The position numbers were made by a program, and so were the translations under genes. Shown here piece by piece: positions 1 through 64,000 of a DNA stretch of 64,000 bases; position 1 is the stretch's first letter, and every line of letters begins with the position of its first letter. The notes beneath the pieces were generated by a model. It had not been told where the DNA came from, made no database searches, and worked only from the letters and a program-made list of their open reading frames with translations. The stretch comes from Bacteroidetes bacterium RIFCSPLOWO2_12_FULL_37_12. Its GTDB lineage: Bacteria; Bacteroidota; Bacteroidia; 2-12-FULL-37-12. Location of the stretch: assembly GCA_001769655.1 (NCBI GenBank), contig MEPC01000042.1, positions 1 through 64,000 of the forward strand, read 5' to 3'.

Positions 1-396
1 GGAAGGATTAATTGCGGCATCGGCATCGTTGCAATCGGTGTTATCGGAAACAAAACCCAATGGAGCGCTACAATCGGATGCTGTTGTACCGGCGTCACCA
101 TAAGTGTCACCGTCAGTATCGGCGTAGTAAGTATTTTGTACTCCTTCGTCAATTTGACCATCGCAATTATTATCAATGCTGTCGCAAACTTCTACTGCGG
201 AAGGATTAATTGCGGCATCAGCATCGTTGCAATCAGTGTTATCGGAAACAAACCCTAACGGAGCGCTACAATCGGATGCTGTTGTACCGGCATCACCGTA
301 AGTGTCACCGTCAGCATCTGCATAGTAGGTATTTTGTACACCCTCGTCAATTGAGCCGTCGCAGTTGTTATCAATGCTGTCGCAAACTTCTACTGC
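1..396 (-). repeat. Two near-identical 198-bp MopE units
   Basis: Positions 1-198 and 199-396 are direct 198-bp (66-codon) copies, about 90% identical by eye. Most other units of the array have diverged far more. This indicates a recent unit duplication at the distal end of the array. Confidence 0.85.
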
Positions 397-3300
397 GGAA
401 GGATTTACTGCGGCATCGGCATCGTTGCAATCACCGCCAACTAAAACGAATGGTGAGCCAGGGTCAGAGCAAAGCAAAATTGCAGAGGCATCTACTCCAA
501 ATCCATCGGTATCATTATCTTCATAATAAGTAAGATAAGGAATACCATCGTCAGCTAAACCGCTACAATCGTTATCAATGCCATCGCAGACCTCAGTGGC
601 ACCAGGATTAATTGTTGCATCCCCATCGTTACAGTCACCACCTGTAGTTACATAAGGAGCGCCTGGGTCAACGCAAGCAACTAACAAGGTTGCATCATTA
701 CCAAAACCATCTGCATCTCCATCAGCAAAGTAATTTACAGGAGAGAATCCTTCATCCGCAACTCCATCGCAATTATCATCTATACCATTGCAAATTTCAA
801 GTGCGCCTGGATAAGCTCCAGGGTTAGTATCATCGCAATCGCCAGAAACTGTTAAATAAGGAGCTCCTGGATCGGCACAGAAGAACTCCGCAGTCATGGA
901 GCCGAAGCCGTCACCATCCATATCTGCATACACTACAAATGGACCACCTTCATCAACCACTCCATCGCAATTATCATCTAAGCCATTACAGGGAACTTCA
1001 GCGGCACCTGGATTAATAGTAGCATTGTTATCATCGCAATCCGCATCGTTTGTTACAACGTTAGGACCTGCTGTGCAAGTGAGGAATCCCGCATACGCTC
1101 CGCCATAAGTGTCACCATCGTTATCAAACCAATAGTCGGCACCTGGGTCTGGAGTTAGACCTTCGTCAACATTTCCATCGCAGTTATTATCCAACCCATC
1201 ACATAATTCGAGAGCGCCTGGATAAACAGTGGCATTCCAATCCTGGCAATCGCCTCCTGCAAGTACATAAGGAGCTCCAGGATCTACACAATAATCCTGT
1301 GACCAATCACCGAAACCGTCAGTGTCACCATCCCAGAAATAAGTTGTTTTAACAGAACCTTCGTCAACAACTCCATCGCAATTATCGTCAATTTCGTTGC
1401 AGATTTCAATTGCAGTGGGATTTATTGCAGGGTTATTATCATCACAATCCCCACCAATTAAAACCCAACCAGCTCCTGGATCAAAACAGGACTCGGTTAT
1501 ATTTCCATCTCTACCAAAAGCGTCTCCATCAGCATCAGCATAGTAGGTTGTAGTGGCGAAACCCTCATCAACGGCTCCATCACAATTATCGTCCATGCCA
1601 TTACAAACTTCAGTGGCACTGGGATTAACGGCTGGGTTCCAGTCATCGCAATCACCATTAGAAAGAGTCCATGGGAAGCCAGGATCGGAACAGAATTGTT
1701 TGTTGTTAAAATTATTCCCATATCCGTCGGCATCGTTATCAAAGAAGTAAACTAATGAGCCGGCAAATCCCTCATCAATTGTTCCATCGCAATTATCGTC
1801 TATGCCATTGCAGATTTCAGTGGCACCGGGATTAATAGCGGCATCCCACTCAACACAATCGCCATCTACTAAAGACCAGCCCATGCCTGGATCAACGCAG
1901 AAATTATTTGCCCAAGTACCATATCCATCGTTATCAGCGTCATTAAAATAGGTGGTGAGAGAAAATCCTTCGTCCACCATTCCATCGCAATTGTTATCTA
2001 TATTATCGCAAATTTCAACTGCACCTGGGTTAATCGCAACATCCCAGTCATTGCAATCACCCGATGTGGCTACGTAAGGCGAACCAGGGTCAGTGCAGGA
2101 TCTAATGGAATTCCAATTATCACCAAAGCCATCTCCATCGTTATCCATATAATAAAGAACTGATTCAGCGAAGCCCTCGTCAATATCTCCGTTACAGTTA
2201 TTATCAAATGCGTCACATACTTCAGCGGCACCTGGATTTATAAAAGTATCAGCATCGTTACAATCGCCTGAAAGGGCTGTGAAAGGTGCAACCGGTGTGC
2301 ATAAGAAATTACCAACGAAGGCAGAGCCATAGTTATCACCATCCAAATCGTAGAAATAAGATGCAGGTCCAGTAACAGGATAACCTTCATCTACAGAACC
2401 ATCGCAGTTATCATCTTTTCCGTTACAAATTTCAATACCGGCAGGATTGATAACGGGGTTTGAATCATCACAATCTCCAGTCATAAGTGCCCAATCGGGA
2501 CCTGGAACAAAAGAGAAATCCTGACTAAATGTACCATATCCATCCATATCACCATCATAGTAGTAAGTAGTTACCGTACAACCTTCATCCACTGTTCCAT
2601 CGCAATTATTGTCCTGACCGTCGCAGATTTCAACTGCACCTGGATAAGTAGAGGCATCCCAATCGGCACAATCACCGTTGGCAACAATCCATGGGTTGCC
2701 GGGGTTTGGGGTACAGAAGTAACCGACATTGCCACCATAGCCATCGTTATCATAGTCGGAGTAAAGGGTATAAGTGCTACCTTCGTCTACAACACCATCA
2801 CAATTTTCATCAATACCGTTGCAAGGGGCTTCCGGTGCACCGGGGTAAATGGTAATGTCATTATCGTTACAGTCACCGGTTACATTTGAGAGATAAGGAA
2901 CGGAAGGAGTACAGTTTAAGGTTCCTGCCCAGTTGCCTCCGAATGCATCACCATCCAAATTCCAGAAATAATTTGTAGCGGGACTTCCATCGGCAAGACC
3001 TTCGTCAACGAATCCGTTGCAGTTATCGTCAATGCTGTTACAAACTTCCGTAGCGGCTGGATTAATTTCAAATTTCCCATCGTTGCAATCACCACCTACC
3101 AAGCTCCAACCAACACCAGGGTCAACACAATACATTTGTTCCCAAGTTCCATAACCGTCAGCATCCAAATCGTTGAAATAGGCAGTTTTTGAGAAGCCCT
3201 CGTCCACCATCCCATCGCAGTTATTATCTAATTCATCGCAAACCTCAGCAACACCAGGGTTCATAGCGGGATTGTTATCGTCACAATCACCTCCAACCAA

Positions 3301-6300
3301 CATCCAGGGCCATCCTGGGTCGCTACAATATTCCTGAGCCCATCCACCAAAACTATCACCATCCCAATCGGTAAAATAAGTTGTTTTAGAGAATCCTTCA
3401 TCTGCTACACCATCGCAGTTATTGTCTTTGTTATCACAAATTTCACTTGCGGCGGGGTTAGTAGCAGGATTTGCTTCATCACAATCACCACCTATTAAAG
3501 ACCATTGGATGCCAGGATTAACACATGACAACATTGTATTCCAATCCACACCGAATCCATCAAAGTCGGCATCGTAATAATAAACGGTTGATTCGGAGAA
3601 ACCCTCATCAATTGCACCATCACAGTTATCGTCTGTTCCGTTGCAAATTTCTAATGCGGCTGGATTAATATTCATGTCCCACTCGGCACAATCACCTCCA
3701 ACTAAAGACCAACCCATTCCAGGGTCAACGCAGAAATCCTGTGGCCAGGAACCATATCCGTCATTATCACCATCGCTAAAATAGGTTGTTTTTGTGTAAC
3801 CTTCGTCAACTGTACCATCGCAGTTATTGTCAACGCCATCACAAATTTCAGCGGCTGAAGGGTTAATGAATATGTCCCAGTCAAGGCAGTCACCGGAAAC
3901 AGGTGCCCACATAGAATCGGGAGCGGCGCAGAAGAATTTTGTATCCCAATCCACCCCAAAACCATCGCCATCATTATCTTTGAAATAGACCTGTGATTCT
4001 GTAAAGCCCTCATTTACGGTGCCATCGCAATTATTGTCCATGCCGTCACAAATTTCAATAGCGGATGGATTTACTGAGAAGTTCCAATCATCGCAATCAA
4101 GGTCGTTCGTGACAAATTGAGAATCGGGAGTACAAATAAAATTACCTGCATAATTACTTCCAAAGCCATCCCAATCATTATCAAAGAAATAGGTAGTAGG
4201 AGGAATAACTACGAAGCCCTCGTCCATTTGACCATCGCAATTATCATCTTTACCGTTGCAAATTTCAGTGGCACCGGGATTAACGGCAGGGTTCCATTCT
4301 TCACAATCACCACCCATCGTTGACCAATCGGTTCCGGGTATGTATGAGAAATCCTGTGAATAAGTACCGTAACCATCGTAGTCACCGCCATCATAGAAGA
4401 ATGTCATCATAGAACAACCTTCATCAACCGAGCCATCGCAATTATTATCCTGACCATCACAAATCTCCATTGCAACGGGATTAATTGCAGGATTCCAATC
4501 AGCGCAGTCGCCGCCGGTAGTTATCCATGGATAGCCGGGGTTTGGATTACAGAAATAACCGGCAGAGCCACCATAACCATCGTTATCCCAGTCGGAATAT
4601 AAAGTGTATGCGGAGTTTTCATCCGTAGCGCCATCGCAATTTTCGTCAATACCATTACAAGGAATTTCAGCGGCGGCAGGGTTTATCGCTGGATCCCAGT
4701 CCTGACAATCTCCTACCATGGTAACCCAACTTGGGTCGGGAGTACAGGTGAGATCCATGCACCAACCTCCACCAAATCCATCGCTATCTTCATCTTTACA
4801 ATAATAAACGGGTGAGCCGGTGCCTAAGCCCTCATTTACTTCACCATTACAATTATTGTCTTTGCCATCGCAAACTTCAACGGCACCGGGATAGGTATTA
4901 GGATCACCATTATCGCAATCACCACCGCTTAATGACCAATCCAAACCTGGGTTTAAGCAAAACACAGCGAAGTTGCCAAAGTCGCCATATCCGTCATTAT
5001 CACCATCGTAAAAATAAGTGTTTTGAGAGAAGCCCTCATCAATAATGCCGTCGCAGTTATTATCAATGTTATCACAAATTTCTGTTGCCAGAGGGTTAAT
5101 CAAAGTATCCAAATCATTACAATCACCGTCGGTTAAACTCCAACCGGAACCGGGGTCAGAACAAAATTCCTGCATCCAACTACCATAACCATCAGCATCC
5201 ATATCGTTATAGTAGGTAGTTTTTGTATATCCCTCATCTGTCATACCATCGCAGTTATTATCAATATAATCGCAATCTTCGAAAGCACCTGGATTAATGG
5301 ATGCATTCCACATATCGCAATCGCCTCCGAGTAATGACCATGGGAATCCGGGGTCAACACAATAATCCTGTGACCAGGCTGTTCCATAGCCATCGCCATC
5401 TTCTCCGTCATAATAATAAGTTGTTTTAGAAAATCCTTCGTCAACCATACCGTCACAGTTATCATCCATCTCATTGCAAATTTCAATTGCAGATGGATTT
5501 ATAGCTGGGTTCCATGGTTGGCAATCGCCTCCTGCTAAAACCCAAACAGGGCTAACTGAAGAGCAGGTTTGTTTGATGTTTCCATCATCACCATAAGTGT
5601 CACCGTCACCGTCATAGTAGTATAGAGTAGGAGTAAATCCTTCATCAATTAAACCATCGCAGTTATTATCTTTTCCGTCGCATTTTTCAATAGCGCTGGG
5701 ATTAATGAGTGGGTTCCATTCATAACAATCGCCACCCAAAGCAACCCAAGGTGAACCTGGGTTGAAAGTAAAATCCTGGGACCAGGATCCATAACCGTCA
5801 TTATCATTTCCGTCATAATAGAAGGTAAGCATAGCACATCCATCATCCGCAATTCCATCACAATTATTATCCATGCCGTCGCAGATTTCAACTGCGGAAG
5901 GATTTACAGTGGGATCCATATCATTACAATCGCCATTGTTTAAGAGCCATGGAGAGCCGGGGTCAACGCAAGAGAAAATGAAATTCCAATTATCACCGAA
6001 TCCGTCACCGTCGTTATCATTATAATATTTAACTGACTCAGAAAAACTATCGTCAATGGTGCCATTGCAATCATTATCGTATCCATCACAAACTTCAGGG
6101 TTTCCTGGGAAGGAGGCAGGGTTATTATCGTTACAATCGCCGTTTACAGTAGAATAACCTAATCCCGGATTACAAATCAGATTAGCGAGTAATCCCATTC
6201 CGTAACCATCCATATCCATGTCATAATAATAGGAGGCAATGGGTTCAACAGGTAAACCTTCGTCAATTTCTCCGTTGCAGTTTTCATCTTTTCCGTTGCA

Positions 6301-9300
6301 AATTTCAATGGCACCCGGATTTTTACCGGAGTTATTATCATCACAATCGGTGCTATCTAATGAATAAGACATACCGGGATCATAACAGTATAAATTAGAA
6401 CCGCCCCAAGGATTACCGTACCCATCATTGTCCCAGTCATAGAAATATTTTGAGAATGTTAAACCTTCATCATACATACCATTACAATTTTCATCGGGTC
6501 CACCACAAAGTTCTATTGAACCAGGATTAACACCAGGATTCCAGTCATCACAATCTCCAGATAATAACGACCATGTAGAGTCGGGTAAATAACATACACT
6601 AATTGAATTCCATTCATAACCATAACCATCGCCATCATTATCCTGATAATAGGTATTGAAGGTAAGACCATCGTCCATCATACCATCGCAGTTATCGTCC
6701 ATAGCATTGCAGATTTCGGTTGCCCCTGGATTTATAGATGCATCCCAAATATTACAGTCACCTCCTGAAAGTACCCAGGTTGAATCGGGTACATAGCAGA
6801 TGTTCTGAGTATTCATGTCATCTCCGTAACCATCAGCATCGTTATCCTGATAGTAAGTAGTAAAAGTTAAACCATCATCTGACATTCCATTGCAATCATT
6901 ATCCATCCCATCACAAATTTCAACCATACCCGGATTGATACCTGCGTTCCAGTCATCGCAATCACTGCCCGTTAATGACCAAGTTGAATCAGGAACAAAG
7001 CAGACGTACTGTGTATTCCAATCGTATCCGTAACCGTCTAAGTCGGTATCATAATAGTAAGTATTGAAAGTTAAGCCATCGTCTGACATTCCATTGCAAT
7101 CGTTATCCAATCCATCACAAATTTCAGGTGCGCCTGGATTTATTCCTAAATTCCAGTCATTGCAATCACCACCTGTTAATGACCAAGTTGAATCTGGCAA
7201 ATAACAGATATTTTGAGTACTCATGTCATCTCCGTAACCGTCTAAATCATTGTCAAAATAGAACGTATTGAATGTTAAACCATCGTCGGTTATTGCATTA
7301 CAGTCATTGTCAATACCGTCACATATTTCCGGGTTACCGGGGAATATAGCGGCATTCCATTCCTGACAGTCAATTGAGAGGACCCATGCAGAAGTATCGG
7401 GAGCGGTGCAAATAGAGGTTGTATTCCATTCCCATCCGAAACCATCGCCGTCATAATCCCAATAATAGGTTGTAAAAGCGGCATCTTCGTCATACATTCC
7501 ATCGCAATCGTCGTCTATTCCGTTGCAGTTATCTACCAGACCAGGATATACAGCAGGGTTAGTATCGTCACAATCACCATCAATAGTAACAAGACCAGGT
7601 AATCCGGTGCAAGAAAGGTTGCCGGCATAAGCATAACCATAGGAGTCACCATCATTATCAACCCAATAGTCGGCAGGAGGAGCGGGTACAAGACCTTCGT
7701 CCACACTAAAGTCGCAGTTATTATCTTTTCCGTCACAGAGTTCAGAATTTCCAGGGAACATGGAATTATCATTATCATTACAATCATTAGGGTTCAATGA
7801 CCAAGGGCTTCCTGGATCAGCGCAGAAAAATCCTGAATTAGCTCCGTATCCATCTGCATCATTATCGTAATAGTAGGTTAAAGGAGCACCTTCGTCAATT
7901 TGGCCATTACAGTTGTTATCTATACCATCGCAAACAACTTCAGCGGCAGAAGGATTAATTGCTGGTTCATTATCATCACAATCGGAAGAGTTGTTAATGA
8001 AACCAGGACCCGGGTCGCAAGCAATATAATTAAAATACATGCCACCAACAGCATCAAAGTCATTGTCAAAATAGTACCAATCGGAAGGAAGAACGGGGAA
8101 TCCTTCATCTATTTGACTATCACAATTATTATCATATCCATCGCAAATTTCGGTGGCGCCGGGGTTGATAGCCGGATTGCCATCATCGCAATCACCAGGT
8201 ACTAAAACATAAGGGATTCCAGGATCGCTACAATAACTTGCAGACCAGCTACCATAAGCGTCTCCATCACTGTCATAGAAATATGTAGTAAAAGTCAAAC
8301 CATCGTCACCCATCATATTGCAATCATTATCTAATCCGTCGCATACCTCAGGATTTCCAGGGAAAATAGCGGCATTCCATTCATCGCAATCACCACCGGT
8401 TAAAACATAAGGTACTCCCGGATCGCTACAAAGGTCCTGAGACCAAGAACCGAAACCGTCGCCGTCGCCACCATCATAATAATATGTTGTATAGGTTATA
8501 CCGTCATCTGCTGTACCATTGCAATCGTTATCCTGACCATCGCAGATTTCTGGGTTTCCGGGAAATCTTGCGGTATTCCAATCTTCACAATCACCCCCGT
8601 TGAGTGTCCAAGGTAGGCCTGGGTCACTGCAGATATTTTGTGAGTTTGAACCGCCAAAGCCATCCCCATCCCCATCCCAATACCATATATTATATGTAAG
8701 ACCTTCGTTTATAAAACCGTTGCAATCATTATCATAACTGTCGCAAATTTCGGGGTTGCCAGGAAAGCGGAAGTTGTTGTTATCATCGCAATCACCATCA
8801 ACTAAAGCCCAGTTAGGCATGGATTGACAAGAATTATTAGTTGACCAGGAGACACCAAAACCATCATTATCGCCATCCCAATAATAGGTTAGGAAAGTAA
8901 AACCCTCATCGGACATGGCATTGCAATTGTTATCCCATCCATCACAAATTTCTGTAGCACCTGGGTTTACATTAACATCCCAATCAGCACAATCACCTCC
9001 TGTTGTTGCCCAACCTGAATCAGAAGGAGGGTTACAGAATGTAGTAGAGTTCCAATCTACTCCGTATCCATCAAAATCATTGTCCCAGTAATAGGTTGTC
9101 AAGCCGGTACCTTCATCCATTTCACCATTACAATTATTATCCATACCATCACAAATTTCAACAGCTCCCGGGTAAATTGCAAAGTTCCAGTTATCGCAAT
9201 CGCCACCCACTAATGAATATGTAGAATCCATTGGATTACAAGAGTTAGTAGAATCCCAATCAGCACCGTATCCATCTCCATCCCAATCCCTGTAATAGGT

Positions 9301-11313
9301 AAGTGACTCACCAAAACCTTCATCAATCTGTCCATCGCAGTTATCATCCATACCGTTACAAACTTCATCGGCACCTGGATACATATTCGGGTCCCATTCG
9401 GAACAATCGCCTCCGTAGAGAATCCATCCAGGACCGGGGATGACACAACTCTGCATCATGTTAGTGCCACCATATCCGTCATTATCTCCATCATAATAAT
9501 ACATTTTTGATTCAGAGAAACCTTCATCAATGGTACCATCGCAATTATTATCTTTTCCATCGCATATTTCACTGGCACCAGGATTAATGTCGTAATTCAA
9601 ATCCTCACAGTCGCCGCCTGCTAAAACATAAGGGGCACCGGGATCAAAACAATAATTACTTGACCAGCTTCCATAGCCATCTGCATCATTATCATAAAAA
9701 TAAGTAGTAGATATTCCTTCATCAGTTTCTCCATTACAATTATCATCAATACCGTTGCAGATTTCTGTTGCACCGGGGTTAATGGCTGGATTCCACCCAT
9801 CACAATCACCCCCTAATAAAGTATAGGGAGCACCGGGGTCATTACAATAATTAGATTGCCATGTACCGTAACCGTCTCCATCATCATCATAAAAATATTC
9901 AGTGAAAGATAATCCATCATCTGTTAAATTATTGCAATCGTTATCCACGCCATCACAAACTTCTGTGGCACCCGGATATATGTTTGAATCCCAGTTGTTG
10001 CAATCGCCTGCAGTTAAAGACCAATTAGCACCGGGGCTTGTACAACTAAAGTTGGTGTTCCAAAAATCTCCATAACCATCCATATCATTATCATAGTAGT
10101 AAGTTTGGAAAAACAGCCCTTCATCAGATAAGCTATTGCAGTCGTTATCTTGTCCGTCGCAGATTTCGGTTGCGCCTGGGAACACAGTAGTATCCGAATC
10201 ATTACAGTCACCACTTGACAGGGACCATCCGGCACCGGGGTCCTGACAATATGATTGACCCCAAGAACCGTAACCATCTCCGTCGGTGTCATTATAATAA
10301 GGAGTAAAAGTTAGTCCATCGTCCACCATTCCATTACAATCGTTATCAATACCATCACAAACTTCTAAAGCTGAAGGGTTAATTGCAATATCTCCATCGT
10401 TACAATCATCGCTTGCAGTTACGTAAGGAGCGCCGGGATCGTAGCAAAGGTTTGCATAATAGTTGGAACCAAAGCCATCGCCATCAAGATCTTCATAATA
10501 ATTTGAAAAAGACAGACCCTCGTCTGCTGAGAAAGAGCAGTTATTATCCAATCCATCGCAGATTTCAGTGTTTAAAGGAAAGTTATTGTTATTATTATCG
10601 TCGCAGTCGCCACCGGTAGTAATATATGGTGCGCCGGGGTCTGAACATAGGGTAGTTGATGAGAAATCGTCGCCGTAGCCATCAAGGTCGTTATCTATAT
10701 AGTATGCCATAAAGGTTAAGCCACCATCATCAATCAAACCACTACAGTCATTGTCAAGTCCGTCACATACTTCAGGATTTAAGGGAAAAATCAGGTTGTT
10801 TCCATCATCGCAGTCGGTATTGTCAACAATACCACAAGCAGTATTTGTAAAAGCACCAAAGCCGTCACCGTCATTATCGGGATATAACCACTGAAAATCA
10901 TCGCAATCGGAATTATCCAGAATACCGCAACCAACAGGAGCGCCACCAAAACCATCTCCATCATTATCGGCGTACAAGAACTGTGCATCATCGCAGTCGG
11001 TATTGTCGGGCACTCCACCACATGCAACAAAAGAACCTGAACCAAAACCATCGCCGTCAATATCACTCCAAGTTTGTAGAGCATCGTCACAGTCGGTATT
11101 GTCGGGAACTCCACAACCGGCCAAAGGACCTGCACCAAAACCGTCACCGTCGTTATCGGCATATAACCACTGCGTGTCATCACAGTCGTCAACGCCGGCA
11201 AAGAAGCCGTCGCCGTCATTGTCCTGTGCCACTAAAGTTTTAGAACCTGCAAGAGCGAGATTCAAGAAACAGAAAACAAAAAGAATGCGGAGAAAACGAC
11301 ATGAGTTAGTCAT
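1..11313 (-). CDS. Giant secreted MopE-repeat (metal/Ca-binding motif) protein, 3' partial
   Basis: The frame is open from an ATG at 11313 to the window edge (3771 codons, no stop), so the C-terminus lies outside. The first ~20 residues are a signal peptide ending in LALA. Four or five short units of about 33 residues follow (pattern DNDGDGFG...DNTDCDD), then about 53 units averaging 68 residues. Each unit reads roughly YYxDxDGDGYG, a Cys-x-DPG segment, GGDCxDW, NPGAxEICDG and DNNCDGxxDEG. This is the Cu-binding_MopE / 'putative metal-binding motif' family, related in style to thrombospondin type 3 Ca-binding repeats. With about four Cys per unit the mature protein has roughly 200 cysteines, probably in disulfides, plus many DxDxDG sites. 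Frame was checked at both ends and near 5640, 4430 and 2600. Inference: a very large extracellular, cation-rigidified surface fibre. A T9SS C-terminal domain is expected but not visible. The metal is not known; copper should not be assumed. Confidence 0.93.
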   Translation of the reverse strand, partial: MTNSCRFLRILFVFCFLNLALAGSKTLVAQDNDGDGFFAGVDDCDDTQWLYADNDGDGFGAGPLAGCGVPDNTDCDDALQTWSDIDGDGFGSGSFVACGGVPDNTDCDDAQFLYADNDGDGFGGAPVGCGILDNSDCDDFQWLYPDNDGDGFGAFTNTACGIVDNTDCDDGNNLIFPLNPEVCDGLDNDCSGLIDDGGLTFMAYYIDNDLDGYGDDFSSTTLCSDPGAPYITTGGDCDDNNNNNFPLNTEICDGLDNNCSFSADEGLSFSNYYEDLDGDGFGSNYYANLCYDPGAPYVTASDDCNDGDIAINPSALEVCDGIDNDCNGMVDDGLTFTPYYNDTDGDGYGSWGQSYCQDPGAGWSLSSGDCNDSDTTVFPGATEICDGQDNDCNSLSDEGLFFQTYYYDNDMDGYGDFWNTNFSCTSPGANWSLTAGDCNNWDSNIYPGATEVCDGVDNDCNNLTDDGLSFTEYFYDDDGDGYGTWQSNYCNDPGAPYTLLGGDCDGWNPAINPGATEICNGIDDNCNGETDEGISTTYFYDNDADGYGSWSSNYCFDPGAPYVLAGGDCEDLNYDINPGASEICDGKDNNCDGTIDEGFSESKMYYYDGDNDGYGGTNMMQSCVIPGPGWILYGGDCSEWDPNMYPGADEVCNGMDDNCDGQIDEGFGESLTYYRDWDGDGYGADWDSTNSCNPMDSTYSLVGGDCDNWNFAIYPGAVEICDGMDNNCNGEMDEGTGLTTYYWDNDFDGYGVDWNSTTFCNPPSDSGWATTGGDCADWDVNVNPGATEICDGWDNNCNAMSDEGFTFLTYYWDGDNDGFGVSWSTNNSCQSMPNWALVDGDCDDNNNFRFPGNPEICDSYDNDCNGFINEGLTYNIWYWDGDGDGFGGSNSQNICSDPGLPWTLNGGDCEDWNTARFPGNPEICDGQDNDCNGTADDGITYTTYYYDGGDGDGFGSWSQDLCSDPGVPYVLTGGDCDEWNAAIFPGNPEVCDGLDNDCNMMGDDGLTFTTYFYDSDGDAYGSWSASYCSDPGIPYVLVPGDCDDGNPAINPGATEICDGYDNNCDSQIDEGFPVLPSDWYYFDNDFDAVGGMYFNYIACDPGPGFINNSSDCDDNEPAINPSAAEVVCDGIDNNCNGQIDEGAPLTYYYDNDADGYGANSGFFCADPGSPWSLNPNDCNDNDNSMFPGNSELCDGKDNNCDFSVDEGLVPAPPADYWVDNDGDSYGYAYAGNLSCTGLPGLVTIDGDCDDTNPAVYPGLVDNCNGIDDDCDGMYDEDAAFTTYYWDYDGDGFGWEWNTTSICTAPDTSAWVLSIDCQEWNAAIFPGNPEICDGIDNDCNAITDDGLTFNTFYFDNDLDGYGDDMSTQNICYLPDSTWSLTGGDCNDWNLGINPGAPEICDGLDNDCNGMSDDGLTFNTYYYDTDLDGYGYDWNTQYVCFVPDSTWSLTGSDCDDWNAGINPGMVEICDGMDNDCNGMSDDGLTFTTYYQDNDADGYGDDMNTQNICYVPDSTWVLSGGDCNIWDASINPGATEICNAMDDNCDGMMDDGLTFNTYYQDNDGDGYGYEWNSISVCYLPDSTWSLLSGDCDDWNPGVNPGSIELCGGPDENCNGMYDEGLTFSKYFYDWDNDGYGNPWGGSNLYCYDPGMSYSLDSTDCDDNNSGKNPGAIEICNGKDENCNGEIDEGLPVEPIASYYYDMDMDGYGMGLLANLICNPGLGYSTVNGDCNDNNPASFPGNPEVCDGYDNDCNGTIDDSFSESVKYYNDNDGDGFGDNWNFIFSCVDPGSPWLLNNGDCNDMDPTVNPSAVEICDGMDNNCDGIADDGCAMLTFYYDGNDNDGYGSWSQDFTFNPGSPWVALGGDCYEWNPLINPSAIEKCDGKDNNCDGLIDEGFTPTLYYYDGDGDTYGDDGNIKQTCSSVSPVWVLAGGDCQPWNPAINPSAIEICNEMDDNCDGMVDEGFSKTTYYYDGEDGDGYGTAWSQDYCVDPGFPWSLLGGDCDMWNASINPGAFEDCDYIDNNCDGMTDEGYTKTTYYNDMDADGYGSWMQEFCSDPGSGWSLTDGDCNDLDTLINPLATEICDNIDNNCDGIIDEGFSQNTYFYDGDNDGYGDFGNFAVFCLNPGLDWSLSGGDCDNGDPNTYPGAVEVCDGKDNNCNGEVNEGLGTGSPVYYCKDEDSDGFGGGWCMDLTCTPDPSWVTMVGDCQDWDPAINPAAAEIPCNGIDENCDGATDENSAYTLYSDWDNDGYGGSAGYFCNPNPGYPWITTGGDCADWNPAINPVAMEICDGQDNNCDGSVDEGCSMMTFFYDGGDYDGYGTYSQDFSYIPGTDWSTMGGDCEEWNPAVNPGATEICNGKDDNCDGQMDEGFVVIPPTTYFFDNDWDGFGSNYAGNFICTPDSQFVTNDLDCDDWNFSVNPSAIEICDGMDNNCDGTVNEGFTESQVYFKDNDGDGFGVDWDTKFFCAAPDSMWAPVSGDCLDWDIFINPSAAEICDGVDNNCDGTVDEGYTKTTYFSDGDNDGYGSWPQDFCVDPGMGWSLVGGDCAEWDMNINPAALEICNGTDDNCDGAIDEGFSESTVYYYDADFDGFGVDWNTMLSCVNPGIQWSLIGGDCDEANPATNPAASEICDNKDNNCDGVADEGFSKTTYFTDWDGDSFGGWAQEYCSDPGWPWMLVGGDCDDNNPAMNPGVAEVCDELDNNCDGMVDEGFSKTAYFNDLDADGYGTWEQMYCVDPGVGWSLVGGDCNDGKFEINPAATEVCNSIDDNCNGFVDEGLADGSPATNYFWNLDGDAFGGNWAGTLNCTPSVPYLSNVTGDCNDNDITIYPGAPEAPCNGIDENCDGVVDEGSTYTLYSDYDNDGYGGNVGYFCTPNPGNPWIVANGDCADWDASTYPGAVEICDGQDNNCDGTVDEGCTVTTYYYDGDMDGYGTFSQDFSFVPGPDWALMTGDCDDSNPVINPAGIEICNGKDDNCDGSVDEGYPVTGPASYFYDLDGDNYGSAFVGNFLCTPVAPFTALSGDCNDADTFINPGAAEVCDAFDNNCNGDIDEGFAESVLYYMDNDGDGFGDNWNSIRSCTDPGSPYVATSGDCNDWDVAINPGAVEICDNIDNNCDGMVDEGFSLTTYFNDADNDGYGTWANNFCVDPGMGWSLVDGDCVEWDAAINPGATEICNGIDDNCDGTIDEGFAGSLVYFFDNDADGYGNNFNNKQFCSDPGFPWTLSNGDCDDWNPAVNPSATEVCNGMDDNCDGAVDEGFATTTYYADADGDAFGRDGNITESCFDPGAGWVLIGGDCDDNNPAINPTAIEICNEIDDNCDGVVDEGSVKTTYFWDGDTDGFGDWSQDYCVDPGAPYVLAGGDCQDWNATVYPGALELCDGLDNNCDGNVDEGLTPDPGADYWFDNDGDTYGGAYAGFLTCTAGPNVVTNDADCDDNNATINPGAAEVPCNGLDDNCDGVVDEGGPFVVYADMDGDGFGSMTAEFFCADPGAPYLTVSGDCDDTNPGAYPGALEICNGIDDNCDGVADEGFSPVNYFADGDADGFGNDATLLVACVDPGAPYVTTGGDCNDGDATINPGATEVCDGIDNDCSGLADDGIPYLTYYEDNDTDGFGVDASAILLCSDPGSPFVLVGGDCNDADAAVNPSAVEVCDSIDNNCDGSIDEGVQNTYYADADGDTYGDAGTTASDCSAPLGFVSDNTDCNDADAAINPSAVEVCDSIDNNCDGQIDEGVQNTYYADTDGDTYGDAGTTASDCSAPLGFVSDNTDCNDADAAINPS
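2399..4690 (-). repeat. Higher-order (about 9-unit, 1.83 kb) duplication inside the MopE array
   Basis: Three consecutive units at about 2399-2870 match those at about 4231-4690 in order and detail. Shared oddities are a unit whose Cys is replaced (SQDFS), then DEGC, then a YFC-x-PNPG unit, then a PCNGIDENCDG unit. The offset is about 1830 bp, nine units. A related PCNG unit sits at about 961, one further step away. Confidence 0.75.
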
Positions 11314-11545
11314 GGTTTTTTGAGTTAAAGGGTTAATTGATAAATAATATTTGTTTCATAAATGATGTTTCAACCGGTAAAAAATTGTCCGAAAATGGGG
11401 TTGGAACAAGTAAAAGGAAGTGCGAAGATAAATCAAAGATTTGAGATTTCCAAATTTTTTTAGAGATTTTTTTTGGAAAGTTTTCCACAGGGGGGTAGGG
11501 AGAAAGGGAGAACGGGAGAAAGGGAGAAAGGTAATTTCCAAGAAT
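11314..11545. other. Intergenic region between the MopE gene and cvpA, with an 8-bp satellite
   Basis: This is the 5' side of the MopE gene and the 3' side of the CvpA gene. It holds four copies of the 8-bp unit AGGGAGAA (one variant) at 11497-11531. I see no convincing TAnnTTTG box or hairpin, and no gene. Confidence 0.7.
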
Positions 11546-12112
11546 TTATCCGGTAAAGACAATTTTAGGTTGATTTTGAGATGAATTGATGGGTTCTTTA
11601 AATAACTCTTTCAAATTATTATAGAATGAATTGTCCTGAGGGAAAAAACTTAAGACATAGTTTCCAATTTTAGCAGATACCAATCTAATATAGTCAGAAA
11701 TAGTTGTATTCGCGATTGAGTTTTGAAAATCATTGGGGATGGTGTGATTGATAAACAGAAGAAAAAGTCCAATCAGAAAAGTCCAGAGAAAAATACCTGC
11801 AAAACATCCTAAAATATTATCGAGCATTCCAAGGAAAGAAAGATTAATTATCTTTTTGATAAAATTTCCGGCGAGAATAAAAAGCAGATACAAGGCAATA
11901 AAAACCAGGATGAAGGATAAATAAGGCAACCATTTTGTTTTCACCCCTTTTTCAATTAAGAATTGAGCCGTTTGGTCTTTGAAGTACCAGGCGGCAACGC
12001 AGGAAATAATTAAACCGCTTAGAAATAATACTTCTCTGATAAAGCCACGCTTGTATCCCTTGTAGCCGGCGAGGGCAAGGATGAAGAGGAGGATAAGATC
12101 GAACCAGGACAT
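11546..12112 (-). CDS. cvpA: CvpA family membrane protein
   Basis: The 188-residue product starts MSWFDLILL and has four hydrophobic segments, at about residues 3-20, 28-45, 62-83 and 100-121. The first carries the YKGYKRGFIRE element typical of CvpA/colicin V production proteins, and a soluble tail of about 60 residues follows. CvpA proteins sit in the inner membrane; in enterobacteria they are linked to colicin V export and envelope homeostasis, but the biochemical role is unclear. An upstream ATG at 12196 would add 28 residues, but that extension runs into the dispersed palindrome and G-rich spacer, so the ATG at 12112 is preferred. It lies downstream of yqeY on the same strand with a 179-bp gap. 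Confidence 0.85.
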   Translation of the reverse strand: MSWFDLILLFILALAGYKGYKRGFIREVLFLSGLIISCVAAWYFKDQTAQFLIEKGVKTKWLPYLSFILVFIALYLLFILAGNFIKKIINLSFLGMLDNILGCFAGIFLWTFLIGLFLLFINHTIPNDFQNSIANTTISDYIRLVSAKIGNYVLSFFPQDNSFYNNLKELFKEPINSSQNQPKIVFTG

Positions 12113-12150
12113 GGGGGGTGGGTAGGGAAAACAACAAGAATAAATTAAAA

Positions 12151-12238
12151 GGAATAACGAATATCGAACAAGGAATTTTGAATGTTGAAGTAACAAATAC
12201 TTCAGAATTCGTTATTTTTTGTTCATTATGCGATATTT
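12151..12238. repeat. Dispersed ~88-bp imperfect palindrome, copy A
   Basis: The left arm contains AATATCGAACAAGGAATT and ends TTGAAGTA; the right arm begins TACTTCAGAATTCG and ends in GCGATATTT. The same arms recur at 26589-26670 and 40042-40122, always between genes. It resembles a REP or MITE-like element. Confidence 0.75.
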
Positions 12239-12291
12239 TAAAAAAATAATGTTACTTTACAATAATACTACACCCCAATTTCTCTATACAA

Positions 12292-12747
12292 TTATATTTT
12301 CAATAATAGTTCTTTAACTAACTGAGAAATTGTTTTCCCATCGGCTTTGCCGGCAAGTTCTTTTGTGGCTGTACCCATTACTTTTCCGAAATCGGCTTGT
12401 GATGTGGCGCCGGTTTTGGAAATGATTTCAGTAATCAAGGATTTTAGTTCTTCGTGTGAAAGCTGTTTAGGTAGAAAACCTTCAATAACTCCCAGTTCAA
12501 AAAATTCAATATCTGCCAGATCGGTTCGTCCTTGCGCTTTATAAATCTCTCCCGATTCTTTCCGTTGCTTTGCGGCTTTTTGAAGGAGTTTAATTTCGGT
12601 TTCCTGGGATAATTCTCCTTTATTTCCTTCAGAAGATTCTGCGAGAAGGATAAGGGATTTAATACTACGCAATGCCTGAAGACGAACCTTGTCTTTGGAA
12701 AGCATTGCGGATTTTATTTCGGAGTCAATGGTGGATTTCAGCGGCAT
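12292..12747 (-). CDS. GatB/YqeY domain-containing protein
   Basis: The 151-residue protein matches the stand-alone YqeY family over its full length: an N-terminal helical region (residues 1-60, LRSIKSLI), then the FLPKQLSHEEL motif and the C-terminal GATSQADFGKVMG...GKADGKTIS segment. The domain is homologous to the tRNA-binding tail of the GatB/GatE amidotransferase subunits. The free protein is widespread but its function is not established; tRNA binding is a family-based inference. It follows the cysteine-rich peptide gene by 18 bp on the same strand. Confidence 0.9.
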   Translation of the reverse strand: MPLKSTIDSEIKSAMLSKDKVRLQALRSIKSLILLAESSEGNKGELSQETEIKLLQKAAKQRKESGEIYKAQGRTDLADIEFFELGVIEGFLPKQLSHEELKSLITEIISKTGATSQADFGKVMGTATKELAGKADGKTISQLVKELLLKI

Positions 12748-12765
12748 GAGAGTTTGATTAATATC

Positions 12766-13053
12766 TCACTGTGCACCGGCTGGGGCATCCTCTTTCTTTC
12801 CATTGCAACCGGCTTTTGCCTTTTTACAGCAGGACATTTTACTTTTTTTACAACATTTTTTTGATTCATCAGTGCATTTATGCGTTTTGGAATCAGCATC
12901 GGTGGAGACCGTGGCATTAGTTGAACCATCTACTGTTGTTGCAGTAACAGTGGCTTCTTTTTTCTCAGCATCGCTGGAAGCAGATGATTGGGCTTTTACT
13001 AAAGCAATTCCGGCTAAAGAAAAGCAAATAAAAAACATAACTAACTTTTTCAT
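12766..13053 (-). CDS. Small secreted protein with three CX6C units
   Basis: The 95-residue product has a clear signal peptide (KKLVMFF...IALVKA, residues 1-21), then an Ala/Ser/Thr-rich spacer, then a Lys/Cys-rich tail. The tail (about residues 60-83) holds six Cys with exact spacing C-x6-CC-x6-CC-x6-C, that is three abutting CX6C octads in a lysine-rich context. I do not recognise a named family. Metal binding or envelope disulfide chemistry are possible but unproven. The gene has its own promoter-like box at 13129-13136 and is followed closely by yqeY. Confidence 0.75.
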   Translation of the reverse strand: MKKLVMFFICFSLAGIALVKAQSSASSDAEKKEATVTATTVDGSTNATVSTDADSKTHKCTDESKKCCKKSKMSCCKKAKAGCNGKKEDAPAGAQ

Positions 13054-13128
13054 GATTATTTTGGTTTTGGTTTAAAAAATAAAGTTGTTTCAACGACAAC
13101 GGTGTGAATGTGTTTCGTTAAGGAAGGG

Positions 13129-13136
13129 CAAAGGTA
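13129..13136 (-). promoter_or_regulatory. -7 box of the CX6C peptide gene
   Basis: TACCTTTG on the minus strand matches the Bacteroidota TAnnTTTG element. It predicts a leader of about 70 nt before the ATG at 13053. No well-spaced -33 TTG is obvious. Confidence 0.5.
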
Positions 13137-13165
13137 GTGTATTTTTACAACTATTACATTTTAAT

Positions 13166-14149
13166 TCAAAGGCATCCAACTTTCCCAACGAAACCCTGAG
13201 TTTTTCCATCCCCTAATTGTGCATTATAGTTTTTTAACATAGATAACGTAATCTGGTCCCTGAAATTGCGGTTCTTCGAACCAAGGACAATAGCAACTAC
13301 TCTATGATTTTCAATTGTAGCCGTCACAGCAATGCAAAACCCAGCTTTACAGGTATAGCCGGTCTTTAAACCGTCTATAAAAGAATAACTATTCACTAAA
13401 AGATTATGGTTCCGGAGTTTTAATTTTCTTTTTCCATTCACAAGTATATCATACGGTTTGTTGGTAATGGAAAGTAATTCATCATATTTTAATAATTCTG
13501 AAACGAGGATAGATAAATCGGAAGGAGTTGAAGAATTTTCATTGCCACCTTTAAATTCAGAAGGTAATCCTGTTGTATTAAAAAACTTTGTGGATGACAT
13601 TCCCATTTTTTCTGCCATTATATTCATTCTGATAACAAAACTATCTTGGGAACCAGCCAGAAAATCTGCCAATTGATAGGCGGCATCATTTCCGGAAGAA
13701 ATCATAGCGCCTTTTAACAGTTCTTCAACGGTATATACCTCGTTTTTTTTCAAATAAACCTGCGAACCGCCAATTAAACTGGCGGCTGTGTTTATAGTGA
13801 CCTTGGTTTCCCAGTCAATCTTACCTTCCCGGATATCTTCGAGAGTTAGTAATGCTACCATCATTTTTGTAAGTGAGGCAACAGGAAATGAAACATTCAG
13901 GTTTTTTTGCCATATAATTTCGTTTGTAGTGATATCCAAGAGAAGACCGGCATTAATTTTTGATGCAATAACCGGAGATAGAATATTATCAGTAATTTTT
14001 AACTTGGGAGAGGAATAATGAGTAGCAACATTATCCAGCGATATTTTCGGAGGGAGTGTTGATTCAACTTTTGATTCAACAGGTATAAAAGAGTAAATGG
14101 CAATAACGCCGATACATAAAAGACCTGTCTGGGTGAGCCAGTTTTTCAT
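13166..14149 (-). CDS. D-alanyl-D-alanine carboxypeptidase (peptidase S11, PBP5/6 type)
   Basis: The 327-residue penicillin-binding protein has the complete serine-peptidase triad of family S11: SLTK at residues 92-95 (catalytic Ser92), SGN at 152-154 and KTG at 262-264. An N-terminal hydrophobic segment (residues 5-22) acts as signal or membrane anchor. It trims the terminal D-Ala from peptidoglycan pentapeptides in the periplasm and so controls crosslinking. The C-terminal PBP5-associated domain seems short or absent, because the protein ends about 65 residues after KTG. It is divergent from nadE, and the two promoters share a 100-bp spacer. Its -7 box lies only 5 nt before ATG. Confidence 0.93.
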   Translation of the reverse strand: MKNWLTQTGLLCIGVIAIYSFIPVESKVESTLPPKISLDNVATHYSSPKLKITDNILSPVIASKINAGLLLDITTNEIIWQKNLNVSFPVASLTKMMVALLTLEDIREGKIDWETKVTINTAASLIGGSQVYLKKNEVYTVEELLKGAMISSGNDAAYQLADFLAGSQDSFVIRMNIMAEKMGMSSTKFFNTTGLPSEFKGGNENSSTPSDLSILVSELLKYDELLSITNKPYDILVNGKRKLKLRNHNLLVNSYSFIDGLKTGYTCKAGFCIAVTATIENHRVVAIVLGSKNRNFRDQITLSMLKNYNAQLGDGKTQGFVGKVGCL

Positions 14150-14154
14150 GAGTA

Positions 14155-14184
14155 CAAAATTATATAAAAAGAATTATTTTGCAA
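14155..14184 (-). promoter_or_regulatory. Promoter of the D,D-carboxypeptidase gene, probably leaderless
   Basis: On the minus strand, TTG (14184-14182), 19 nt, then TAATTTTG (14162-14155), then 5 nt to ATG at 14149. Both elements fit the Bacteroidota -33/-7 consensus. The start site would fall at or within a few nt of the start codon. Confidence 0.6.
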
Positions 14185-14214
14185 GTTATACTGAAATTTA
14201 TAATCCACAATGGA

Positions 14215-14246
14215 TTGTGGATTGTTTTTAAAAAGTGTTAATTTTG
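14215..14246 (+). promoter_or_regulatory. Promoter of nadE, probably leaderless
   Basis: TTG (14215-14217), 21 nt, TAATTTTG (14239-14246), then 4 nt to the ATG at 14251. The match to the TTG/TAnnTTTG consensus is good and leaves no room for an untranslated leader or a Shine-Dalgarno site. Confidence 0.62.
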
Positions 14247-14250
14247 CATT

Positions 14251-15903
14251 ATGAAAATTGCCATCGCCCAGCTAAATTACCGTATTGCTGATTTTGAAAA
14301 CAATCTTATAAAAATAACTGATTATATAAAGAGGGGAAAGGATGAAGGGGCTGATTTGATTATTTTTTCAGAGTTGGCGGTTTGCGGATATCCACCGAGA
14401 GATTTTCTGGAATTTAATGATTTCATTTCTAATTGTCAGAAATCTATACACATTATCTCTCAATTAACCGATTCCATTGCTTGCATTATTGGTTCCCCTT
14501 CGCAAAATCGTAACCACAAGGGAAAGTCCCTCTTCAATTCAGGTTTTTTTCTCTATAAAAAAAAGATACAGCAGGTTGTTCATAAATCATTGCTTCCTAC
14601 CTACGATATTTTTGATGAATACCGGTATTTTGAGCCAAATAAAGAGTTTAAGATAATAAAATTCAAAGGATTAAAATTAGCGCTGACAATTTGTGAAGAC
14701 CTTTGGAATGTAGGAAGCGGAAAACAATATGGGCAATCACCGATGGATGAATTAATAAAACAAAAACCGGATTTTATAATCAATATTTCTGCTTCACCAT
14801 TTTCATGGAAACATCCTGAAACAAGAAGAAATGTAATGAAAAAGAATTGCCTGAAATACAAACTTCCCCTATTTTATGTAAACCATACGGGTGCTCAAAC
14901 GGAATTGATATTTGACGGAAGGTCTTTTTGCATGAATTCAAAAGGTCAGATTTACGATGAACTAAAATCGTTTGAGGAAGATTTCAAAGTGATAGCGTTA
15001 GCTGATGTTATGGCATTTTCGAAATCAAAAAAAGATGATTTTTCGAAGGAAGTCATTTTAAAAGAGAAGGAAATATGCCAGGCGCTAGTACTTGGGATAA
15101 AGGATTATTTTGCAAAAATGGGTTTTAAAAAAGCAATTCTGGGTTTGTCGGGAGGAATTGATTCGGCAGTGACAATAGTACTTTTATGCAAAGCGTTAGG
15201 AAAAGAGAATGTGCTTGCCGTCATGTTGCCCAGCCGGTATTCATCGGAACATTCACTTAGCGATGCGGAAAAACTTGTTCAAAACCTGGGTTGTGAGAGC
15301 CAACTAATTTCCATTGAGGATTTACATACATCGGGAGAAAAAACATTATCCCCTTTATTTGCAGGAACCCATTCAGGGTTGACTGAAGAAAATATTCAGG
15401 CACGAATCCGAGCGGTTATTTTAATGGCGCTATCCAATAAATTTCAGTACATATTGATAAATACATCAAATAAAAGTGAGATGGCAGTGGGGTATGGGAC
15501 TCTCTACGGGGATATGTGCGGGGGATTGTCGGTGTTGGGTGATTTATATAAAACGGAAGTGTATGAACTTGCAAAATACCTGAATAAAGACAAAGAGATT
15601 ATCCCTTTAAACATACTATTAAAACCACCTTCGGCGGAGTTAAAATCCGGGCAAAAGGATTCAGATACCTTGCCTGATTATTTAATTCTTGATAAAATTC
15701 TTTTTAACTATATAGAGAAAAGAAAAGGAAATTCTGAATTAGTGAAAATGGGTTTTGAAAAAAAATTGGTAGAGAGGGTGTTGGGAATGGTAAATGCTAC
15801 TGAATGGAAACGGTATCAAACTCCTCCGGTTTTACGGGTGAGTGAAAAAGCGTTTGGGGTGGGAAGGAGAATGCCGATTGTGGCAAGGTATGTAAATCGT
15901 TAA
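14251..15903 (+). CDS. nadE: Glutamine-dependent NAD+ synthetase
   Basis: The 550-residue enzyme makes NAD+ from deamido-NAD+, ATP and glutamine, the last step of NAD biosynthesis. The N-terminal nitrilase-fold glutaminase domain (residues 1-260) has the Glu-Lys-Cys triad at about E41 (FSELAVCGYPP), K112 (HKSLLP) and C148 (LTICEDLW). The C-terminal synthetase domain (about 275-550) has the PP-loop SGGIDS at 300-305 and the NTSNKSEMAVGYGTLYGD segment. Length and domain order match the two-domain bacterial type. The start is the canonical MKIAIAQLN, directly after the -7 box. Confidence 0.97.
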   Translation: MKIAIAQLNYRIADFENNLIKITDYIKRGKDEGADLIIFSELAVCGYPPRDFLEFNDFISNCQKSIHIISQLTDSIACIIGSPSQNRNHKGKSLFNSGFFLYKKKIQQVVHKSLLPTYDIFDEYRYFEPNKEFKIIKFKGLKLALTICEDLWNVGSGKQYGQSPMDELIKQKPDFIINISASPFSWKHPETRRNVMKKNCLKYKLPLFYVNHTGAQTELIFDGRSFCMNSKGQIYDELKSFEEDFKVIALADVMAFSKSKKDDFSKEVILKEKEICQALVLGIKDYFAKMGFKKAILGLSGGIDSAVTIVLLCKALGKENVLAVMLPSRYSSEHSLSDAEKLVQNLGCESQLISIEDLHTSGEKTLSPLFAGTHSGLTEENIQARIRAVILMALSNKFQYILINTSNKSEMAVGYGTLYGDMCGGLSVLGDLYKTEVYELAKYLNKDKEIIPLNILLKPPSAELKSGQKDSDTLPDYLILDKILFNYIEKRKGNSELVKMGFEKKLVERVLGMVNATEWKRYQTPPVLRVSEKAFGVGRRMPIVARYVNR

Positions 15904-15910
15904 TGATGAA

Positions 15911-15981
15911 TGGTTAGATGGTTAAAATGGTTAGATGGTTAGATGGTTAGATGGTTAGATGGTTAGATGGTTAAAATGGTA
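15911..15981. repeat. 8-bp tandem repeat tract (TGGTTAGA)
   Basis: About eight copies of TGGTTAGA with TGGTTAAAA variants fill the gap between the convergent nadE and rng stop codons. Confidence 0.9.
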
Positions 15982-15990
15982 AATGATGAA

Positions 15991-17544
15991 TTATTTCACT
16001 TCAATGATTTCGCCCTTACTATTAGTGAAGGTATATTGATTAATGGGGCAGGAGGTGTCGGATACTAATTTAACCCATCTGAAATAATGGAAAAACCAGC
16101 GGAGTTGCTTGCTAAACCAGCCGGAAGTAAAGAAAGCAAAAAGAAAGGGATGAATTGTTAAAGTAAGATTTTTTTCATTTTGTTCGAGCAGAATATGTTG
16201 TAAATTATTTTCTATTTCATCGGATATAAGGATGGAAGGTAAAATATTTCCGGTACCGTTGCAGGTGGGACATACTTCGGCGGTTTTAATAAATGTTTCA
16301 GGTCTTACTCTCTGCCGGGTTATTTGCATTAATCCAAATTTTGATACAGGTAAAATTTTTGATTGAGTGCGGTCCTTGGCTAATTCATTGAGCATGGTAT
16401 TTTGCAGTTCATGCCTGTTACGAGGATCTTTCATATCAATAAAGTCCACCACAATAATTCCCCCGATATCTCTCAAACGCAATTGACGGGCAATTTCCCT
16501 AGCCGCATCGAGATTTACATTCAAAGCAGTCAATTCCTGACTGTCATCAGAATTTGATTTCACACCACTGTTGACATCAATAACATGTAGCGCTTCGGTA
16601 TGTTCAAAAATAAGATATCCGCCGCCCGGAAGGACCACTGATTTACCAAATGATGCTTTTATCTGTTTTTCTATGCCGAATGATTCAAATATTTTAACTT
16701 TTGAATTATGGAGTTTAACAATATTTTCTTTTTCGGGAGCAATCTGGTGGATGAATGACTTTGTATCCTCAAACATTTCTTCATCATCGGTCATGATGCT
16801 GTCGAAATCGGAATTGAGCATATCTCTTAAAATAGAAGAGGTCCGGTCAAGCTCTCCTATCACTTTATTTCCGGAGGTTGCTTGCTGAAGATTTGCCACT
16901 CCCTCATCCCATTTTTGATAAAGATTTTTAAGATCCGTTTCTAATTCAGAAACCGATTTGTTTTCAGCCAAAGTACGGATGATAATCCCAAAATTTCTTT
17001 TATTAATAGCAGAAACTACCTGTTTTAAACGTTTTCGCTCTTCAAATTCAAATATTTTTTTGGAAATAGTAATAAAATTTGTGAAAGGCACTAAAACCAG
17101 AAAACGTCCGGGAATAGAAATTTCGCAGGACAAGCGTGGACCTTTTGAGGAAATGGGTTCTTTGAGAATTTGAACAAGAACGGTTTGGTTTTTATGCAAT
17201 AGTTCTGTCATCTTACCTGTTTTTTCGATTTCTCTTTCCAAAGGAAAGTTTTCGAGATTTGAACTTTGGTTTTTACCACTAAGCGTATATTCGATAAATT
17301 TCTGTAACGAGCGGAATTGAGGTCCCATATCAAAATAATGCAAAAAACCGTACCGCTCTGACCCAATATCTATAAAGGAAGCATTTAGACCGGGAAGCAA
17401 TTTTGTAACTTTCCCAAGGTAAATATCACCTACATGAAATTGTTTGGAATGTTCTTCAATATGGTATTCGACCAATTTTTTATTTTCAAGCAAGGCAATG
17501 CGGGTACCTGAAGGGGAAGAATTGATAATTAGTTCGCTACTCAC
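15991..17544 (-). CDS. rng: Ribonuclease G/E family endoribonuclease
   Basis: The 517-residue protein matches RNase G, which matures the 16S rRNA 5' end and helps mRNA turnover. An S1 RNA-binding domain covers about residues 37-130 (VGDIYLGKV...GLNASFIDIG). The DNase I-like catalytic domain has its Mg-binding aspartates in VIDVNSG (D323) and VVDFIDMKD (D367). The zinc-link CPTCNG is at about C425/C428. It lacks the long C-terminal degradosome scaffold of RNase E. It begins MSSELIINSS, the usual start in this phylum, and lies downstream of the small AURKAIP1/COX24-type gene on the same strand. Confidence 0.96.
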   Translation of the reverse strand: MSSELIINSSPSGTRIALLENKKLVEYHIEEHSKQFHVGDIYLGKVTKLLPGLNASFIDIGSERYGFLHYFDMGPQFRSLQKFIEYTLSGKNQSSNLENFPLEREIEKTGKMTELLHKNQTVLVQILKEPISSKGPRLSCEISIPGRFLVLVPFTNFITISKKIFEFEERKRLKQVVSAINKRNFGIIIRTLAENKSVSELETDLKNLYQKWDEGVANLQQATSGNKVIGELDRTSSILRDMLNSDFDSIMTDDEEMFEDTKSFIHQIAPEKENIVKLHNSKVKIFESFGIEKQIKASFGKSVVLPGGGYLIFEHTEALHVIDVNSGVKSNSDDSQELTALNVNLDAAREIARQLRLRDIGGIIVVDFIDMKDPRNRHELQNTMLNELAKDRTQSKILPVSKFGLMQITRQRVRPETFIKTAEVCPTCNGTGNILPSILISDEIENNLQHILLEQNEKNLTLTIHPFLFAFFTSGWFSKQLRWFFHYFRWVKLVSDTSCPINQYTFTNSKGEIIEVK

Positions 17545-17561
17545 GTTTGTAATTTGGATGG

Positions 17562-17687
17562 GTGGAATGTTGGAATAATGGAATGTTGGATTGTTGGAAT
17601 GTTGGAATGTTGGAATAATGGAATGTTGGAATGTTGGAATAATGGAATATTGAAATAATGAAATAATGGAATAATGGAATAATGGAA
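17562..17687. repeat. 8-bp tandem repeat tract (TGGAATGT / TGGAATAA)
   Basis: About fifteen degenerate 8-bp units alternate between TGGAATGT and TGGAATAA immediately upstream of rng. The rest of the gap (17688-17820) shows no gene and no clear promoter. Confidence 0.9.
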
Positions 17688-17820
17688 TTACCCATTGTTG
17701 TAAAATTCGATTATTCCTTTTTGAAAAGGAGTTATTATAAAGAAAATGTACTTCCTCCCTTCTCCTAGGTGGAAGAAAGCATAGTGTAGCAAAGAAAAGA
17801 CGTATGAAAAAACGAAAAAA

Positions 17821-17916
17821 CTATCTTAATCGCTTTTTGTGGCGGTTTTTCCGTAAGCGTTTTTTGCGTTTGTGGGTAGCCATTTTATGGCGTTTTCTTT
17901 TTTTACCGCTTGGCAT
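17821..17916 (-). CDS. AURKAIP1/COX24-domain (DUF1713) small basic ribosome-associated protein
   Basis: A 31-codon gene read ATG (17916) to TAG (17821-17823). The product begins MPSGKKRKRHKMATHK and is almost wholly Lys/Arg/His. That is the conserved Bacteroidota form of the AURKAIP1/COX24 (DUF1713) family. The family includes mitochondrial mS38 and the mycobacterial bS22 near the decoding centre, so ribosome association is a family-based inference. Its position between the zinc-ribbon TPR gene and rng, on the same strand, suits a translation/RNA function. It is short enough to be missed by gene callers. Confidence 0.85.
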   Translation of the reverse strand: MPSGKKRKRHKMATHKRKKRLRKNRHKKRLR

Positions 17917-17946
17917 GGTTGTTTAGTTTGTTTAAATTTTTTTTAG

Positions 17947-17967
17947 AGACGCCCAAATTGGGCGTCT
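17947..17967. repeat. Perfect hairpin AGACGCCC/GGGCGTCT
   Basis: An 8-bp GC-rich stem with a 5-nt AT loop lies between the TPR gene stop (17975) and the small ribosomal-type gene. On the minus transcript it is followed by an A-run, not a T-run, so it is not a standard intrinsic terminator. A processing or attenuation site is possible. Confidence 0.7.
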
Positions 17968-17974
17968 GTACATA

Positions 17975-18970
17975 TTATTGAATTAAATTTTGTTTTAATT
18001 GATTAGCTAGAGATAAAATATGAGGATCTTTACAGTTTTCTATTATTTGAGAAAGCAAAGGTAATGATTTTTCTTTATTTCCCAAATTTTGGTAAGCGAT
18101 AGCCAGGTAATAGTATGCTGTAAAATTTTCCGGGTAATGCTTAATAATAATTTCAAACCGTGATACAGCTTTCTCATATTGACCGGTTTGCATGGAAAAA
18201 GCGCCTAAATAAAACCCAGCTTTTTCGTTCAATGGTTCTTTCTCAAGCACTTCTTTTAACAACGTTATCCCTTGCATGGGTTGTGTTCCGTTCATATATA
18301 ATAATGCAAGTTCAATTTTTGGTTCCGTTAAACCGGGTTCGATTTCAAGTGCTTTAGAAAGTGCCTGACGTGTCTTATGAACATATTCATCAACGAGCAA
18401 TGAATCTTTCTCTTCCTGTATTGCTTCCTGATATGCATTTGCGGCAAGTGTCCAGCTTTGTGCATCATTTTTTTCAACGGCTAAATTCCATAGCAAGGGA
18501 GCGGCGGCTTTAAAATACCTTATGGCTATGTATGCTTTTGAAAGATTTTCAGCTAATTGAAGTTTTCTATCGTTTTCCTTTTCATCTTTATAATCCTTTT
18601 CCATTTCCCGAATCAGATTAACTGTTTTAGGATCTGCGTTAAGTTCAGTCGGGCTTACTAAAGGAACTTTTGAAAGCGATTGAGGTTCTTCCGGGCTTGA
18701 ATTTTTTTTATCACTTGTACGGGAAGAAGTTAAGTTTCTGTTTGTATCAATCACATGACGAGGTAGTTTGAATAAAATAAAAACCAGTATAAGACCTGCA
18801 ACTAAAGTCAGATAAAAATGAAAATAAAACTTTTTAGGGAATAATCCGGTTTTCTTTTCCGAAATGGAAAGCACTTGATCACCAAAATTTTTCATAAGGT
18901 AACCGCAAAATTCACAAGCATCTTTTGGAGAGATGGATTTACCACACTGCGGGCAACTATAGGATGCCAT
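17975..18970 (-). CDS. Zinc-ribbon TPR membrane protein
   Basis: The 331-residue protein starts with a zinc ribbon (C6, C9, C19, C22: CPQCGK...CEFCG). One transmembrane helix follows at about residues 50-66 (FYLTLVAGLILVFILF), then a charged linker and several TPR units from about residue 130 to the end (AAPLLWNLAVEKNDAQSWTL, NEKAGFYLGAFSMQTGQYEK, FTAYYYLAIAYQNLGNKEKS). It is probably an inner-membrane protein with a cytoplasmic zinc ribbon and an external TPR scaffold. No specific family name is recognised. Its ATG overlaps the HU stop codon by one base (TAATG), so translational coupling is likely. Confidence 0.8.
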   Translation of the reverse strand: MASYSCPQCGKSISPKDACEFCGYLMKNFGDQVLSISEKKTGLFPKKFYFHFYLTLVAGLILVFILFKLPRHVIDTNRNLTSSRTSDKKNSSPEEPQSLSKVPLVSPTELNADPKTVNLIREMEKDYKDEKENDRKLQLAENLSKAYIAIRYFKAAAPLLWNLAVEKNDAQSWTLAANAYQEAIQEEKDSLLVDEYVHKTRQALSKALEIEPGLTEPKIELALLYMNGTQPMQGITLLKEVLEKEPLNEKAGFYLGAFSMQTGQYEKAVSRFEIIIKHYPENFTAYYYLAIAYQNLGNKEKSLPLLSQIIENCKDPHILSLANQLKQNLIQ

Positions 18971-19263
18971 TATTTTTTAACTTTATTATTCATCTTTACC
19001 CTTTCAGCAAAAGATTTAGCAGGTTTGAAAGTAGGATAAAAATGTTCCGGAATAATTATTTCCTGGTTTTTGGAGATATTACGTGCAACTTTTTTGGCTC
19101 TTTTTCTCACCACAAAACTTCCGAATCCCCTGATAAAAACATTTTTACCATCAATCATAAAGCCCTTTAATGTAGAAACAAAGGCCTCGACGGTGTTTTG
19201 AACATCGGGTTTATCTATGCCCGTTGCTTCAACAATTTCCTGTATAATTTGTGCTTTGGTCAT
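18970..19263 (-). CDS. HU/IHF family DNA-binding protein
   Basis: The 97-residue histone-like protein has the N-terminal helical dimerisation part (MTKAQIIQEIVEATGIDKP), the GFGSFVVRKRAKKVARN beta arm and the FKPAKSFAERVK C-terminal segment typical of HU. It binds and bends DNA as a dimer in the nucleoid. The usual arm-tip RNPRT is replaced by ARNISKNQE, a common variant in this phylum. It is the first gene of a coupled pair with the zinc-ribbon TPR gene and has a good promoter at 19415-19443. Confidence 0.93.
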   Translation of the reverse strand: MTKAQIIQEIVEATGIDKPDVQNTVEAFVSTLKGFMIDGKNVFIRGFGSFVVRKRAKKVARNISKNQEIIIPEHFYPTFKPAKSFAERVKMNNKVKK

Positions 19264-19292
19264 GAGTGAAATTTGTTAGAGTAAATTATTGA

Positions 19293-19389
19293 TGAATGGT
19301 TGAATTGTAAAATGGTTAAATGGCTAAATGGTTGAATGGCTAAATGGTTGAATGGCTAAATGGTTAAATGGTTGAATGGTTGAATGGTT
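19293..19389. repeat. 8-bp tandem repeat tract (ATGGTTGA / ATGGCTAA)
   Basis: About twelve 8-bp units lie between the HU start and its predicted promoter, so the tract would be transcribed as most of the HU 5' leader. Confidence 0.88.
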
Positions 19390-19414
19390 ATAGTAAACGC
19401 TTGTAAATGAGGTG

Positions 19415-19443
19415 CAAATATACAATATATATACAAAAAACAA
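19415..19443 (-). promoter_or_regulatory. Promoter of the HU gene
   Basis: Minus strand: TTG (19443-19441), 18 nt, TATATTTG (19422-19415). This is a good TTG/TAnnTTTG match placed just after the smr stop codon, with a leader of about 150 nt that contains the satellite. Confidence 0.65.
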
Positions 19444-19447
19444 TGGG

Positions 19448-19735
19448 TTACAATTTAAAATAAGCAATAGTAACCCCTTCGCCGCCTTCATTTAATAATC
19501 CAGGGCGTATTTGACTGATGCACGTTTGTTCATTGAGAAAATTATGAACGGCTTCTTTCAATTTTCCTTTTCCGGAACCATGGATGATTTTAATGTTATG
19601 CTCCCTATTGTTCCGGGCTTCGAAATAAAACCCCCTGAAAACCTGCATTTGATATATTAACTTTTCATGGTCATTCAAAAATGCGTGGTTTTTGGGTTTA
19701 ATTTTTTCGAAATGAAGGTCGATTTTGTTGGCCAT
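19448..19735 (-). CDS. Stand-alone Smr domain protein
   Basis: The 95-residue protein is a single Smr (small MutS-related) domain. It has the N-terminal IDLHFEK strand matching the LDLHG-type motif, the central KIIHGSGKGKLKEAVH motif, and the C-terminal GGEGVTIAYFKL. Smr domains bind or nick nucleic acid; in bacteria they occur in MutS2 and in ribosome-rescue nucleases. The actual substrate cannot be told from the sequence. It lies 121 bp downstream of obg on the same strand. Confidence 0.85.
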   Translation of the reverse strand: MANKIDLHFEKIKPKNHAFLNDHEKLIYQMQVFRGFYFEARNNREHNIKIIHGSGKGKLKEAVHNFLNEQTCISQIRPGLLNEGGEGVTIAYFKL

Positions 19736-19856
19736 TGGATATTAGATATTGGATGTTGGATATTGGATGTTAGATATTAGATATTGGATGTTAGATATTG
19801 GATTTTTGAAATCGAAAATCAATCATCAAATATCTAACATCAAACATCCAAATCAA
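19736..19856. repeat. 8-bp tandem tract with long inverted repeat
   Basis: TTGGATAT, TTGGATGT and TTAGATAT units fill 19735-19804. The tract is followed by its own inverted complement (AATATCTAACATC-type, 19825-19850), so the obg-smr transcript could form a long AT-rich hairpin here. Confidence 0.8.
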
Positions 19857-20873
19857 TTATCGCTTACTATTCAATTCTTTCCATATAAGATTTTTTAATT
19901 CCGATACGGAGCTACCTGTATGGGATGAAAAGAATATGTATGGAATATCGGGTAAATTTTTGGAACATTTTTTAATTTCTTCTTTACTGAGCAAATCGGA
20001 TTTTGAAATTCCAAGCAAGCGTTTCTTATACAAGAGATCGGGGTTGTATTGTTTCAGTTCATTCAAAAGAACGGAATATTCTTTAGTGATATCCTGAGAA
20101 TCTGCAGGAATTATAAATAATAGAACAGAATTTCTTTCAATATGACGTAAAAATTGCAATCCCAACCCTTTCCCTTGAGAAGCCCCTTCAATGATCCCAG
20201 GAATATCTGCCATTACAAAAGAACGGTTATCATAATAACTCACCATGCCGAGATTAGGAGTAAGTGTGGTAAAAGGATAGTCGGCAATTTCTGGTTTAGC
20301 GGCAGAAACCACGGAGAGTAAAGTGGATTTACCGGCATTGGGAAATCCAACCAAACCCACGTCAGCAAGGATTTTCAATTCAAGAATAATCCAGGATTCT
20401 TTTCCTGGGATTCCGGGTTGGGCATATTGAGGCGCTTGATTGGTGGACGATTTAAAATGAATATTTCCCAATCCACCTTTTCCTCCATTTAAAAGTATTT
20501 GTTCTTCCCCGTCTCTTAATATTTCACACAAATGAGGATTCATTTTGCTCCCTTCTAAGTTATCATTCACCTCGCGGGCAATGGTTCCCAGTGGCACATC
20601 CACAATAACATCTTTTCCCTGAGAACCGGAAGATCCCTTTCCGGTACCTGCTTCTCCGTCTTCGGCGTGAATATGTTTGCGGTATTTGAGATGCAATAAA
20701 GTCCAGTATTGAGAATTTCCTTTTAAAATGACGTGTCCTCCTCTGCCGCCGTCTCCACCATCGGGTCCCCCTTTGGGTGCAAATTTCTCCCTTCTGAAAT
20801 GCACTGATCCGGCGCCTCCCTTACCGGAGCGAAAATTTATTTTGACGTAGTCAATAAAATTGGGGGATTTCAT
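19857..20873 (-). CDS. obg: Obg family GTPase
   Basis: The 338-residue protein has the glycine-rich Obg fold at residues 1-158 ([30 protein letters not shown]) followed by a G domain: P-loop GFPNAGKS at 176-183, DIPG at 223-226, and G4 as SKSD at 290-293. It is an essential GTPase acting in 50S ribosome assembly and stress responses. No C-terminal Obg extension is present. An upstream in-frame ATG at 20942 would add 23 hydrophobic residues not found in the family, so the start [10 protein letters not shown] at 20873 is chosen. Confidence 0.96.
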
Positions 20874-21004
20874 TTTGGATGTTGGTTCACTGTAGAGAAA
20901 CCCTACAGAATACAGTATTGCTACTGCAACTACTACCGTCACTTCTTACGTTAATTTTCGCAAACCTATGTCTGATAAGTATAGGTAGTGATTAACATTT
21001 TTCA

Positions 21005-21012
21005 CAAAGGTA
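21005..21012 (-). promoter_or_regulatory. Candidate -7 box of obg
   Basis: TACCTTTG on the minus strand, about 130 nt upstream of the obg start, in the spacer after the preceding minus-strand gene. The -33 element is not well spaced, so confidence is moderate. Confidence 0.4.
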
Positions 21013-21058
21013 TGGAATTTTTGTTATCCTGAGTAAATCAAGAAAATACCCCTCCCTC

Positions 21059-21922
21059 CTACTCCATTAATTCCCCTCTCCACTTCAACCTCCAAATCTT
21101 CCCCGCCTCATTGCTCACTAACAAATCTCCCGATTTCAAAAATAATATGCTTTCGGTTTGCCCATGACGGAACGGCTGACAATACACCGGATTTTTTAAG
21201 ATTTCCTTATGCTGTAAAAGTTTGATAAAATAAATTTTCCCATAGCTGAGTAGTGCCACCCATTTTTTATCTTCCGAAATATCCGCTGAGGTTATCATGG
21301 ATTTTAAATATATGCTGTCCTGAGAAGCCACCGTATAATTTCCTGGCTTCGCAGGAATTTTATATAATCTGACCCAGTTTATTCCCCGGTTTTTGGTAAA
21401 TAGAAAAAGTGTGTCATTAAAATAAAAAAATGCTTCACAATCAAAATTTCGTTCCCTTCGTCGGGGAGGAAAACTTCTTTGTTCTGCAAAATGAAATACT
21501 ATGCTGTCAATTATTAATTTTTTATAATCAAGATTTATAGGCATTATCCGGTAAATTAAAAGTTCCTTTCTCAGATTAAGATTATTTCCAAAATCACCTA
21601 TATATATTCTGCCGGAATCATCTTTTGCTAAATCTTCCCAGTCAAAATTTCTACACCCCTCCAATAAAATTTTTCCTGTTGTCTTTCCATTCTGTGACGA
21701 ACTCCACAAATAGGACTCGCTTCCACTGTCATTGATAGTCCACACTTCTGATGTGTCTTCTTCATTTATAGCTTCGAGACCTGATGGCTCAATAACCGGA
21801 GAACTATATTTCCCACAAAGAGTTGCTTTTACAATCCTCTCTTTCATAATCTTCTTCTCCGAGTGACACCCGCAAAAAACCGACGAAACGGCGACATAAA
21901 TGGAGAAAAAAAAGGATAACAT
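21059..21922 (-). CDS. Secreted or lipid-anchored beta-propeller-like protein
   Basis: The 287-residue protein has an N-terminal hydrophobic segment (residues 1-18) ending in a Cys pair (VFCGC), possibly a non-standard lipoprotein site. The body has repeated beta-strand blocks with PSGLEAINE, WTINDSGSESYLW, FDWEDLAKDDSGRIYIGDFGNN and ESILFLKSGDLLVSNE. These are reminiscent of single-chain beta-propellers of the type annotated as hypothetical lipoproteins in Bacteroidota. No catalytic motif is seen and no function is assigned. Confidence 0.7.
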   Translation of the reverse strand: MLSFFFSIYVAVSSVFCGCHSEKKIMKERIVKATLCGKYSSPVIEPSGLEAINEEDTSEVWTINDSGSESYLWSSSQNGKTTGKILLEGCRNFDWEDLAKDDSGRIYIGDFGNNLNLRKELLIYRIMPINLDYKKLIIDSIVFHFAEQRSFPPRRRERNFDCEAFFYFNDTLFLFTKNRGINWVRLYKIPAKPGNYTVASQDSIYLKSMITSADISEDKKWVALLSYGKIYFIKLLQHKEILKNPVYCQPFRHGQTESILFLKSGDLLVSNEAGKIWRLKWRGELME

Positions 21923-21948
21923 TTGATTCGTTGTAAATTATTAAAAAT

Positions 21949-22025
21949 GCAATACAATGGTAATACAGTGGTAACACAATTGTAATTCAATTGAATTACA
22001 ACCGTATTACAACTGTATTACAACT
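21949..22025. repeat. Nested palindrome between two minus-strand genes
   Basis: The core has arms TTGTAATTC and GAATTACAA separated by AATT. Around it are repeated GTAATACAGTGG units on the left and CTGTATTAC units on the right, so about 75 bp can fold into one hairpin. Confidence 0.8.
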
Positions 22026-22033
22026 GCTCATAT

Positions 22034-22471
22034 TTACCACAAAATATTATCAATAGATTTCAGTTTGGCAGGTGACAGATTTTTGAATAAAACTATCCCC
22101 TTGAACAGATTTGAATTTTTCCAATTATGCTGAAGGATTTCTGTCCCTTTTTCTTTTTCAGTTCCAGATAAAAATAAAATAAAATCCAATGACTTCATTT
22201 CAGGTATCAGATATTCAATACCTTTTTGTGATACTTTGTTTTGAAAAAGTCGGAATAAATAATTTGTATCCTTATATTCATAGTAAGAAATGAGATTTTT
22301 TTCCTGTTCTTCTTTCTTTTGTGAAAGTGAGTATTCCTTTTTGCAAAAATCTATTTTCAACACTCTATTAAATTCCCAGGCAAGCTGGTAGTCCTTCATT
22401 GGAGTTGATATACCAAAGAGTTGAAATTCGTATTCCTGCTTAGGTGCTGAAATAGTTCTTACTCGGTTCAT
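22034..22471 (-). CDS. IPExxxVDY family protein
   Basis: The 145-residue protein carries YLIPEMKSLDFILFLSG at about residues 87-103, a variant of the IPE-x3-VDY motif that names a small Bacteroidota-specific family usually found beside acpP-fabF-rnc. The first third has the YQLAWEFNRVLKIDF element of the same family. The function is unknown. Here it is divergent from acpP and shares the promoter spacer with it; the motif ends LDF instead of VDY. Confidence 0.82.
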   Translation of the reverse strand: MNRVRTISAPKQEYEFQLFGISTPMKDYQLAWEFNRVLKIDFCKKEYSLSQKKEEQEKNLISYYEYKDTNYLFRLFQNKVSQKGIEYLIPEMKSLDFILFLSGTEKEKGTEILQHNWKNSNLFKGIVLFKNLSPAKLKSIDNILW

Positions 22472-22506
22472 GGGAGATTTTTTATTTCAAAAGTACAAGA
22501 AATTCA

Positions 22507-22535
22507 TTGAATAACACAAATTTTATTTATTTTTG
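22507..22535 (+). promoter_or_regulatory. Promoter of acpP-fabF
   Basis: TTG (22507-22509), 18 nt, TATTTTTG (22528-22535), about 75 nt before the acpP start. A good match to the phylum consensus. Confidence 0.6.
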
Positions 22536-22610
22536 CGCCTCAATGCTTGTTTTTTGCAAATTATTGCTTTTATTTGCAGTATAATTAACCCTTTATAACT
22601 TTTTATTAAC

Positions 22611-22856
22611 ATGTCAGACGTAGCAACCAAAGTTAAAAGTATTATCATGGATAAACTCGGGGTTGAAGAATCAGAGCTTACTCCCGAAGCAAGTTTTACC
22701 AACGACCTCGGAGCTGATTCGCTCGACACCGTTGAACTCATCATGGAATTTGAGAAGGAATTTAATTGTAGTATTCCGGATGAAGACGCCGAGAGAATCC
22801 AGTCAGTAGGTCAGGCAATTGCCTACATTGAAAAAAACGCTCGTCCAAAATCCTAA
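22611..22856 (+). CDS. acpP: Acyl carrier protein
   Basis: The 81-residue acidic four-helix protein has the phosphopantetheine attachment site GADSLD with Ser37, followed by [11 protein letters not shown]. It carries growing acyl chains for type II fatty acid synthesis. fabF begins 18 bp downstream, and the pair is almost certainly one operon, as in most bacteria. Confidence 0.98.
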
Positions 22857-22874
22857 GATTTCAGTCAGAAAACC

Positions 22875-24125
22875 ATGGAGTTAAAGCGAGTTGTCGTTAC
22901 AGGACTTGGTGCAGTAACCCCGTTGGGTAACACTGTTTCCAAATATTGGAAGTCCCTATGCGAAGGCGTGAGCGGCGCTGACCTGATTACTCATTTCGAT
23001 TGCTCGAAATTTAAAACCCGTTTCGCCTGTGAAGTAAAGAATTTTAATATTGAAAATTTTCTGGATAAAAAGGAGTCGAGGAAGTTAGACCCGTATTGTC
23101 ATTATGCCGTGGTAGCCGCTGATGAAGCGATTCAGGACGCAGGCATCAAAACAGCAAACATTGATTCGGATAATATAGGTGTAATCTGGGGTTCCGGAAT
23201 TGGTGGTCTTCAAACATTTCATAACGAAACAATAAATTTTGCTCTTGGAGATGGCACTCCAAGATATAATCCGTTTTTCATTCCTAAAATGATAGCGGAC
23301 ATGGCGGCAGGTCATATTTCAATCCGGCATGGATTCAGAGGACCAAATTTTACAACTACTTCTGCCTGTGCTTCATCCACTCACGCTATTATTGATGCTT
23401 TTAATTACATACGCCTCGGCATTGCCGATATTATTGTAACCGGTGGCTCTGAAGCCGCAATAAACCCATCCGGAGTAGGTGGTTTTAATGCGCTGAAGGC
23501 ATTATCTGAAAGAAATGATTCCCCTAAAACAGCTTCCAGACCCTTCGATAAAGACAGAGATGGATTTGTGTTGGGAGAAGGTGCCGGCGCACTTATTTTA
23601 GAATCACTTGAACATGCAAAAGCCCGTGGAGTAAAAATATATGCTGAAATAGCCGGTGGGGGTATGTCAGCGGATGCTCATCACATTACAGCTCCTCATC
23701 CCGAAGGTCTCGGTGCCATGCTGGTTATGAAAAATGCGTTGAAGGACTCCGGTTTGAAAACTACAGATATTGACTATATTAATGTTCACGGTACTTCCAC
23801 CCCTCTTGGAGATATAAGTGAGCTTTCGGCAATTCAAAAGGCATTTGGAGACCATGTATTTAATCTGAATATTAGTTCCACCAAATCAATGACGGGTCAT
23901 TTGCTGGGTGCCGCCGGTGCCATTGAAACAATTGCTACTATTTTTGCAGTTATCGAAAATACAATTCCTCCCACAATAAACCATTTTAATGATGATGAAA
24001 ATATTGATGCACGCTTAAATCTTACTTTTAACAAAGTTGAAAAAAAATCCGTACGTGCCGCTATTAGTAATACTTTTGGTTTTGGGGGACATAATGCTTC
24101 GATTGTAGTGAAGAAATTTATTTAG
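22875..24125 (+). CDS. fabF: 3-oxoacyl-ACP synthase II
   Basis: The 416-residue condensing enzyme elongates acyl-ACP with malonyl-ACP. It has the Cys-His-His catalytic set: Cys165 in TTSACASS, His305 in NVHGTSTPLGD, and Lys337/His342 in STKSMTGH. The C-terminal FGFGGHNAS loop identifies the KAS I/II class. Its position after acpP and before rnc is the standard order. Confidence 0.98.
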   Translation: MELKRVVVTGLGAVTPLGNTVSKYWKSLCEGVSGADLITHFDCSKFKTRFACEVKNFNIENFLDKKESRKLDPYCHYAVVAADEAIQDAGIKTANIDSDNIGVIWGSGIGGLQTFHNETINFALGDGTPRYNPFFIPKMIADMAAGHISIRHGFRGPNFTTTSACASSTHAIIDAFNYIRLGIADIIVTGGSEAAINPSGVGGFNALKALSERNDSPKTASRPFDKDRDGFVLGEGAGALILESLEHAKARGVKIYAEIAGGGMSADAHHITAPHPEGLGAMLVMKNALKDSGLKTTDIDYINVHGTSTPLGDISELSAIQKAFGDHVFNLNISSTKSMTGHLLGAAGAIETIATIFAVIENTIPPTINHFNDDENIDARLNLTFNKVEKKSVRAAISNTFGFGGHNASIVVKKFI

Positions 24126-24167
24126 AAATTAGATGTTTGATGTTAGAAATTAGAAATTAGAAATTAG
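24126..24167. repeat. 7-bp tandem repeat tract (AGAAATT)
   Basis: A short degenerate tract of AGAAATT units immediately after the fabF stop, in the 128-bp gap before rnc. Confidence 0.7.
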
Positions 24168-24253
24168 TTTCGTTTTAGTCGAACCTAATTTCATTTTTCT
24201 TTTTTCATAATTTAATGTGGAGATGAATTATTTTACTCTTATCTTACTTAATT

Positions 24254-24988
24254 ATGAAATTCCTGATTCGCCCTATCCGGAAACAATTTTCTGCCGATAA
24301 AGAATTAATCGAAAACATTCACAATATTATTGGAGAAGATCCCGATAATCTTGCTTTATATAAATTATCTTTTCGCCGAACGCGGATTCCAAATCCGGAC
24401 CATACAACTTTTCAGGAAAACAATGAGCGTCTGGAATTTCTGGGTGACACTGTGCTGGATCTGATAATCGCTGAATATCTTTTCAGACGCTACCCAACCA
24501 AGGACGAAGGGTTTCTTACCGCCTCTAAATCAAATTTAGTAAACAGGGAATTGTTGGGTTCGTTATGCAAAAAAATGGGACTCGACAGCATGATAGTGCA
24601 TGAGTCACTTTTTGATTCCGGCACACAACCAAAAAATATTTACGGTGATACCCTGGAAGCATTTATTGCCGCCATTTACCTTGATAAAGGATATGATTTT
24701 ACAAGGGATTTTGTACTTGATAGGATGTTCGGGCAATTTACCGATATCGAATCCTTAATTAATCTTTCCAAAAATTTTAAAAGCAAACTATTAGAATGGA
24801 GTCAGAAAAATGTCAGAACGGTTGAATATGTGTTGGTCAAAGAATCGGGAGCGGGACATCGTAAGATGTTTACCGTTCAGGTATTGGTTGATAAAGAGCC
24901 GCTGGGAGAAGGATTTTTTTCCAATAAGAAACAAGCAGAACAGAATGCCGCCAAACAGGCGTGTGAAAAACTGGGAATCAGCGAATAA
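24254..24988 (+). CDS. rnc: Ribonuclease III
   Basis: The 244-residue dsRNA endonuclease has the RNase III signature ERLEFLGDTVLD (E61, D65) and the second acidic pair YGDTLEAF (D132, E135) that together bind Mg. A C-terminal dsRNA-binding domain runs from about residue 174 (FKSKLLEWSQK...KKQAEQNAAKQACEKL). It processes rRNA precursors and some mRNAs. Third gene of the acpP-fabF-rnc set. Confidence 0.97.
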   Translation: MKFLIRPIRKQFSADKELIENIHNIIGEDPDNLALYKLSFRRTRIPNPDHTTFQENNERLEFLGDTVLDLIIAEYLFRRYPTKDEGFLTASKSNLVNRELLGSLCKKMGLDSMIVHESLFDSGTQPKNIYGDTLEAFIAAIYLDKGYDFTRDFVLDRMFGQFTDIESLINLSKNFKSKLLEWSQKNVRTVEYVLVKESGAGHRKMFTVQVLVDKEPLGEGFFSNKKQAEQNAAKQACEKLGISE

Positions 24989-25070
24989 AAATAATCAGAA
25001 TAGTTTGAAAATGTTTTTAGCGTAAGAACAATAAGCAATATATTCTTATTATACCATTTCATAATTACCC

Positions 25071-26567
25071 TCAGAACGTAGCTCCAAAGGTAAACACAAA
25101 GGTATTAATATTATAGGAAGATGTTGTAACCGGTTGTGAATCATTAAGGAGTGAATACGGTGCGTACTTGCTTTTGTATTTGGTATTTATTACGGCAATG
25201 TCAAAGTAAAAACCTTCTTGTTTGATGCCAAAGCCACCTGTTATGCTCGAAGAACCCCTGTCAATATTTACACCCGTTTTATAACTATATGGATCAGATG
25301 ATAATCCATAACCTGCCCTAAAACGATACTGTCCATATCTGATTTCACCTCCTGCTCTGATATTATTTCCTTGAGTATAAACGTTAGTGATGTTATTATT
25401 ATTTTTTATAAAATCAATATCTAATTTATCAGCGCCCAGGTTTGCTTCACGGTAGTCAATACCTTCATAGTCGAAAGTTAAAAGTGCATGGGTACTCATC
25501 ACAACCGCTAAGCCAATAGAATATTTATAGGGAGTTGTCAAATCAAAATCGTACGCCTGTCCTTTTGAAATTTCAACTTGTTGGTTATCAAGTTCTGTTT
25601 TCATTGACCTGTCACTTTTTTCATTTAACGTGAAAAAAGTAGGGGTTTGGATACTGCCACCAAAACGTAACCAATCTACAGGTCTGAATATCACTCCCAT
25701 CCTGAAATTAGTACCGGTACCATTGATATCTCTGGTTTCGTTAAGCGTAAATTTTTTAAAATCTGCAATTTTGGAAGAGTCATCTTCTTCCACAAATGCT
25801 GATGATTCCCTGTATCTTGCTGATACTAATCCAAGAGAAGCTCCGATATAAAATTTTTTATTATAATTTGAAGCAAATCCGAAAGCCCATTCATCCTGTC
25901 CGCCTTCATATTCCACAGTAGAAGATTGACTTATTTTTCCGCCAGAAGCCGCTCCCAGATAACTATAACCAAAAGTTCCTGGTTTGGCATCAACTTCAGA
26001 AACAGTGTCAATGGCATAAGTATAAAATGCCATATTCGGATACAAGTATAAATTATCAGCATTAAAGTTTAAATCTTCATAATAGGTACCATTTGCCTCC
26101 TCTTCAAAAAAATCTGTAATGGATGAGTTCTTATTATATCCGGAAAACTTAATGCGGTTATGAAAATTATTAATCCGGTTAAAGCCCAAACTAAAAGCAA
26201 AATTTTGCCATCCAAAATTCTCTCCTAAATCGGGAGTACCAAAAACAAACGCCGCATTGGCAATATTAAAATTTTGTTTAGTACCAATCATGCGGTTGTC
26301 TAAAAAGGAATTATCACTTCCCGAAAACCGTAAACTTGGACTAAAAGAAATATCGGATTTTGTATAAAAAGCAAGACCTGCCGGATTTGAAGTCAGACAA
26401 CTCAGGTCGGCACCGAGTGCTGTTTGTGCGCCTGCCATAGATAAAAAGCGGGCAGTGCCACCGCTATAGGTTTTTGAGAAATTCAGTGCAATATCTTCGT
26501 ATTGCGCATGGGCGGGCTGAATTCTGAATACTATCAGAAGTAAGCCAAACGTTAGGAGTTTTTTCAT
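25071..26567 (-). CDS. OmpP1/FadL/TodX-like outer membrane protein
   Basis: The 498-residue protein has a signal peptide (residues 1-21, ending AHA). The N-terminus SGGTARFLSMAGAQTALGADLSCLTSNPAGLAFY matches the hatch/N-terminal part of the FadL-type family. Alternating amphipathic beta-strands with GxxxR/F endings run to a C-terminal aromatic residue (FVFTFGATF). FadL-like barrels import hydrophobic compounds; the substrate is not deducible. The terminal Phe fits BAM-dependent insertion. Confidence 0.85.
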   Translation of the reverse strand: MKKLLTFGLLLIVFRIQPAHAQYEDIALNFSKTYSGGTARFLSMAGAQTALGADLSCLTSNPAGLAFYTKSDISFSPSLRFSGSDNSFLDNRMIGTKQNFNIANAAFVFGTPDLGENFGWQNFAFSLGFNRINNFHNRIKFSGYNKNSSITDFFEEEANGTYYEDLNFNADNLYLYPNMAFYTYAIDTVSEVDAKPGTFGYSYLGAASGGKISQSSTVEYEGGQDEWAFGFASNYNKKFYIGASLGLVSARYRESSAFVEEDDSSKIADFKKFTLNETRDINGTGTNFRMGVIFRPVDWLRFGGSIQTPTFFTLNEKSDRSMKTELDNQQVEISKGQAYDFDLTTPYKYSIGLAVVMSTHALLTFDYEGIDYREANLGADKLDIDFIKNNNNITNVYTQGNNIRAGGEIRYGQYRFRAGYGLSSDPYSYKTGVNIDRGSSSITGGFGIKQEGFYFDIAVINTKYKSKYAPYSLLNDSQPVTTSSYNINTFVFTFGATF

Positions 26568-26588
26568 AATTTATATAGTTAAAAAAAA

Positions 26589-26670
26589 GGAAATAATGAA
26601 TATTGAACAAGGAATATTGAATGTTGAAGTACTTCGAAATTCTTTATTCCTTTTTCAAAATTCGATATTT
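26589..26670. repeat. Dispersed imperfect palindrome, copy B
   Basis: Arms AATATTGAACAAGGAATATT / GAATGTTGAAGT and ACTTCGAAATTC / AAAATTCGATATTT match copy A (12151-12238) and copy C (40042-40122). Confidence 0.75.
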
Positions 26671-26695
26671 AAAATATTTTGTCAAAGTTTCTGTT

Positions 26696-26732
26696 AGACC
26701 TCACCCCAGCCCCTCTTCAAAAAGGAGAGGGG
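26696..26732. repeat. CCTCACCCCAGCCCCTC hairpin repeat, copy 1
   Basis: Reads GACCTCACCCCAGCCCCTC, then TTC-A-run, then GGAGAGGGG, so CCCCTCTTC can pair with GGAGAGGGG. A second copy lies at 36642-36682. Confidence 0.8.
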
Positions 26733-26749
26733 TAAGAGCAATCCACAAT

Positions 26750-28405
26750 TTATCTTCTCGGTGGTCTTCCCCCCTTCGATTGACTTCCACCGCTTGAATT
26801 TCCTCCTCTTGAAGGCGCTGATTCACTTCTGCCATTACCCGAATTACCACCATTTCCCAAATTAAAGGAAGGTCTTGAAGGAGCTGACTCATTTGAACGT
26901 GATGGTCTTGATTCCTGCGAAGGTCGTGAAGGTGTTTCGTAAGAAGGATTGTTTCCACGTCCTCTCACAGGTGACTCAGAGGGTTTAGGCGCTTGATATG
27001 AAGGATTTGATTCTACTCTTGATGGTCTGCTAAAGCCGGAATTTTCGGAATTTTCCTTTTGTGGATTAGATGGTTGTTCGTCCGGACGGTAGTTATATGT
27101 TTTAACAGGTCTTCCGGAAGGACGAGGATATGTTTCTTCTTTAACTGTAGGACGTGACATTACCGGGGAATTTTCATTTTGATTTACAGTGTTATTTTCA
27201 TCCCAGTTGCTACGTTTTACAGGTCTGCCGGGTCTGCCGCTAAAGGAAGGATCACCAGTGCCACGACCTTGCCTTCCGAAATTTTCTTCCTTTTGTGGTT
27301 CAGTGACAGTTTCATTTTGTCTGGAAGGTCTTCCTTCATTTACAGGAGTAGCACCCGTGTTGTTATGAGAAGGACGTCCTGCATTTATTTGAGTCGCTGT
27401 ACTTTTAGTGTCATTACGGTTAGGCCTTCCGGGGTTGGTGTTATCATCATTGCCGGTTGATTCAGAATTTCTGGAATCTCTTATTTTCACAGGACGTTGT
27501 GATGAAGACGTATTACTTAATCTCCCTCCGTTTTTGTTGAACAATGGTCTTTCGGTGACAGTATTCATCGAAGAACTTGCTCTGCTGTCTGAGGGTCCGT
27601 AATAATAATAACTATTTTTATCATAACTATTATAGTATCCGCTTGAGCCATAATACGCATCTGAATATCCATGAGCATACCCATGGCTGTAACTGTTATG
27701 ATAAGAAGAATAATAGGGGAATCCATAATTATGATAATATACAGGAGAACAATACGAATTATATGGATAACTCCAGCCAAAACTCAATCCCCAGCTTGAA
27801 CCAACCCATGGATCATAGGAGTAATAAATTCCAGGACCCCACCATGAATAGGATGAATAAATACTAACTCCCCAATAAGCAGGGTCATTATTATAGAAAT
27901 AATAATTTGTGTAAGCATTATCATAATATCCAAATCCGGAATAGGGGCGATGAAATCTGCGAATCCGTGAAGAGTAAGCATAATCGTAATAATCATCTGC
28001 ATCTACATAATCGTCATAATAATAATTTTTTACAACGGTTTTTTCCTCTTTTTGATAGTTATCGTTATTATATTCCGGGTCATCGGTACGGTAAAATGTT
28101 CTGGTATCATTTTGTGAGGAATTATCGTCATTGGAATATCTGTTGTCTGATAGGTTACCTTCATTAGGATTAGTTTGATTTGTTGCGTTTTCATTGGTGT
28201 TAGAAACAACAGGTTGATCGGGTGTGTATTTATTTCCGGTAGAATAAAGGTCATCGTCATCCTGGGAACTTTGGATGTTAGCAGGGGTAGTGCATGATAA
28301 AAAAAACAAAAAAGTCATTATTCCTAATGACTCTATTAATAAAAGCAAAAACGGAAGTTGTTCATTCTTTTTTGCTTTTTCGGGTGATAATTTTAAGGTT
28401 TTCAT
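26750..28405 (-). CDS. Tyrosine-rich, low-complexity lipoprotein
   Basis: Starting at the ATG at 28405 the product is 551 residues with a lipoprotein signal (LIESLGIMTFLFFLSC; C at about residue 38). After an acidic Asn/Asp-rich stretch comes a strongly Tyr/Ser/Gly/Trp-rich segment (about residues 130-270, e.g. YYDDYVDADDYYDYAY). The last half is Asn/Arg/Pro/Ser-rich with many GRPxR and SRPS motifs. It has no recognised domain and is compositionally disordered. An ATG at 28441 would add 12 residues. Inference: an exposed surface lipoprotein, perhaps adhesive or matrix-like. Function unknown. Confidence 0.72.
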   Translation of the reverse strand: MKTLKLSPEKAKKNEQLPFLLLLIESLGIMTFLFFLSCTTPANIQSSQDDDDLYSTGNKYTPDQPVVSNTNENATNQTNPNEGNLSDNRYSNDDNSSQNDTRTFYRTDDPEYNNDNYQKEEKTVVKNYYYDDYVDADDYYDYAYSSRIRRFHRPYSGFGYYDNAYTNYYFYNNDPAYWGVSIYSSYSWWGPGIYYSYDPWVGSSWGLSFGWSYPYNSYCSPVYYHNYGFPYYSSYHNSYSHGYAHGYSDAYYGSSGYYNSYDKNSYYYYGPSDSRASSSMNTVTERPLFNKNGGRLSNTSSSQRPVKIRDSRNSESTGNDDNTNPGRPNRNDTKSTATQINAGRPSHNNTGATPVNEGRPSRQNETVTEPQKEENFGRQGRGTGDPSFSGRPGRPVKRSNWDENNTVNQNENSPVMSRPTVKEETYPRPSGRPVKTYNYRPDEQPSNPQKENSENSGFSRPSRVESNPSYQAPKPSESPVRGRGNNPSYETPSRPSQESRPSRSNESAPSRPSFNLGNGGNSGNGRSESAPSRGGNSSGGSQSKGGRPPRR

Positions 28406-28424
28406 GGTTTGAGAAGGATTATAT

Positions 28425-28458
28425 TTTGAATTTAAGTGCACTGTGTTGTGTATATTTG
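28425..28458 (+). promoter_or_regulatory. Promoter of proS
   Basis: TTTG (28425-28428), 22 nt, TATATTTG (28451-28458). It is about 90 nt upstream of the proS start, and the leader contains the ATTAGTC satellite. Confidence 0.6.
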
Positions 28459-28494
28459 CAAATTGGTCAAGTGCAAAGACCGTACCATTTAGAA

Positions 28495-28529
28495 ATTAGT
28501 CATTAGTCATTAGTCATTAGTCATTAGTC
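28495..28529. repeat. 7-bp tandem repeat tract (ATTAGTC)
   Basis: Five perfect copies of ATTAGTC in the predicted 5' leader of proS. Confidence 0.92.
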
Positions 28530-28547
28530 CATAAAATTACAAAAAAC

Positions 28548-30023
28548 ATGTCTGAATTTTTAACTTCCCGGAAAAAAGATTATTCACTCTGGTATAATGA
28601 GCTGGTAAAAAAAGCCGGTCTTGCCGAAAATTCAGCAGTAAGAGGATGTATGGTAATAAAACCATACGGATTTTCTATATGGGAAAAAATGCAAAGCGCG
28701 CTGGACACTATGTTTAAGGAAACAGGACATAGCAATGCCTATTTTCCTCTGTTTATCCCAAAGTCCTACTTTTCAAAAGAAGCAAGTCATGTAGAGGGTT
28801 TTGCCAAAGAATGTGCGGTAGTGACACATTATAGATTGAGGAACTCTGCAGATGGCAAAGGCGTGGAAGTTGATCCGGATTCAAAACTTGAGGAAGAATT
28901 AATTGTAAGACCCACTTCGGAAACAATTATCTGGAATACTTATAAAAACTGGATTCAATCGTACCGGGATTTGCCATTATTGATAAATCAATGGGCAAAC
29001 ATTGTGAGATGGGAAATGCGGACGCGGTTATTTTTAAGGACTGCGGAATTTTTATGGCAGGAAGGGCATACCGCTCATGAAACAGAAAAAGAAGCAAGGG
29101 AGGAGACACTGAAAATGCTGGATGTTTATAGAAAATTTGCAGAAGAATATCTTGCCATACCGGTTTATTCAGGTATAAAATCGGAGAGTGAAAAATTTGC
29201 CGGCGCTGTGGACACTTATTGTATTGAAGGGCTGATGCAAGATGGCAAGGCATTACAAATGGGAACTTCGCATTTCTTAGGACAAAATTTCGCTAAAGCA
29301 TTTGATGTTAAATTTTCCTCGCGTACTGGTGCTCTTGAACATGTGTGGGGAACATCCTGGGGTGTCAGTACGCGGCTGATGGGTGCGTTGGTTATGGCAC
29401 ACAGCGATGATGATGGGTTAATATTACCACCAAAGATTGCACCGTTGCATGTGGTAATAGTTCCGATTTATAAAAGCGATGATGAATTTACCCGTGTTTC
29501 TGAAGTGGCACTGAAAATTCTGTCTGAAATAAAATCATTAGGATTGACCGTAAAATTTGATGACCGAAAAGACCATAAACCGGGATGGAAATTTTCGGAA
29601 TATGAAATGAAAGGGGTACCGGTGCGCATTGCTTTAGGACCCAGAGATTTGCAGAATGGCACTGCGGAAGTAAGCCGGCGTGACACGAAAGAGAAAAAGT
29701 TGTATGCAATTAGTACGCTGGAAAAAGAGATACCAAAATTATTGGATGAAATACAAAAAAATCTTTTTAAAAAAGCGTTGGATTGGCGAACACAAAATAC
29801 ATGTCAAGCAAACGATTTTGCTCAATTTAAAAAAGTGCTGGATGAAACTCCCGGTTTTGTAATGGCACATTGGGATGGGACTAAAGAAACCGAAGAACGG
29901 ATAAAAGACGAAACGAAAGCAACGATTCGGTGTATTCCGGTGGATGGCTCTGCGGAAAAGGGTAAATGTATGGTGACGGGAAAAGATTCTGCGAGGCGGG
30001 TGGTTTTTGCGCGGGCGTATTAA
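28548..30023 (+). CDS. proS: Prolyl-tRNA synthetase (archaeal/eukaryotic-like, type 3)
   Basis: The 491-residue class II synthetase charges tRNA-Pro. Class II motif 2 is [20 protein letters not shown] (about residues 159-178) and motif 3 lies around [20 protein letters not shown]. The anticodon-binding domain (about 300-400) and a C-terminal zinc-binding-like domain (IRCIPVDG...[20 protein letters not shown]) follow. It lacks the editing insertion of the E. coli type, which is normal for this phylum. Confidence 0.97.
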
Positions 30024-30073
30024 ACAATGTGTCTCGTCCTGAAAAAAGTACGGAGATTTAAGAATACAGCCCC

Positions 30074-31624
30074 TTAAAACAACGGAATCCCCTTTTTCCT
30101 AAACGGAATCGTAAAGTTTTTTGTGTAGTCCTCACGCCATTGCTGAGCGGCTGGAATGTTCAGCACTTCAAGGAGCGGGTTATCATCGGTAAGCAATACA
30201 GCATCTTTTAAGTCAATATCTTCCACAGGAAAAAACATACTTGAGAAATTAATACGGGGATAAAATGTTTCCAGGGGAATTTTTATTTTATTTTTATCGT
30301 AAGGATAATTAGTTCCGATAAGAAGGGTATTCCTTTGTCGTGATTCTTCAAAAGTGGGAACAATCTTCACATGGAAACCGGAGGATTGAAAAGTGGTTAA
30401 TAAAGAACGGAACGAAAGACCTTCCGCTTTTTCAGTTATAAATCCATTAAAATTAATCAATACCATGCCTCCGTCATTCAAAAGACGTTGGGTTTCCTGA
30501 AAACATTCAGCAGTGAGAACGTGCGAGGGTGGAGTTTCCCCTTTGAAAATATCAAATAAAATCAAGTCGTATTTCTTTTTGCAAGTCCGTATGTAATGCC
30601 TGGCATCATCCACAACAGTTTGAATATCCTCGCTCCGGTTGAAGTAGGTTGAGGAAATTTGTATAATACGGGAATCCAGTTCCACTGCATCCACCTGGAA
30701 ATGATTTTGTTCTTTCAATAATTTTGCAACAGTGCCACCTCCCAATCCTAATAAAAGCACTTTTGAATCGGGGGGAAGAACACTGGACAGTGACACTATA
30801 TAATTCCCATAGGTCCACCGAGAGTTCATATTTTCCTTATGCACCCAGGTCTGTCCCATACGGTTCACTAACAATACCCTGTCACTTCCCATTATCCCTT
30901 GTTGCCTGTATCCGGGGAAATCAACAACAAGTATTTGTCCGAGCAGTCCTTCAGATTTATACATCAATTTAAAACCGGAACGCTCCTGTATTTTTTTGTT
31001 AGCGTAGGAAATAAAAACAAGATGAAAAAGAAAAATCATTGCCACCGGCTTTTTTTGTTTGAGTAATAAAATAAAAGGAATAATTCCGAGAAGCAGTCCA
31101 GTAAAAATTGCCGGCTTGATTAATCCAAAATGAGGGATAATAAAAAAGCCGTTTGCAAAACAGCTCAGGATTCCTCCTACGGTAGAAATACTATAAATTT
31201 TTCCGGCTGAACCACCGGTTTCATGAGAAATTTTTCCAACATGGTTTATCAATATGGTAGGAATCATTCCCAGTAAAATGTTGGGAAGAGAAAATAATGC
31301 TAAAGAAATTAAAACCAGAGAAAGAGGGGTTCCTGTATTTTTAAACGATAAAAGAAACGGCTGTGAGATAAGTGTCAGAAATCCTATTAACAATCCGGAG
31401 GCAATCAGAATTATATACAATTGATTTTCTCCGGGTTTTGAGTTGGTAATATAACCACCAATGTAATAGCCAATGGATAAGCAAAGTAGCGTGACACCGA
31501 TGACCGTACCCCAGACATGAAGTGTTGAACCAAAAGTAGGAGCCAATATTCTTGCGGATATCAATTCAAAAGCCATTACTGAATAACCTTCGATGAGGGC
31601 GATGATGAAAAACAGGATGTTCAC
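30074..31624 (-). CDS. Membrane-fused spermidine synthase-like protein
   Basis: The 516-residue protein has about seven transmembrane helices at residues 1-205 and a C-terminal Rossmann methyltransferase-fold spermidine-synthase domain (about 225-500). That domain has GLGGG at 293-297, VDAVELD and YDLILFDIFKGETPPSH. The soluble domain resembles aminopropyltransferases, but the fused membrane family is uncharacterised and the polyamine-contact residues cannot be confirmed by eye. It is convergent with proS (50-bp gap). Confidence 0.85.
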   Translation of the reverse strand: MNILFFIIALIEGYSVMAFELISARILAPTFGSTLHVWGTVIGVTLLCLSIGYYIGGYITNSKPGENQLYIILIASGLLIGFLTLISQPFLLSFKNTGTPLSLVLISLALFSLPNILLGMIPTILINHVGKISHETGGSAGKIYSISTVGGILSCFANGFFIIPHFGLIKPAIFTGLLLGIIPFILLLKQKKPVAMIFLFHLVFISYANKKIQERSGFKLMYKSEGLLGQILVVDFPGYRQQGIMGSDRVLLVNRMGQTWVHKENMNSRWTYGNYIVSLSSVLPPDSKVLLLGLGGGTVAKLLKEQNHFQVDAVELDSRIIQISSTYFNRSEDIQTVVDDARHYIRTCKKKYDLILFDIFKGETPPSHVLTAECFQETQRLLNDGGMVLINFNGFITEKAEGLSFRSLLTTFQSSGFHVKIVPTFEESRQRNTLLIGTNYPYDKNKIKIPLETFYPRINFSSMFFPVEDIDLKDAVLLTDDNPLLEVLNIPAAQQWREDYTKNFTIPFRKKGIPLF

Positions 31625-31641
31625 GAGGACAAGAGGTTATT

Positions 31642-31750
31642 CAGTGGTAATACGGTGGTAATACGGTGGTAATGCGGTGGTAATGCAATAAATAATGAAC
31701 AATGACAAATGAACAATGATCAATGACCAACAATCAATGACCAATGACCA
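31642..31750. repeat. Two adjoining tandem tracts, 11-bp and ~8-bp units
   Basis: 31642-31690 holds four copies of GGTGGTAATAC or GGTGGTAATGC. 31692-31750 holds AATGAACA/AATGACCA-type units. The second tract overlaps the stop codon of the next gene and encodes its last residues. Confidence 0.85.
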
Positions 31751-33497
31751 ATTTCTGTCTATATTTTAAATTGGGCTTTTCTTCTGAAAGAAATTCAATA
31801 AAATAAATTCCGGAAGATAAATCATGTATGGAAAAGGAAGTATTGGTATTTGTAACTTTATCCTCACTTATTTTAATTCCGGTGACATCATACACAGAAA
31901 TAATATAAGCACCAGAACCGTTCTCAGGCATTAAAAAATTAATTTTATTGTACGCGGGATTTGGATAAAAAGTAAAACCATTATTTTTATAGGATTCAAT
32001 AATATAAATGGTCAGGTTAGTGTTATCATAAATCCCATCATAATTAGTTCCCAAATAAGCACCGAAAGCAATACGTGGTGGCACTGATTTTTGAAGGTCA
32101 ATCCTTTCTATAGTCCAACCCTTATCCACCACCCAGATTTCACTTGTATCCGGAGTGTAAGTGAAAATCAAATCCAATGTGTCATCGTTATCAAGATCAC
32201 CTACCCATGGTGTCGTAATGATAGAGGCACCCGGACGGTTTTTGAAAAGTTCAGTTCTAGCATTATTTTTAAAGTCAAGTACCAGAATGTCGTGCATTGC
32301 TTTTAAATTCATTTTGTTATCCGTAAAAATAATATCATCGGTTCCATCATTATTATAGTCAACGGCTATCGGTGACATAAGCTGATAAATACCGATACTA
32401 TCTTCAAACAATACATTCCCGTTTGCACCATCCACCATGAATTGTCTGAACTTGGGGTAATAAGGATACACTCCTATTCCGAAATTAATAAAAACGTCAG
32501 GAATAGTGTCACTATTGAATAAACCGATGGCGGGTGAAGAATAGGTCTCCCCCTCTGGAATAGTGACACGCCATAATTCAAGATTTGTTTTACCATCCAC
32601 CGCAATGAGATTTCCGTCAAATGACGCAACAATTATATCAAGGATATTATCTCCGTTTAAATCGGTGAGGGAAGGAGGAGCAATAAATCCTTTTGTGGCA
32701 CTTGTCACAATATTAACGGAAGCAGACAAGTCACCATTCATTAAATCCTTTAGTGTCACTTTCCATAAAGAGCCGCGGATAGTTTCACCGCCGGTGCCAT
32801 AAATTACCTGATAATTACCATCGTGCAGGAAGTCAATAAGAAGCGGGGAGCAATAAACTTCATGACTGTCGGGAACCGTTACTTTGGTAAGAACGTCACC
32901 GGTTTTTGCATCAAAGACCATGATACATCCGGGAGGGCGGATAGTATCCTGCGGAAGTTTGGTTCCATCACCTCCATTTGCCTGCAGAATATCTTTGAAA
33001 CCATCGTTATTCTGGTCGGGAATCAGTTGGCTGGTATAAAAATTATACCAACCGTAATCACCAGCGATGTCAGTGTCACCTTCGGGGAAGAAACGCCAGA
33101 TAACATTTCCATTTGAACCGTCAAGGGCACGGAAATCTGCCTGCCGCCCGCCAATGAAAACATCGGGGATGCTGTCACCGGTGATATCCTGAAATACGGC
33201 AGTGCCATAACATTCGTCACGCATATATGCGTTCCACAAGCGAGCGCCATTCTTACCATCAAAAGCACAAACATTGAAAAAATTTCCTTGTCCTTCGGTA
33301 CCTGCCCCTACAACAATATCGAGAACGCCGTCTTTGTTTAAGTCAACGGTACGCGGAGAGGAAAGGGTGACGATGGAATCGGTGAAAACGGACCATTTTA
33401 CGGTTTGGGCATGTGAAATAGAAATTGAGAAGTGAAAAGTGAAAAGTGAAAAGTGAAAAGAAAGAAGAAAGAGGGGGACAGAGAAGTGAGTTTTCAT
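31734..33497 (-). CDS. FG-GAP/VCBS beta-propeller protein with T9SS sorting domain
   Basis: The 587-residue secreted protein has a signal peptide at residues 1-31 (ending ISHA) and seven or so FG-GAP/VCBS-like blades with Ca-binding DxNxDGxxD loops (DLNKDGVLDIVVG, DQNNDGFKDIL, DYNNDGTDDIIF, DLDNDDTLDLIF). The C-terminal domain, from about residue 510 (FYPNPAYNKINF...YDVTGIKISE...LSSGIYFIEF), is a T9SS type A sorting domain. So it is exported and anchored at or released from the surface. Both gene ends overlap tandem tracts: the hydrophobic core of the signal peptide is encoded by a GTGAAAA repeat (33429-33460) and the last residues LVIGH by a TGACCAA repeat. Confidence 0.9.
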   Translation of the reverse strand: MKTHFSVPLFLLSFHFSLFTFHFSISISHAQTVKWSVFTDSIVTLSSPRTVDLNKDGVLDIVVGAGTEGQGNFFNVCAFDGKNGARLWNAYMRDECYGTAVFQDITGDSIPDVFIGGRQADFRALDGSNGNVIWRFFPEGDTDIAGDYGWYNFYTSQLIPDQNNDGFKDILQANGGDGTKLPQDTIRPPGCIMVFDAKTGDVLTKVTVPDSHEVYCSPLLIDFLHDGNYQVIYGTGGETIRGSLWKVTLKDLMNGDLSASVNIVTSATKGFIAPPSLTDLNGDNILDIIVASFDGNLIAVDGKTNLELWRVTIPEGETYSSPAIGLFNSDTIPDVFINFGIGVYPYYPKFRQFMVDGANGNVLFEDSIGIYQLMSPIAVDYNNDGTDDIIFTDNKMNLKAMHDILVLDFKNNARTELFKNRPGASIITTPWVGDLDNDDTLDLIFTYTPDTSEIWVVDKGWTIERIDLQKSVPPRIAFGAYLGTNYDGIYDNTNLTIYIIESYKNNGFTFYPNPAYNKINFLMPENGSGAYIISVYDVTGIKISEDKVTNTNTSFSIHDLSSGIYFIEFLSEEKPNLKYRQKLVIGH

Positions 33498-33560
33498 TGG
33501 AAATTTAGAGTAATTGATTTGTAATTCAGTTGTAAATCAAAGGGGAAGCGCGAAAAAAAA

Positions 33561-36539
33561 TCAATAACCGAAAATATCTTTTAGCGTGAGTTCCTGAATT
33601 TTTCCATATTTTTCAAGGGTTTTGAAATTGATTTTATCTTTGGAACCAAGGACCAACAGGGTGCGGGGTTTATTCTTAACGTATTCATCACTGAATTTTT
33701 TTACATCATTAAGCGTAAAAGTTTGAACATTCCCGTAAATATCTTTCCTTAAATCAAAATCCAAACCGCGTTTTTTTGCTTTTTCATACTCAAACAGAAT
33801 GTCACTTTTAGTAATTCTTTCTGTTTCCATGGTACCGAGAATGGAATTTTTTGCCATGTTGAAAATATTTTCAGACAATGGCATATTATCAAGCAGGGAG
33901 AGCATGCCATTCAACGATTCATTCAGTTTATCTGCCTGAGTTCCTATATAAGCTGTCAGGTAATGACATTCATTTGCCGAAGCAGGCGCCCTGAAACGGG
34001 AACTAACTGAATACGCCAATGCACGGGACTCTCTGAGTTCCTGAAACACCAAACTGCTCATCCCTTCCCCAAAATACTCATTAAACAAACTTGCGACTGG
34101 AACAATATTCTTGTCAAATTTTACTGACTTCGCCACAAACATTAGTTCCGCCTGCACCATATCTTTATAATTTACCCAAAAGACCTTATTTTCTTTGGTA
34201 TCCTGCTCTGTAAATTTTTTAGAAACAGGGATGGGAAATAATTTTTCAGGCAATAAGTGATGTTTGCCTAAGTTGCCTGTAATTTGTTTTTCACTTTGAG
34301 TGCCATAATATAAAATGCGATGGTTCAGAGAAGATAAACTGCGGATAATAAAAATCAATTGTTCGGCGCTTAATGATTTTAATTGCTCATCGGAAAGTAC
34401 ATTGGTGAAAGGGGAATCACCGCCATATCTTGCATAATTCTGCATAGCGGTAAAAAGGATGACATTTTTAGAAAGTTTTGCATCGTTTCGTTCTTTAATT
34501 ATACCATCAATCATATTTAAAAACGCGGTCTGGTCCGGCTTACATTGTGCCAGCAGTTGTTCAAATAAACTAATTGCTTTCTGAAAATTTTCTTCCAACC
34601 CACTCAGATTAATCCACATTTGCTCGTTGGAAACAAATACATTGTACTGACATCCTAACTTGTACAACTCCTGTGAAAATTGTTCTGCAGAATATTTTTC
34701 AGTGCCTAAAAATTCAAGGTACTTCACGGCTATTTCTATTTTTGGATCCACGTTCTTACCAAAATCAAAATAATAATACATGCTGAACGTTGGGTTCTCT
34801 TCATTCTTTTTATAATATACAGACACGTCATTATGAATTTTAAGCTCTTTAATGTCTTGTTTAAAATCGAGAAAGACCGGTTTTAAGCGAGGAGGTTTTA
34901 CTTTGTAAATATTCTTTACGAAATCAGATTGTTCCTCGCGATTAACTGTGACAGGAGTTATGGATGGTTTGTCAACTTTCTGAACCACGGTATCGGGACC
35001 GGTGCGTTTATAAACAGCTACGTAATTATTTCCATAATAATGATTGGCAACTCTGATAATATCTTGCTTCGTAATTTTACTTAGGTCTGAAATTTTTGAG
35101 GCGAAGTTTTTCCAATCCATATCCATCGTAAATGCTTCCACCAGGGCATCTGCTCTTTCTGAATTATCCTCATACTTCTTATATAGCCGTAATTTATAAT
35201 CGGAAATGACGGCGGGTAACAGCCAATCCGGGAAATCGCCTTTTTTTATTTTTTCAATTTCCTGCATGAGTAACTGTTTTAAATTCTCAAGGGTTTGACC
35301 TTCACGCGGATGCCCCCAAAGAACATGCATGGAATAATCTTTCATAGTAACAGGAAAAGATCCTGCTTCCAGTACCAATTGTTTTTGATTCAAATCAAGG
35401 TCAATCAACCCTGCACTTTCATTTAAGAGAAGGTCGTTAATCATTTCCATGACTAAGACATCTTTATTACTATTACCCGGAAAACGAAAACCTAACATGA
35501 CTGACTCTGCATCGTAGCCATAAACATTTGATTCAATGGGTTGAGCAATGGGATTTTCAACCGGAGGAACATATTCGGGAATTTTTTTAGGTTTCAGATT
35601 ACCGAAATATTTATTAACAAGACGTATAGTGGCAGAAGGTTCAAAATCACCGGATAGGCACATAGCCATGTTATTAGGTACATAATACGTATCAAAATAC
35701 TGATGAATTTTTTTCATGGAGGGATTTTTCAAATGTTCTATGGTACCAATGGTGGTTTGTGTACCGTAAGTATGTTTTTGAAACATTTCTTTAAATAATT
35801 TTTCAAAGCATTTTCTGCGGTCATTATCTAATGTTCTGTTTTTCTCTTCGTAAACGGCTTCAAGTTCCGTATGAAAAAGGCGAAGAACCAATTCTCCGAA
35901 GCGTTCACCTTCAATCATTAGCCAACGTTCAAGTTCATTGGAAGGAATGTCATTTACATACACGGTTTGTTCTACGGAAGTATAAGCATTCGTGTATTGG
36001 GCTCCGATGGTTCCTACCATTTTATCGTATTCCTGAGCGATAGCAAGTGAAGCGGCAACACCGGAAATTGAATCAATCTGGTGGTACAGTTTTTTCCGTT
36101 CGGCTGGGTCGGTTTTAGTTCTGTAAACCTCGTAGAGTTCTTCTATTTTATTGAGTTCTTCCTTTTCTTTTTGAAAATCTTTGGTTCCAAAATGCGAAGT
36201 TCCTTTAAAGACCATGTGTTCTAAGTAATGGGCAAGTCCTGTTGTTTCATGGGGGTCAAATTTTGAACCTGCTTTAACAGCAATGCTTGTTTGAATACGG
36301 GGTTTATCTTTATAAACGGTCAGATAAACTCTCAAGCCATTTTGGAGAGTATAAATTCGGGTCCGGAGGGGATCATTGGTAACGGTTTCGAAGGTAAATT
36401 CACCATCATTTTCAACCAATTTCATGAATTGTGTTTCGGTAGAATTTGGTTCGAAAGTGAGGTTGGAAACCGGTTTAAGGGCTAAAAAAGCAACCAGAAA
36501 AACCAGAAGGGAGGAGAGCGTGATGCCGAGGGTGCGCAT
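33561..36539 (-). CDS. M16 family zinc metalloprotease (two-domain, secreted or periplasmic)
   Basis: The 992-residue protein is a full pitrilysin/insulinase-family peptidase. The inverted zinc motif HYLEH is at H104-E107-H108, with the downstream acidic segment LEAVYEEKN supplying the third ligand. The C-terminal half repeats the fold without the zinc motif, as in other tandem M16 proteins. Residues 1-26 are a signal or anchor segment. It probably degrades small peptides in the periplasm; substrate unknown. Confidence 0.93.
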   Translation of the reverse strand: MRTLGITLSSLLVFLVAFLALKPVSNLTFEPNSTETQFMKLVENDGEFTFETVTNDPLRTRIYTLQNGLRVYLTVYKDKPRIQTSIAVKAGSKFDPHETTGLAHYLEHMVFKGTSHFGTKDFQKEKEELNKIEELYEVYRTKTDPAERKKLYHQIDSISGVAASLAIAQEYDKMVGTIGAQYTNAYTSVEQTVYVNDIPSNELERWLMIEGERFGELVLRLFHTELEAVYEEKNRTLDNDRRKCFEKLFKEMFQKHTYGTQTTIGTIEHLKNPSMKKIHQYFDTYYVPNNMAMCLSGDFEPSATIRLVNKYFGNLKPKKIPEYVPPVENPIAQPIESNVYGYDAESVMLGFRFPGNSNKDVLVMEMINDLLLNESAGLIDLDLNQKQLVLEAGSFPVTMKDYSMHVLWGHPREGQTLENLKQLLMQEIEKIKKGDFPDWLLPAVISDYKLRLYKKYEDNSERADALVEAFTMDMDWKNFASKISDLSKITKQDIIRVANHYYGNNYVAVYKRTGPDTVVQKVDKPSITPVTVNREEQSDFVKNIYKVKPPRLKPVFLDFKQDIKELKIHNDVSVYYKKNEENPTFSMYYYFDFGKNVDPKIEIAVKYLEFLGTEKYSAEQFSQELYKLGCQYNVFVSNEQMWINLSGLEENFQKAISLFEQLLAQCKPDQTAFLNMIDGIIKERNDAKLSKNVILFTAMQNYARYGGDSPFTNVLSDEQLKSLSAEQLIFIIRSLSSLNHRILYYGTQSEKQITGNLGKHHLLPEKLFPIPVSKKFTEQDTKENKVFWVNYKDMVQAELMFVAKSVKFDKNIVPVASLFNEYFGEGMSSLVFQELRESRALAYSVSSRFRAPASANECHYLTAYIGTQADKLNESLNGMLSLLDNMPLSENIFNMAKNSILGTMETERITKSDILFEYEKAKKRGLDFDLRKDIYGNVQTFTLNDVKKFSDEYVKNKPRTLLVLGSKDKINFKTLEKYGKIQELTLKDIFGY

Positions 36540-36559
36540 TGGGGGGTGGAATTGCAGGG

Positions 36560-36567
36560 CAAATGTA
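36560..36567 (-). promoter_or_regulatory. -7 box of the M16 protease gene
   Basis: TACATTTG on the minus strand, 20 nt upstream of ATG 36539. No matching -33 TTG. Confidence 0.45.
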
Positions 36568-36641
36568 GGGAATATTAGGGGAATAAAATAGTGGTATGGG
36601 GTGTAGCCGTCAGCTTAAGGATAAATTTTGACTTTTCTTAA

Positions 36642-36682
36642 AGACCTCACCCCAGCCCCTCTCCAAAAAAATGGAGAGGGGG
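36642..36682. repeat. CCTCACCCCAGCCCCTC hairpin repeat, copy 2
   Basis: GACCTCACCCCAGCCCCTC, then TCC-A-run, then ATGGAGAGGGGG. It is nearly identical to 26696-26732 and in the same orientation. It lies between divergently transcribed genes. Confidence 0.8.
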
Positions 36683-36759
36683 ATAAATTGGTTGAATTTC
36701 TAAGCAGTGTGTGTGGAAATCAAAATTAAAATGGATATTTGGTTATTAATCAGATTTGA

Positions 36760-37614
36760 ATGAATTATACAGAAGAGATTTATTTTAAAAACAGTTGTTG
36801 GTATAAAAATTCAGGGGCATTGTTGCCGCTTGCATTACCACATCAACCGATAGCATTAAGCGCTCAGGAAATAAAACATTTATTCACATTGGCACCATCG
36901 TATCTGATTCGCTGGCACGAGGGTTTTGATATTGGATCTGAGACAAACTGGTGGTTCATCCTTAATGATAAACCCAGAGTGTTATCTGATTACAAGGAGA
37001 ATGACCGTTACAAAATTAAACGGGGAATGAAAATTTTTGAGCCACGTATGCTAACCATTTCAGAAGCAATAACAGAAATTTTATATCCCGTTTATGAAAA
37101 TGCATTTCTACGGTATAAAACATTTGAAAAAAAAGTGGTTCGGGAAAATTTTACACAAAAGCTATTAAAACTAAAAGAGAATCATGAGTTTTTTGGAGTA
37201 TTTAGCGGGGATAAACTTTCAGGATTTTCAATAAACTATTGTCAGGAGAATGCCTGTTTTTTGCGTTATATTTATTTTGACCCTCAGTTTTTACAGGGAT
37301 ACAGTTCATACGTTTTTTTTTATGGTGTTTGTCAACACTATCTGAACGAACGAAAATTCCGTTATGTCACCGATGGGGTGCGAAGCATAAGTCATCAAAC
37401 TAACGTACATGAGTTTCTGGAGAGCAAGTTTGGATTCAGGAAGGCGTATTGTCATTTAAAAATAAAGTACAGGATGGATGTAAAAGTTGGAATAAGGATG
37501 TTGTATCCATTCCGTAAGATTTTAAAAAAGATTGAGTCGCCTTTAATTGAACCCTTGAAGGTGGCGTTGTATCAGGAGGAGGTTTATAGGGGGGGGAGGA
37601 TTGGTAAGGTGTAG
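36760..37614 (+). CDS. Hypothetical protein, possible GNAT/FemAB-like acyltransferase
   Basis: The 284-residue cytosolic protein has no signal peptide. Its central part (about residues 95-230) alternates helices and strands in a pattern like an N-acyltransferase: FGVFSGDKLSGFSINYCQENACFLRYIYFDPQFLQGYSSYVFFYGV, then a FRYVTDGVRSISHQTNVHEFLESKFGFRKAYCHLKI segment that resembles the end of GNAT folds. No catalytic residue can be named. The C-terminal 40 residues are basic. It is divergent from the M16 protease. Confidence 0.6.
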   Translation: MNYTEEIYFKNSCWYKNSGALLPLALPHQPIALSAQEIKHLFTLAPSYLIRWHEGFDIGSETNWWFILNDKPRVLSDYKENDRYKIKRGMKIFEPRMLTISEAITEILYPVYENAFLRYKTFEKKVVRENFTQKLLKLKENHEFFGVFSGDKLSGFSINYCQENACFLRYIYFDPQFLQGYSSYVFFYGVCQHYLNERKFRYVTDGVRSISHQTNVHEFLESKFGFRKAYCHLKIKYRMDVKVGIRMLYPFRKILKKIESPLIEPLKVALYQEEVYRGGRIGKV

Positions 37615-37775
37615 GATTTAATTAAACAAGGTTGTTTATTTGCATACTATTTGTTAAAGCACCGTTGTATTTTAGCATGAAAAGAGCAATTATCCAATCC
37701 TTAATGGATTGGATAACCAGAAAAACCAAAAGAAATTTTTCTTCCGTAATTAAGGTAGAAAATAAAAGTGTAGTA

Positions 37776-38903
37776 ATGAAAATAATTATAATATCCATTT
37801 TTATTTTCCTTTTTTCCCGAATATCCTTTTGTCAATACAATGGTGCGTTAGATTATTTTTTTTTCAAAAGACATCCCAGCGCAAGAGCAGAATCTATGGG
37901 TCGTTCTTTTGTAAGTAATGGGGATGATGCAGGTTCAATATTTTATAACCCAGCAGGACTTAGTCAAATTAACGGATTTCAGAGTAGTATTAATTATGCA
38001 TCTCCTTTATATGCGCTTACTAAAGCAAAATATCTATTTTTTTCATCCAGTTATAAAATCAAAAATTATTCAATAGTTGGATTAGCAGTAAATCATCTTA
38101 CTTTCGGTGAAGAGTTTTTATTGACAACCACCAACTTTCCTGATGGTATTGGGGAAAAATTTACTCCTTTTATAACTAATTATACATTAACTTTTGCTTC
38201 CCAACCAATCCATAATTTGCATTTTGGAATAAACTCAAACTATCTTTTTTCTTCTTTCGGAGCAGTTACAGGGCATGGTTTATTTATGGATATAGGATCC
38301 CTAAAAAAATTTCCATTATTTAAAAACGGTTTGGGAAATCATTGTCTTTTCGTTGGATATAGTTTGATAAACTTCACTTTATCTGATTTTAAAAACGATA
38401 TAGAAGAACCCTACTCATCTACATTGAATGTCAATTATTCAGAAGCTGTAGAATTGCCAATAATTTCAAGATTTGGAATTAGTTACCAATATATTATGAT
38501 TAAACCTGTATTTGTGGATAGCCTCAATCTATTGGAATTTACATTTCATACTCAAATAGACAGGGTATTTAATTATGATTATTTGAAAGCTGAGAGAATT
38601 GGTTTAGAAATAAAAATCGCAGAAATTATTATTCTACGAAGCGGGTATTACTCGGAGACATTAAATGCCGGAAATTCTGCTTTTGAAAAAAACTGGAATA
38701 AAGATAAATTAAACGAATTTACCTACGGATTTGGAGCATGTCTTCCATTGAAAAAATTGACTTCAGGAAAGCTTCCTATGAAATTTTCGATTGACATGAC
38801 TTCTTTACCACAACCAAGTTATGTTATAAAAGAAAGCTATTTATTTGGAATAATTTCAGGACAGTTTACCAGTTTTAACATTTATTTTGGATGGGAGATT
38901 TAA
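37776..38903 (+). CDS. PorV/PorQ-like outer membrane beta-barrel protein
   Basis: Taken from the ATG at 37776 the product is 375 residues with a signal peptide (KIIIISIFIFLFSRISFC). The mature N-terminus has ARAESMGRSFVSNGDDAGSIFYNPAGLSQ, the hallmark of the PorV/PorQ (UPF0164-like) barrel family. Repeated amphipathic beta-strands follow. PorV-type proteins help T9SS cargo release, but many paralogues are unassigned and this one is not next to T9SS genes. An ORF start at 37632 would add 48 residues with no family match. Confidence 0.75.
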   Translation: MKIIIISIFIFLFSRISFCQYNGALDYFFFKRHPSARAESMGRSFVSNGDDAGSIFYNPAGLSQINGFQSSINYASPLYALTKAKYLFFSSSYKIKNYSIVGLAVNHLTFGEEFLLTTTNFPDGIGEKFTPFITNYTLTFASQPIHNLHFGINSNYLFSSFGAVTGHGLFMDIGSLKKFPLFKNGLGNHCLFVGYSLINFTLSDFKNDIEEPYSSTLNVNYSEAVELPIISRFGISYQYIMIKPVFVDSLNLLEFTFHTQIDRVFNYDYLKAERIGLEIKIAEIIILRSGYYSETLNAGNSAFEKNWNKDKLNEFTYGFGACLPLKKLTSGKLPMKFSIDMTSLPQPSYVIKESYLFGIISGQFTSFNIYFGWEI

Positions 38904-39039
38904 GAAACTTTGAGCAAGTCCGAAATTTTAGTAATGGTTGATTAACAAAACTTATATTTAGATTTTTTTTTTCATGCTCGGATATGATAGTTGATTTTAG
39001 ATAGTTGATTTTAGAACATGGTAAATTATCTGTGAAATT

Positions 39040-39090
39040 GGGATATTGGATGTGGGATGTGGGATGTGGGATGTGGGGATGTTGGATGTT
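39040..39090. repeat. 7-bp tandem repeat tract (GGATGTG)
   Basis: About six GGATGTG/GGATGTT units directly upstream of the promoter of the 56-residue membrane peptide. Confidence 0.85.
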
Positions 39091-39119
39091 GAGAACCACC
39101 AAAATTTATTGTACCTTTG
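39089..39119 (+). promoter_or_regulatory. Promoter of the 56-residue membrane peptide
   Basis: TTG (39089-39091), 20 nt, TACCTTTG (39112-39119), 17 nt before the ATG at 39137. Confidence 0.55.
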
Positions 39120-39136
39120 TATAAAAACGAATTTCT

Positions 39137-39307
39137 ATGGAAACCGGATTAACACTTTTGGGATTAGGTATCACCTTTGCCGCATTTATTTTTGCATGGA
39201 CAGGTAGAAAAATTGTAATTTCAAAAGACAAACTTATATTGGAAATAAGACAGATCTTCCAGGGATCCAATGGAAGAATTGATGAAATAACTAACCCTAT
39301 TATTTAA
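39137..39307 (+). CDS. Small single-pass membrane protein (56 aa)
   Basis: ATG at 39137 to TAA at 39305-39307. The product starts METGLTLLGLGITFAAFIFA: a hydrophobic helix at about residues 4-21, then a basic/amphipathic tail (WTGRKIVISKDKLILEIRQI). A promoter matching the phylum consensus lies just upstream, which supports a real gene. No family is recognised. A second open stretch in another frame after the stop (KIADGKRTRDMMREIRKG, 39306-39362) looks protein-like and could be a frameshifted tail. Confidence 0.6.
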   Translation: METGLTLLGLGITFAAFIFAWTGRKIVISKDKLILEIRQIFQGSNGRIDEITNPII

Positions 39308-39376
39308 GATCGCTGATGGTAAGAGAACCCGTGATATGATGCGCGAAATAAGAAAAGGGTAAAACTTTCTTTCTTC

Positions 39377-40027
39377 TCACCTCCCGCTAAATGCATAACT
39401 GATTAAATTGGCTCCCATTTTCAACGCCTGCTGTCGTTTTTCTTCCGGGTCATTATGCACATGGGGGTCCTCCCAACCATCGCTCAAATCGCTTTCATAA
39501 CTATAAAAGCAAACCAAGCGTCCTTCGTAAAAAATTCCAAAGCCCTGCGGGGGTTTCCCGTCATGTTCATGAACTTTGGGAAGTCCATTCGGGAAATCAT
39601 ATTTCTGATGATAAACAGGATGATAAAATGGCACTTCCACGAGTTCCTGCTGAGGAAATAATTTTTTTAATTCATTACGGATAAATTGGTCCATTCCGTA
39701 ATTGTCATCTATGTGAAGAAATCCTCCTCCCTTTAAATATTTTCTCAGATTCTCAACGTCAGATGGGGTGAATACAATATTTCCATGTCCTGTAACATGA
39801 ATAAATGGGAAGTTAAAAATTTCCGGACTACTTGCTTCTACAATAACCCTTTCAGGATGCAGATTGGTGTTGAGATTTTGATTGCAAAAGGCGATTAAAT
39901 TCGGAACAGAAGTGGGATTGGCATACCAGTCACCGCCTCCTGAGTATTTAAGCTGAGCAATTTTGATGGTTTGAGATAGTGCCACCATATAAGGGGCGAG
40001 AATCAAGGGAAGTAGGAGTTTTTTCAT
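39377..40027 (-). CDS. DUF4159 domain-containing secreted protein
   Basis: The 216-residue protein has a signal peptide (residues 1-18, ending ALS). The DUF4159 domain follows: KIAQLKYSGGGDWYANPTSVPNL, FPFIHVTGHGNIVFTPSDVENLRKYLKGGGFLHIDDNYGMDQF, then HPVYHQKYDFPNGLPKVHEHDG. The region looks like a glutamine amidotransferase-like flavodoxin fold of unknown role. It lies 120 bp downstream of rsmE on the same strand, a pairing seen elsewhere in Bacteroidota. Confidence 0.9.
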   Translation of the reverse strand: MKKLLLPLILAPYMVALSQTIKIAQLKYSGGGDWYANPTSVPNLIAFCNQNLNTNLHPERVIVEASSPEIFNFPFIHVTGHGNIVFTPSDVENLRKYLKGGGFLHIDDNYGMDQFIRNELKKLFPQQELVEVPFYHPVYHQKYDFPNGLPKVHEHDGKPPQGFGIFYEGRLVCFYSYESDLSDGWEDPHVHNDPEEKRQQALKMGANLISYAFSGR

Positions 40028-40041
40028 GTTGTGTATTGTTT

Positions 40042-40122
40042 AAATATCGAATAATGAACAAGGAAAAATGAATTTCGAAATACTTCATCATTCGAAATTC
40101 CTTGTTCAGTATTCATTATTAC
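40042..40122. repeat. Dispersed imperfect palindrome, copy C
   Basis: Arms AATGAACAAGGAAAAATGAA / TTTCGAAATACTTCA and ATTCGAAATTCCTTGTTCAG / TATTCATT. The best-paired of the three copies. Confidence 0.8.
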
Positions 40123-40147
40123 TTTTTTTTGATTTGTATAATTTACG

Positions 40148-40849
40148 TTAAGATTTCATTACAGAAAAATAACCAGCAACCAACACCCCCGCTGTCTCAG
40201 TACGTAATCGGTTTTGTCCAAGTGACACTTGTATAAAACCTTTTTTAACAGCCGATTCCACTTCAGAATTTGTAAAATCCCCTTCAGGACCAATAAGCAC
40301 AGTGACACTTTGTGTCATTTTGTTAACGAGGTTTGTAAAAAGAGGTGGTTCCTGATTTGCATTGGCTATTAATTTGATGCCTGAATGTATTCCATCAATA
40401 AATTTAAAAAAATCTTCCTGGTTTTCACATTCTGTAAACCAGGTTTGGCAGGATTGTTTTCCCGCTGAGATTATAATATTTCTGATACGCTCCCTATTTA
40501 CGTGTCTTTTTTCTGTCCGTTGGCAATTCAGAAATGTAACGACATCCACCCCCATCTCGGTTGCCTTTTCCACAAACCACTCTAAGCGTCCGGGGTTCTT
40601 TAAAGGGGATATGGCTATATGTAGTTCAGGTCTTTTTCGTTCACTGAAAATTTTTTTATTAATAATTTGAAGATTAACCGAGTTGGTTTTGATTTCTATA
40701 ATTTTACATTCATAAATGCTCCCACGTCCATCTCCTACTGAAATAATATCTCCTGCATTATGCCGCAATGATTTCACACAATGCTTTGCTTCTTCCCCGC
40801 TGAGGAGTATGGTGTCTGGATTTATTTCTGTTGAATAATATAATTCCAT
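40148..40849 (-). CDS. rsmE: 16S rRNA (uracil1498-N3)-methyltransferase
   Basis: The 233-residue SPOUT methyltransferase has an N-terminal PUA-like domain (HCVKSLRHNAGDIISVGDGRGSIY) and the SAM-binding knot GPEGDFTNSEVESAVKKGF with LGQNRLRTETAGVLV near the C-terminus. It methylates U1498 in helix 44 of 16S rRNA. Its start is one base after the envC stop region of the same strand, so it is probably co-transcribed with the EnvC-like gene. Confidence 0.96.
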   Translation of the reverse strand: MELYYSTEINPDTILLSGEEAKHCVKSLRHNAGDIISVGDGRGSIYECKIIEIKTNSVNLQIINKKIFSERKRPELHIAISPLKNPGRLEWFVEKATEMGVDVVTFLNCQRTEKRHVNRERIRNIIISAGKQSCQTWFTECENQEDFFKFIDGIHSGIKLIANANQEPPLFTNLVNKMTQSVTVLIGPEGDFTNSEVESAVKKGFIQVSLGQNRLRTETAGVLVAGYFSVMKS

Positions 40850-40850
40850 T

Positions 40851-42074
40851 TTATTTTTTCATCAACCAACTCTGAGGGTCTAATTTATTTTTATCTTTCC
40901 AAACCTGAAATTGTAATTCTGTTTTTCCGTTTTTATCTGTAAACACAGTGCCAATTTCATCTTTAAAATTCAAAGTGACACCGGGTTTTACCACTACATT
41001 CTGAAGATTGGCATACACAGTATAATAATCGCCATGCTCCACGATAACGGTTTGTTCCATACCGGGAACTGAAGCAATGGTAACCACTTTTCCTTTGTGT
41101 ACGCAACGTGCCACTTCCCCTTTGTAGGTTTGAATATCCACTCCGTTGTTTTCGATTTTAACATCCCTGAAAACAGGATGTTCACGCACGCCAAACTCTT
41201 TTGAAATAAATCCATTCGCTACGGGCCATAACATGCTCCCTTTATTTTTTGCAAATGCGTTTGAAATAACATCTGCTTCCGGTGTCCTTCCGATTTTTGC
41301 TTCTTTTTCTTTTTTCTTTCTCATCTCTTCTTTAATAATGGAATCAATTAACGTATCTAATTTCCGCACTTGCGCTTCCCTGAAACGGATTTCCTTTTTT
41401 AACTTGCTTTCCATGGATTTTAATTCTTTCACAAAATGGTCTTTTTGATTCCGTGATTGGGAAAGTTTTTTTTGCTCCATGATTTCCTGAGCCAGTAATC
41501 TAGATTTTTCATTTTTCCTGTCATTCAATTCTTCAATTTCCTTACCCAGCATATTTTGTATCTTATCAATTTCCATCATTTGTGATTTACGTGATTCTGT
41601 ATATTGCTTAAGATATTTCATTCTCATTCTAAGTTGATTAAATGAATTAGAAGCAAATAAAAACATGAGACGTTGTTTCTGATTCATGGATTTGGAAGAG
41701 GTGTAAATCATTTTTCCGTACTCATCCTTTAATTTTTTTAAGTCGCCTTGCAGGGCAATCACAATACTTTCACTTTCTCTGAGTTCCCCATCGGTAATTT
41801 TAATTTCTTTTTGAATGAGGCGAATCAAACGTTCTTGTCCGGCAATTGCTTCCGCCAACGCTTTTACCTGACTTACGGTAACCTCTTTTTCCTGCTGGGT
41901 TTCTTTTAAAATTTTTTGTGCTGATTCTATTTTCTGCAATTCATTTTTGCGCTGGTTTTCGTACTCAGTGCGGGATTTTTTTTTCTTCTGCGCGTATAAA
42001 AAATGCGTGTCACTTAGTATAAAAAAAACTAGGAGGAGAAGGGGAAGAAATATGGTACGGGGAATAAATTGCAT
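40851..42074 (-). CDS. EnvC-like murein hydrolase activator (degenerate LytM/M23)
   Basis: The 407-residue protein has a signal peptide (residues 1-28), a long coiled coil (about 30-270: ENQRKNELQKIESAQKILKE ... MESKLKKEIRFREAQVRKL) and a C-terminal LytM domain (about 285-405). The zinc residues are changed: the first site reads NNGVDI where active enzymes have His, and the last reads YANL where they have YxHL. This matches the catalytically dead EnvC type, which activates amidases that split septal peptidoglycan. First gene of the rsmE/DUF4159 group. Confidence 0.87.
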   Translation of the reverse strand: MQFIPRTIFLPLLLLVFFILSDTHFLYAQKKKKSRTEYENQRKNELQKIESAQKILKETQQEKEVTVSQVKALAEAIAGQERLIRLIQKEIKITDGELRESESIVIALQGDLKKLKDEYGKMIYTSSKSMNQKQRLMFLFASNSFNQLRMRMKYLKQYTESRKSQMMEIDKIQNMLGKEIEELNDRKNEKSRLLAQEIMEQKKLSQSRNQKDHFVKELKSMESKLKKEIRFREAQVRKLDTLIDSIIKEEMRKKKEKEAKIGRTPEADVISNAFAKNKGSMLWPVANGFISKEFGVREHPVFRDVKIENNGVDIQTYKGEVARCVHKGKVVTIASVPGMEQTVIVEHGDYYTVYANLQNVVVKPGVTLNFKDEIGTVFTDKNGKTELQFQVWKDKNKLDPQSWLMKK

Positions 42075-42110
42075 TTAATTTTTTTTTGATGTTGGATATT
42101 TGAAGAGTAG

Positions 42111-42217
42111 GTTTAAGTATCTGCCGCACTAACAAAACTACATTCTTAAATCATATTTACTTTTAATTTATAATTTTACATTTTACATTCAAAGAGAAGG
42201 TTTAAGTACCTTAAACC
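42111..42217. repeat. GTTTAAG-type interspersed repeats, downstream side of the TPR gene
   Basis: GTTTAAGTATCTGCCGCACT at 42111-42130 and the perfect palindrome GGTTTAAGTACCTTAAACC at 42199-42217. Related copies lie on the other side of the TPR gene at 43985-44062. Confidence 0.75.
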
Positions 42218-42258
42218 GGAGGGTCTTCCCGCCCTCTCACCTTCCTCCGTTCACCCTT

Positions 42259-43836
42259 TCACCCCTTCACCCCTCCCTCCTTTAAAATCCTCCTCCTCAC
42301 CCACCGCTCGCAAACCGCATGAAACGGAAAGATAAGAGCCGCAATGATGGCATTGATAAGTAACTTTAATCCAGGGGCGCCGCCGGTGAAAAACTCTACA
42401 TAAGGGTCTATAAGCACGAGGATAAATTCAAAAAAGATTAAAAATACCATGAATATCATTATCTCAGCAAGTTTGGGATTTATATTCATTTTCCCCAAGA
42501 ACAAAATTGTAATGATAAGCCCAACCATGCCAAGCACTATCAGTGAATATTGCAGATGGTCTCTTCGTTCTCTGGATTCTGCTTCTATTCTCAATCTTTC
42601 TTTTTCATTTTGTTCTTTTTGAAACTGTAGTTTTTCAAATTCATATTTTGCTTCAATTCTTCCAATGTCTTTGTTTTTCTCATTGTTGAAAATACTATCC
42701 CTTAAATAAAATGCATTCTGAAGGTGAATATACGCGTTTTTGAAATCCCCATTTTTAAAATAACATTCAGCGATTGATTTGTTTGCCTGCATTTCTTCCG
42801 GTTTGGCACCCGTTTTACCTGTGTAATACAATGATTTTTTAAAATATTTTAACCCCTCATCGTATTTTTTTTTTATTAGATTCGCATGTGCCAGCACGTT
42901 GTAAGTATAACCTAAAAAATATTCATCATTTAATTCTTTTCCAATAATAAGCGCTTTTTCAAAAAGATCGATTGCTGAATCAAGTAAACCGTAACTATCC
43001 ATATTTCTACCGGGATACGAATTTTTTTCATAATTTACTTTATCTTGTTCGTATAACAAAATATCAAGTTCACCCATGCTAAGCATGGAAATAACAATTC
43101 CTCTTTTATCTCCGAGCTTTTTTCTTAGATTAAAACTTTCCATATAGTATGTTTTGGCATCGTCATGTTTTTGTTGAATTTCGAAAATCACCCCGATATT
43201 GTTAAGCGTATTTGCCATTTCAACATTTTCAAGATGTTCTTTATTATAGATGTCTAAACTTTTAAAATAAAATTCAAGTGACTTGCTAAAATTACCCTGA
43301 TTTTTGTAAATAATCCCTATGTTATTTAAACAAGTGGCTTCTCCTTTCCTGTCTTTAACTTCTTCTTTTATTTTTAAGCTCTTAAAATAATATTTTAACG
43401 CCTGCACATATTCTCCCTGGTTTTCATAAATTATTCCTATATTAATATTTGAATTGCTTATTTCTTTCGGATCGCCTAATTCTATGCGCAGATTTAAACT
43501 TTTTGTAAAATACTTCAAAGAGACAGTCAAATCACCCCTGTTTAAGTATATAATACCTATTTCATTAAACACATTGGATAAAATATATTTATTATTTAAC
43601 TTTTTACAATAAGCAATGACCGTATCTGAGTACAATAATGCTCTATTATATTCTCCGATTCTGGAAAGTAATTGGACCATTCTGTAATAATATTTTATAT
43701 TATTTGTATCTGTTTTTTCCTTTGAAATTTTAACCAAAAGAGAATCAAGAGCATTGCTTTGTGAAAAGCTACTATTTCCAAAAAAAAGTAAAAATAGAAA
43801 AAGGAGTTTTAAAGGAATCCTGATTTTTAAAAACAT
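42259..43836 (-). CDS. Secreted/membrane TPR protein with C-terminal membrane domain
   Basis: The 525-residue protein has a signal sequence, seven or eight TPR units with ALKYYFKSLKIKEEV-type helices (about residues 60-380), a coiled coil (FEKLQFQKEQNEKERLRIEAE) and three C-terminal transmembrane helices (about 418-515). It has no kinase or output domain. The architecture resembles the sensor half of Bacteroidota TPR histidine kinases. The role is unknown; a scaffold or sensor is inferred. Confidence 0.8.
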   Translation of the reverse strand: MFLKIRIPLKLLFLFLLFFGNSSFSQSNALDSLLVKISKEKTDTNNIKYYYRMVQLLSRIGEYNRALLYSDTVIAYCKKLNNKYILSNVFNEIGIIYLNRGDLTVSLKYFTKSLNLRIELGDPKEISNSNINIGIIYENQGEYVQALKYYFKSLKIKEEVKDRKGEATCLNNIGIIYKNQGNFSKSLEFYFKSLDIYNKEHLENVEMANTLNNIGVIFEIQQKHDDAKTYYMESFNLRKKLGDKRGIVISMLSMGELDILLYEQDKVNYEKNSYPGRNMDSYGLLDSAIDLFEKALIIGKELNDEYFLGYTYNVLAHANLIKKKYDEGLKYFKKSLYYTGKTGAKPEEMQANKSIAECYFKNGDFKNAYIHLQNAFYLRDSIFNNEKNKDIGRIEAKYEFEKLQFQKEQNEKERLRIEAESRERRDHLQYSLIVLGMVGLIITILFLGKMNINPKLAEIMIFMVFLIFFEFILVLIDPYVEFFTGGAPGLKLLINAIIAALIFPFHAVCERWVRRRILKEGGVKG

Positions 43837-43891
43837 AAAATAATTGTTACTGTTAAGACCAATGTAGTAATAAGCAAGTTAAATTTTACCA

Positions 43892-43899
43892 CAAAAGTA
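43892..43899 (-). promoter_or_regulatory. -7 box of the TPR membrane protein gene
   Basis: TACTTTTG on the minus strand, about 55 nt before ATG 43836; no clear -33. Confidence 0.4.
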
Positions 43900-43984
43900 G
43901 AGTTAAAATTAGATTTTGTATTTTGAGGTGGGGGAAAATTTTTTTTCTTTCTTTGCAAAGTTACAAACTTTGTTTCATAGATAA

Positions 43985-44062
43985 GTTTAAGTACCTGCCG
44001 CACTTACTTACCTACATGCTTAAACCAGATTTGCGCGCTTATTTAGTTACATGCTTAAACCA
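43985..44062. repeat. GTTTAAG...CTTAAAC repeats, upstream side of the TPR gene
   Basis: GTTTAAGTACCTGCCGCACT, then TACATGCTTAAACCA, and a second TTACATGCTTAAACCA at 44046-44061. Same family and orientation as 42111-42217. Confidence 0.75.
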
Positions 44063-44067
44063 AAAAA

Positions 44068-44937
44068 TCATTCCTGTTTTACGTTGCTATTTTGTGTGAA
44101 AGGTAATTTAAGTCCCGGAATATCTTTCTCAAGTTTGGTATGTTTTGCTGTCATTATAATTTTAAATTCATTACCCGAAACATCTACTTTTGAATAAAAT
44201 GGAAAAATTAATCCATCTGTTTCTCTGTAGTCATCATAATTTGCCAATAAAGAATCTTTCCCGTCTATAGAAAGCTTAAGCTGATTCAAATGATAATTGG
44301 TTCTATTAATCCACGATATCCCTTTCAATTCTTTTGAATCAAGAGAGCAAACGAGCAAAGTAGAATCTGTGTTGAGTGGAACCAGTGTAAAAGCATTTGG
44401 AATAAATTCACCGGATATGGCAAGCTCAACGAATTTGTAAGTGATAGAGGCGTGTAGCCACTTGGAAAGAGAATCATAAGAAAATTTTAAATACTGATTT
44501 TGCAGACGATTATTTATGAAAATACTATCCTGACGAAACAGAACCCTCACCGCTTCAATCCCCAGAAAAGGTGTCACAGAAGCCCATATAGCACTATCTT
44601 TTACAATGCGTATAGTAGCAGGACTGCTGTATTTCTTTCCATTCATTTCCATCTCTACTTTCGTTCTGATGCTGAGATTCTGAAAACGATTTTGCTTTTC
44701 CAACAACGTATTAATAATATTTTCATTAGCAGTGGTTTTAACCGGTTCAGGTCTCTTTTTCAAAGAACGGCAAGAAAAGAGGGTAGAGCATACGATTGCG
44801 AGAAGTATTTGGTAGTTGGTTAAGGAAAAAAATAATTTTTTGAAATACGATATGGGGTATCGGGTATCGGGATATAGGGGTATAGGGGTATAGGGGGATA
44901 GGGGTATAGGGGGAAAAAACAATCGGAATTTATTCAT
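44068..44937 (-). CDS. DUF4292 lipoprotein (LolA-like), start uncertain
   Basis: The C-terminal ~230 residues match DUF4292: NLSIRTKVEMEMNGKKYSSPATIRIVKDSAIWASVTP, GIEAVRVLF, DDYRETDGLIFPFYSKV. A lipoprotein signal (LLAIVCSTLFSC) precedes it. The fold is LolA/LppX-like, suggesting lipid or lipoprotein handling. The only in-frame ATGs (44937, 44967) lie upstream of a GGGGTATA satellite, so the predicted product begins with a Pro/Tyr-rich run (PPIPLSPYTPIPLYP) before the signal. Either the satellite is translated or a non-ATG start is used. The ATG at 44937 overlaps the preceding TPR stop codon, giving tight coupling. Confidence 0.82.
   Translation of the reverse strand: MNKFRLFFPPIPLSPYTPIPLYPDTRYPISYFKKLFFSLTNYQILLAIVCSTLFSCRSLKKRPEPVKTTANENIINTLLEKQNRFQNLSIRTKVEMEMNGKKYSSPATIRIVKDSAIWASVTPFLGIEAVRVLFRQDSIFINNRLQNQYLKFSYDSLSKWLHASITYKFVELAISGEFIPNAFTLVPLNTDSTLLVCSLDSKELKGISWINRTNYHLNQLKLSIDGKDSLLANYDDYRETDGLIFPFYSKVDVSGNEFKIIMTAKHTKLEKDIPGLKLPFTQNSNVKQE
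44850..44914. repeat. 8-bp tandem repeat tract (GGGGTATA) inside the 5' end of the DUF4292 gene
   Basis: About eight GGGGTATA/GGGTATC units. The same unit forms the tract at 54771-54834. It lies between the only ATG and the lipoprotein signal. Confidence 0.9.
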
Positions 44938-46675
44938 ATAACAGGCGGGTAGAAATTTTTTTATCAAGAAATTCAGAGCCGTTTCCGAGTTGTTTCGCTT
45001 TTAACCAATACTCAAAAGCACCCTCTTTATCATTTAAGCGGAAAAGGATGTCACCCAGATGTTCAACGATGACGGAATTGGGAGAATGGGAAACTGCTTT
45101 TTCAAGAAATTGCTTTGCTTTTTCATAATTCTGCATCTTATATAAAATCCAACCATACGTATCGAGATAGGTGGAATTATCAGGATAATATTCAACCAAC
45201 CGGCGCCCCATTTCTTCGGCTTTTTCAAGATTTTTCCCTCTGAGTGATAGAAAATAGGAATAATTATTCAAGGCATGTGCATTATCTCTCTCAAAACGCA
45301 AGACAGTTTCATAAGCGCTATCGCTTTCTTCATGCATTTTTGTACCATTGTAGGCATCTCCCAGAAGTGAATAAAATTGAATGAAAAGCTGAATGTCACC
45401 GGAAGAAAGTTTGGCTCCTCTTTCCAACGACTTTATGGCTTTTTTATAATTTTTTTTCTGAAGATTAGCATTTCCATTAAATAACAATATGATAGGATGA
45501 TTCGGATACAATTCAATGGCTTGCTCTGAATGATTTAATAAATCATCAATACGATTTAATTCTGATTCAATCAGCAAGATCTGTTGCCATAATTGAAAAG
45601 GGGGATTTTTAAATTGGGAAGCCGTAAGGTAGGATTTCAATGCATCATCGTTTCTTTTTGCGCGGTATAAAAGGTCTCCGTATAACGTATGGGAACGTGG
45701 GTTATCGAGGTATTGATTTACGAAAGTTTCACCCATTGATAAAATTAAATCCCTGAGGGAATCATCTACGGTAATAAAGGAAAGATTATTGTATAAAATT
45801 CTTTCTTTGGTTTCAAAGTCAACCTGCTGATTAATAATTACTTTTTCTAATTCCTTGCAGGCATTATAAAATTCACCCTTCCCCCGGTAAATTTCCGATA
45901 GCCCCAGATGAGCCAGATGATTGGAGGGCTCTATTTCCAATATTTTTTGATATACAACCTTAGCTTGCTCATGGCGACTGTTTGTGAATAGTAAGAAAGC
46001 ATGTTTTACAAGCAGGTCCGTTTCAGCTGGGAATTTTTCAATCAGCTTTTCACCGGTGATGATGGCATCATCGAGCCGGTTAAGTTGCAGGAATATTTTT
46101 TGTTTCTGAAGAGAAACCTCCGGGGTCAGTCCTATTTTTTTTTCAATTTGATTATAGGTTTTCAGTGCCTCTTCCGGTTGACTGTTATACAGGTATAATC
46201 CTGCTAACTCAAACAAATATTCTTCGGAAGCAGATACCTCTTCGATTAGTTTTTTTATTATTTTAATGGCATCCGGAAATTGCAGTAATGCTTCATATAC
46301 ATTTGAAAGCAACTGATAATAATATTCGTTCCGGTTATCCAAACTAATGGCATTCTGTGCATAAGGAAGTGCGTTATTGTAAAAACCCTGAGAAAATAAA
46401 ATCAACCCGATTTGATAATAAGCGGCATCGTTTTTTGAATTTTGCTGTATGACCTTTTCAAAATAATTTATGGCGCTGTTAAAATTGCCCAGCATGTACT
46501 CACGCATGCCTTCTACAAATAGCGTATTTTCCTCGAGCGGGAACTCTCCTTTTTCCTTAGAACCATTAAAGAAACCAAATTTGCCCTTGGTTTTCTCCTG
46601 CGAAAAAAGCGAGACGGATTGCCAGCAGAGCAACGCAGGAAATAGTAGAAATAATATAAAAAGCCGTGATTTCAT
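44930..46675 (-). CDS. Secreted TPR-repeat protein
   Basis: The 581-residue protein has a signal peptide (residues 1-25) followed by TPR units nearly to the C-terminus (FNSAINYFEKVIQQNSKNDAAYYQIGLI, DKEGAFEYWLKAKQLG). This gene regularly precedes the DUF4292 lipoprotein gene in Bacteroidota, and their stop and start overlap here. A periplasmic scaffold acting with the DUF4292 protein is a reasonable inference; there is no direct evidence of function. Confidence 0.85.
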   Translation of the reverse strand: MKSRLFILFLLFPALLCWQSVSLFSQEKTKGKFGFFNGSKEKGEFPLEENTLFVEGMREYMLGNFNSAINYFEKVIQQNSKNDAAYYQIGLILFSQGFYNNALPYAQNAISLDNRNEYYYQLLSNVYEALLQFPDAIKIIKKLIEEVSASEEYLFELAGLYLYNSQPEEALKTYNQIEKKIGLTPEVSLQKQKIFLQLNRLDDAIITGEKLIEKFPAETDLLVKHAFLLFTNSRHEQAKVVYQKILEIEPSNHLAHLGLSEIYRGKGEFYNACKELEKVIINQQVDFETKERILYNNLSFITVDDSLRDLILSMGETFVNQYLDNPRSHTLYGDLLYRAKRNDDALKSYLTASQFKNPPFQLWQQILLIESELNRIDDLLNHSEQAIELYPNHPIILLFNGNANLQKKNYKKAIKSLERGAKLSSGDIQLFIQFYSLLGDAYNGTKMHEESDSAYETVLRFERDNAHALNNYSYFLSLRGKNLEKAEEMGRRLVEYYPDNSTYLDTYGWILYKMQNYEKAKQFLEKAVSHSPNSVIVEHLGDILFRLNDKEGAFEYWLKAKQLGNGSEFLDKKISTRLLYE

Positions 46676-46711
46676 TTTCTTATTATACGAAGATACGAAA
46701 AAAAATTAAAA

Positions 46712-46719
46712 CAAATGTA
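46712..46719 (-). promoter_or_regulatory. -7 box of the TPR-DUF4292 operon
   Basis: TACATTTG on the minus strand about 37 nt before ATG 46675. Confidence 0.4.
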
Positions 46720-46758
46720 ATCTGATTTTAGAATGATTTATTTTTAGTTAAAATGCTT

Positions 46759-46786
46759 TATGGTTAAATGGCTAAATGGTTAAATG
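46759..46786. repeat. 8-bp tandem repeat tract (ATGGTTAA / ATGGCTAA)
   Basis: Three to four units in the 120-bp gap between the nucleotidyltransferase gene and the TPR gene. Confidence 0.75.
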
Positions 46787-46795
46787 TACATGAAA

Positions 46796-47800
46796 TCAAC
46801 TTTTTGCGGTGGAATAATCGCCCAAATTCAAACTTTGTAATACGCCTTTTACTTCTGTATGGTTGCCAATCATGGAATTCTCAAGATTAACCCGGGTTAA
46901 ATTGCTATTATCACGAATCATGGAGTTACTGATTATAGAGTTAGTAATATGACAATTTTTTCCGATGGAGATATGTGGACCGATAACTGAATTGCTAATT
47001 TTTGTTCCTGCTCCAATACTAACCGGTTGAATCAACGTTGTATTTTCGAGTAGGACATCCTGAGAAATCAACGATTGATTTTTAATAAAATCCAGATACC
47101 GTTTATGAGAACTTAACGATACCTCCACGTTCCCGAAATCGAGCCATTCATCCACTTTTCCCGGAAGGAGTTTTAACCCTTTTTTCTTCATATTTTCCAT
47201 AGCGTTGGTTAACTGATATTCTCCTTTGTCTTTGATATTATTTTCTATAAGATATTCCAGCTCCTTGCACAAATTTTCCCCATCCTTGAAAAAATATATT
47301 CCAATGATAGCAAGGTCAGAAACAAACTCCGAGGGTTTCTCTACAAAATCAGTAATTACATTTTCCTTATTTAATTTAACCACACCAAACTGTCTTGGAT
47401 CTTCCACTTTTTTTACCCAGATTACCCCGTCAGCGTTTTTATCAAGCTGAAAATCCGTTTTAAACAAGGTGTCGGCAAAAGCAATAATCACCGGTCCTTT
47501 AAGTACCGGTTTGGCACAAAGTATAGCGTGTGCGGTTCCTAACGCTGTCTGCTGGTAATGAATACTGGAAGTACAATTGAGCCGTTTTGCGATTTGAGCC
47601 AACTCTATCTCGGTTTCTTGTCCAAAATGCCCGGTAACGAAAGCAATTTCGCCGAGTTTGCCAGGATTCATTTTAGCAATGTCAATTAAAAGCCACTCAA
47701 CGATGGATTTACCTGCAACAGGTAAGAGTGGTTTTGGAGTTGTTAAAGTATGCGGGCGCATTCTCTTGCCTGCGCCTGCCATTGGGACGATGATGTTCAT
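46796..47800 (-). CDS. Sugar-phosphate nucleotidyltransferase with left-handed beta-helix
   Basis: The 334-residue enzyme has the nucleotidyltransferase signature PMAGAGKRMRPHTLTTPKPLLPV at the N-terminus, the DTLF metal-binding region, and a C-terminal hexapeptide-repeat beta-helix (ENTTLIQPVSIGAGTKISNSVIGPHISIG...). It makes an NDP-sugar from NTP and sugar-1-phosphate; the exact sugar and base are not determined (glucose-1-P thymidylyl/uridylyl-type). Its neighbours dut and a flippase suit cell-surface polysaccharide synthesis. Confidence 0.9.
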   Translation of the reverse strand: MNIIVPMAGAGKRMRPHTLTTPKPLLPVAGKSIVEWLLIDIAKMNPGKLGEIAFVTGHFGQETEIELAQIAKRLNCTSSIHYQQTALGTAHAILCAKPVLKGPVIIAFADTLFKTDFQLDKNADGVIWVKKVEDPRQFGVVKLNKENVITDFVEKPSEFVSDLAIIGIYFFKDGENLCKELEYLIENNIKDKGEYQLTNAMENMKKKGLKLLPGKVDEWLDFGNVEVSLSSHKRYLDFIKNQSLISQDVLLENTTLIQPVSIGAGTKISNSVIGPHISIGKNCHITNSIISNSMIRDNSNLTRVNLENSMIGNHTEVKGVLQSLNLGDYSTAKS

Positions 47801-47854
47801 ATTATTTTGAAATTAGAAATTATTAATTATACAAAAACAACTCGGATTTTAGAA

Positions 47855-47990
47855 AAAAACATATAACACGAAACACGAAATAATAAATGTATATGTATGA
47901 ACGCTATCCATAGAACTATGACAAAAAATTGGATGGGAAACCTCCTTAGTCATTTATTGTTAAGTGTTTTATGTTATTTATTATTTTTCG
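47855..47990. repeat. AT-rich imperfect palindrome in the spacer upstream of the nucleotidyltransferase gene
   Basis: Left arm ACATATAACACGAAACACG, then AAATAATAAATG; the right arm carries the approximate complement (CATTTATTGTTAAGTGTTTT, then ATGTTATTTATT). The 228-bp gap (47801-48028) has no gene. Confidence 0.55.
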
Positions 47991-48028
47991 TAAAACCTGT
48001 TAACGTTTGATATAATTATTGGAAATGT

Positions 48029-48478
48029 TCATACTACCCCTGTGTGTCCGTAGCCACCCTGCATTCGTTGGGAGTGCTGAAGTTCTCCGGATTCCACCCA
48101 TTCAATTTTATTAAACGAACTAAAAATCATCTGAGCAATCCGTTCTCCGTTATGAATTATAAAATCTTCAGAAGAGTGATTTATCAATAAGACCTTGATT
48201 TCACCTCTGTAGTCGGGATCAATTGTTCCAGGAGAATTTAAGACAGTGACACCGTGCTTTAATGCCAGTCCACTCCGAGGCCTTACCTGACCTTCACAGT
48301 TGGAGGGCATTTCAATATACAATCCCGTTCCTACCAGAATTTTCTCTCCTGCTTTTAAAAGAACATCATTTTCACACCATGCCCTTAGATCCAATCCTGC
48401 CGAATCCTGCGTTTGATATTCAGGGAGAGGGTTTGGGGAGCGATTGATAACTTTTACCTTGAGTGGGGTGTGGTGCAT
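48029..48478 (-). CDS. dut: Deoxyuridine 5'-triphosphate nucleotidohydrolase
   Basis: The 149-residue trimeric dUTPase hydrolyses dUTP to dUMP and PPi. All five family motifs are visible: AGLDLRAW (1), PRSGLALKHG (2), GTIDPDYRGEIKVLLIN (3), GERIAQMIF (4) and GGYGHTG (5). Its place between the nucleotidyltransferase and the flippase is conserved in the phylum. Confidence 0.97.
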   Translation of the reverse strand: MHHTPLKVKVINRSPNPLPEYQTQDSAGLDLRAWCENDVLLKAGEKILVGTGLYIEMPSNCEGQVRPRSGLALKHGVTVLNSPGTIDPDYRGEIKVLLINHSSEDFIIHNGERIAQMIFSSFNKIEWVESGELQHSQRMQGGYGHTGVV

Positions 48479-48529
48479 TTTATTTTTTCTGTTTTAAGAC
48501 AATGGGCTTACGCCGCATTGTTATTCATT

Positions 48530-50017
48530 TCATCCAATTTGTTTTGTGAGATTGATTTTGTTTCTTTTTACTAAAAAAATTACTGCCAAATATCCTACAA
48601 AGATAAGTTCATTTATCCAAACCGGGAAAATAAAAATCCAATCTGCAAGAATAACAAGAACTACCGCAGAACCAATCGTATAAAAAGCGTTTTTAATTTT
48701 ATAGGGTACCGGAAAAAACCTGGCTCCCCATAGATAACATAATGTAGCTATTCCAACGTAACAAATTAAGGTGGCAATGGCTGAACCCTTGTATCCTAAC
48801 ACAGGGATAAGCGCAAAATTACCAATAAGTGTCACTAAAGCGCCAAGCAAGCTTATCCACATTCCATAACGGGTTTTACCGGTTACTTTATACCAAACGG
48901 AAAGATTATAATAAATTCCAAGAAATAAATTTGCCAATAGTAATATGGGAACTACCTGTAATCCCTGATGATATTCCGTTCTTAATAAAAGCAATTTAAG
49001 TGAGTCAAGGTTCAGGGAGATGAACAGAAAAATCAGGGTTCCGATACTAATAAACCAATCCATCACATTAGCAAAAAGTACGGGAGAGTTTTTTTCTTTT
49101 GCTTTTGAAAAGAAGAAGGGTTCGGCGGCAAAGCGGAATGCCTGAATTCCCAAGGTCATAAAAATGGAAAATTTATAACATGCGCCATAAATTCCAACGG
49201 TGCCTAATTTATCCAACCCAGGGTAGAAATTTTCGGGTAACCAGAAACGCAATAAAATCCTATCGAGAACTTCGTTGACCATTCCCGCTATTCCTACTAT
49301 AAGCATAGGGAGAGAATACGTCATAATCTCTCTCCATAACTTTACATCTAACTTTAACCGGAATTCTTTCAATTGAGGCAACAGCAAGGGTATGTAAATT
49401 AAATTTGCGAGCAGGTTTGATAGGAAAACATATTCCACGTTCCAATCCGGATTGTAAAGAGTAAAAGGGAACGAGGGATCTGCGTTTTGTACATACATTT
49501 TGGGACACAGATACAAAAAGAAAAAATTCAAAAATAAATTCAACCCGATATTTATTAATTTAAGGGTAGCAAATTTTTTTGTTTTATTCTCTCTCCTGAG
49601 TTTTGCAAAGGGAATGGCGGTAAAGGCATCTGTAAACAAAATGAACGCAATCCAATAAATAATATTTTCGCGACCCTGATAGGATAATAACGCGCTAATA
49701 TTTCCTGCAAACAGGCAAATCAAAAGTGAAAATAATATACCGGTGAAAAAAACGGAGGTCAAAATAGTTTGAAAAACACCTGATTTTTCATTCGATTTTT
49801 CAGAAAAATAAAAATATCCTGTTTCCATTCCATAGGTGTATAGTATTGATAAGAAAGCAAGGTAGGCATATAATTCCGTTACCATTCCGTACGAGGAAGC
49901 CGAAAACACTGCTGTATAAAAAGGAACCAGCAGGTAATTCAGAAATCTTCCGAGGAGCGAACTGAAGCCGTACGTCAGCGTTTCCGTGAATAATTTTTTA
50001 ATGGGAGAATTTTGCAA
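48530..50017 (-). CDS. Oligosaccharide flippase (MOP/Wzx-like), TTG start
   Basis: The 495-residue polytopic protein has about 14 transmembrane helices and the N-terminal LTYGFSSLLGRFLNYLLVPFYT segment typical of the polysaccharide-export MATE/Wzx group. It would flip lipid-linked sugars across the inner membrane. The frame has no suitable ATG; TTG at 50017 gives the family-typical N-terminus (QNSPIKKLFTETLTYG). Cluster context with a sugar nucleotidyltransferase supports the role. Confidence 0.88.
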   Translation of the reverse strand: MQNSPIKKLFTETLTYGFSSLLGRFLNYLLVPFYTAVFSASSYGMVTELYAYLAFLSILYTYGMETGYFYFSEKSNEKSGVFQTILTSVFFTGILFSLLICLFAGNISALLSYQGRENIIYWIAFILFTDAFTAIPFAKLRRENKTKKFATLKLINIGLNLFLNFFFLYLCPKMYVQNADPSFPFTLYNPDWNVEYVFLSNLLANLIYIPLLLPQLKEFRLKLDVKLWREIMTYSLPMLIVGIAGMVNEVLDRILLRFWLPENFYPGLDKLGTVGIYGACYKFSIFMTLGIQAFRFAAEPFFFSKAKEKNSPVLFANVMDWFISIGTLIFLFISLNLDSLKLLLLRTEYHQGLQVVPILLLANLFLGIYYNLSVWYKVTGKTRYGMWISLLGALVTLIGNFALIPVLGYKGSAIATLICYVGIATLCYLWGARFFPVPYKIKNAFYTIGSAVVLVILADWIFIFPVWINELIFVGYLAVIFLVKRNKINLTKQIG

Positions 50018-50063
50018 TGTGTATAGAAAAAAAATATTTGGGGTAAAATTAACCTAAAAATAG

Positions 50064-50071
50064 TATCTTTG
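50064..50071 (+). promoter_or_regulatory. -7 box of the NHL/DSL-repeat gene
   Basis: TATCTTTG, with TTTG at 50037-50040 (23-nt spacing), 39 nt before the ATG at 50111. Confidence 0.5.
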
Positions 50072-50110
50072 AAATTTTTATTTATCAAAATCGGTCACTT
50101 TTAACAAGGA

Positions 50111-52972
50111 ATGTACAAATTATTAAACAAAACTACTGTTTTTGGATTCTTGTTTTTTGTATTAGCCATACATTGTATTCTTCCCGGGCAAAATCCTAAA
50201 AGCGGGAGTGATACAACTTCTACTGAAAAAAAAGACAGTCAGGATTCTACTTATCTTGAATTTCCTGCTCAGAAAAAAGTGCTGATTGACCTGAACGGAA
50301 ATGTTTATTTGCAGGATAAATATGGTAAATACATTAAAAGTATAAGCCCAAGCGGTGTTGTCAGAACATTACCTGTGGAATTACTTGCTACTTTTGAGGA
50401 GGAGAGTGGCTTGATGGGGCAGTTTATATCTATTCCCGAAGGCGTATTTATGGATCCTTCCGGCTTCGTATATCTCCTTGGTTATTCTGATGAACATATT
50501 TTTAAAATTGACCCTATGGGGGTCGTTCATAAGATAGACACTGGAACAGTTTCTCCCAAGAAAAAACTTGAAAGTATCAGCGGACAACATCTAATAGACC
50601 AGTTCCGGTTGCCACGTTCTATATGTTTTGATACTGCAGGAAATGTTTATATCACAAACCGGATTGAACACAACATAATCAAAATTTCCAAACCGGGTTT
50701 TATCAAAGTGCTTGCCGGTTCAGGTTATCCTGGTTTTGCTGACACAACAGGTGTTGAAGCCAGATTTTCATTTCCTTCGGGTATTGCGGTTGACTACTCC
50801 GGAAATATTTTTGTTGCCGATGCATGGAATCACAGGATACGCCGTGTTGATACGGAAGGGAATGTATCAACCTACGCCGGTAGCGGAGTGGCTGGTTACA
50901 TTGATGGTCCCGCTGAGTTTTCTAAATTTAATTTGCCTGTTGGCGTGAGCGCTGATAAAAACGGAAATGTGGTTGTCGCTGATTTTGGAAATAATCTCAT
51001 CCGTTTGATTAGCCGCAGTGGAATGGTTAATAACTTTCCAGGGATAAAAGTTAAAGCATCCACTCCTGTATATGCTAAAAGAGATGAACAACCTAAGACC
51101 ATAAGTGAAGAACCGGTTGTAAAAAAAACTTCTCTTGATCAGTTAATAAAGGAACTTGCCGGAATGCAAAAAGAAAAAGATTCCTTGCGGTTAGCCATTA
51201 AATTAGTTAAAGAACAAAAACAGCTTGATTCATTGCAACTTGCACTGGAAGCATCTGCTGAAGAGAAAAATGAAAAAGGGGTCAACACTAATGAAGACGA
51301 TGCCATGAGGATTCAGGAAGAGATTAACCGTAAAGCAAAAGAAATAGCCCGGACCCAGAAGGAGAAAGATTCCTTAATGTTTGTCAGAAAAATGAACAAA
51401 CGTTTAATGGAAGAAGAGGAACAAAAGGCATTAGAAATTGCTAAAAAACAAATGGAAATTGATTCCTTGAAAAAAGCTAATGCCATGGAAAGAGTTCAAA
51501 TGAATTCTATCCGTGATAAAATGAGTAAGGAATCCATCAAAAATTTATCAGTCGATGACTCAGTGCGATTAGCAAAAGAAACAAGCCGCTTAAAGCAACA
51601 GGAAGAAATGATACAAGAAATGATAAGATCAACAAAAATGCAACGGGAAAAAGATTCACTCTGGATTGCGGCTGAATTAAAAGAGGTTAAGAACAGGGAA
51701 GAAGCGTTGCGCATAACCATTGAAAATTCCCAAAAACAGCGAACCGCCGATTCTCTGAAATTTGCGATGGAACTCTCAAAAAAACAACGGGAAATTGATT
51801 CATTGAAAAACGAAATTACAATAGCGAGTCATAAAGCCATAAAAGATACCTTGGAATTTAAAAAAGAACTTGTTGTGAGGAACAAACAGAACGATTCTTT
51901 GATTGTTGTTTATAGATCGAAAAAAAGAAAGAGAGAGAATGATTCGTTATTAATTTCCATGCAAAATATAAAAAAACAACGGGAAACAGATTCTTTAAAA
52001 TTAGTTCATGAAACGTATAAAAGAAACCGTGAATCGGATTCATTGCGGTTGGTACATGAAAATATCCGAAAGCTAAGAGAAGAAGATTCGCTGAAGAATA
52101 TGTACCTAATCACCCGAAAGAACAGAGAGAAGGATTCCCTTGAACATATTTGGGCGGCAAAGCGATTACAGGCAGAAGCGGACTCATTACGAATGGTTAT
52201 AGAATTAGAGAAAATGAAGAGAGAGCGGGATTCATTGTCAATGGTAAGTCAAATCGTCATTCAGAGTCAGAATGAAGATTCAACCTTATTGGCTTATAAA
52301 CAGCCGTCAGAAAATATTCAAAAGAAAGAACCTTCCTCTTCGCTGACAGTAAATCAAAATAAATATTCAGAAGAAAAGGAGCCATTACAAGTTCCGGAAC
52401 CGGTAGAGAAAGAACCTATTGATAATAAGAACCTCGCGAATAACAAGGATTCTTCCTCCACCTCCCCTCTCCAGGAGAAAGATGAAAAAGTAATTATTAG
52501 TGACACTTTAAAAAAAGAAATTCAACCGGTAGTGGTAAAAGAAGAAGATGAGTCCAGTAAGAATAGTATTGATAATAAAAAAGAGTTGCAACCGGAAGTA
52601 GTAAAAAAAGAAGATGAGTCCCATAAGAACAGTATGGATACTAAAAAAGAGATTCAGCCGGAAGTAGTAAAAGAAGAAGATGAGTCCCTTAAAAGTATTT
52701 CTGACAAATTTAACCTCAATTTGCAGAAAGTTAATCCCAATGTAACTTTTTACCTCGATGAAAATCATTTTATCAGCACGATCATAGAGCTGAAAGATAC
52801 TATTGTATTAAAAATGGTTGATAAATTCGGAAGGAAAATGCCTTATCGTGTGCTTATGCTGATAGATGGTGAAAATAAAATTTATGAAGAAACCACAGAT
52901 GATGGCACTGCAAATTTCGCCGCTGAAATAAAGGAAGGGGGGAGAGTGGTATTCAGGAAGATTTCAGAATGA
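50111..52972 (+). CDS. NHL-repeat protein with 16-residue DSL repeats
   Basis: The 953-residue secreted protein has a signal peptide (residues 1-26). An NHL beta-propeller region follows (about 50-330; GIAVDYSGNIFVADAWNHRIRRV, GVSADKNGNVVVADFGNNLIRLI). A highly charged region at about 357-738 carries a 16-residue repeat with consensus DSLxxxxExxKxxRE. Thirteen units are contiguous and exactly in phase (51653-52276). Next is an acidic linker with three 22-residue repeats (52511-52699). A C-terminal globular beta domain of about 90 residues (NPNVTFYLDENHFISTIIELKDT ... FGRKMPYRVLMLIDG) ends the protein. The middle is probably a long helical stalk holding the propeller off the membrane. No known family matches the whole. 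Confidence 0.83.
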   Translation: MYKLLNKTTVFGFLFFVLAIHCILPGQNPKSGSDTTSTEKKDSQDSTYLEFPAQKKVLIDLNGNVYLQDKYGKYIKSISPSGVVRTLPVELLATFEEESGLMGQFISIPEGVFMDPSGFVYLLGYSDEHIFKIDPMGVVHKIDTGTVSPKKKLESISGQHLIDQFRLPRSICFDTAGNVYITNRIEHNIIKISKPGFIKVLAGSGYPGFADTTGVEARFSFPSGIAVDYSGNIFVADAWNHRIRRVDTEGNVSTYAGSGVAGYIDGPAEFSKFNLPVGVSADKNGNVVVADFGNNLIRLISRSGMVNNFPGIKVKASTPVYAKRDEQPKTISEEPVVKKTSLDQLIKELAGMQKEKDSLRLAIKLVKEQKQLDSLQLALEASAEEKNEKGVNTNEDDAMRIQEEINRKAKEIARTQKEKDSLMFVRKMNKRLMEEEEQKALEIAKKQMEIDSLKKANAMERVQMNSIRDKMSKESIKNLSVDDSVRLAKETSRLKQQEEMIQEMIRSTKMQREKDSLWIAAELKEVKNREEALRITIENSQKQRTADSLKFAMELSKKQREIDSLKNEITIASHKAIKDTLEFKKELVVRNKQNDSLIVVYRSKKRKRENDSLLISMQNIKKQRETDSLKLVHETYKRNRESDSLRLVHENIRKLREEDSLKNMYLITRKNREKDSLEHIWAAKRLQAEADSLRMVIELEKMKRERDSLSMVSQIVIQSQNEDSTLLAYKQPSENIQKKEPSSSLTVNQNKYSEEKEPLQVPEPVEKEPIDNKNLANNKDSSSTSPLQEKDEKVIISDTLKKEIQPVVVKEEDESSKNSIDNKKELQPEVVKKEDESHKNSMDTKKEIQPEVVKEEDESLKSISDKFNLNLQKVNPNVTFYLDENHFISTIIELKDTIVLKMVDKFGRKMPYRVLMLIDGENKIYEETTDDGTANFAAEIKEGGRVVFRKISE
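51653..52276 (+). repeat. 13 in-phase 48-bp (16-residue) DSL units
   Basis: Each unit begins DSL (variants EAL, DTL) and is exactly 16 residues: e.g. DSLKLVHETYKRNRES, DSLRLVHENIRKLREE. Codons differ between units, so the repeat is old at the protein level. Less regular units extend upstream to residue 357. Confidence 0.92.
52511..52699 (+). repeat. Three 66-bp (22-residue) tandem repeats
   Basis: KKEIQPVVVKEEDE..., KKELQPEVVKKEDE..., KKEIQPEVVKEEDE... at 52511, 52577 and 52643; highly similar in DNA, so recent. Confidence 0.92.
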
Positions 52973-52975
52973 GGG

Positions 52976-53602
52976 CTATGGGATGAACATCAAGCTAAAG
53001 CAAGGATTCCAAACATAAAGTTTTGAGCCAACAGGTAAAGATGACGTGGGTCGTTTACCATCCAATTCATAATCAACATAGTTAGAAAGTCCGAAGTAAA
53101 ACCGTTCATAAAATTTGAATTCTACGCTGATTCCGGTTTTTAATCCGAATACCATATAATTTTTATTTTTCAGATCCGGGGTTTCTACATACCCTTCTTT
53201 TTGTGTATAAGTGATTCTTTCACTGTTACCAAATCCGCTATAAACTGAAGATGGAATGTTGAGAAGAAATTTTTCGTTCTTGTTCAGCACCGGTAAGATA
53301 TATCCAACCCCCATGCTGTTGTATACATTTTCGCAGGTTTCATTAATTACCAAATTCCGTGTCAAGTCATCTTTTGCGGCGAACCGGTATCCATCCTTAT
53401 AAATCTGATCAAAATAAGTGTAATCGAAAAAAATACCTTTCCCATTGGTTTTATAAAAAAAATTGTACATCCGGTAGTTTTGAGATAAGCCCGAAGATGC
53501 GCCAAATTTTGGAGAGTAAAGTTTTCCGGCATGACTTATAGTTGAGCCAAGGAACAGAAATGTGCTTAGATACACGGTAAGATAGTTAAAGGGTTTTTTC
53601 AT
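52976..53602 (-). CDS. Hypothetical secreted beta-rich protein
   Basis: The 208-residue protein has a signal peptide (ending ISHA, about residue 25). Its body is rich in aromatic beta-strands (FFYKTNGKGIFFDYTYFDQ, YMVFGLKTGISVEFKFYERFYFGLSNYVDYEL) and ends in CFSLMFIP. It looks like a small outer-membrane barrel or surface protein. No family recognised. It is convergent with the NHL gene (3-bp gap). Confidence 0.65.
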   Translation of the reverse strand: MKKPFNYLTVYLSTFLFLGSTISHAGKLYSPKFGASSGLSQNYRMYNFFYKTNGKGIFFDYTYFDQIYKDGYRFAAKDDLTRNLVINETCENVYNSMGVGYILPVLNKNEKFLLNIPSSVYSGFGNSERITYTQKEGYVETPDLKNKNYMVFGLKTGISVEFKFYERFYFGLSNYVDYELDGKRPTSSLPVGSKLYVWNPCFSLMFIP

Positions 53603-53682
53603 GTTGGAATGTTGGATGTTGGATGCTGGATGTTGGAATGTTGGAATGTTGGATGGTTATATGGTTAAAATGGTTAAAATGG
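53602..53682. repeat. 8-bp tandem repeat tract (TTGGAATG / TGGTTAAA)
   Basis: About nine units fill the gap between two minus-strand genes. The stop codon of the upstream one (53674-53676) lies inside the tract. Confidence 0.88.
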
Positions 53683-54156
53683 ATTTCCCCAATTTGAAGC
53701 CATGCAATTTCTGTATTGATTATTAAACTGTCCGACAAACTCTTCAAATTCATTTTCACTGATTCTATGAAACCGGCTATTAAAAATTTCTTCTTTATCT
53801 GAGTCATTCCATTTTATTTTGCAGATAAAAACATTTTCGTTTTCCATGTTACAATCGAAAATCAGACAACTGCCTTCGGATAACGGAAATGAAGTTGATT
53901 TTACTTTCAGTCGTTTTAATTCCATCTTATTACCATGCTTTTTTAAAATCTTGTAACTAGTTCTTGATAAGATATGCGGCTCGATGATTTTATATTCGAT
54001 AGCTTTATTTCCTTTAAAAAGAAGAAAGGTTGACGATTCTGCGTTTCTCCACCAACCTTGAATACTATAATTTTCCTCAGGTAATTTCTCCCGTTGAGAG
54101 GAAAACGATAGAGAGCAGAAGAGCAGTACAATGCCTGGAATGAATTTTTTTAGCAT
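53674..54156 (-). CDS. Hypothetical secreted protein (lipocalin-like length)
   Basis: The 160-residue protein has a signal peptide (residues 1-19) and a beta-rich body beginning NYSIQGWWRNAESSTFLLFKGNKAIEYKI, reminiscent of lipocalin-like domains that start with a GxW motif. The similarity is weak. Two Cys (SCLIFDC) may pair. Function unknown. Confidence 0.65.
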   Translation of the reverse strand: MLKKFIPGIVLLFCSLSFSSQREKLPEENYSIQGWWRNAESSTFLLFKGNKAIEYKIIEPHILSRTSYKILKKHGNKMELKRLKVKSTSFPLSEGSCLIFDCNMENENVFICKIKWNDSDKEEIFNSRFHRISENEFEEFVGQFNNQYRNCMASNWGNPF

Positions 54157-54195
54157 TTTTTATTTCTGTTGTCTGATTAAATGAAATTTGATTAT

Positions 54196-54270
54196 ATCGA
54201 ACCCCTACGGGGTTCACTTGAAGTTCCATAATTTATTCTACCAATATATTAGTCCCATACGGGACTAAAT
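54196..54270. repeat. Twin palindromes AACCCCTACGGGGTT and TTAGTCCCATACGGGACTAA
   Basis: Two compact hairpin sequences are joined by a 30-bp AT-rich stretch containing CTACCAATATATTAG. Paired palindromes of this type recur in Bacteroidota intergenic DNA (general knowledge; I cannot verify copy number here). Confidence 0.75.
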
Positions 54271-54338
54271 ATCGTTAGTCAAAAAGTTATAAATTAAACT
54301 TTATATACATAGCGTCATTTGACAACTGCACAATGTCA

Positions 54339-54494
54339 TCAACCTACCTGTTTTTTCCTCAGATATACAATTTCTATTTCATCGTAGCAGTTCAATCGTC
54401 TGACGGCAATGATATTGTTTTTGGGTTTTAGGGATAATCGGTTTGAGCCGAAATCATTGATAAACCCACGGATTTTACTGGTTATCCATTTCAT
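54339..54494 (-). CDS. Candidate 51-residue basic peptide
   Basis: ATG 54494 to TGA 54341-54339. The product starts MKWITSKIRGFINDFG and ends DEIEIVYLRKKQVG: 51 residues, basic, no hydrophobic helix. A TACTTTTG -7 box lies 42 nt upstream (54537-54544, minus strand), which favours a real gene. It lies in a 700-bp stretch otherwise without genes. No family recognised. The start of a sequence near 37703 (MDWITRKTK) is superficially similar. Confidence 0.4.
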   Translation of the reverse strand: MKWITSKIRGFINDFGSNRLSLKPKNNIIAVRRLNCYDEIEIVYLRKKQVG

Positions 54495-54770
54495 GATTTA
54501 TTGTTTTTTATACAATAGAGTGAATAATTTAATGTACAAAAGTATCGTTAATTTTTTTTACTTGTTCTAATCATGTCGTTTAATTATTAACCTAATAATG
54601 TTTATATTATGATTTTTTGTACACATTACAATACATATTTTAGTTTGTTATTTTATACGTTATTTTGCGATATGGTTTTTATTTATTATTAACATTCATT
54701 TGTTTATAATTCAATAAGTGTATTATAATATATACAATAATATTATTGTATGTTATAAAGGGCAGAAAGT
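54495..54770. other. AT-rich spacer with ACAATAAT/ATTATTGT palindrome
   Basis: Very AT-rich DNA without an ORF. The perfect palindrome ACAATAAT-ATTATTGT lies at 54734-54749. It could be an operator, but nothing ties it to a regulator. The candidate -7 box of the 51-residue peptide is at 54537-54544. Confidence 0.5.
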
Positions 54771-54834
54771 GGGCATAGGGGTATAGGGGTATAGGGGTAT
54801 AGGGGTATAGGGGTATAGGGGTATAGGGGTATAA
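54771..54834. repeat. 8-bp tandem repeat tract (GGGGTATA)
   Basis: Seven nearly perfect GGGGTATA units end 15 bp before the thiL -7 box, so they occupy the -33 region. Confidence 0.95.
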
Positions 54835-54848
54835 ATTAAATAGAATCA

Positions 54849-54856
54849 TACCTTTG
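54849..54856 (+). promoter_or_regulatory. -7 box of thiL, probably leaderless
   Basis: TACCTTTG, followed by 4 nt and the ATG at 54861. The expected -33 region lies next to the GGGGTATA satellite and has no TTG. Confidence 0.55.
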
Positions 54857-54860
54857 CGGA

Positions 54861-55895
54861 ATGGATGATAAAAAACTAACCCCTCTTTCAGAAATCGGCG
54901 AGTTTGGGCTGATAGAAGATCTCAAAAAAGAAATACATCTCCATCATAAAACGACCATTAAAGGAATTGGGGATGATGCATCGGTTATTGATTTGGGGAA
55001 CGAAAATGTTCTGCTTTTGTCATCCGATTTGCTGGCAGAAGGAGTGCATTTTGACTTAAGCTATACTCCTCTTAAACATTTGGGTTATAAATCGGTGGTA
55101 GTGAATGTTTCTGATATCGCGGCTATGAATGCATTGCCCAGAGAGATTACCGTTTCCATTGCTGTCAGTAGCCGTTTCACGTTAGAAGCAATACGTGAAT
55201 TGTATGAAGGAATACGGTTGGCTTGCGAATATTATAAACTCGATTTGGTGGGAGGTGACACTACCAGCTCAAAATCCGGACTCATAATTTCAATTTCCAT
55301 TACCGGTTATGCAAAAAAAAATGAAATTGTTTACCGGAGCGGAGCAAAGGAAAACAATCTGGTTTGTGTCACCGGAAACTTAGGCGCGGCTTACATGGGA
55401 CTGCAAATTCTTGAAAGAGAAAAAAGTGTATTTGTGTCACAACCGGGAATGCAACCCGAATTATCGGGGTACGAATATATTTTAAAAAGACAACTGAAAC
55501 CGGAAGCCCGGACCGACATGATAAATGAATTCAGAAACCTTGCAATTATTCCGACTTCGATGATAGATATTTCAGATGGGCTGGCTTCGGAGGTATTGCA
55601 TCTGGCAAAAGAATCGAATACAGGAATTGATATTTATGAGGAAAAACTTCCGGTTGACTCCATGACCTCAGCAGTGGCACAGGAATTAAATATCCCGCTA
55701 ACTACCTGTGCGTTGAACGGAGGCGAGGACTATGAATTGCTATTTACGGTTGATTTATCTGCGTTTGAAATGCTTAAAAATCATCCGGAAATTTCCATCA
55801 TAGGAAAAGTAAATCATTTCTCTTCGGGAAATAATTTGCATTTGCGCTCAGGGCAAGTGGTGCCACTTAAAGCACAGGGGTGGAAACATTTTTGA
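54861..55895 (+). CDS. thiL: Thiamine-monophosphate kinase
   Basis: The 344-residue PurM/ThiL-fold kinase phosphorylates thiamine phosphate to thiamine diphosphate. Visible motifs are GIGDDASVIDLG, SSDLLAEGVHFDL, NVSDIAAMNALPRE, LVGGDTTSSK and MIDISDGLASE, plus the C-terminal NGGEDYELLFTV. Length is normal for Bacteroidota ThiL. It is first in a plus-strand run. Confidence 0.96.
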   Translation: MDDKKLTPLSEIGEFGLIEDLKKEIHLHHKTTIKGIGDDASVIDLGNENVLLLSSDLLAEGVHFDLSYTPLKHLGYKSVVVNVSDIAAMNALPREITVSIAVSSRFTLEAIRELYEGIRLACEYYKLDLVGGDTTSSKSGLIISISITGYAKKNEIVYRSGAKENNLVCVTGNLGAAYMGLQILEREKSVFVSQPGMQPELSGYEYILKRQLKPEARTDMINEFRNLAIIPTSMIDISDGLASEVLHLAKESNTGIDIYEEKLPVDSMTSAVAQELNIPLTTCALNGGEDYELLFTVDLSAFEMLKNHPEISIIGKVNHFSSGNNLHLRSGQVVPLKAQGWKHF

Positions 55896-55930
55896 TTGGT
55901 AGAGAACAGAATACTTGATTTCAATATATA

Positions 55931-55970
55931 GGGGTTAAATGGTTGAATGGTTAAATGGTTAAATGGTTAT
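55931..55970. repeat. 8-bp tandem repeat tract (ATGGTTAA / ATGGTTGA)
   Basis: Five units end directly at the start of the YwqK-like gene; the first two candidate ATGs are part of the tract. Confidence 0.88.
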
Positions 55971-56589
55971 GTATATAAAATTTCCAAATTTTTTTATCAT
56001 CTTTTTTTCTTTTCTATTTTTACCTTTTTTTGCGTTTTCACAATCCGATTCAATCCGTGAATTGAAGCTCTGGGAGGATTATTATGAAAATGGAACGTTA
56101 AAAACGCAGTCATTTTTTCTTGATTCCTTAGCGCATGGACTATATAAATCATTTTACCGTAATGGTAACCTGGAGCAAATAGGATATTTCTCGTATGGAA
56201 AGCGGGAAGGAAAATGGAAATATTTTTTTGAAAATGGAGATATTGAACAAATTGGTTACTATGAAAATAATTTTGCCGAAGGAATCTGGCGCGGGTATCA
56301 TAAAGACAGTGTGCTGGCAGAAGAAGGGGAGTTTGTAAACGGATTAGAGCAGGGTTTCTGGAGGTACTATTATGCAAACGGTGTTCTTCAGCAAAAAGGG
56401 AATTACAGCAAAGGGAATCCTGTTGGAAATTGGATATGGTATTCAGATAAGGGGAGTGTCACTATGCAAGGATCATTTAAGGATGGTAAGAAAAATGGTT
56501 TCTGGAAATATTTTCAGTCCGATGGAAGAACCAAGTTGAAGGAAGAGCTTTGGGAAGATGGGGTGTTGGTGGCGACAAAGAAATTCTGA
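55963..56589 (+). CDS. Secreted YwqK/MORN-variant repeat protein
   Basis: The 208-residue protein has a signal peptide (IIFFSFLFLPFFAFS) and about seven MORN-variant units of about 23 residues (DYYENGTLKTQSFF, FYRNGNLEQIGYFSYGKREGKWKYF, YYANGVLQQKGNYSKGNPVGNW, GSFKDGKKNGFWKYF). Such repeats are annotated as YwqK family antitoxin-like but have no proven toxin partner here. The start is either ATG 55963 or 55969; both come from the satellite. Confidence 0.85.
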   Translation: MVMYIKFPNFFIIFFSFLFLPFFAFSQSDSIRELKLWEDYYENGTLKTQSFFLDSLAHGLYKSFYRNGNLEQIGYFSYGKREGKWKYFFENGDIEQIGYYENNFAEGIWRGYHKDSVLAEEGEFVNGLEQGFWRYYYANGVLQQKGNYSKGNPVGNWIWYSDKGSVTMQGSFKDGKKNGFWKYFQSDGRTKLKEELWEDGVLVATKKF

Positions 56590-56602
56590 AAAAAATTTGA
56601 TG

Positions 56603-56610
56603 TAACTTTG
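56603..56610 (+). promoter_or_regulatory. -7 box of tRNA-Arg
   Basis: TAACTTTG, 20 nt before the 5' end of the tRNA. Confidence 0.5.
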
Positions 56611-56630
56611 TAAAATTACAATTGACAACT

Positions 56631-56704
56631 GGACCCGTAGCTTAACTGGATAGAGCATGTGGCTACGGACCACAAGGTTGGGGGTTCGAATCCCTCCGGG
56701 TTCA
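56631..56704 (+). tRNA. tRNA-Arg (anticodon ACG)
   Basis: A 74-nt cloverleaf. Acceptor arms are GGACCCG (56631-56637) and CGGGTTC (56697-56703), discriminator A. The anticodon stem is TGTGG/CCACA around loop CTACGGA, giving ACG (A34 normally edited to inosine). The T arm contains GGTTCGAATCC. The gene does not encode CCA. Confidence 0.95.
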
Positions 56705-56717
56705 CGGGTAGAATTGG

Positions 56718-57746
56718 ATGACCAAAAAATTTTTCATTTTCTTTCTCATTATCTGCTTCCTTGCGGGTTTCGGTTTGCTTTGGAAGGGATACCGTATTCT
56801 ATTTTATGAAAACATTCAACTCACCTCGAAAAATCCATTAATCCATATCCGTACTGGCGCTGGAATGGAAGAAGTGATGGATACGTTAAAAAAAAGAAAC
56901 GTATTAAAAAATCCCAACGAATTTTTCTTGCTGGCAAAAATTATCAACTATCCTCAAAAAATATATCCGGGTTGTTATCAGTTGGTAAACGGATGGAATA
57001 ATTTTGAGTTATTGAAATGTCTGAGGGCAGGCACACAAACGCCCGTGAATGTCACTTTTCAAAGCCATCGTTTAAAAAAACACCTCGCTCAGAAAATTGC
57101 TACCATGCTGGAAACCGACTCACTTGAATTATTAAAATTATTATCGGACCCGGTTTATACCGACAGTTTGGGATTTGATACCCTGAGCATTTCAGTTATA
57201 TTTATTCCTAACACGTATGAGTTTTACTGGAATACTAATGCAAAAAATGTGATTGCAAGAATGGTGAAGGAATACAGAAAATTCTGGAATTTTCAACGAA
57301 AGGAAAAAGCGAAATTATTGCGCTTAACCCAGCATGAAGTTACAACGCTAGCTTCCATTGTAGAAGCAGAAACGAATTATGAGCCGGAGAAGCGTGACAT
57401 TGCGGGGGTTTATCTGAACCGTCTTCGGATGGGAATGCCACTGCAGGCAGACCCGACCTTAATTTTTGCCGTGGGTGATTTTTCAATAAAACGGGTGACC
57501 GCGGAACTTAAAACCACCGAGTCACCTTTCAATACCTACAAACATGCAGGACTTCCTCCGGGTCCTATTAACTTCCCAACGATTAGTTCCATAGACGCAG
57601 TGTTAAAGTCCTCCCAGCATAACTATCTTTATTTTTGTGCAAAGGAAGATATGAGTGGTTCACATAATTTTGCGGAAACATTTTCGGAGCATCTGAAGAA
57701 TGCGGCGAAGTATCAGCGAGCGTTGAATGAGAGGGGGGTGCGGTGA
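56718..57746 (+). CDS. mltG: Endolytic murein transglycosylase
   Basis: The 342-residue protein has an N-terminal membrane anchor (residues 5-23), a LysM-like subdomain (about 40-100) and the YceG/MltG catalytic domain with LASIVEAETNYEPEKRDIAGVYLNRL (catalytic Glu at about 216-218), LQADPT and YNTYKHAGLPPGPI-type motifs (FNTYKHAGLPPGPINFP). It cuts nascent glycan strands and sets their length. It begins 13 bp after the tRNA, so both may share a transcript. Confidence 0.95.
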   Translation: MTKKFFIFFLIICFLAGFGLLWKGYRILFYENIQLTSKNPLIHIRTGAGMEEVMDTLKKRNVLKNPNEFFLLAKIINYPQKIYPGCYQLVNGWNNFELLKCLRAGTQTPVNVTFQSHRLKKHLAQKIATMLETDSLELLKLLSDPVYTDSLGFDTLSISVIFIPNTYEFYWNTNAKNVIARMVKEYRKFWNFQRKEKAKLLRLTQHEVTTLASIVEAETNYEPEKRDIAGVYLNRLRMGMPLQADPTLIFAVGDFSIKRVTAELKTTESPFNTYKHAGLPPGPINFPTISSIDAVLKSSQHNYLYFCAKEDMSGSHNFAETFSEHLKNAAKYQRALNERGVR

Positions 57747-57753
57747 AAAAGCG

Positions 57754-57761
57754 TATATTTG
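57754..57761 (+). promoter_or_regulatory. Candidate -7 box upstream of the YbgC gene
   Basis: TATATTTG just after the mltG stop. It would give a leader of about 220 nt that contains the 161-bp palindrome. No -33 at the right spacing. Confidence 0.35.
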
Positions 57762-57777
57762 TAATGTTAAAAAAATA

Positions 57778-57938
57778 GTTACTGTTCCGTCGGTTTATTT
57801 TTTTGCCACTAATTTACTCACCATATATTTATTTTTAAAAGTGTTCGTGAGATCGCTTCGCTAAGTTCACGAATTAATTATTTTATTTTTTCAATCAGTG
57901 TAATTGGTGGCAATAAATTTATTGGACTGAACAGTAAC
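57778..57938. repeat. 161-bp imperfect palindrome with perfect 10-bp ends (MITE-like)
   Basis: Ends are GTTACTGTTC and GAACAGTAAC. Inner arms pair over TTTGCCACTAATTTAC / GTAATTGGTGGCAATAAA, and the centre holds TTCGTGA ... TTCACGAA. No ORF inside. It lies between mltG and the thioesterase gene. Confidence 0.8.
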
Positions 57939-57983
57939 AATAAATAACTAATTTCAAAAACAATAAATACCCCAGAATCCCCA

Positions 57984-58391
57984 ATGCTCACCGGTGAAAC
58001 CCAATTTCGTGTACGCTATTCCGAGACAGACCAGATGGGCTATGTCTATTATGGTAATTATGCCGCTTATTTTGAAGTGGGAAGAACCGAATTATTAAGA
58101 AAATTAGGTTTTACTTACAAGCTGATGGAAGAACAGGGAATTGCACTTCCGGTGTATGAATATAAATGCAAATTTCTACGTCCCGCTCATTACGATGATC
58201 TTTTATTGCTTAAAACCACCATTCCTGAAATTCCTACTACCCGGATACATTTCTTATATGAATTATTTAACGAACCCGGAAATCTGATTACAAAAGCAGA
58301 AGCCATACTGGTCTTTGTAGATAAACTGACAGGGAAACCGATAATGGCTCAGGATGGATTGCTGGAGGCGATGAAGCCATATTTTGCGTAG
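57984..58391 (+). CDS. YbgC-like acyl-CoA thioesterase
   Basis: The 135-residue hotdog-fold protein has the 4HBT catalytic segment RYSETDQMGYVYYGNYAAYFEVGRTE with Asp16, and YKCKFLRPAHYDDLL. It hydrolyses acyl-CoA or acyl-ACP thioesters; the substrate is unknown. The 42-bp gap to the BrkB gene is a GAAAATA satellite. Confidence 0.93.
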   Translation: MLTGETQFRVRYSETDQMGYVYYGNYAAYFEVGRTELLRKLGFTYKLMEEQGIALPVYEYKCKFLRPAHYDDLLLLKTTIPEIPTTRIHFLYELFNEPGNLITKAEAILVFVDKLTGKPIMAQDGLLEAMKPYFA

Positions 58392-58399
58392 CTATTAAA

Positions 58400-58432
58400 G
58401 GAAAATAGAAGATAGAAAATAGAAAATAGAAA
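58400..58432. repeat. Short tandem tract (AGAAAATAG) before the BrkB TTG start
   Basis: Four units of 8 or so bp between the thioesterase stop and the TTG start of the next gene; the final copy ends at the start codon. Confidence 0.75.
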
Positions 58433-59359
58433 TTGAACCCTGCAACGTACATACGAAATCATCCCGTTTACCGGAAGGTTCGATGGTTATTTCAGAACAT
58501 CAACCTCTCGAAAAAGCGTCAACTAACGTTGTACAATTTTATCAAACTACTTAAAACAGAAGCCGAAAAAGAGTCCATTCGCAGGAAAGCATCTGCGGTG
58601 GCATTTAGCTTTACACTGGCAATTTTTCCTGCAATGATTTTTATTTTTACATTGATACCTTATATTCCTGTAAAGGATCTCAGCGTTCAGATTCTTGATT
58701 TCTTCTCCGAAATAATGCCGAAAGCACTATTTGAACTTACCGCCGGTACCATTCACGATATTGTAGCGCAACCTCATGGAGGTCTCCTCTCTCTTGGATT
58801 TTTAATGGCGCTCTACACTTCCAGTAATGGCATCATGGCACTCATGGAAGTATTCAGCAAACAAAATGAGTCATTTAAGAAACGAAATTTTTTAAAAAAA
58901 AGAGGAATAGCCGTTTTACATACATTTACACTTTCTCTATTGGTATTTATAGCCATCATACTTTTAACAGTCGGGAGCCGTGTGCTTGATTTTCTGCACG
59001 AATTTGGAATTCTTAAAGATAAAATTCTGTATTATCTCTTGTTGATTTTTAATGAAGCCATGGTAGTGGCACTGTTTTTTGTAGTAATTTCCTCTCTCTA
59101 TTACTTTTTACCTCCCGTAAGGCAAAAATGGAAATTTTTTAACCCGGGCGGCATGCTTGCTACCTTTTTAAGTTTAGCGGCATCTTACGGATTCTCATAT
59201 TACCTGAGTAACTTTGCAGAATTTAATAAACTGTACGGCTCCATCGGTGCCATTATTGCACTTATGCTGTGGATGTATGTGGTGTCTTATGTAGTGCTGA
59301 TTGGATTTGAAGTGAATGCGTGCTATTACAGAGCGCCTGCTAATAAACTATCAGAATAA
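58433..59359 (+). CDS. YihY/BrkB family inner membrane protein, TTG start
   Basis: The 308-residue protein has six transmembrane helices and family motifs ([92 protein letters not shown]). The family is often misnamed ribonuclease BN; its role is unclear. An in-frame TAG at 58427-58429 limits the start to TTG 58433, since the next ATG is inside the first helix. Confidence 0.92.
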
Positions 59360-59361
59360 CA

Positions 59362-60813
59362 ATGGAATTCCTGACCGAAACCAAAATCATAAACGAATCC
59401 CGTCAGGGTGAAGTGTACAGTGACACTTCCGCAAAAGCAGAACTCACAAGCCGTTCCAACCGGAAATTCCTGCTTGAAACGTATGGTTGTCAGATGAATT
59501 TTTCCGACTCCGAGATTGTGGCATCCGTACTTTCCGGTGAAGGATACTCTCCTACTACTGATTACTCTACGACAGATTTGATTTTATTGAATACCTGTTC
59601 CATTCGTGAAAATGCAGAACTGAAAATTTTTCAACGCTTGAAAGAATTGAACGTAATGAAGAAAAAAAAACCCGGTTTACTCATTGGAATTCTGGGTTGT
59701 ATGGCTGAACGTTTGAAACACCGTTTGCTGGAGGAGGAAAAAATCGTTGACATTGTTGTTGGTCCCGATGCCTACAGGGATCTACCCAAGTTGGTGTCAC
59801 TGGCAGAAGGAGGTGAAAAAGGTATCAATGTTTTATTGTCACGCGAGGAAACATACGCTGACATCAGCCCTGTGCGTATTCACAGTAATGGTATTACAGC
59901 ATTTATTTCCATCATGCGGGGCTGTGACAACATGTGTTCGTTTTGCGTGGTTCCATTTACCAGAGGCAGAGAACGTAGCAGGAATCCTGAAACAATTGTA
60001 AAAGAGGCAAAAGAACTTTTTGACAAGGGCTTCAACGAAGTGACACTACTGGGTCAGAATGTGGATTCTTACAACTGGAGTGACACTACTCATAAATTAA
60101 ATTTTTCCGGATTGCTTGAAAAAGTGGCAATTATCCATCCGGAACTAAGAGTCAGGTTTATGACCTCTCATCCAAAAGATATGAGCGATGAAGTATTGCT
60201 GACCATGAAAAAATACGATAATCTTTGTAAGGCAGTTCATTTACCTGTACAAAGCGGAAGCACCCGCATACTTGAATTGATGAAACGGGAATATACCCGT
60301 GAATGGTATCTGGATAGAATAAAATAAATCCGGAATATTCTGGGAGAGGATTGCGGAATCACTACCGATATTATGGCTGGATTCTGCACCGAAACAGAGG
60401 AAGACCATCAGCAAACACTCTCATTGATGGAACAAGTCAACTTTGATTATGCTTATACTTTTGTTTATTCGGAAAGACCCGGAACTTTGGCGGAAAGAAA
60501 TTTCAAGGACGATATACCGGAAGAGATCAAAAAACGCCGGTTACAGGAAATTATTGCCCTTCAAAACAAATGCTCATTAATAAGCAACCAAAAGGATTTA
60601 CATAAAAGGTATCAGGTTTTGATAGAAAGTGTTTCCAAAAAATCGTCAGCATTTCTTTATGGAAGAAATAGTCAGAATAAGGGAGTTGTGTTTCCGAAAG
60701 ATGAAAACAAGTTTGGAGAATACGTGGAGGTAGAAGTGTTAGATTATTCTATTGGAACATTAAAGGGGGTTGTAATTACAAATAATAAATCTCTTGCGCA
60801 AGTCACTTTTTAA
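59362..60813 (+). pseudogene. miaB: tRNA-2-methylthio-N6-dimethylallyladenosine synthase interrupted by one in-frame TAA
   Basis: The frame from 59362 to 60813 encodes a full-length MiaB (484 codons) but for TAA at 60325-60327 (codon 322). The first part has the N-terminal cluster Cys43, Cys79, Cys113 and the radical-SAM CxxxCxxC (C188, C192, C195 in GCDNMCSFC). The part after the stop continues in the same frame with IRNILGEDCGITTDIMAGF and the C-terminal TRAM domain (YQVLIESV...GEYVEVEVLDYSIGTLKGVVI). Family members usually have an ordinary residue there (R/Q/E/A). A single substitution from GAA, CAA or AAA explains it. It could be a real nonsense mutation or a sequence error. A product ending at codon 321 lacks part of the barrel and all of TRAM. 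Confidence 0.9.
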
Positions 60814-60875
60814 ACACATTGACACGAAGACACAAGGTTTTATTCACACTATATTTATTTTTTTAGAAAAATTTT

Positions 60876-63800
60876 TTAATACATCACCATCAACCGACCA
60901 AGAGAAATCAACTTCCCCTCTGAACGTACACTATAAACATATACCCCCTGAGGCAAGAGTGTGAGGTTTAACAAAGTGTTGGTTTCAATCTGTTGGATAG
61001 AAAGGGAAAGCATCTTTTTTCCTTGCAAATCCGAAATTTCAAACAGCGCCGGAGTTTCTTCACCATAATTATGAACTACTTTAAAAATACCCTGGGCGGG
61101 GTTGGGATAAAGCTGAAAACTTAATGTATTATCAATGGTTGATTTTAAATTATCGTTTGTTTCTTGAAAAGGATTTTCTTTAGAAACAGATGATTTATTT
61201 GTTCCTTTCAGTTTATTATCAACTGAATTTTCCGGTTGCAGATTTAAAGCAGAAGAAACTGTTCTTGCGTTTGAATTGGCAGAATTAATAATTCCACAAT
61301 TTGGAATAATGTTTTCAAATTCTATTTGGGAAATGGCGCCGGCATAAAATTGTTTTTCTGACGCTACCCAACATTCCCATTGTTCTACCCAATCCTTTTC
61401 TTGCATTCTAACCCAAGTTTTAGTTTGTTCCAATAACGGCAATGAAACATCATGCCTTCCCGCCATCCGCAAAACTTGTGCTTTTTCCATTGATACAAAT
61501 AACCGTTTGAAATAATCAGTGTCACCGGTGTTGGCTTCTTGTATTAATTTATCCTGCACTTCAACGACCATCTGTAATTCAGGACTAAACACAGGACTGT
61601 TTTCTTCACGCGTCATCTTGCCCGTAAGAAAGGCGTTGGAAATGGCTCTCATCATTTTCTGGTAGGCAAGTTTTAGTAATTCCTCTTCCTCCGGCTTGGG
61701 TTTCGGAATATTAAACATCAAAATCTGATTAAAAAGGTCTATCGCTTTACGGTCATCGTTAATCACATTTTCTCCGTGGCATGCATCTGATAAATCACAG
61801 CCGTTATGAATTTCCGACATTTTTTTTAAGGCGATACTGATGGCTTCGTCCAAACGTTTTTTTATAAAATCTCTTGTGGTTATTACCCTGCAACCCGGAC
61901 AAGGGTCCCTGTAAATATATGTCATAAAAGGAATGACGCCACACATTGGAATACTTGAGATGGGTGTTGGGTCAATTATTTGTACAGGCAGTAATAAATT
62001 TTTTTCTGCCCATAGACGAGATAATTGATAGTCCTCAGCCGATTGGGGCTTTCCATCTGATGGACTCGTGCTGTATTTCCAATAATTATAATTTGCATCA
62101 ATGGTTGAATTATCATTGCTTTTAATTATTGTTCCATTAACAATGCTTCTAGTGTTGGGAACTGCAGGAGAAAGAATGTTTAGCCCATTTTTCAGGTATA
62201 AGGACTTAGCTTTATACATCTCAATTGTATAGCCATTGTTGCCTGCATTCACCCAACCCCCATCGTGTTCCAGGTAAGGAGCATACACTGTTTTTATATC
62301 CGTATCAATGCCCATGTTCAATGTTCCATTTATGTCAACATAAATGCCTGTGCCATTAAGGGTGATTTGTGAGCAACGTATTTTGGCTGACACCCCTTTC
62401 ACGTTTACACCATACAAACTGTTATTATTAATAGTTGAAGAGGAAGTATATAAACTGCTTCCGGCGCCGCCATTGTATTCAACTCCTGTTTGATTATTTT
62501 TAATTTCGCAGTTATTCATAGTTGAACCGAAAACCGGCGCATCGGCTTTCCAACCGGTGGTGTTATTTAACAATTTTACCTTATAGAAAATGCCTCCTTT
62601 ACTATACGTATAAATGCCAGTTTCGCAATTCTGAAAAATACTGTTGCTGATAATAAGAGGAGAACCATCGCAAGTAGCGAGGTTAGCTGAGATTCCTCTG
62701 GTGGCGCCATCTACCATAATGTTGTCAATGGTAGCATAACATCCCCCGGTGCCAATTCCACCATGATTTGCGGTATTGAGTCTTAAAAAAGATGCGTTTC
62801 TAAAAACAAATTTTGTGTTTGCAGTCCTAATTCTGGCATTGGCGCCCATGAGTATGGTTCCGTCTTTTATGATAAATCCGGTAGTTCCATCCCAGTTGGG
62901 CAAGAGGTAAGTTTCATCTAAAATTTCTGCTATTTTATCATTGCGGTCACTTCCGATAAGAGTTATTTTTGAATTGGGACTTGTCATAATATCAGAAGCG
63001 CCAGTGCCATTGTTTGGCAACCCAAAACGGATAAATCCATCTCCCGTGAAAGTGAAATTCGCGTAATCGGCAACGGTGAGGTTGCCTCTGATTTCTACGA
63101 ATGGTTCAGGGTCAGCGGTAGGAGCGCCACTGAACACAATGCCTTTTCCGGAAGTAAGATTTTTATAAATAAATTGTGAAGTGGATTCTATAACCACCTT
63201 TCCACCTCTGTGAATTAAAATTTCTGCATTGTCTTCTATGGTAAAAGTACTTGTGTTGCGGAAGATAACAGTGCCACCGTTTTTTACTTCCAAATCATAT
63301 CTGGTCTGGTTACAGAAAAGACCAAGGGTTGAATTATCAATGATTAGTGAACGCCCGGCGTTCACTGTAATTTTGGGAATATCTACCCCGCCTAAATTAA
63401 TTGCGCTGTTTTTAATAGTTAAATCGGCATTTAGAAATATACCATTTATATTTTTAGTTTCACCATCCCATTGACTTGGGGAATCAATAGTTAAAGTTTG
63501 TGGCTCAGTTGCTAAATCGGATTCCCATATTCCTCTGCCAAAAGTAGCGGCAACAATTTTTCCGGTAGCGCTGTTTATTTCCAGATCGGTAACAAATACA
63601 GGAGGCAGGTTGGCGCTGAAACAAGACCATTGCGCCATGCACCCTTCTCTATAAAATACACCCACATCGGTACCTACATATAAACCGTTATTTGAACCCT
63701 TCTGATAAACAATGCAATTAATTGGAAATTCGGGTAATCCGGAAGAATAATCATTCCAGTTTGTTCCACCATCACTTGAATGATAAACCCGGGATACACC

Positions 63801-64000
63801 ATTACCGGACCCTACTGGATTTTCTGCAAATCCTCCGAGAGATACCCATAACTCCTGAGGATTGGTTGGGTTAATTACTAAATCAGTTACAGATCGCCAG
63901 CAAACAGATGGGAAATTTGTTGAAATATCTAACCAACTTGACCCTCCATTGGTTGTTTTGAATATTTTTTTTGATGGGGAACATGGGTAGGTAATTCCAT
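60876..64000 (-). CDS. Asp-box (BNR) surface protein with beta-helix and T9SS sorting domain, 5' partial
   Basis: The frame is open to the right edge (over 1040 codons), so the N-terminus is missing; an internal GTG at 63665 is not the start. The visible N-terminal part has Asp-box loops (TNGGSSW, SSDGGTNW) and VGTDVGVFYREG, a sialidase-like propeller of the WD/Vps10 kind. A right-handed parallel beta-helix-like region follows (about 62000-63400; NNCEIKNNQTGVEYNGGAGSS). Next is a helical segment with a CPGCR motif, and then the C-terminal T9SS type A domain (FQLYPNPAQGIFKVVHNYG...SDLQGKKMLSLS...LPQGVYVYSV). It is exported through T9SS; ligand unknown. Confidence 0.9.
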   Translation of the reverse strand, partial: GITYPCSPSKKIFKTTNGGSSWLDISTNFPSVCWRSVTDLVINPTNPQELWVSLGGFAENPVGSGNGVSRVYHSSDGGTNWNDYSSGLPEFPINCIVYQKGSNNGLYVGTDVGVFYREGCMAQWSCFSANLPPVFVTDLEINSATGKIVAATFGRGIWESDLATEPQTLTIDSPSQWDGETKNINGIFLNADLTIKNSAINLGGVDIPKITVNAGRSLIIDNSTLGLFCNQTRYDLEVKNGGTVIFRNTSTFTIEDNAEILIHRGGKVVIESTSQFIYKNLTSGKGIVFSGAPTADPEPFVEIRGNLTVADYANFTFTGDGFIRFGLPNNGTGASDIMTSPNSKITLIGSDRNDKIAEILDETYLLPNWDGTTGFIIKDGTILMGANARIRTANTKFVFRNASFLRLNTANHGGIGTGGCYATIDNIMVDGATRGISANLATCDGSPLIISNSIFQNCETGIYTYSKGGIFYKVKLLNNTTGWKADAPVFGSTMNNCEIKNNQTGVEYNGGAGSSLYTSSSTINNNSLYGVNVKGVSAKIRCSQITLNGTGIYVDINGTLNMGIDTDIKTVYAPYLEHDGGWVNAGNNGYTIEMYKAKSLYLKNGLNILSPAVPNTRSIVNGTIIKSNDNSTIDANYNYWKYSTSPSDGKPQSAEDYQLSRLWAEKNLLLPVQIIDPTPISSIPMCGVIPFMTYIYRDPCPGCRVITTRDFIKKRLDEAISIALKKMSEIHNGCDLSDACHGENVINDDRKAIDLFNQILMFNIPKPKPEEEELLKLAYQKMMRAISNAFLTGKMTREENSPVFSPELQMVVEVQDKLIQEANTGDTDYFKRLFVSMEKAQVLRMAGRHDVSLPLLEQTKTWVRMQEKDWVEQWECWVASEKQFYAGAISQIEFENIIPNCGIINSANSNARTVSSALNLQPENSVDNKLKGTNKSSVSKENPFQETNDNLKSTIDNTLSFQLYPNPAQGIFKVVHNYGEETPALFEISDLQGKKMLSLSIQQIETNTLLNLTLLPQGVYVYSVRSEGKLISLGRLMVMY

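Follow-up and report, generated by a model that had tools for sequence, protein, structure and literature searches.

A giant headless array of MopE-type repeats, with a collinear paralogue, in a Bacteroidota genome

Gene A and its probable continuation on a second contig

The window analysed here, 64,000 nucleotides long, is C42:1-64000 (MEPC01000042.1) of a 3.9-Mb genome, and its coordinate 1 is the true contig end. Across this end runs gene A, a single open frame on the minus strand that starts with an ATG at 11313 and extends through 3,771 stop-free codons off the contig start. A Pfam profile search found PF11617 (Cu-binding_MopE) in 53 stretches of the gene, with a total of 1592.5 bits; every unit passes the cut-off of 27 bits individually, and no Pfam family besides PF11617 was met in the 5′ part at E up to 0.001. 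The units are about 68 residues long and are spaced at 64–73 aa, and the 3,771 residues include 105 Trp and 208 Tyr. The initial annotation, made from the bare sequence, had described a frame of more than 3770 residues with about 53 units of about 68 residues and had named the Cu-binding_MopE family; all of this is borne out. It had missed the minus strand, the putative signal peptide with the four half-units that follow it, and the C-terminal part, which probably lies on contig C21. The parts of the gene within the window are as follows.

11423..11454, minus strand: putative Bacteroidetes-type promoter, TTTG-N20-TATCTTCG, from a pattern match and an alignment of the regions upstream of A and B
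1..11313, minus strand: 5′ portion of gene A, 3,771 codons running off the contig; it encodes the N-terminal portion of a protein no shorter than about 4,346 aa
11224..11313, minus strand: putative signal peptide, residues 1–30, of typical sequence, read directly; very similar in paralogue B
10897..11223, minus strand: four N-terminal half-units, residues 31–139, read directly, with approximate boundaries
1..10896, minus strand: array of 53 complete PF11617 units and part of a 54th, by Pfam scoring
5638..5838, minus strand: unit A26, a cysteine-swap variant, at the position collinear with B21
3601..5433, minus strand: units A28–A36, first copy of a nine-unit block, from centred identity against shuffles
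4216..4416, minus strand: unit A33, a cysteine-swap variant, at the position collinear with B26
1768..3600, minus strand: units A37–A45, second copy of the nine-unit block, on the same measure
2383..2580, minus strand: unit A42, a cysteine-swap variant and the block copy of A33
1..339, minus strand: unit A53 and part of A54, with which the youngest terminal run of near-identical units opens and at which the assembly breaks

The half-units consist of loop 1 and a CG..DNTDCDD stretch, and are devoid of the CDGxDNNCDG half. The genes around gene A (CvpA, YqeY, a D-Ala-D-Ala carboxypeptidase, NAD synthase and other housekeeping genes) suggest no functional link. At the far side of the window, positions 60876-63998 hold the last part of a longer frame, which spans 1,727 aa on the complete contig, bears a T9SS tail and otherwise has no Pfam match.

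Genome-wide, the 97 matches to PF11617 are limited to three contigs, namely C42 (53), C19 (37) and C21 (7). The last of these is 17,520 bases long, and its array is cut by the contig end itself, which leaves the 5′ side open.

L010:7823-9520 (G000:C21), minus strand: probable continuation of gene A, seven units and a T9SS tail, assigned from repeat similarity and open ends

The outermost C21 units share 85–91% DNA identity with the window edge, while matches of at least 100 bases to that edge outside C21 reach 74% or less. An exact overlap between the C42 and C21 ends was sought and none was found. The open 3′ end on one contig, the open 5′ end on the other and the youngest unit type common to both make the join very likely, such that C21 very probably continues gene A; the join is founded on repeat similarity and open ends rather than on reads, and the gap may hide further units. 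The smallest in-frame join gives a protein of about 4,346 aa with 61 units, a lower bound. The C21 frame terminates in a T9SS type A sorting domain (TIGR04183/PF18962; 27.8 bits, cut-off 23), which belongs to gene A on condition that the join holds. A C-terminal T9SS domain, for which the initial annotation had proposed to look, is thus present on the linked contig, and likewise on paralogue B.

The repeat unit and its predicted fold

When the 94 units of array A, the C21 part and B are aligned, three acidic loops (DxDxDGYG; DCxDxN..P...E; CDGxDNNCDGxxDE) and four Cys columns prove invariant or nearly so. Nearly all of these units have exactly four Cys, as the earlier estimate of about four had it; the accompanying suggestion of one or two cations for each unit is probably an underestimate, given three separate acidic loops. 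Five units (A26, A33, A42, B21 and B26) lack the first/middle Cys; each of them carries a Cys at its start instead, and no other unit among the 94 does. The probability of this coincidence is 1.8e-8 if units are taken as independent, a value that ignores their relatedness. The swap units pair collinearly, A26 with B21, and A33 and A42 with B26; the swap is therefore an old one, with probably no more than one or two origins. Loss of one cysteine accompanied by gain of another is the trace that a conserved disulphide would leave. In a separate departure from the pattern, the last unit ahead of the sorting domain in each protein, A61 (L010, C21) and B37 (L009, C19), lacks the third Cys and retains three.

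Sequences were tiled for analysis as non-overlapping three- and six-unit pieces. AlphaFold returned a pLDDT of 91.1 with a pTM of 0.52 for three units, and a pLDDT of 86.3 with a pTM of 0.39 for six. The prediction is hence confident inside the units (pLDDT 91), and of low confidence for their mutual arrangement and straightness. The initial annotation had proposed predicting consecutive units in search of a regular rod; these pTM values do not bear out the rigid fibre that it had envisaged. A Foldseek search yielded nothing significant, with 5w7c_D as its best match at E 9.4 and no match for six units.

Thrombospondin type 3 repeats (PF02412) resemble the array in their DxDxDG acidic loops with Cys pairs, and differ from it in unit length and motif order. 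This family, for which a profile search had also been suggested, was rejected, PF02412 being unmatched in gene A at E up to 0.001.

A collinear paralogue, array growth and relatives

The 37 matches on C19 belong to a second, complete gene.

L009:5523-13430 (G000:C19): paralogue B, 2,635 aa, 37 units by Pfam, with a T9SS tail of 29.1 bits

Paralogue B shares a closely similar putative signal peptide with A and has no half-units. Aligned unit by unit, A and B score 3.47, against 1.75 ± 0.17 (maximum 2.30) for 300 shuffled orders. A score so far above the shuffled ones traces both arrays to one long, ordered ancestor, whose units have kept their identities. Within A, units A28–A36 and A37–A45 show a mean centred identity of 0.114 (0.121 in the best register); the highest value among 300 shuffled arrays was 0.085, and on this measure the two runs are copies of one nine-unit block. 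Adjacent units are on average 0.76 identical from A53 onward versus 0.50 earlier, a pattern that places recent growth directly ahead of the sorting tail, where the assembly breaks.

Across unsaturated pairs of these terminal units dN/dS is about 0.02–0.26, as exemplified by A53/A54 (dS 0.36, dN 0.009) and A53/A57 (dS 0.39, dN 0.041), with A58/A60 giving the top ratio among clearly unsaturated pairs, about 0.26. Such values point to strong purifying selection on the units, which disfavours a spurious frame. A TTTG-N20-TAxCTTCG element lies 112–144 bases upstream of the ATG in both genes, reads TTTG-N20-TACCTTCG in paralogue B, and is conserved in the alignment of the two upstream regions; the pattern has one exact match in 64 kb versus 0.15 expected. 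It resembles the Bacteroidetes promoter consensus, and is a putative promoter. At its 3′ end paralogue B faces genes for a PorP/SprF-like membrane protein and for a giant protein whose C-terminal domain is of the gliding type, both named from reading the sequence.

The sample of relatives comprised selected whole genomes and at least 80 named loci, the latter drawn from a collection that covers 84,980 species. PF11617 is present in 12 of the 395 sampled Bacteroidota genomes, and by the unit profile the longest array outside the source genome has 32 units among the matches listed, in keeping with the initial remark that arrays of this length are unusual. PF11617 repeat proteins of Bacteroidota and Myxococcota share with gene A the family score, the four-Cys units, the three acidic loops and, in Bacteroidota, the T9SS tail. 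Gene A differs from them in its length, with about 61 units versus at most 32 among the matches listed, in having no head, and in being paired with a collinear 37-unit paralogue. A Saprospiraceae protein (L132) carries a calcineurin-like phosphoesterase head, 28 Pfam-scored units and Ig-like domains, then a T9SS tail; a further protein (L126:3883-13818, G152:C1), from the relatives sampled, joins a reprolysin-type protease with GEVED domains to 27 near-identical units and a T9SS tail. The latter array repeats with a 204 bp period in a single-contig genome, and looks as if it had expanded recently or been homogenised, in contrast to array A with its divergent units. Aestuariivivens insulae (L196), which is in culture, likewise has a long array, of 27 units. 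In other phyla, the partners of the array include a P-domain or a C-type lectin domain.

A search of genome contigs with the 1,300 C-terminal residues of the array in the window found no relative. Matches among IMG/VR viral contigs were weak, and the four examined are short vWA-type or single-motif proteins with no long array. Three IMG/VR loci (L049, L057 and L062), in which CDGxDNDC motifs precede an apparent vWA domain, look like bacterial lipoproteins, and are either phage-borne copies or misclassified contigs. In the literature, we found no paper that names PF11617 or describes such arrays in T9SS.

Metal, export and a proposed surface stalk

Array A holds not one His in 4,336 residues, and 884 Asp/Glu versus 46 Lys/Arg, for a net charge of about −838 over those 4,336 aa. 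Paralogue B has 17 His, 13 of them at a VHPGA-like position ahead of an invariant Pro, where A has none; the two paralogues thus differ at a position that is possibly metal- or pH-sensitive. Among PDB sequences, notable matches are confined to the N-terminal stretch of MopE (2VOV), which contains a 30-residue motif of this kind (E 0.0002), and to human acyloxyacyl hydrolase (PDB 5W7C), a weak match (E 0.034) that shares the DCxDxxxxxxPG...DxNCxG pattern. MopE has one motif stretch in the solved chain versus 61 here, and the hydrolase is an enzyme with one such motif; its structure, which also gave the single Foldseek match, below significance, reportedly contains bound Ca2+.

The Pfam name invites the reading that the array is a copper-binding surface protein like MopE, serving copper uptake, and when MopE from Methylococcus capsulatus weakly binds Cu(II) on a Cu column, it does require its N-terminal motif stretch (PMC3423442). 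However, MopE builds its strong Cu(I) site from two His and a kynurenine away from the 30-residue motif, and nitrogen ligands are seen at its weak Cu(II) sites (PMC3423442); the motif itself sits in the 46 N-terminal residues that are invisible in the crystal. With no His to build the two-His and kynurenine site, binding through a MopE-type site is rejected for array A, and copper uptake as its purpose is very improbable. The family name is, on this sequence evidence, misleading for array A. Calcium is the best inference for the metal of the units, on the grounds of the missing His, the acidic loops, the match to acyloxyacyl hydrolase, and the stabilisation of MopE by CaCl2 (PMC3423442).

Regarding export, the genome encodes the T9SS core components SprA (548 bits) and PorU (1188 bits), and at least 150 matches to the T9SS type A sorting domain occur in its 3.9 Mb. 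The T9SS secretome is very large, and several frames exceed 2,000 aa. In relatives the array occupies a stalk position between a catalytic head and the CTD, with varied partners, which makes it a modular spacer. By Pfam, no head or ligand-binding domain occurs in gene A, the C21 part or B, and by comparison with these relatives the two proteins are headless spacers.

The reading that we favour, and consider somewhat more probable than all others taken together, is that gene A encodes a giant surface stalk, stapled by disulphides, stabilised by Ca2+ and exported by the T9SS, akin to the extender of RTX adhesins. Within it, the export route, surface fixing, rigidity, metal and role are all deduced, the first two from the sorting tail, SprA and PorU. 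The chain would cross the inner membrane through its signal peptide, acquire its disulphides in the periplasm, leave folded through the T9SS pore and then be processed by the PorU sortase, so that the C-terminus would be fixed to the outer surface and the N-terminal half-units would form the outer tip. Each unit would fold round two or three Ca2+ with its three acidic loops and two disulphide staples, and the chain of units would make a long, stiffened filament held off the cell, much as an RTX extender does. At 2.5–4 nm per unit, our own estimate, protein A would measure 150–240 nm. As there is no head, the working part would be the filament or the tip half-units, most likely in adhesion or as a surface coat; adhesion as the role is a guess.

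Extenders rigidified by Ca2+ are an established mechanism in RTX adhesins (PMC4083281, PMC7493085); MpAFP is believed to form a rod of ~0.6 μm from about 120 Ig-like repeats with bound Ca2+ (PMC4083281). By analogy, the extenders of MpAFP (RII), SiiE and MhLap would share with the proposed protein A the tens of tandem domains, the Ca2+ and the place as a surface stalk. They differ in being Ig-like β-sandwich domains without this Cys pattern, and in T1SS rather than T9SS export; the Pfam search of A, B and the C21 part matched neither Ig-like extenders nor RTX repeats.

Several other functions deserve weighing against such a stalk. The roughly 884 acidic residues, the net charge near −838 and the absent head domain would also suit a polyanion that holds much Ca2+, or another divalent cation, at the surface as a store or sponge, or that templates a mineral, stiffness being a by-product. 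A sponge, however, would hardly need ordered, collinear, position-specific units with a conserved Cys pattern, and in relatives the array is a spacer ahead of the sorting tail; we regard a metal store as unlikely. A comparably small chance attaches to an adhesin whose ligand is bound by a face of the array or by the N-terminal half-units, stiffness being barely needed: the half-units of A are distinct, the protein bears a surface sorting tail and aromatic residues are many (105 Trp and 208 Tyr), yet B keeps its array without half-units, and no known binding domain was met by Pfam. The least credible of the three is a neutral, freely expanding repeat of little function that is open by chance. 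The recent multiplication at the C-terminal end and the greatly varying array length among relatives are what such a repeat would show, but purifying selection on the units already disfavours it, as do the unit order kept between A and B, the promoter-like element common to both, and the apparent export signals at both ends. A further arrangement may be entertained as a long shot: A and B would form a pair of filaments, ordered and headless, in which each unit has its own conserved place and the unit order itself is functional. Lateral A–B pairing, or a defined length with a defined set of binding faces, would be examples, and such a pair would amount to an undescribed kind of T9SS surface fibre.

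Gene A is thus confirmed as real and well conserved, an extreme member of a known repeat family; its array length, missing head and conserved unit order are unusual within that family. The shared old array, the duplication of a nine-unit block and the recent terminal run together trace, step by step, the growth of a giant repeat protein. The "Cu-binding" label of PF11617 should not pass to long arrays, array A being free of His and having the look of a stalk built on calcium and disulphides. If the calcium reading is true, the part played by extenders in RTX adhesins would have a second kind of domain to fill it, one exported by the T9SS.
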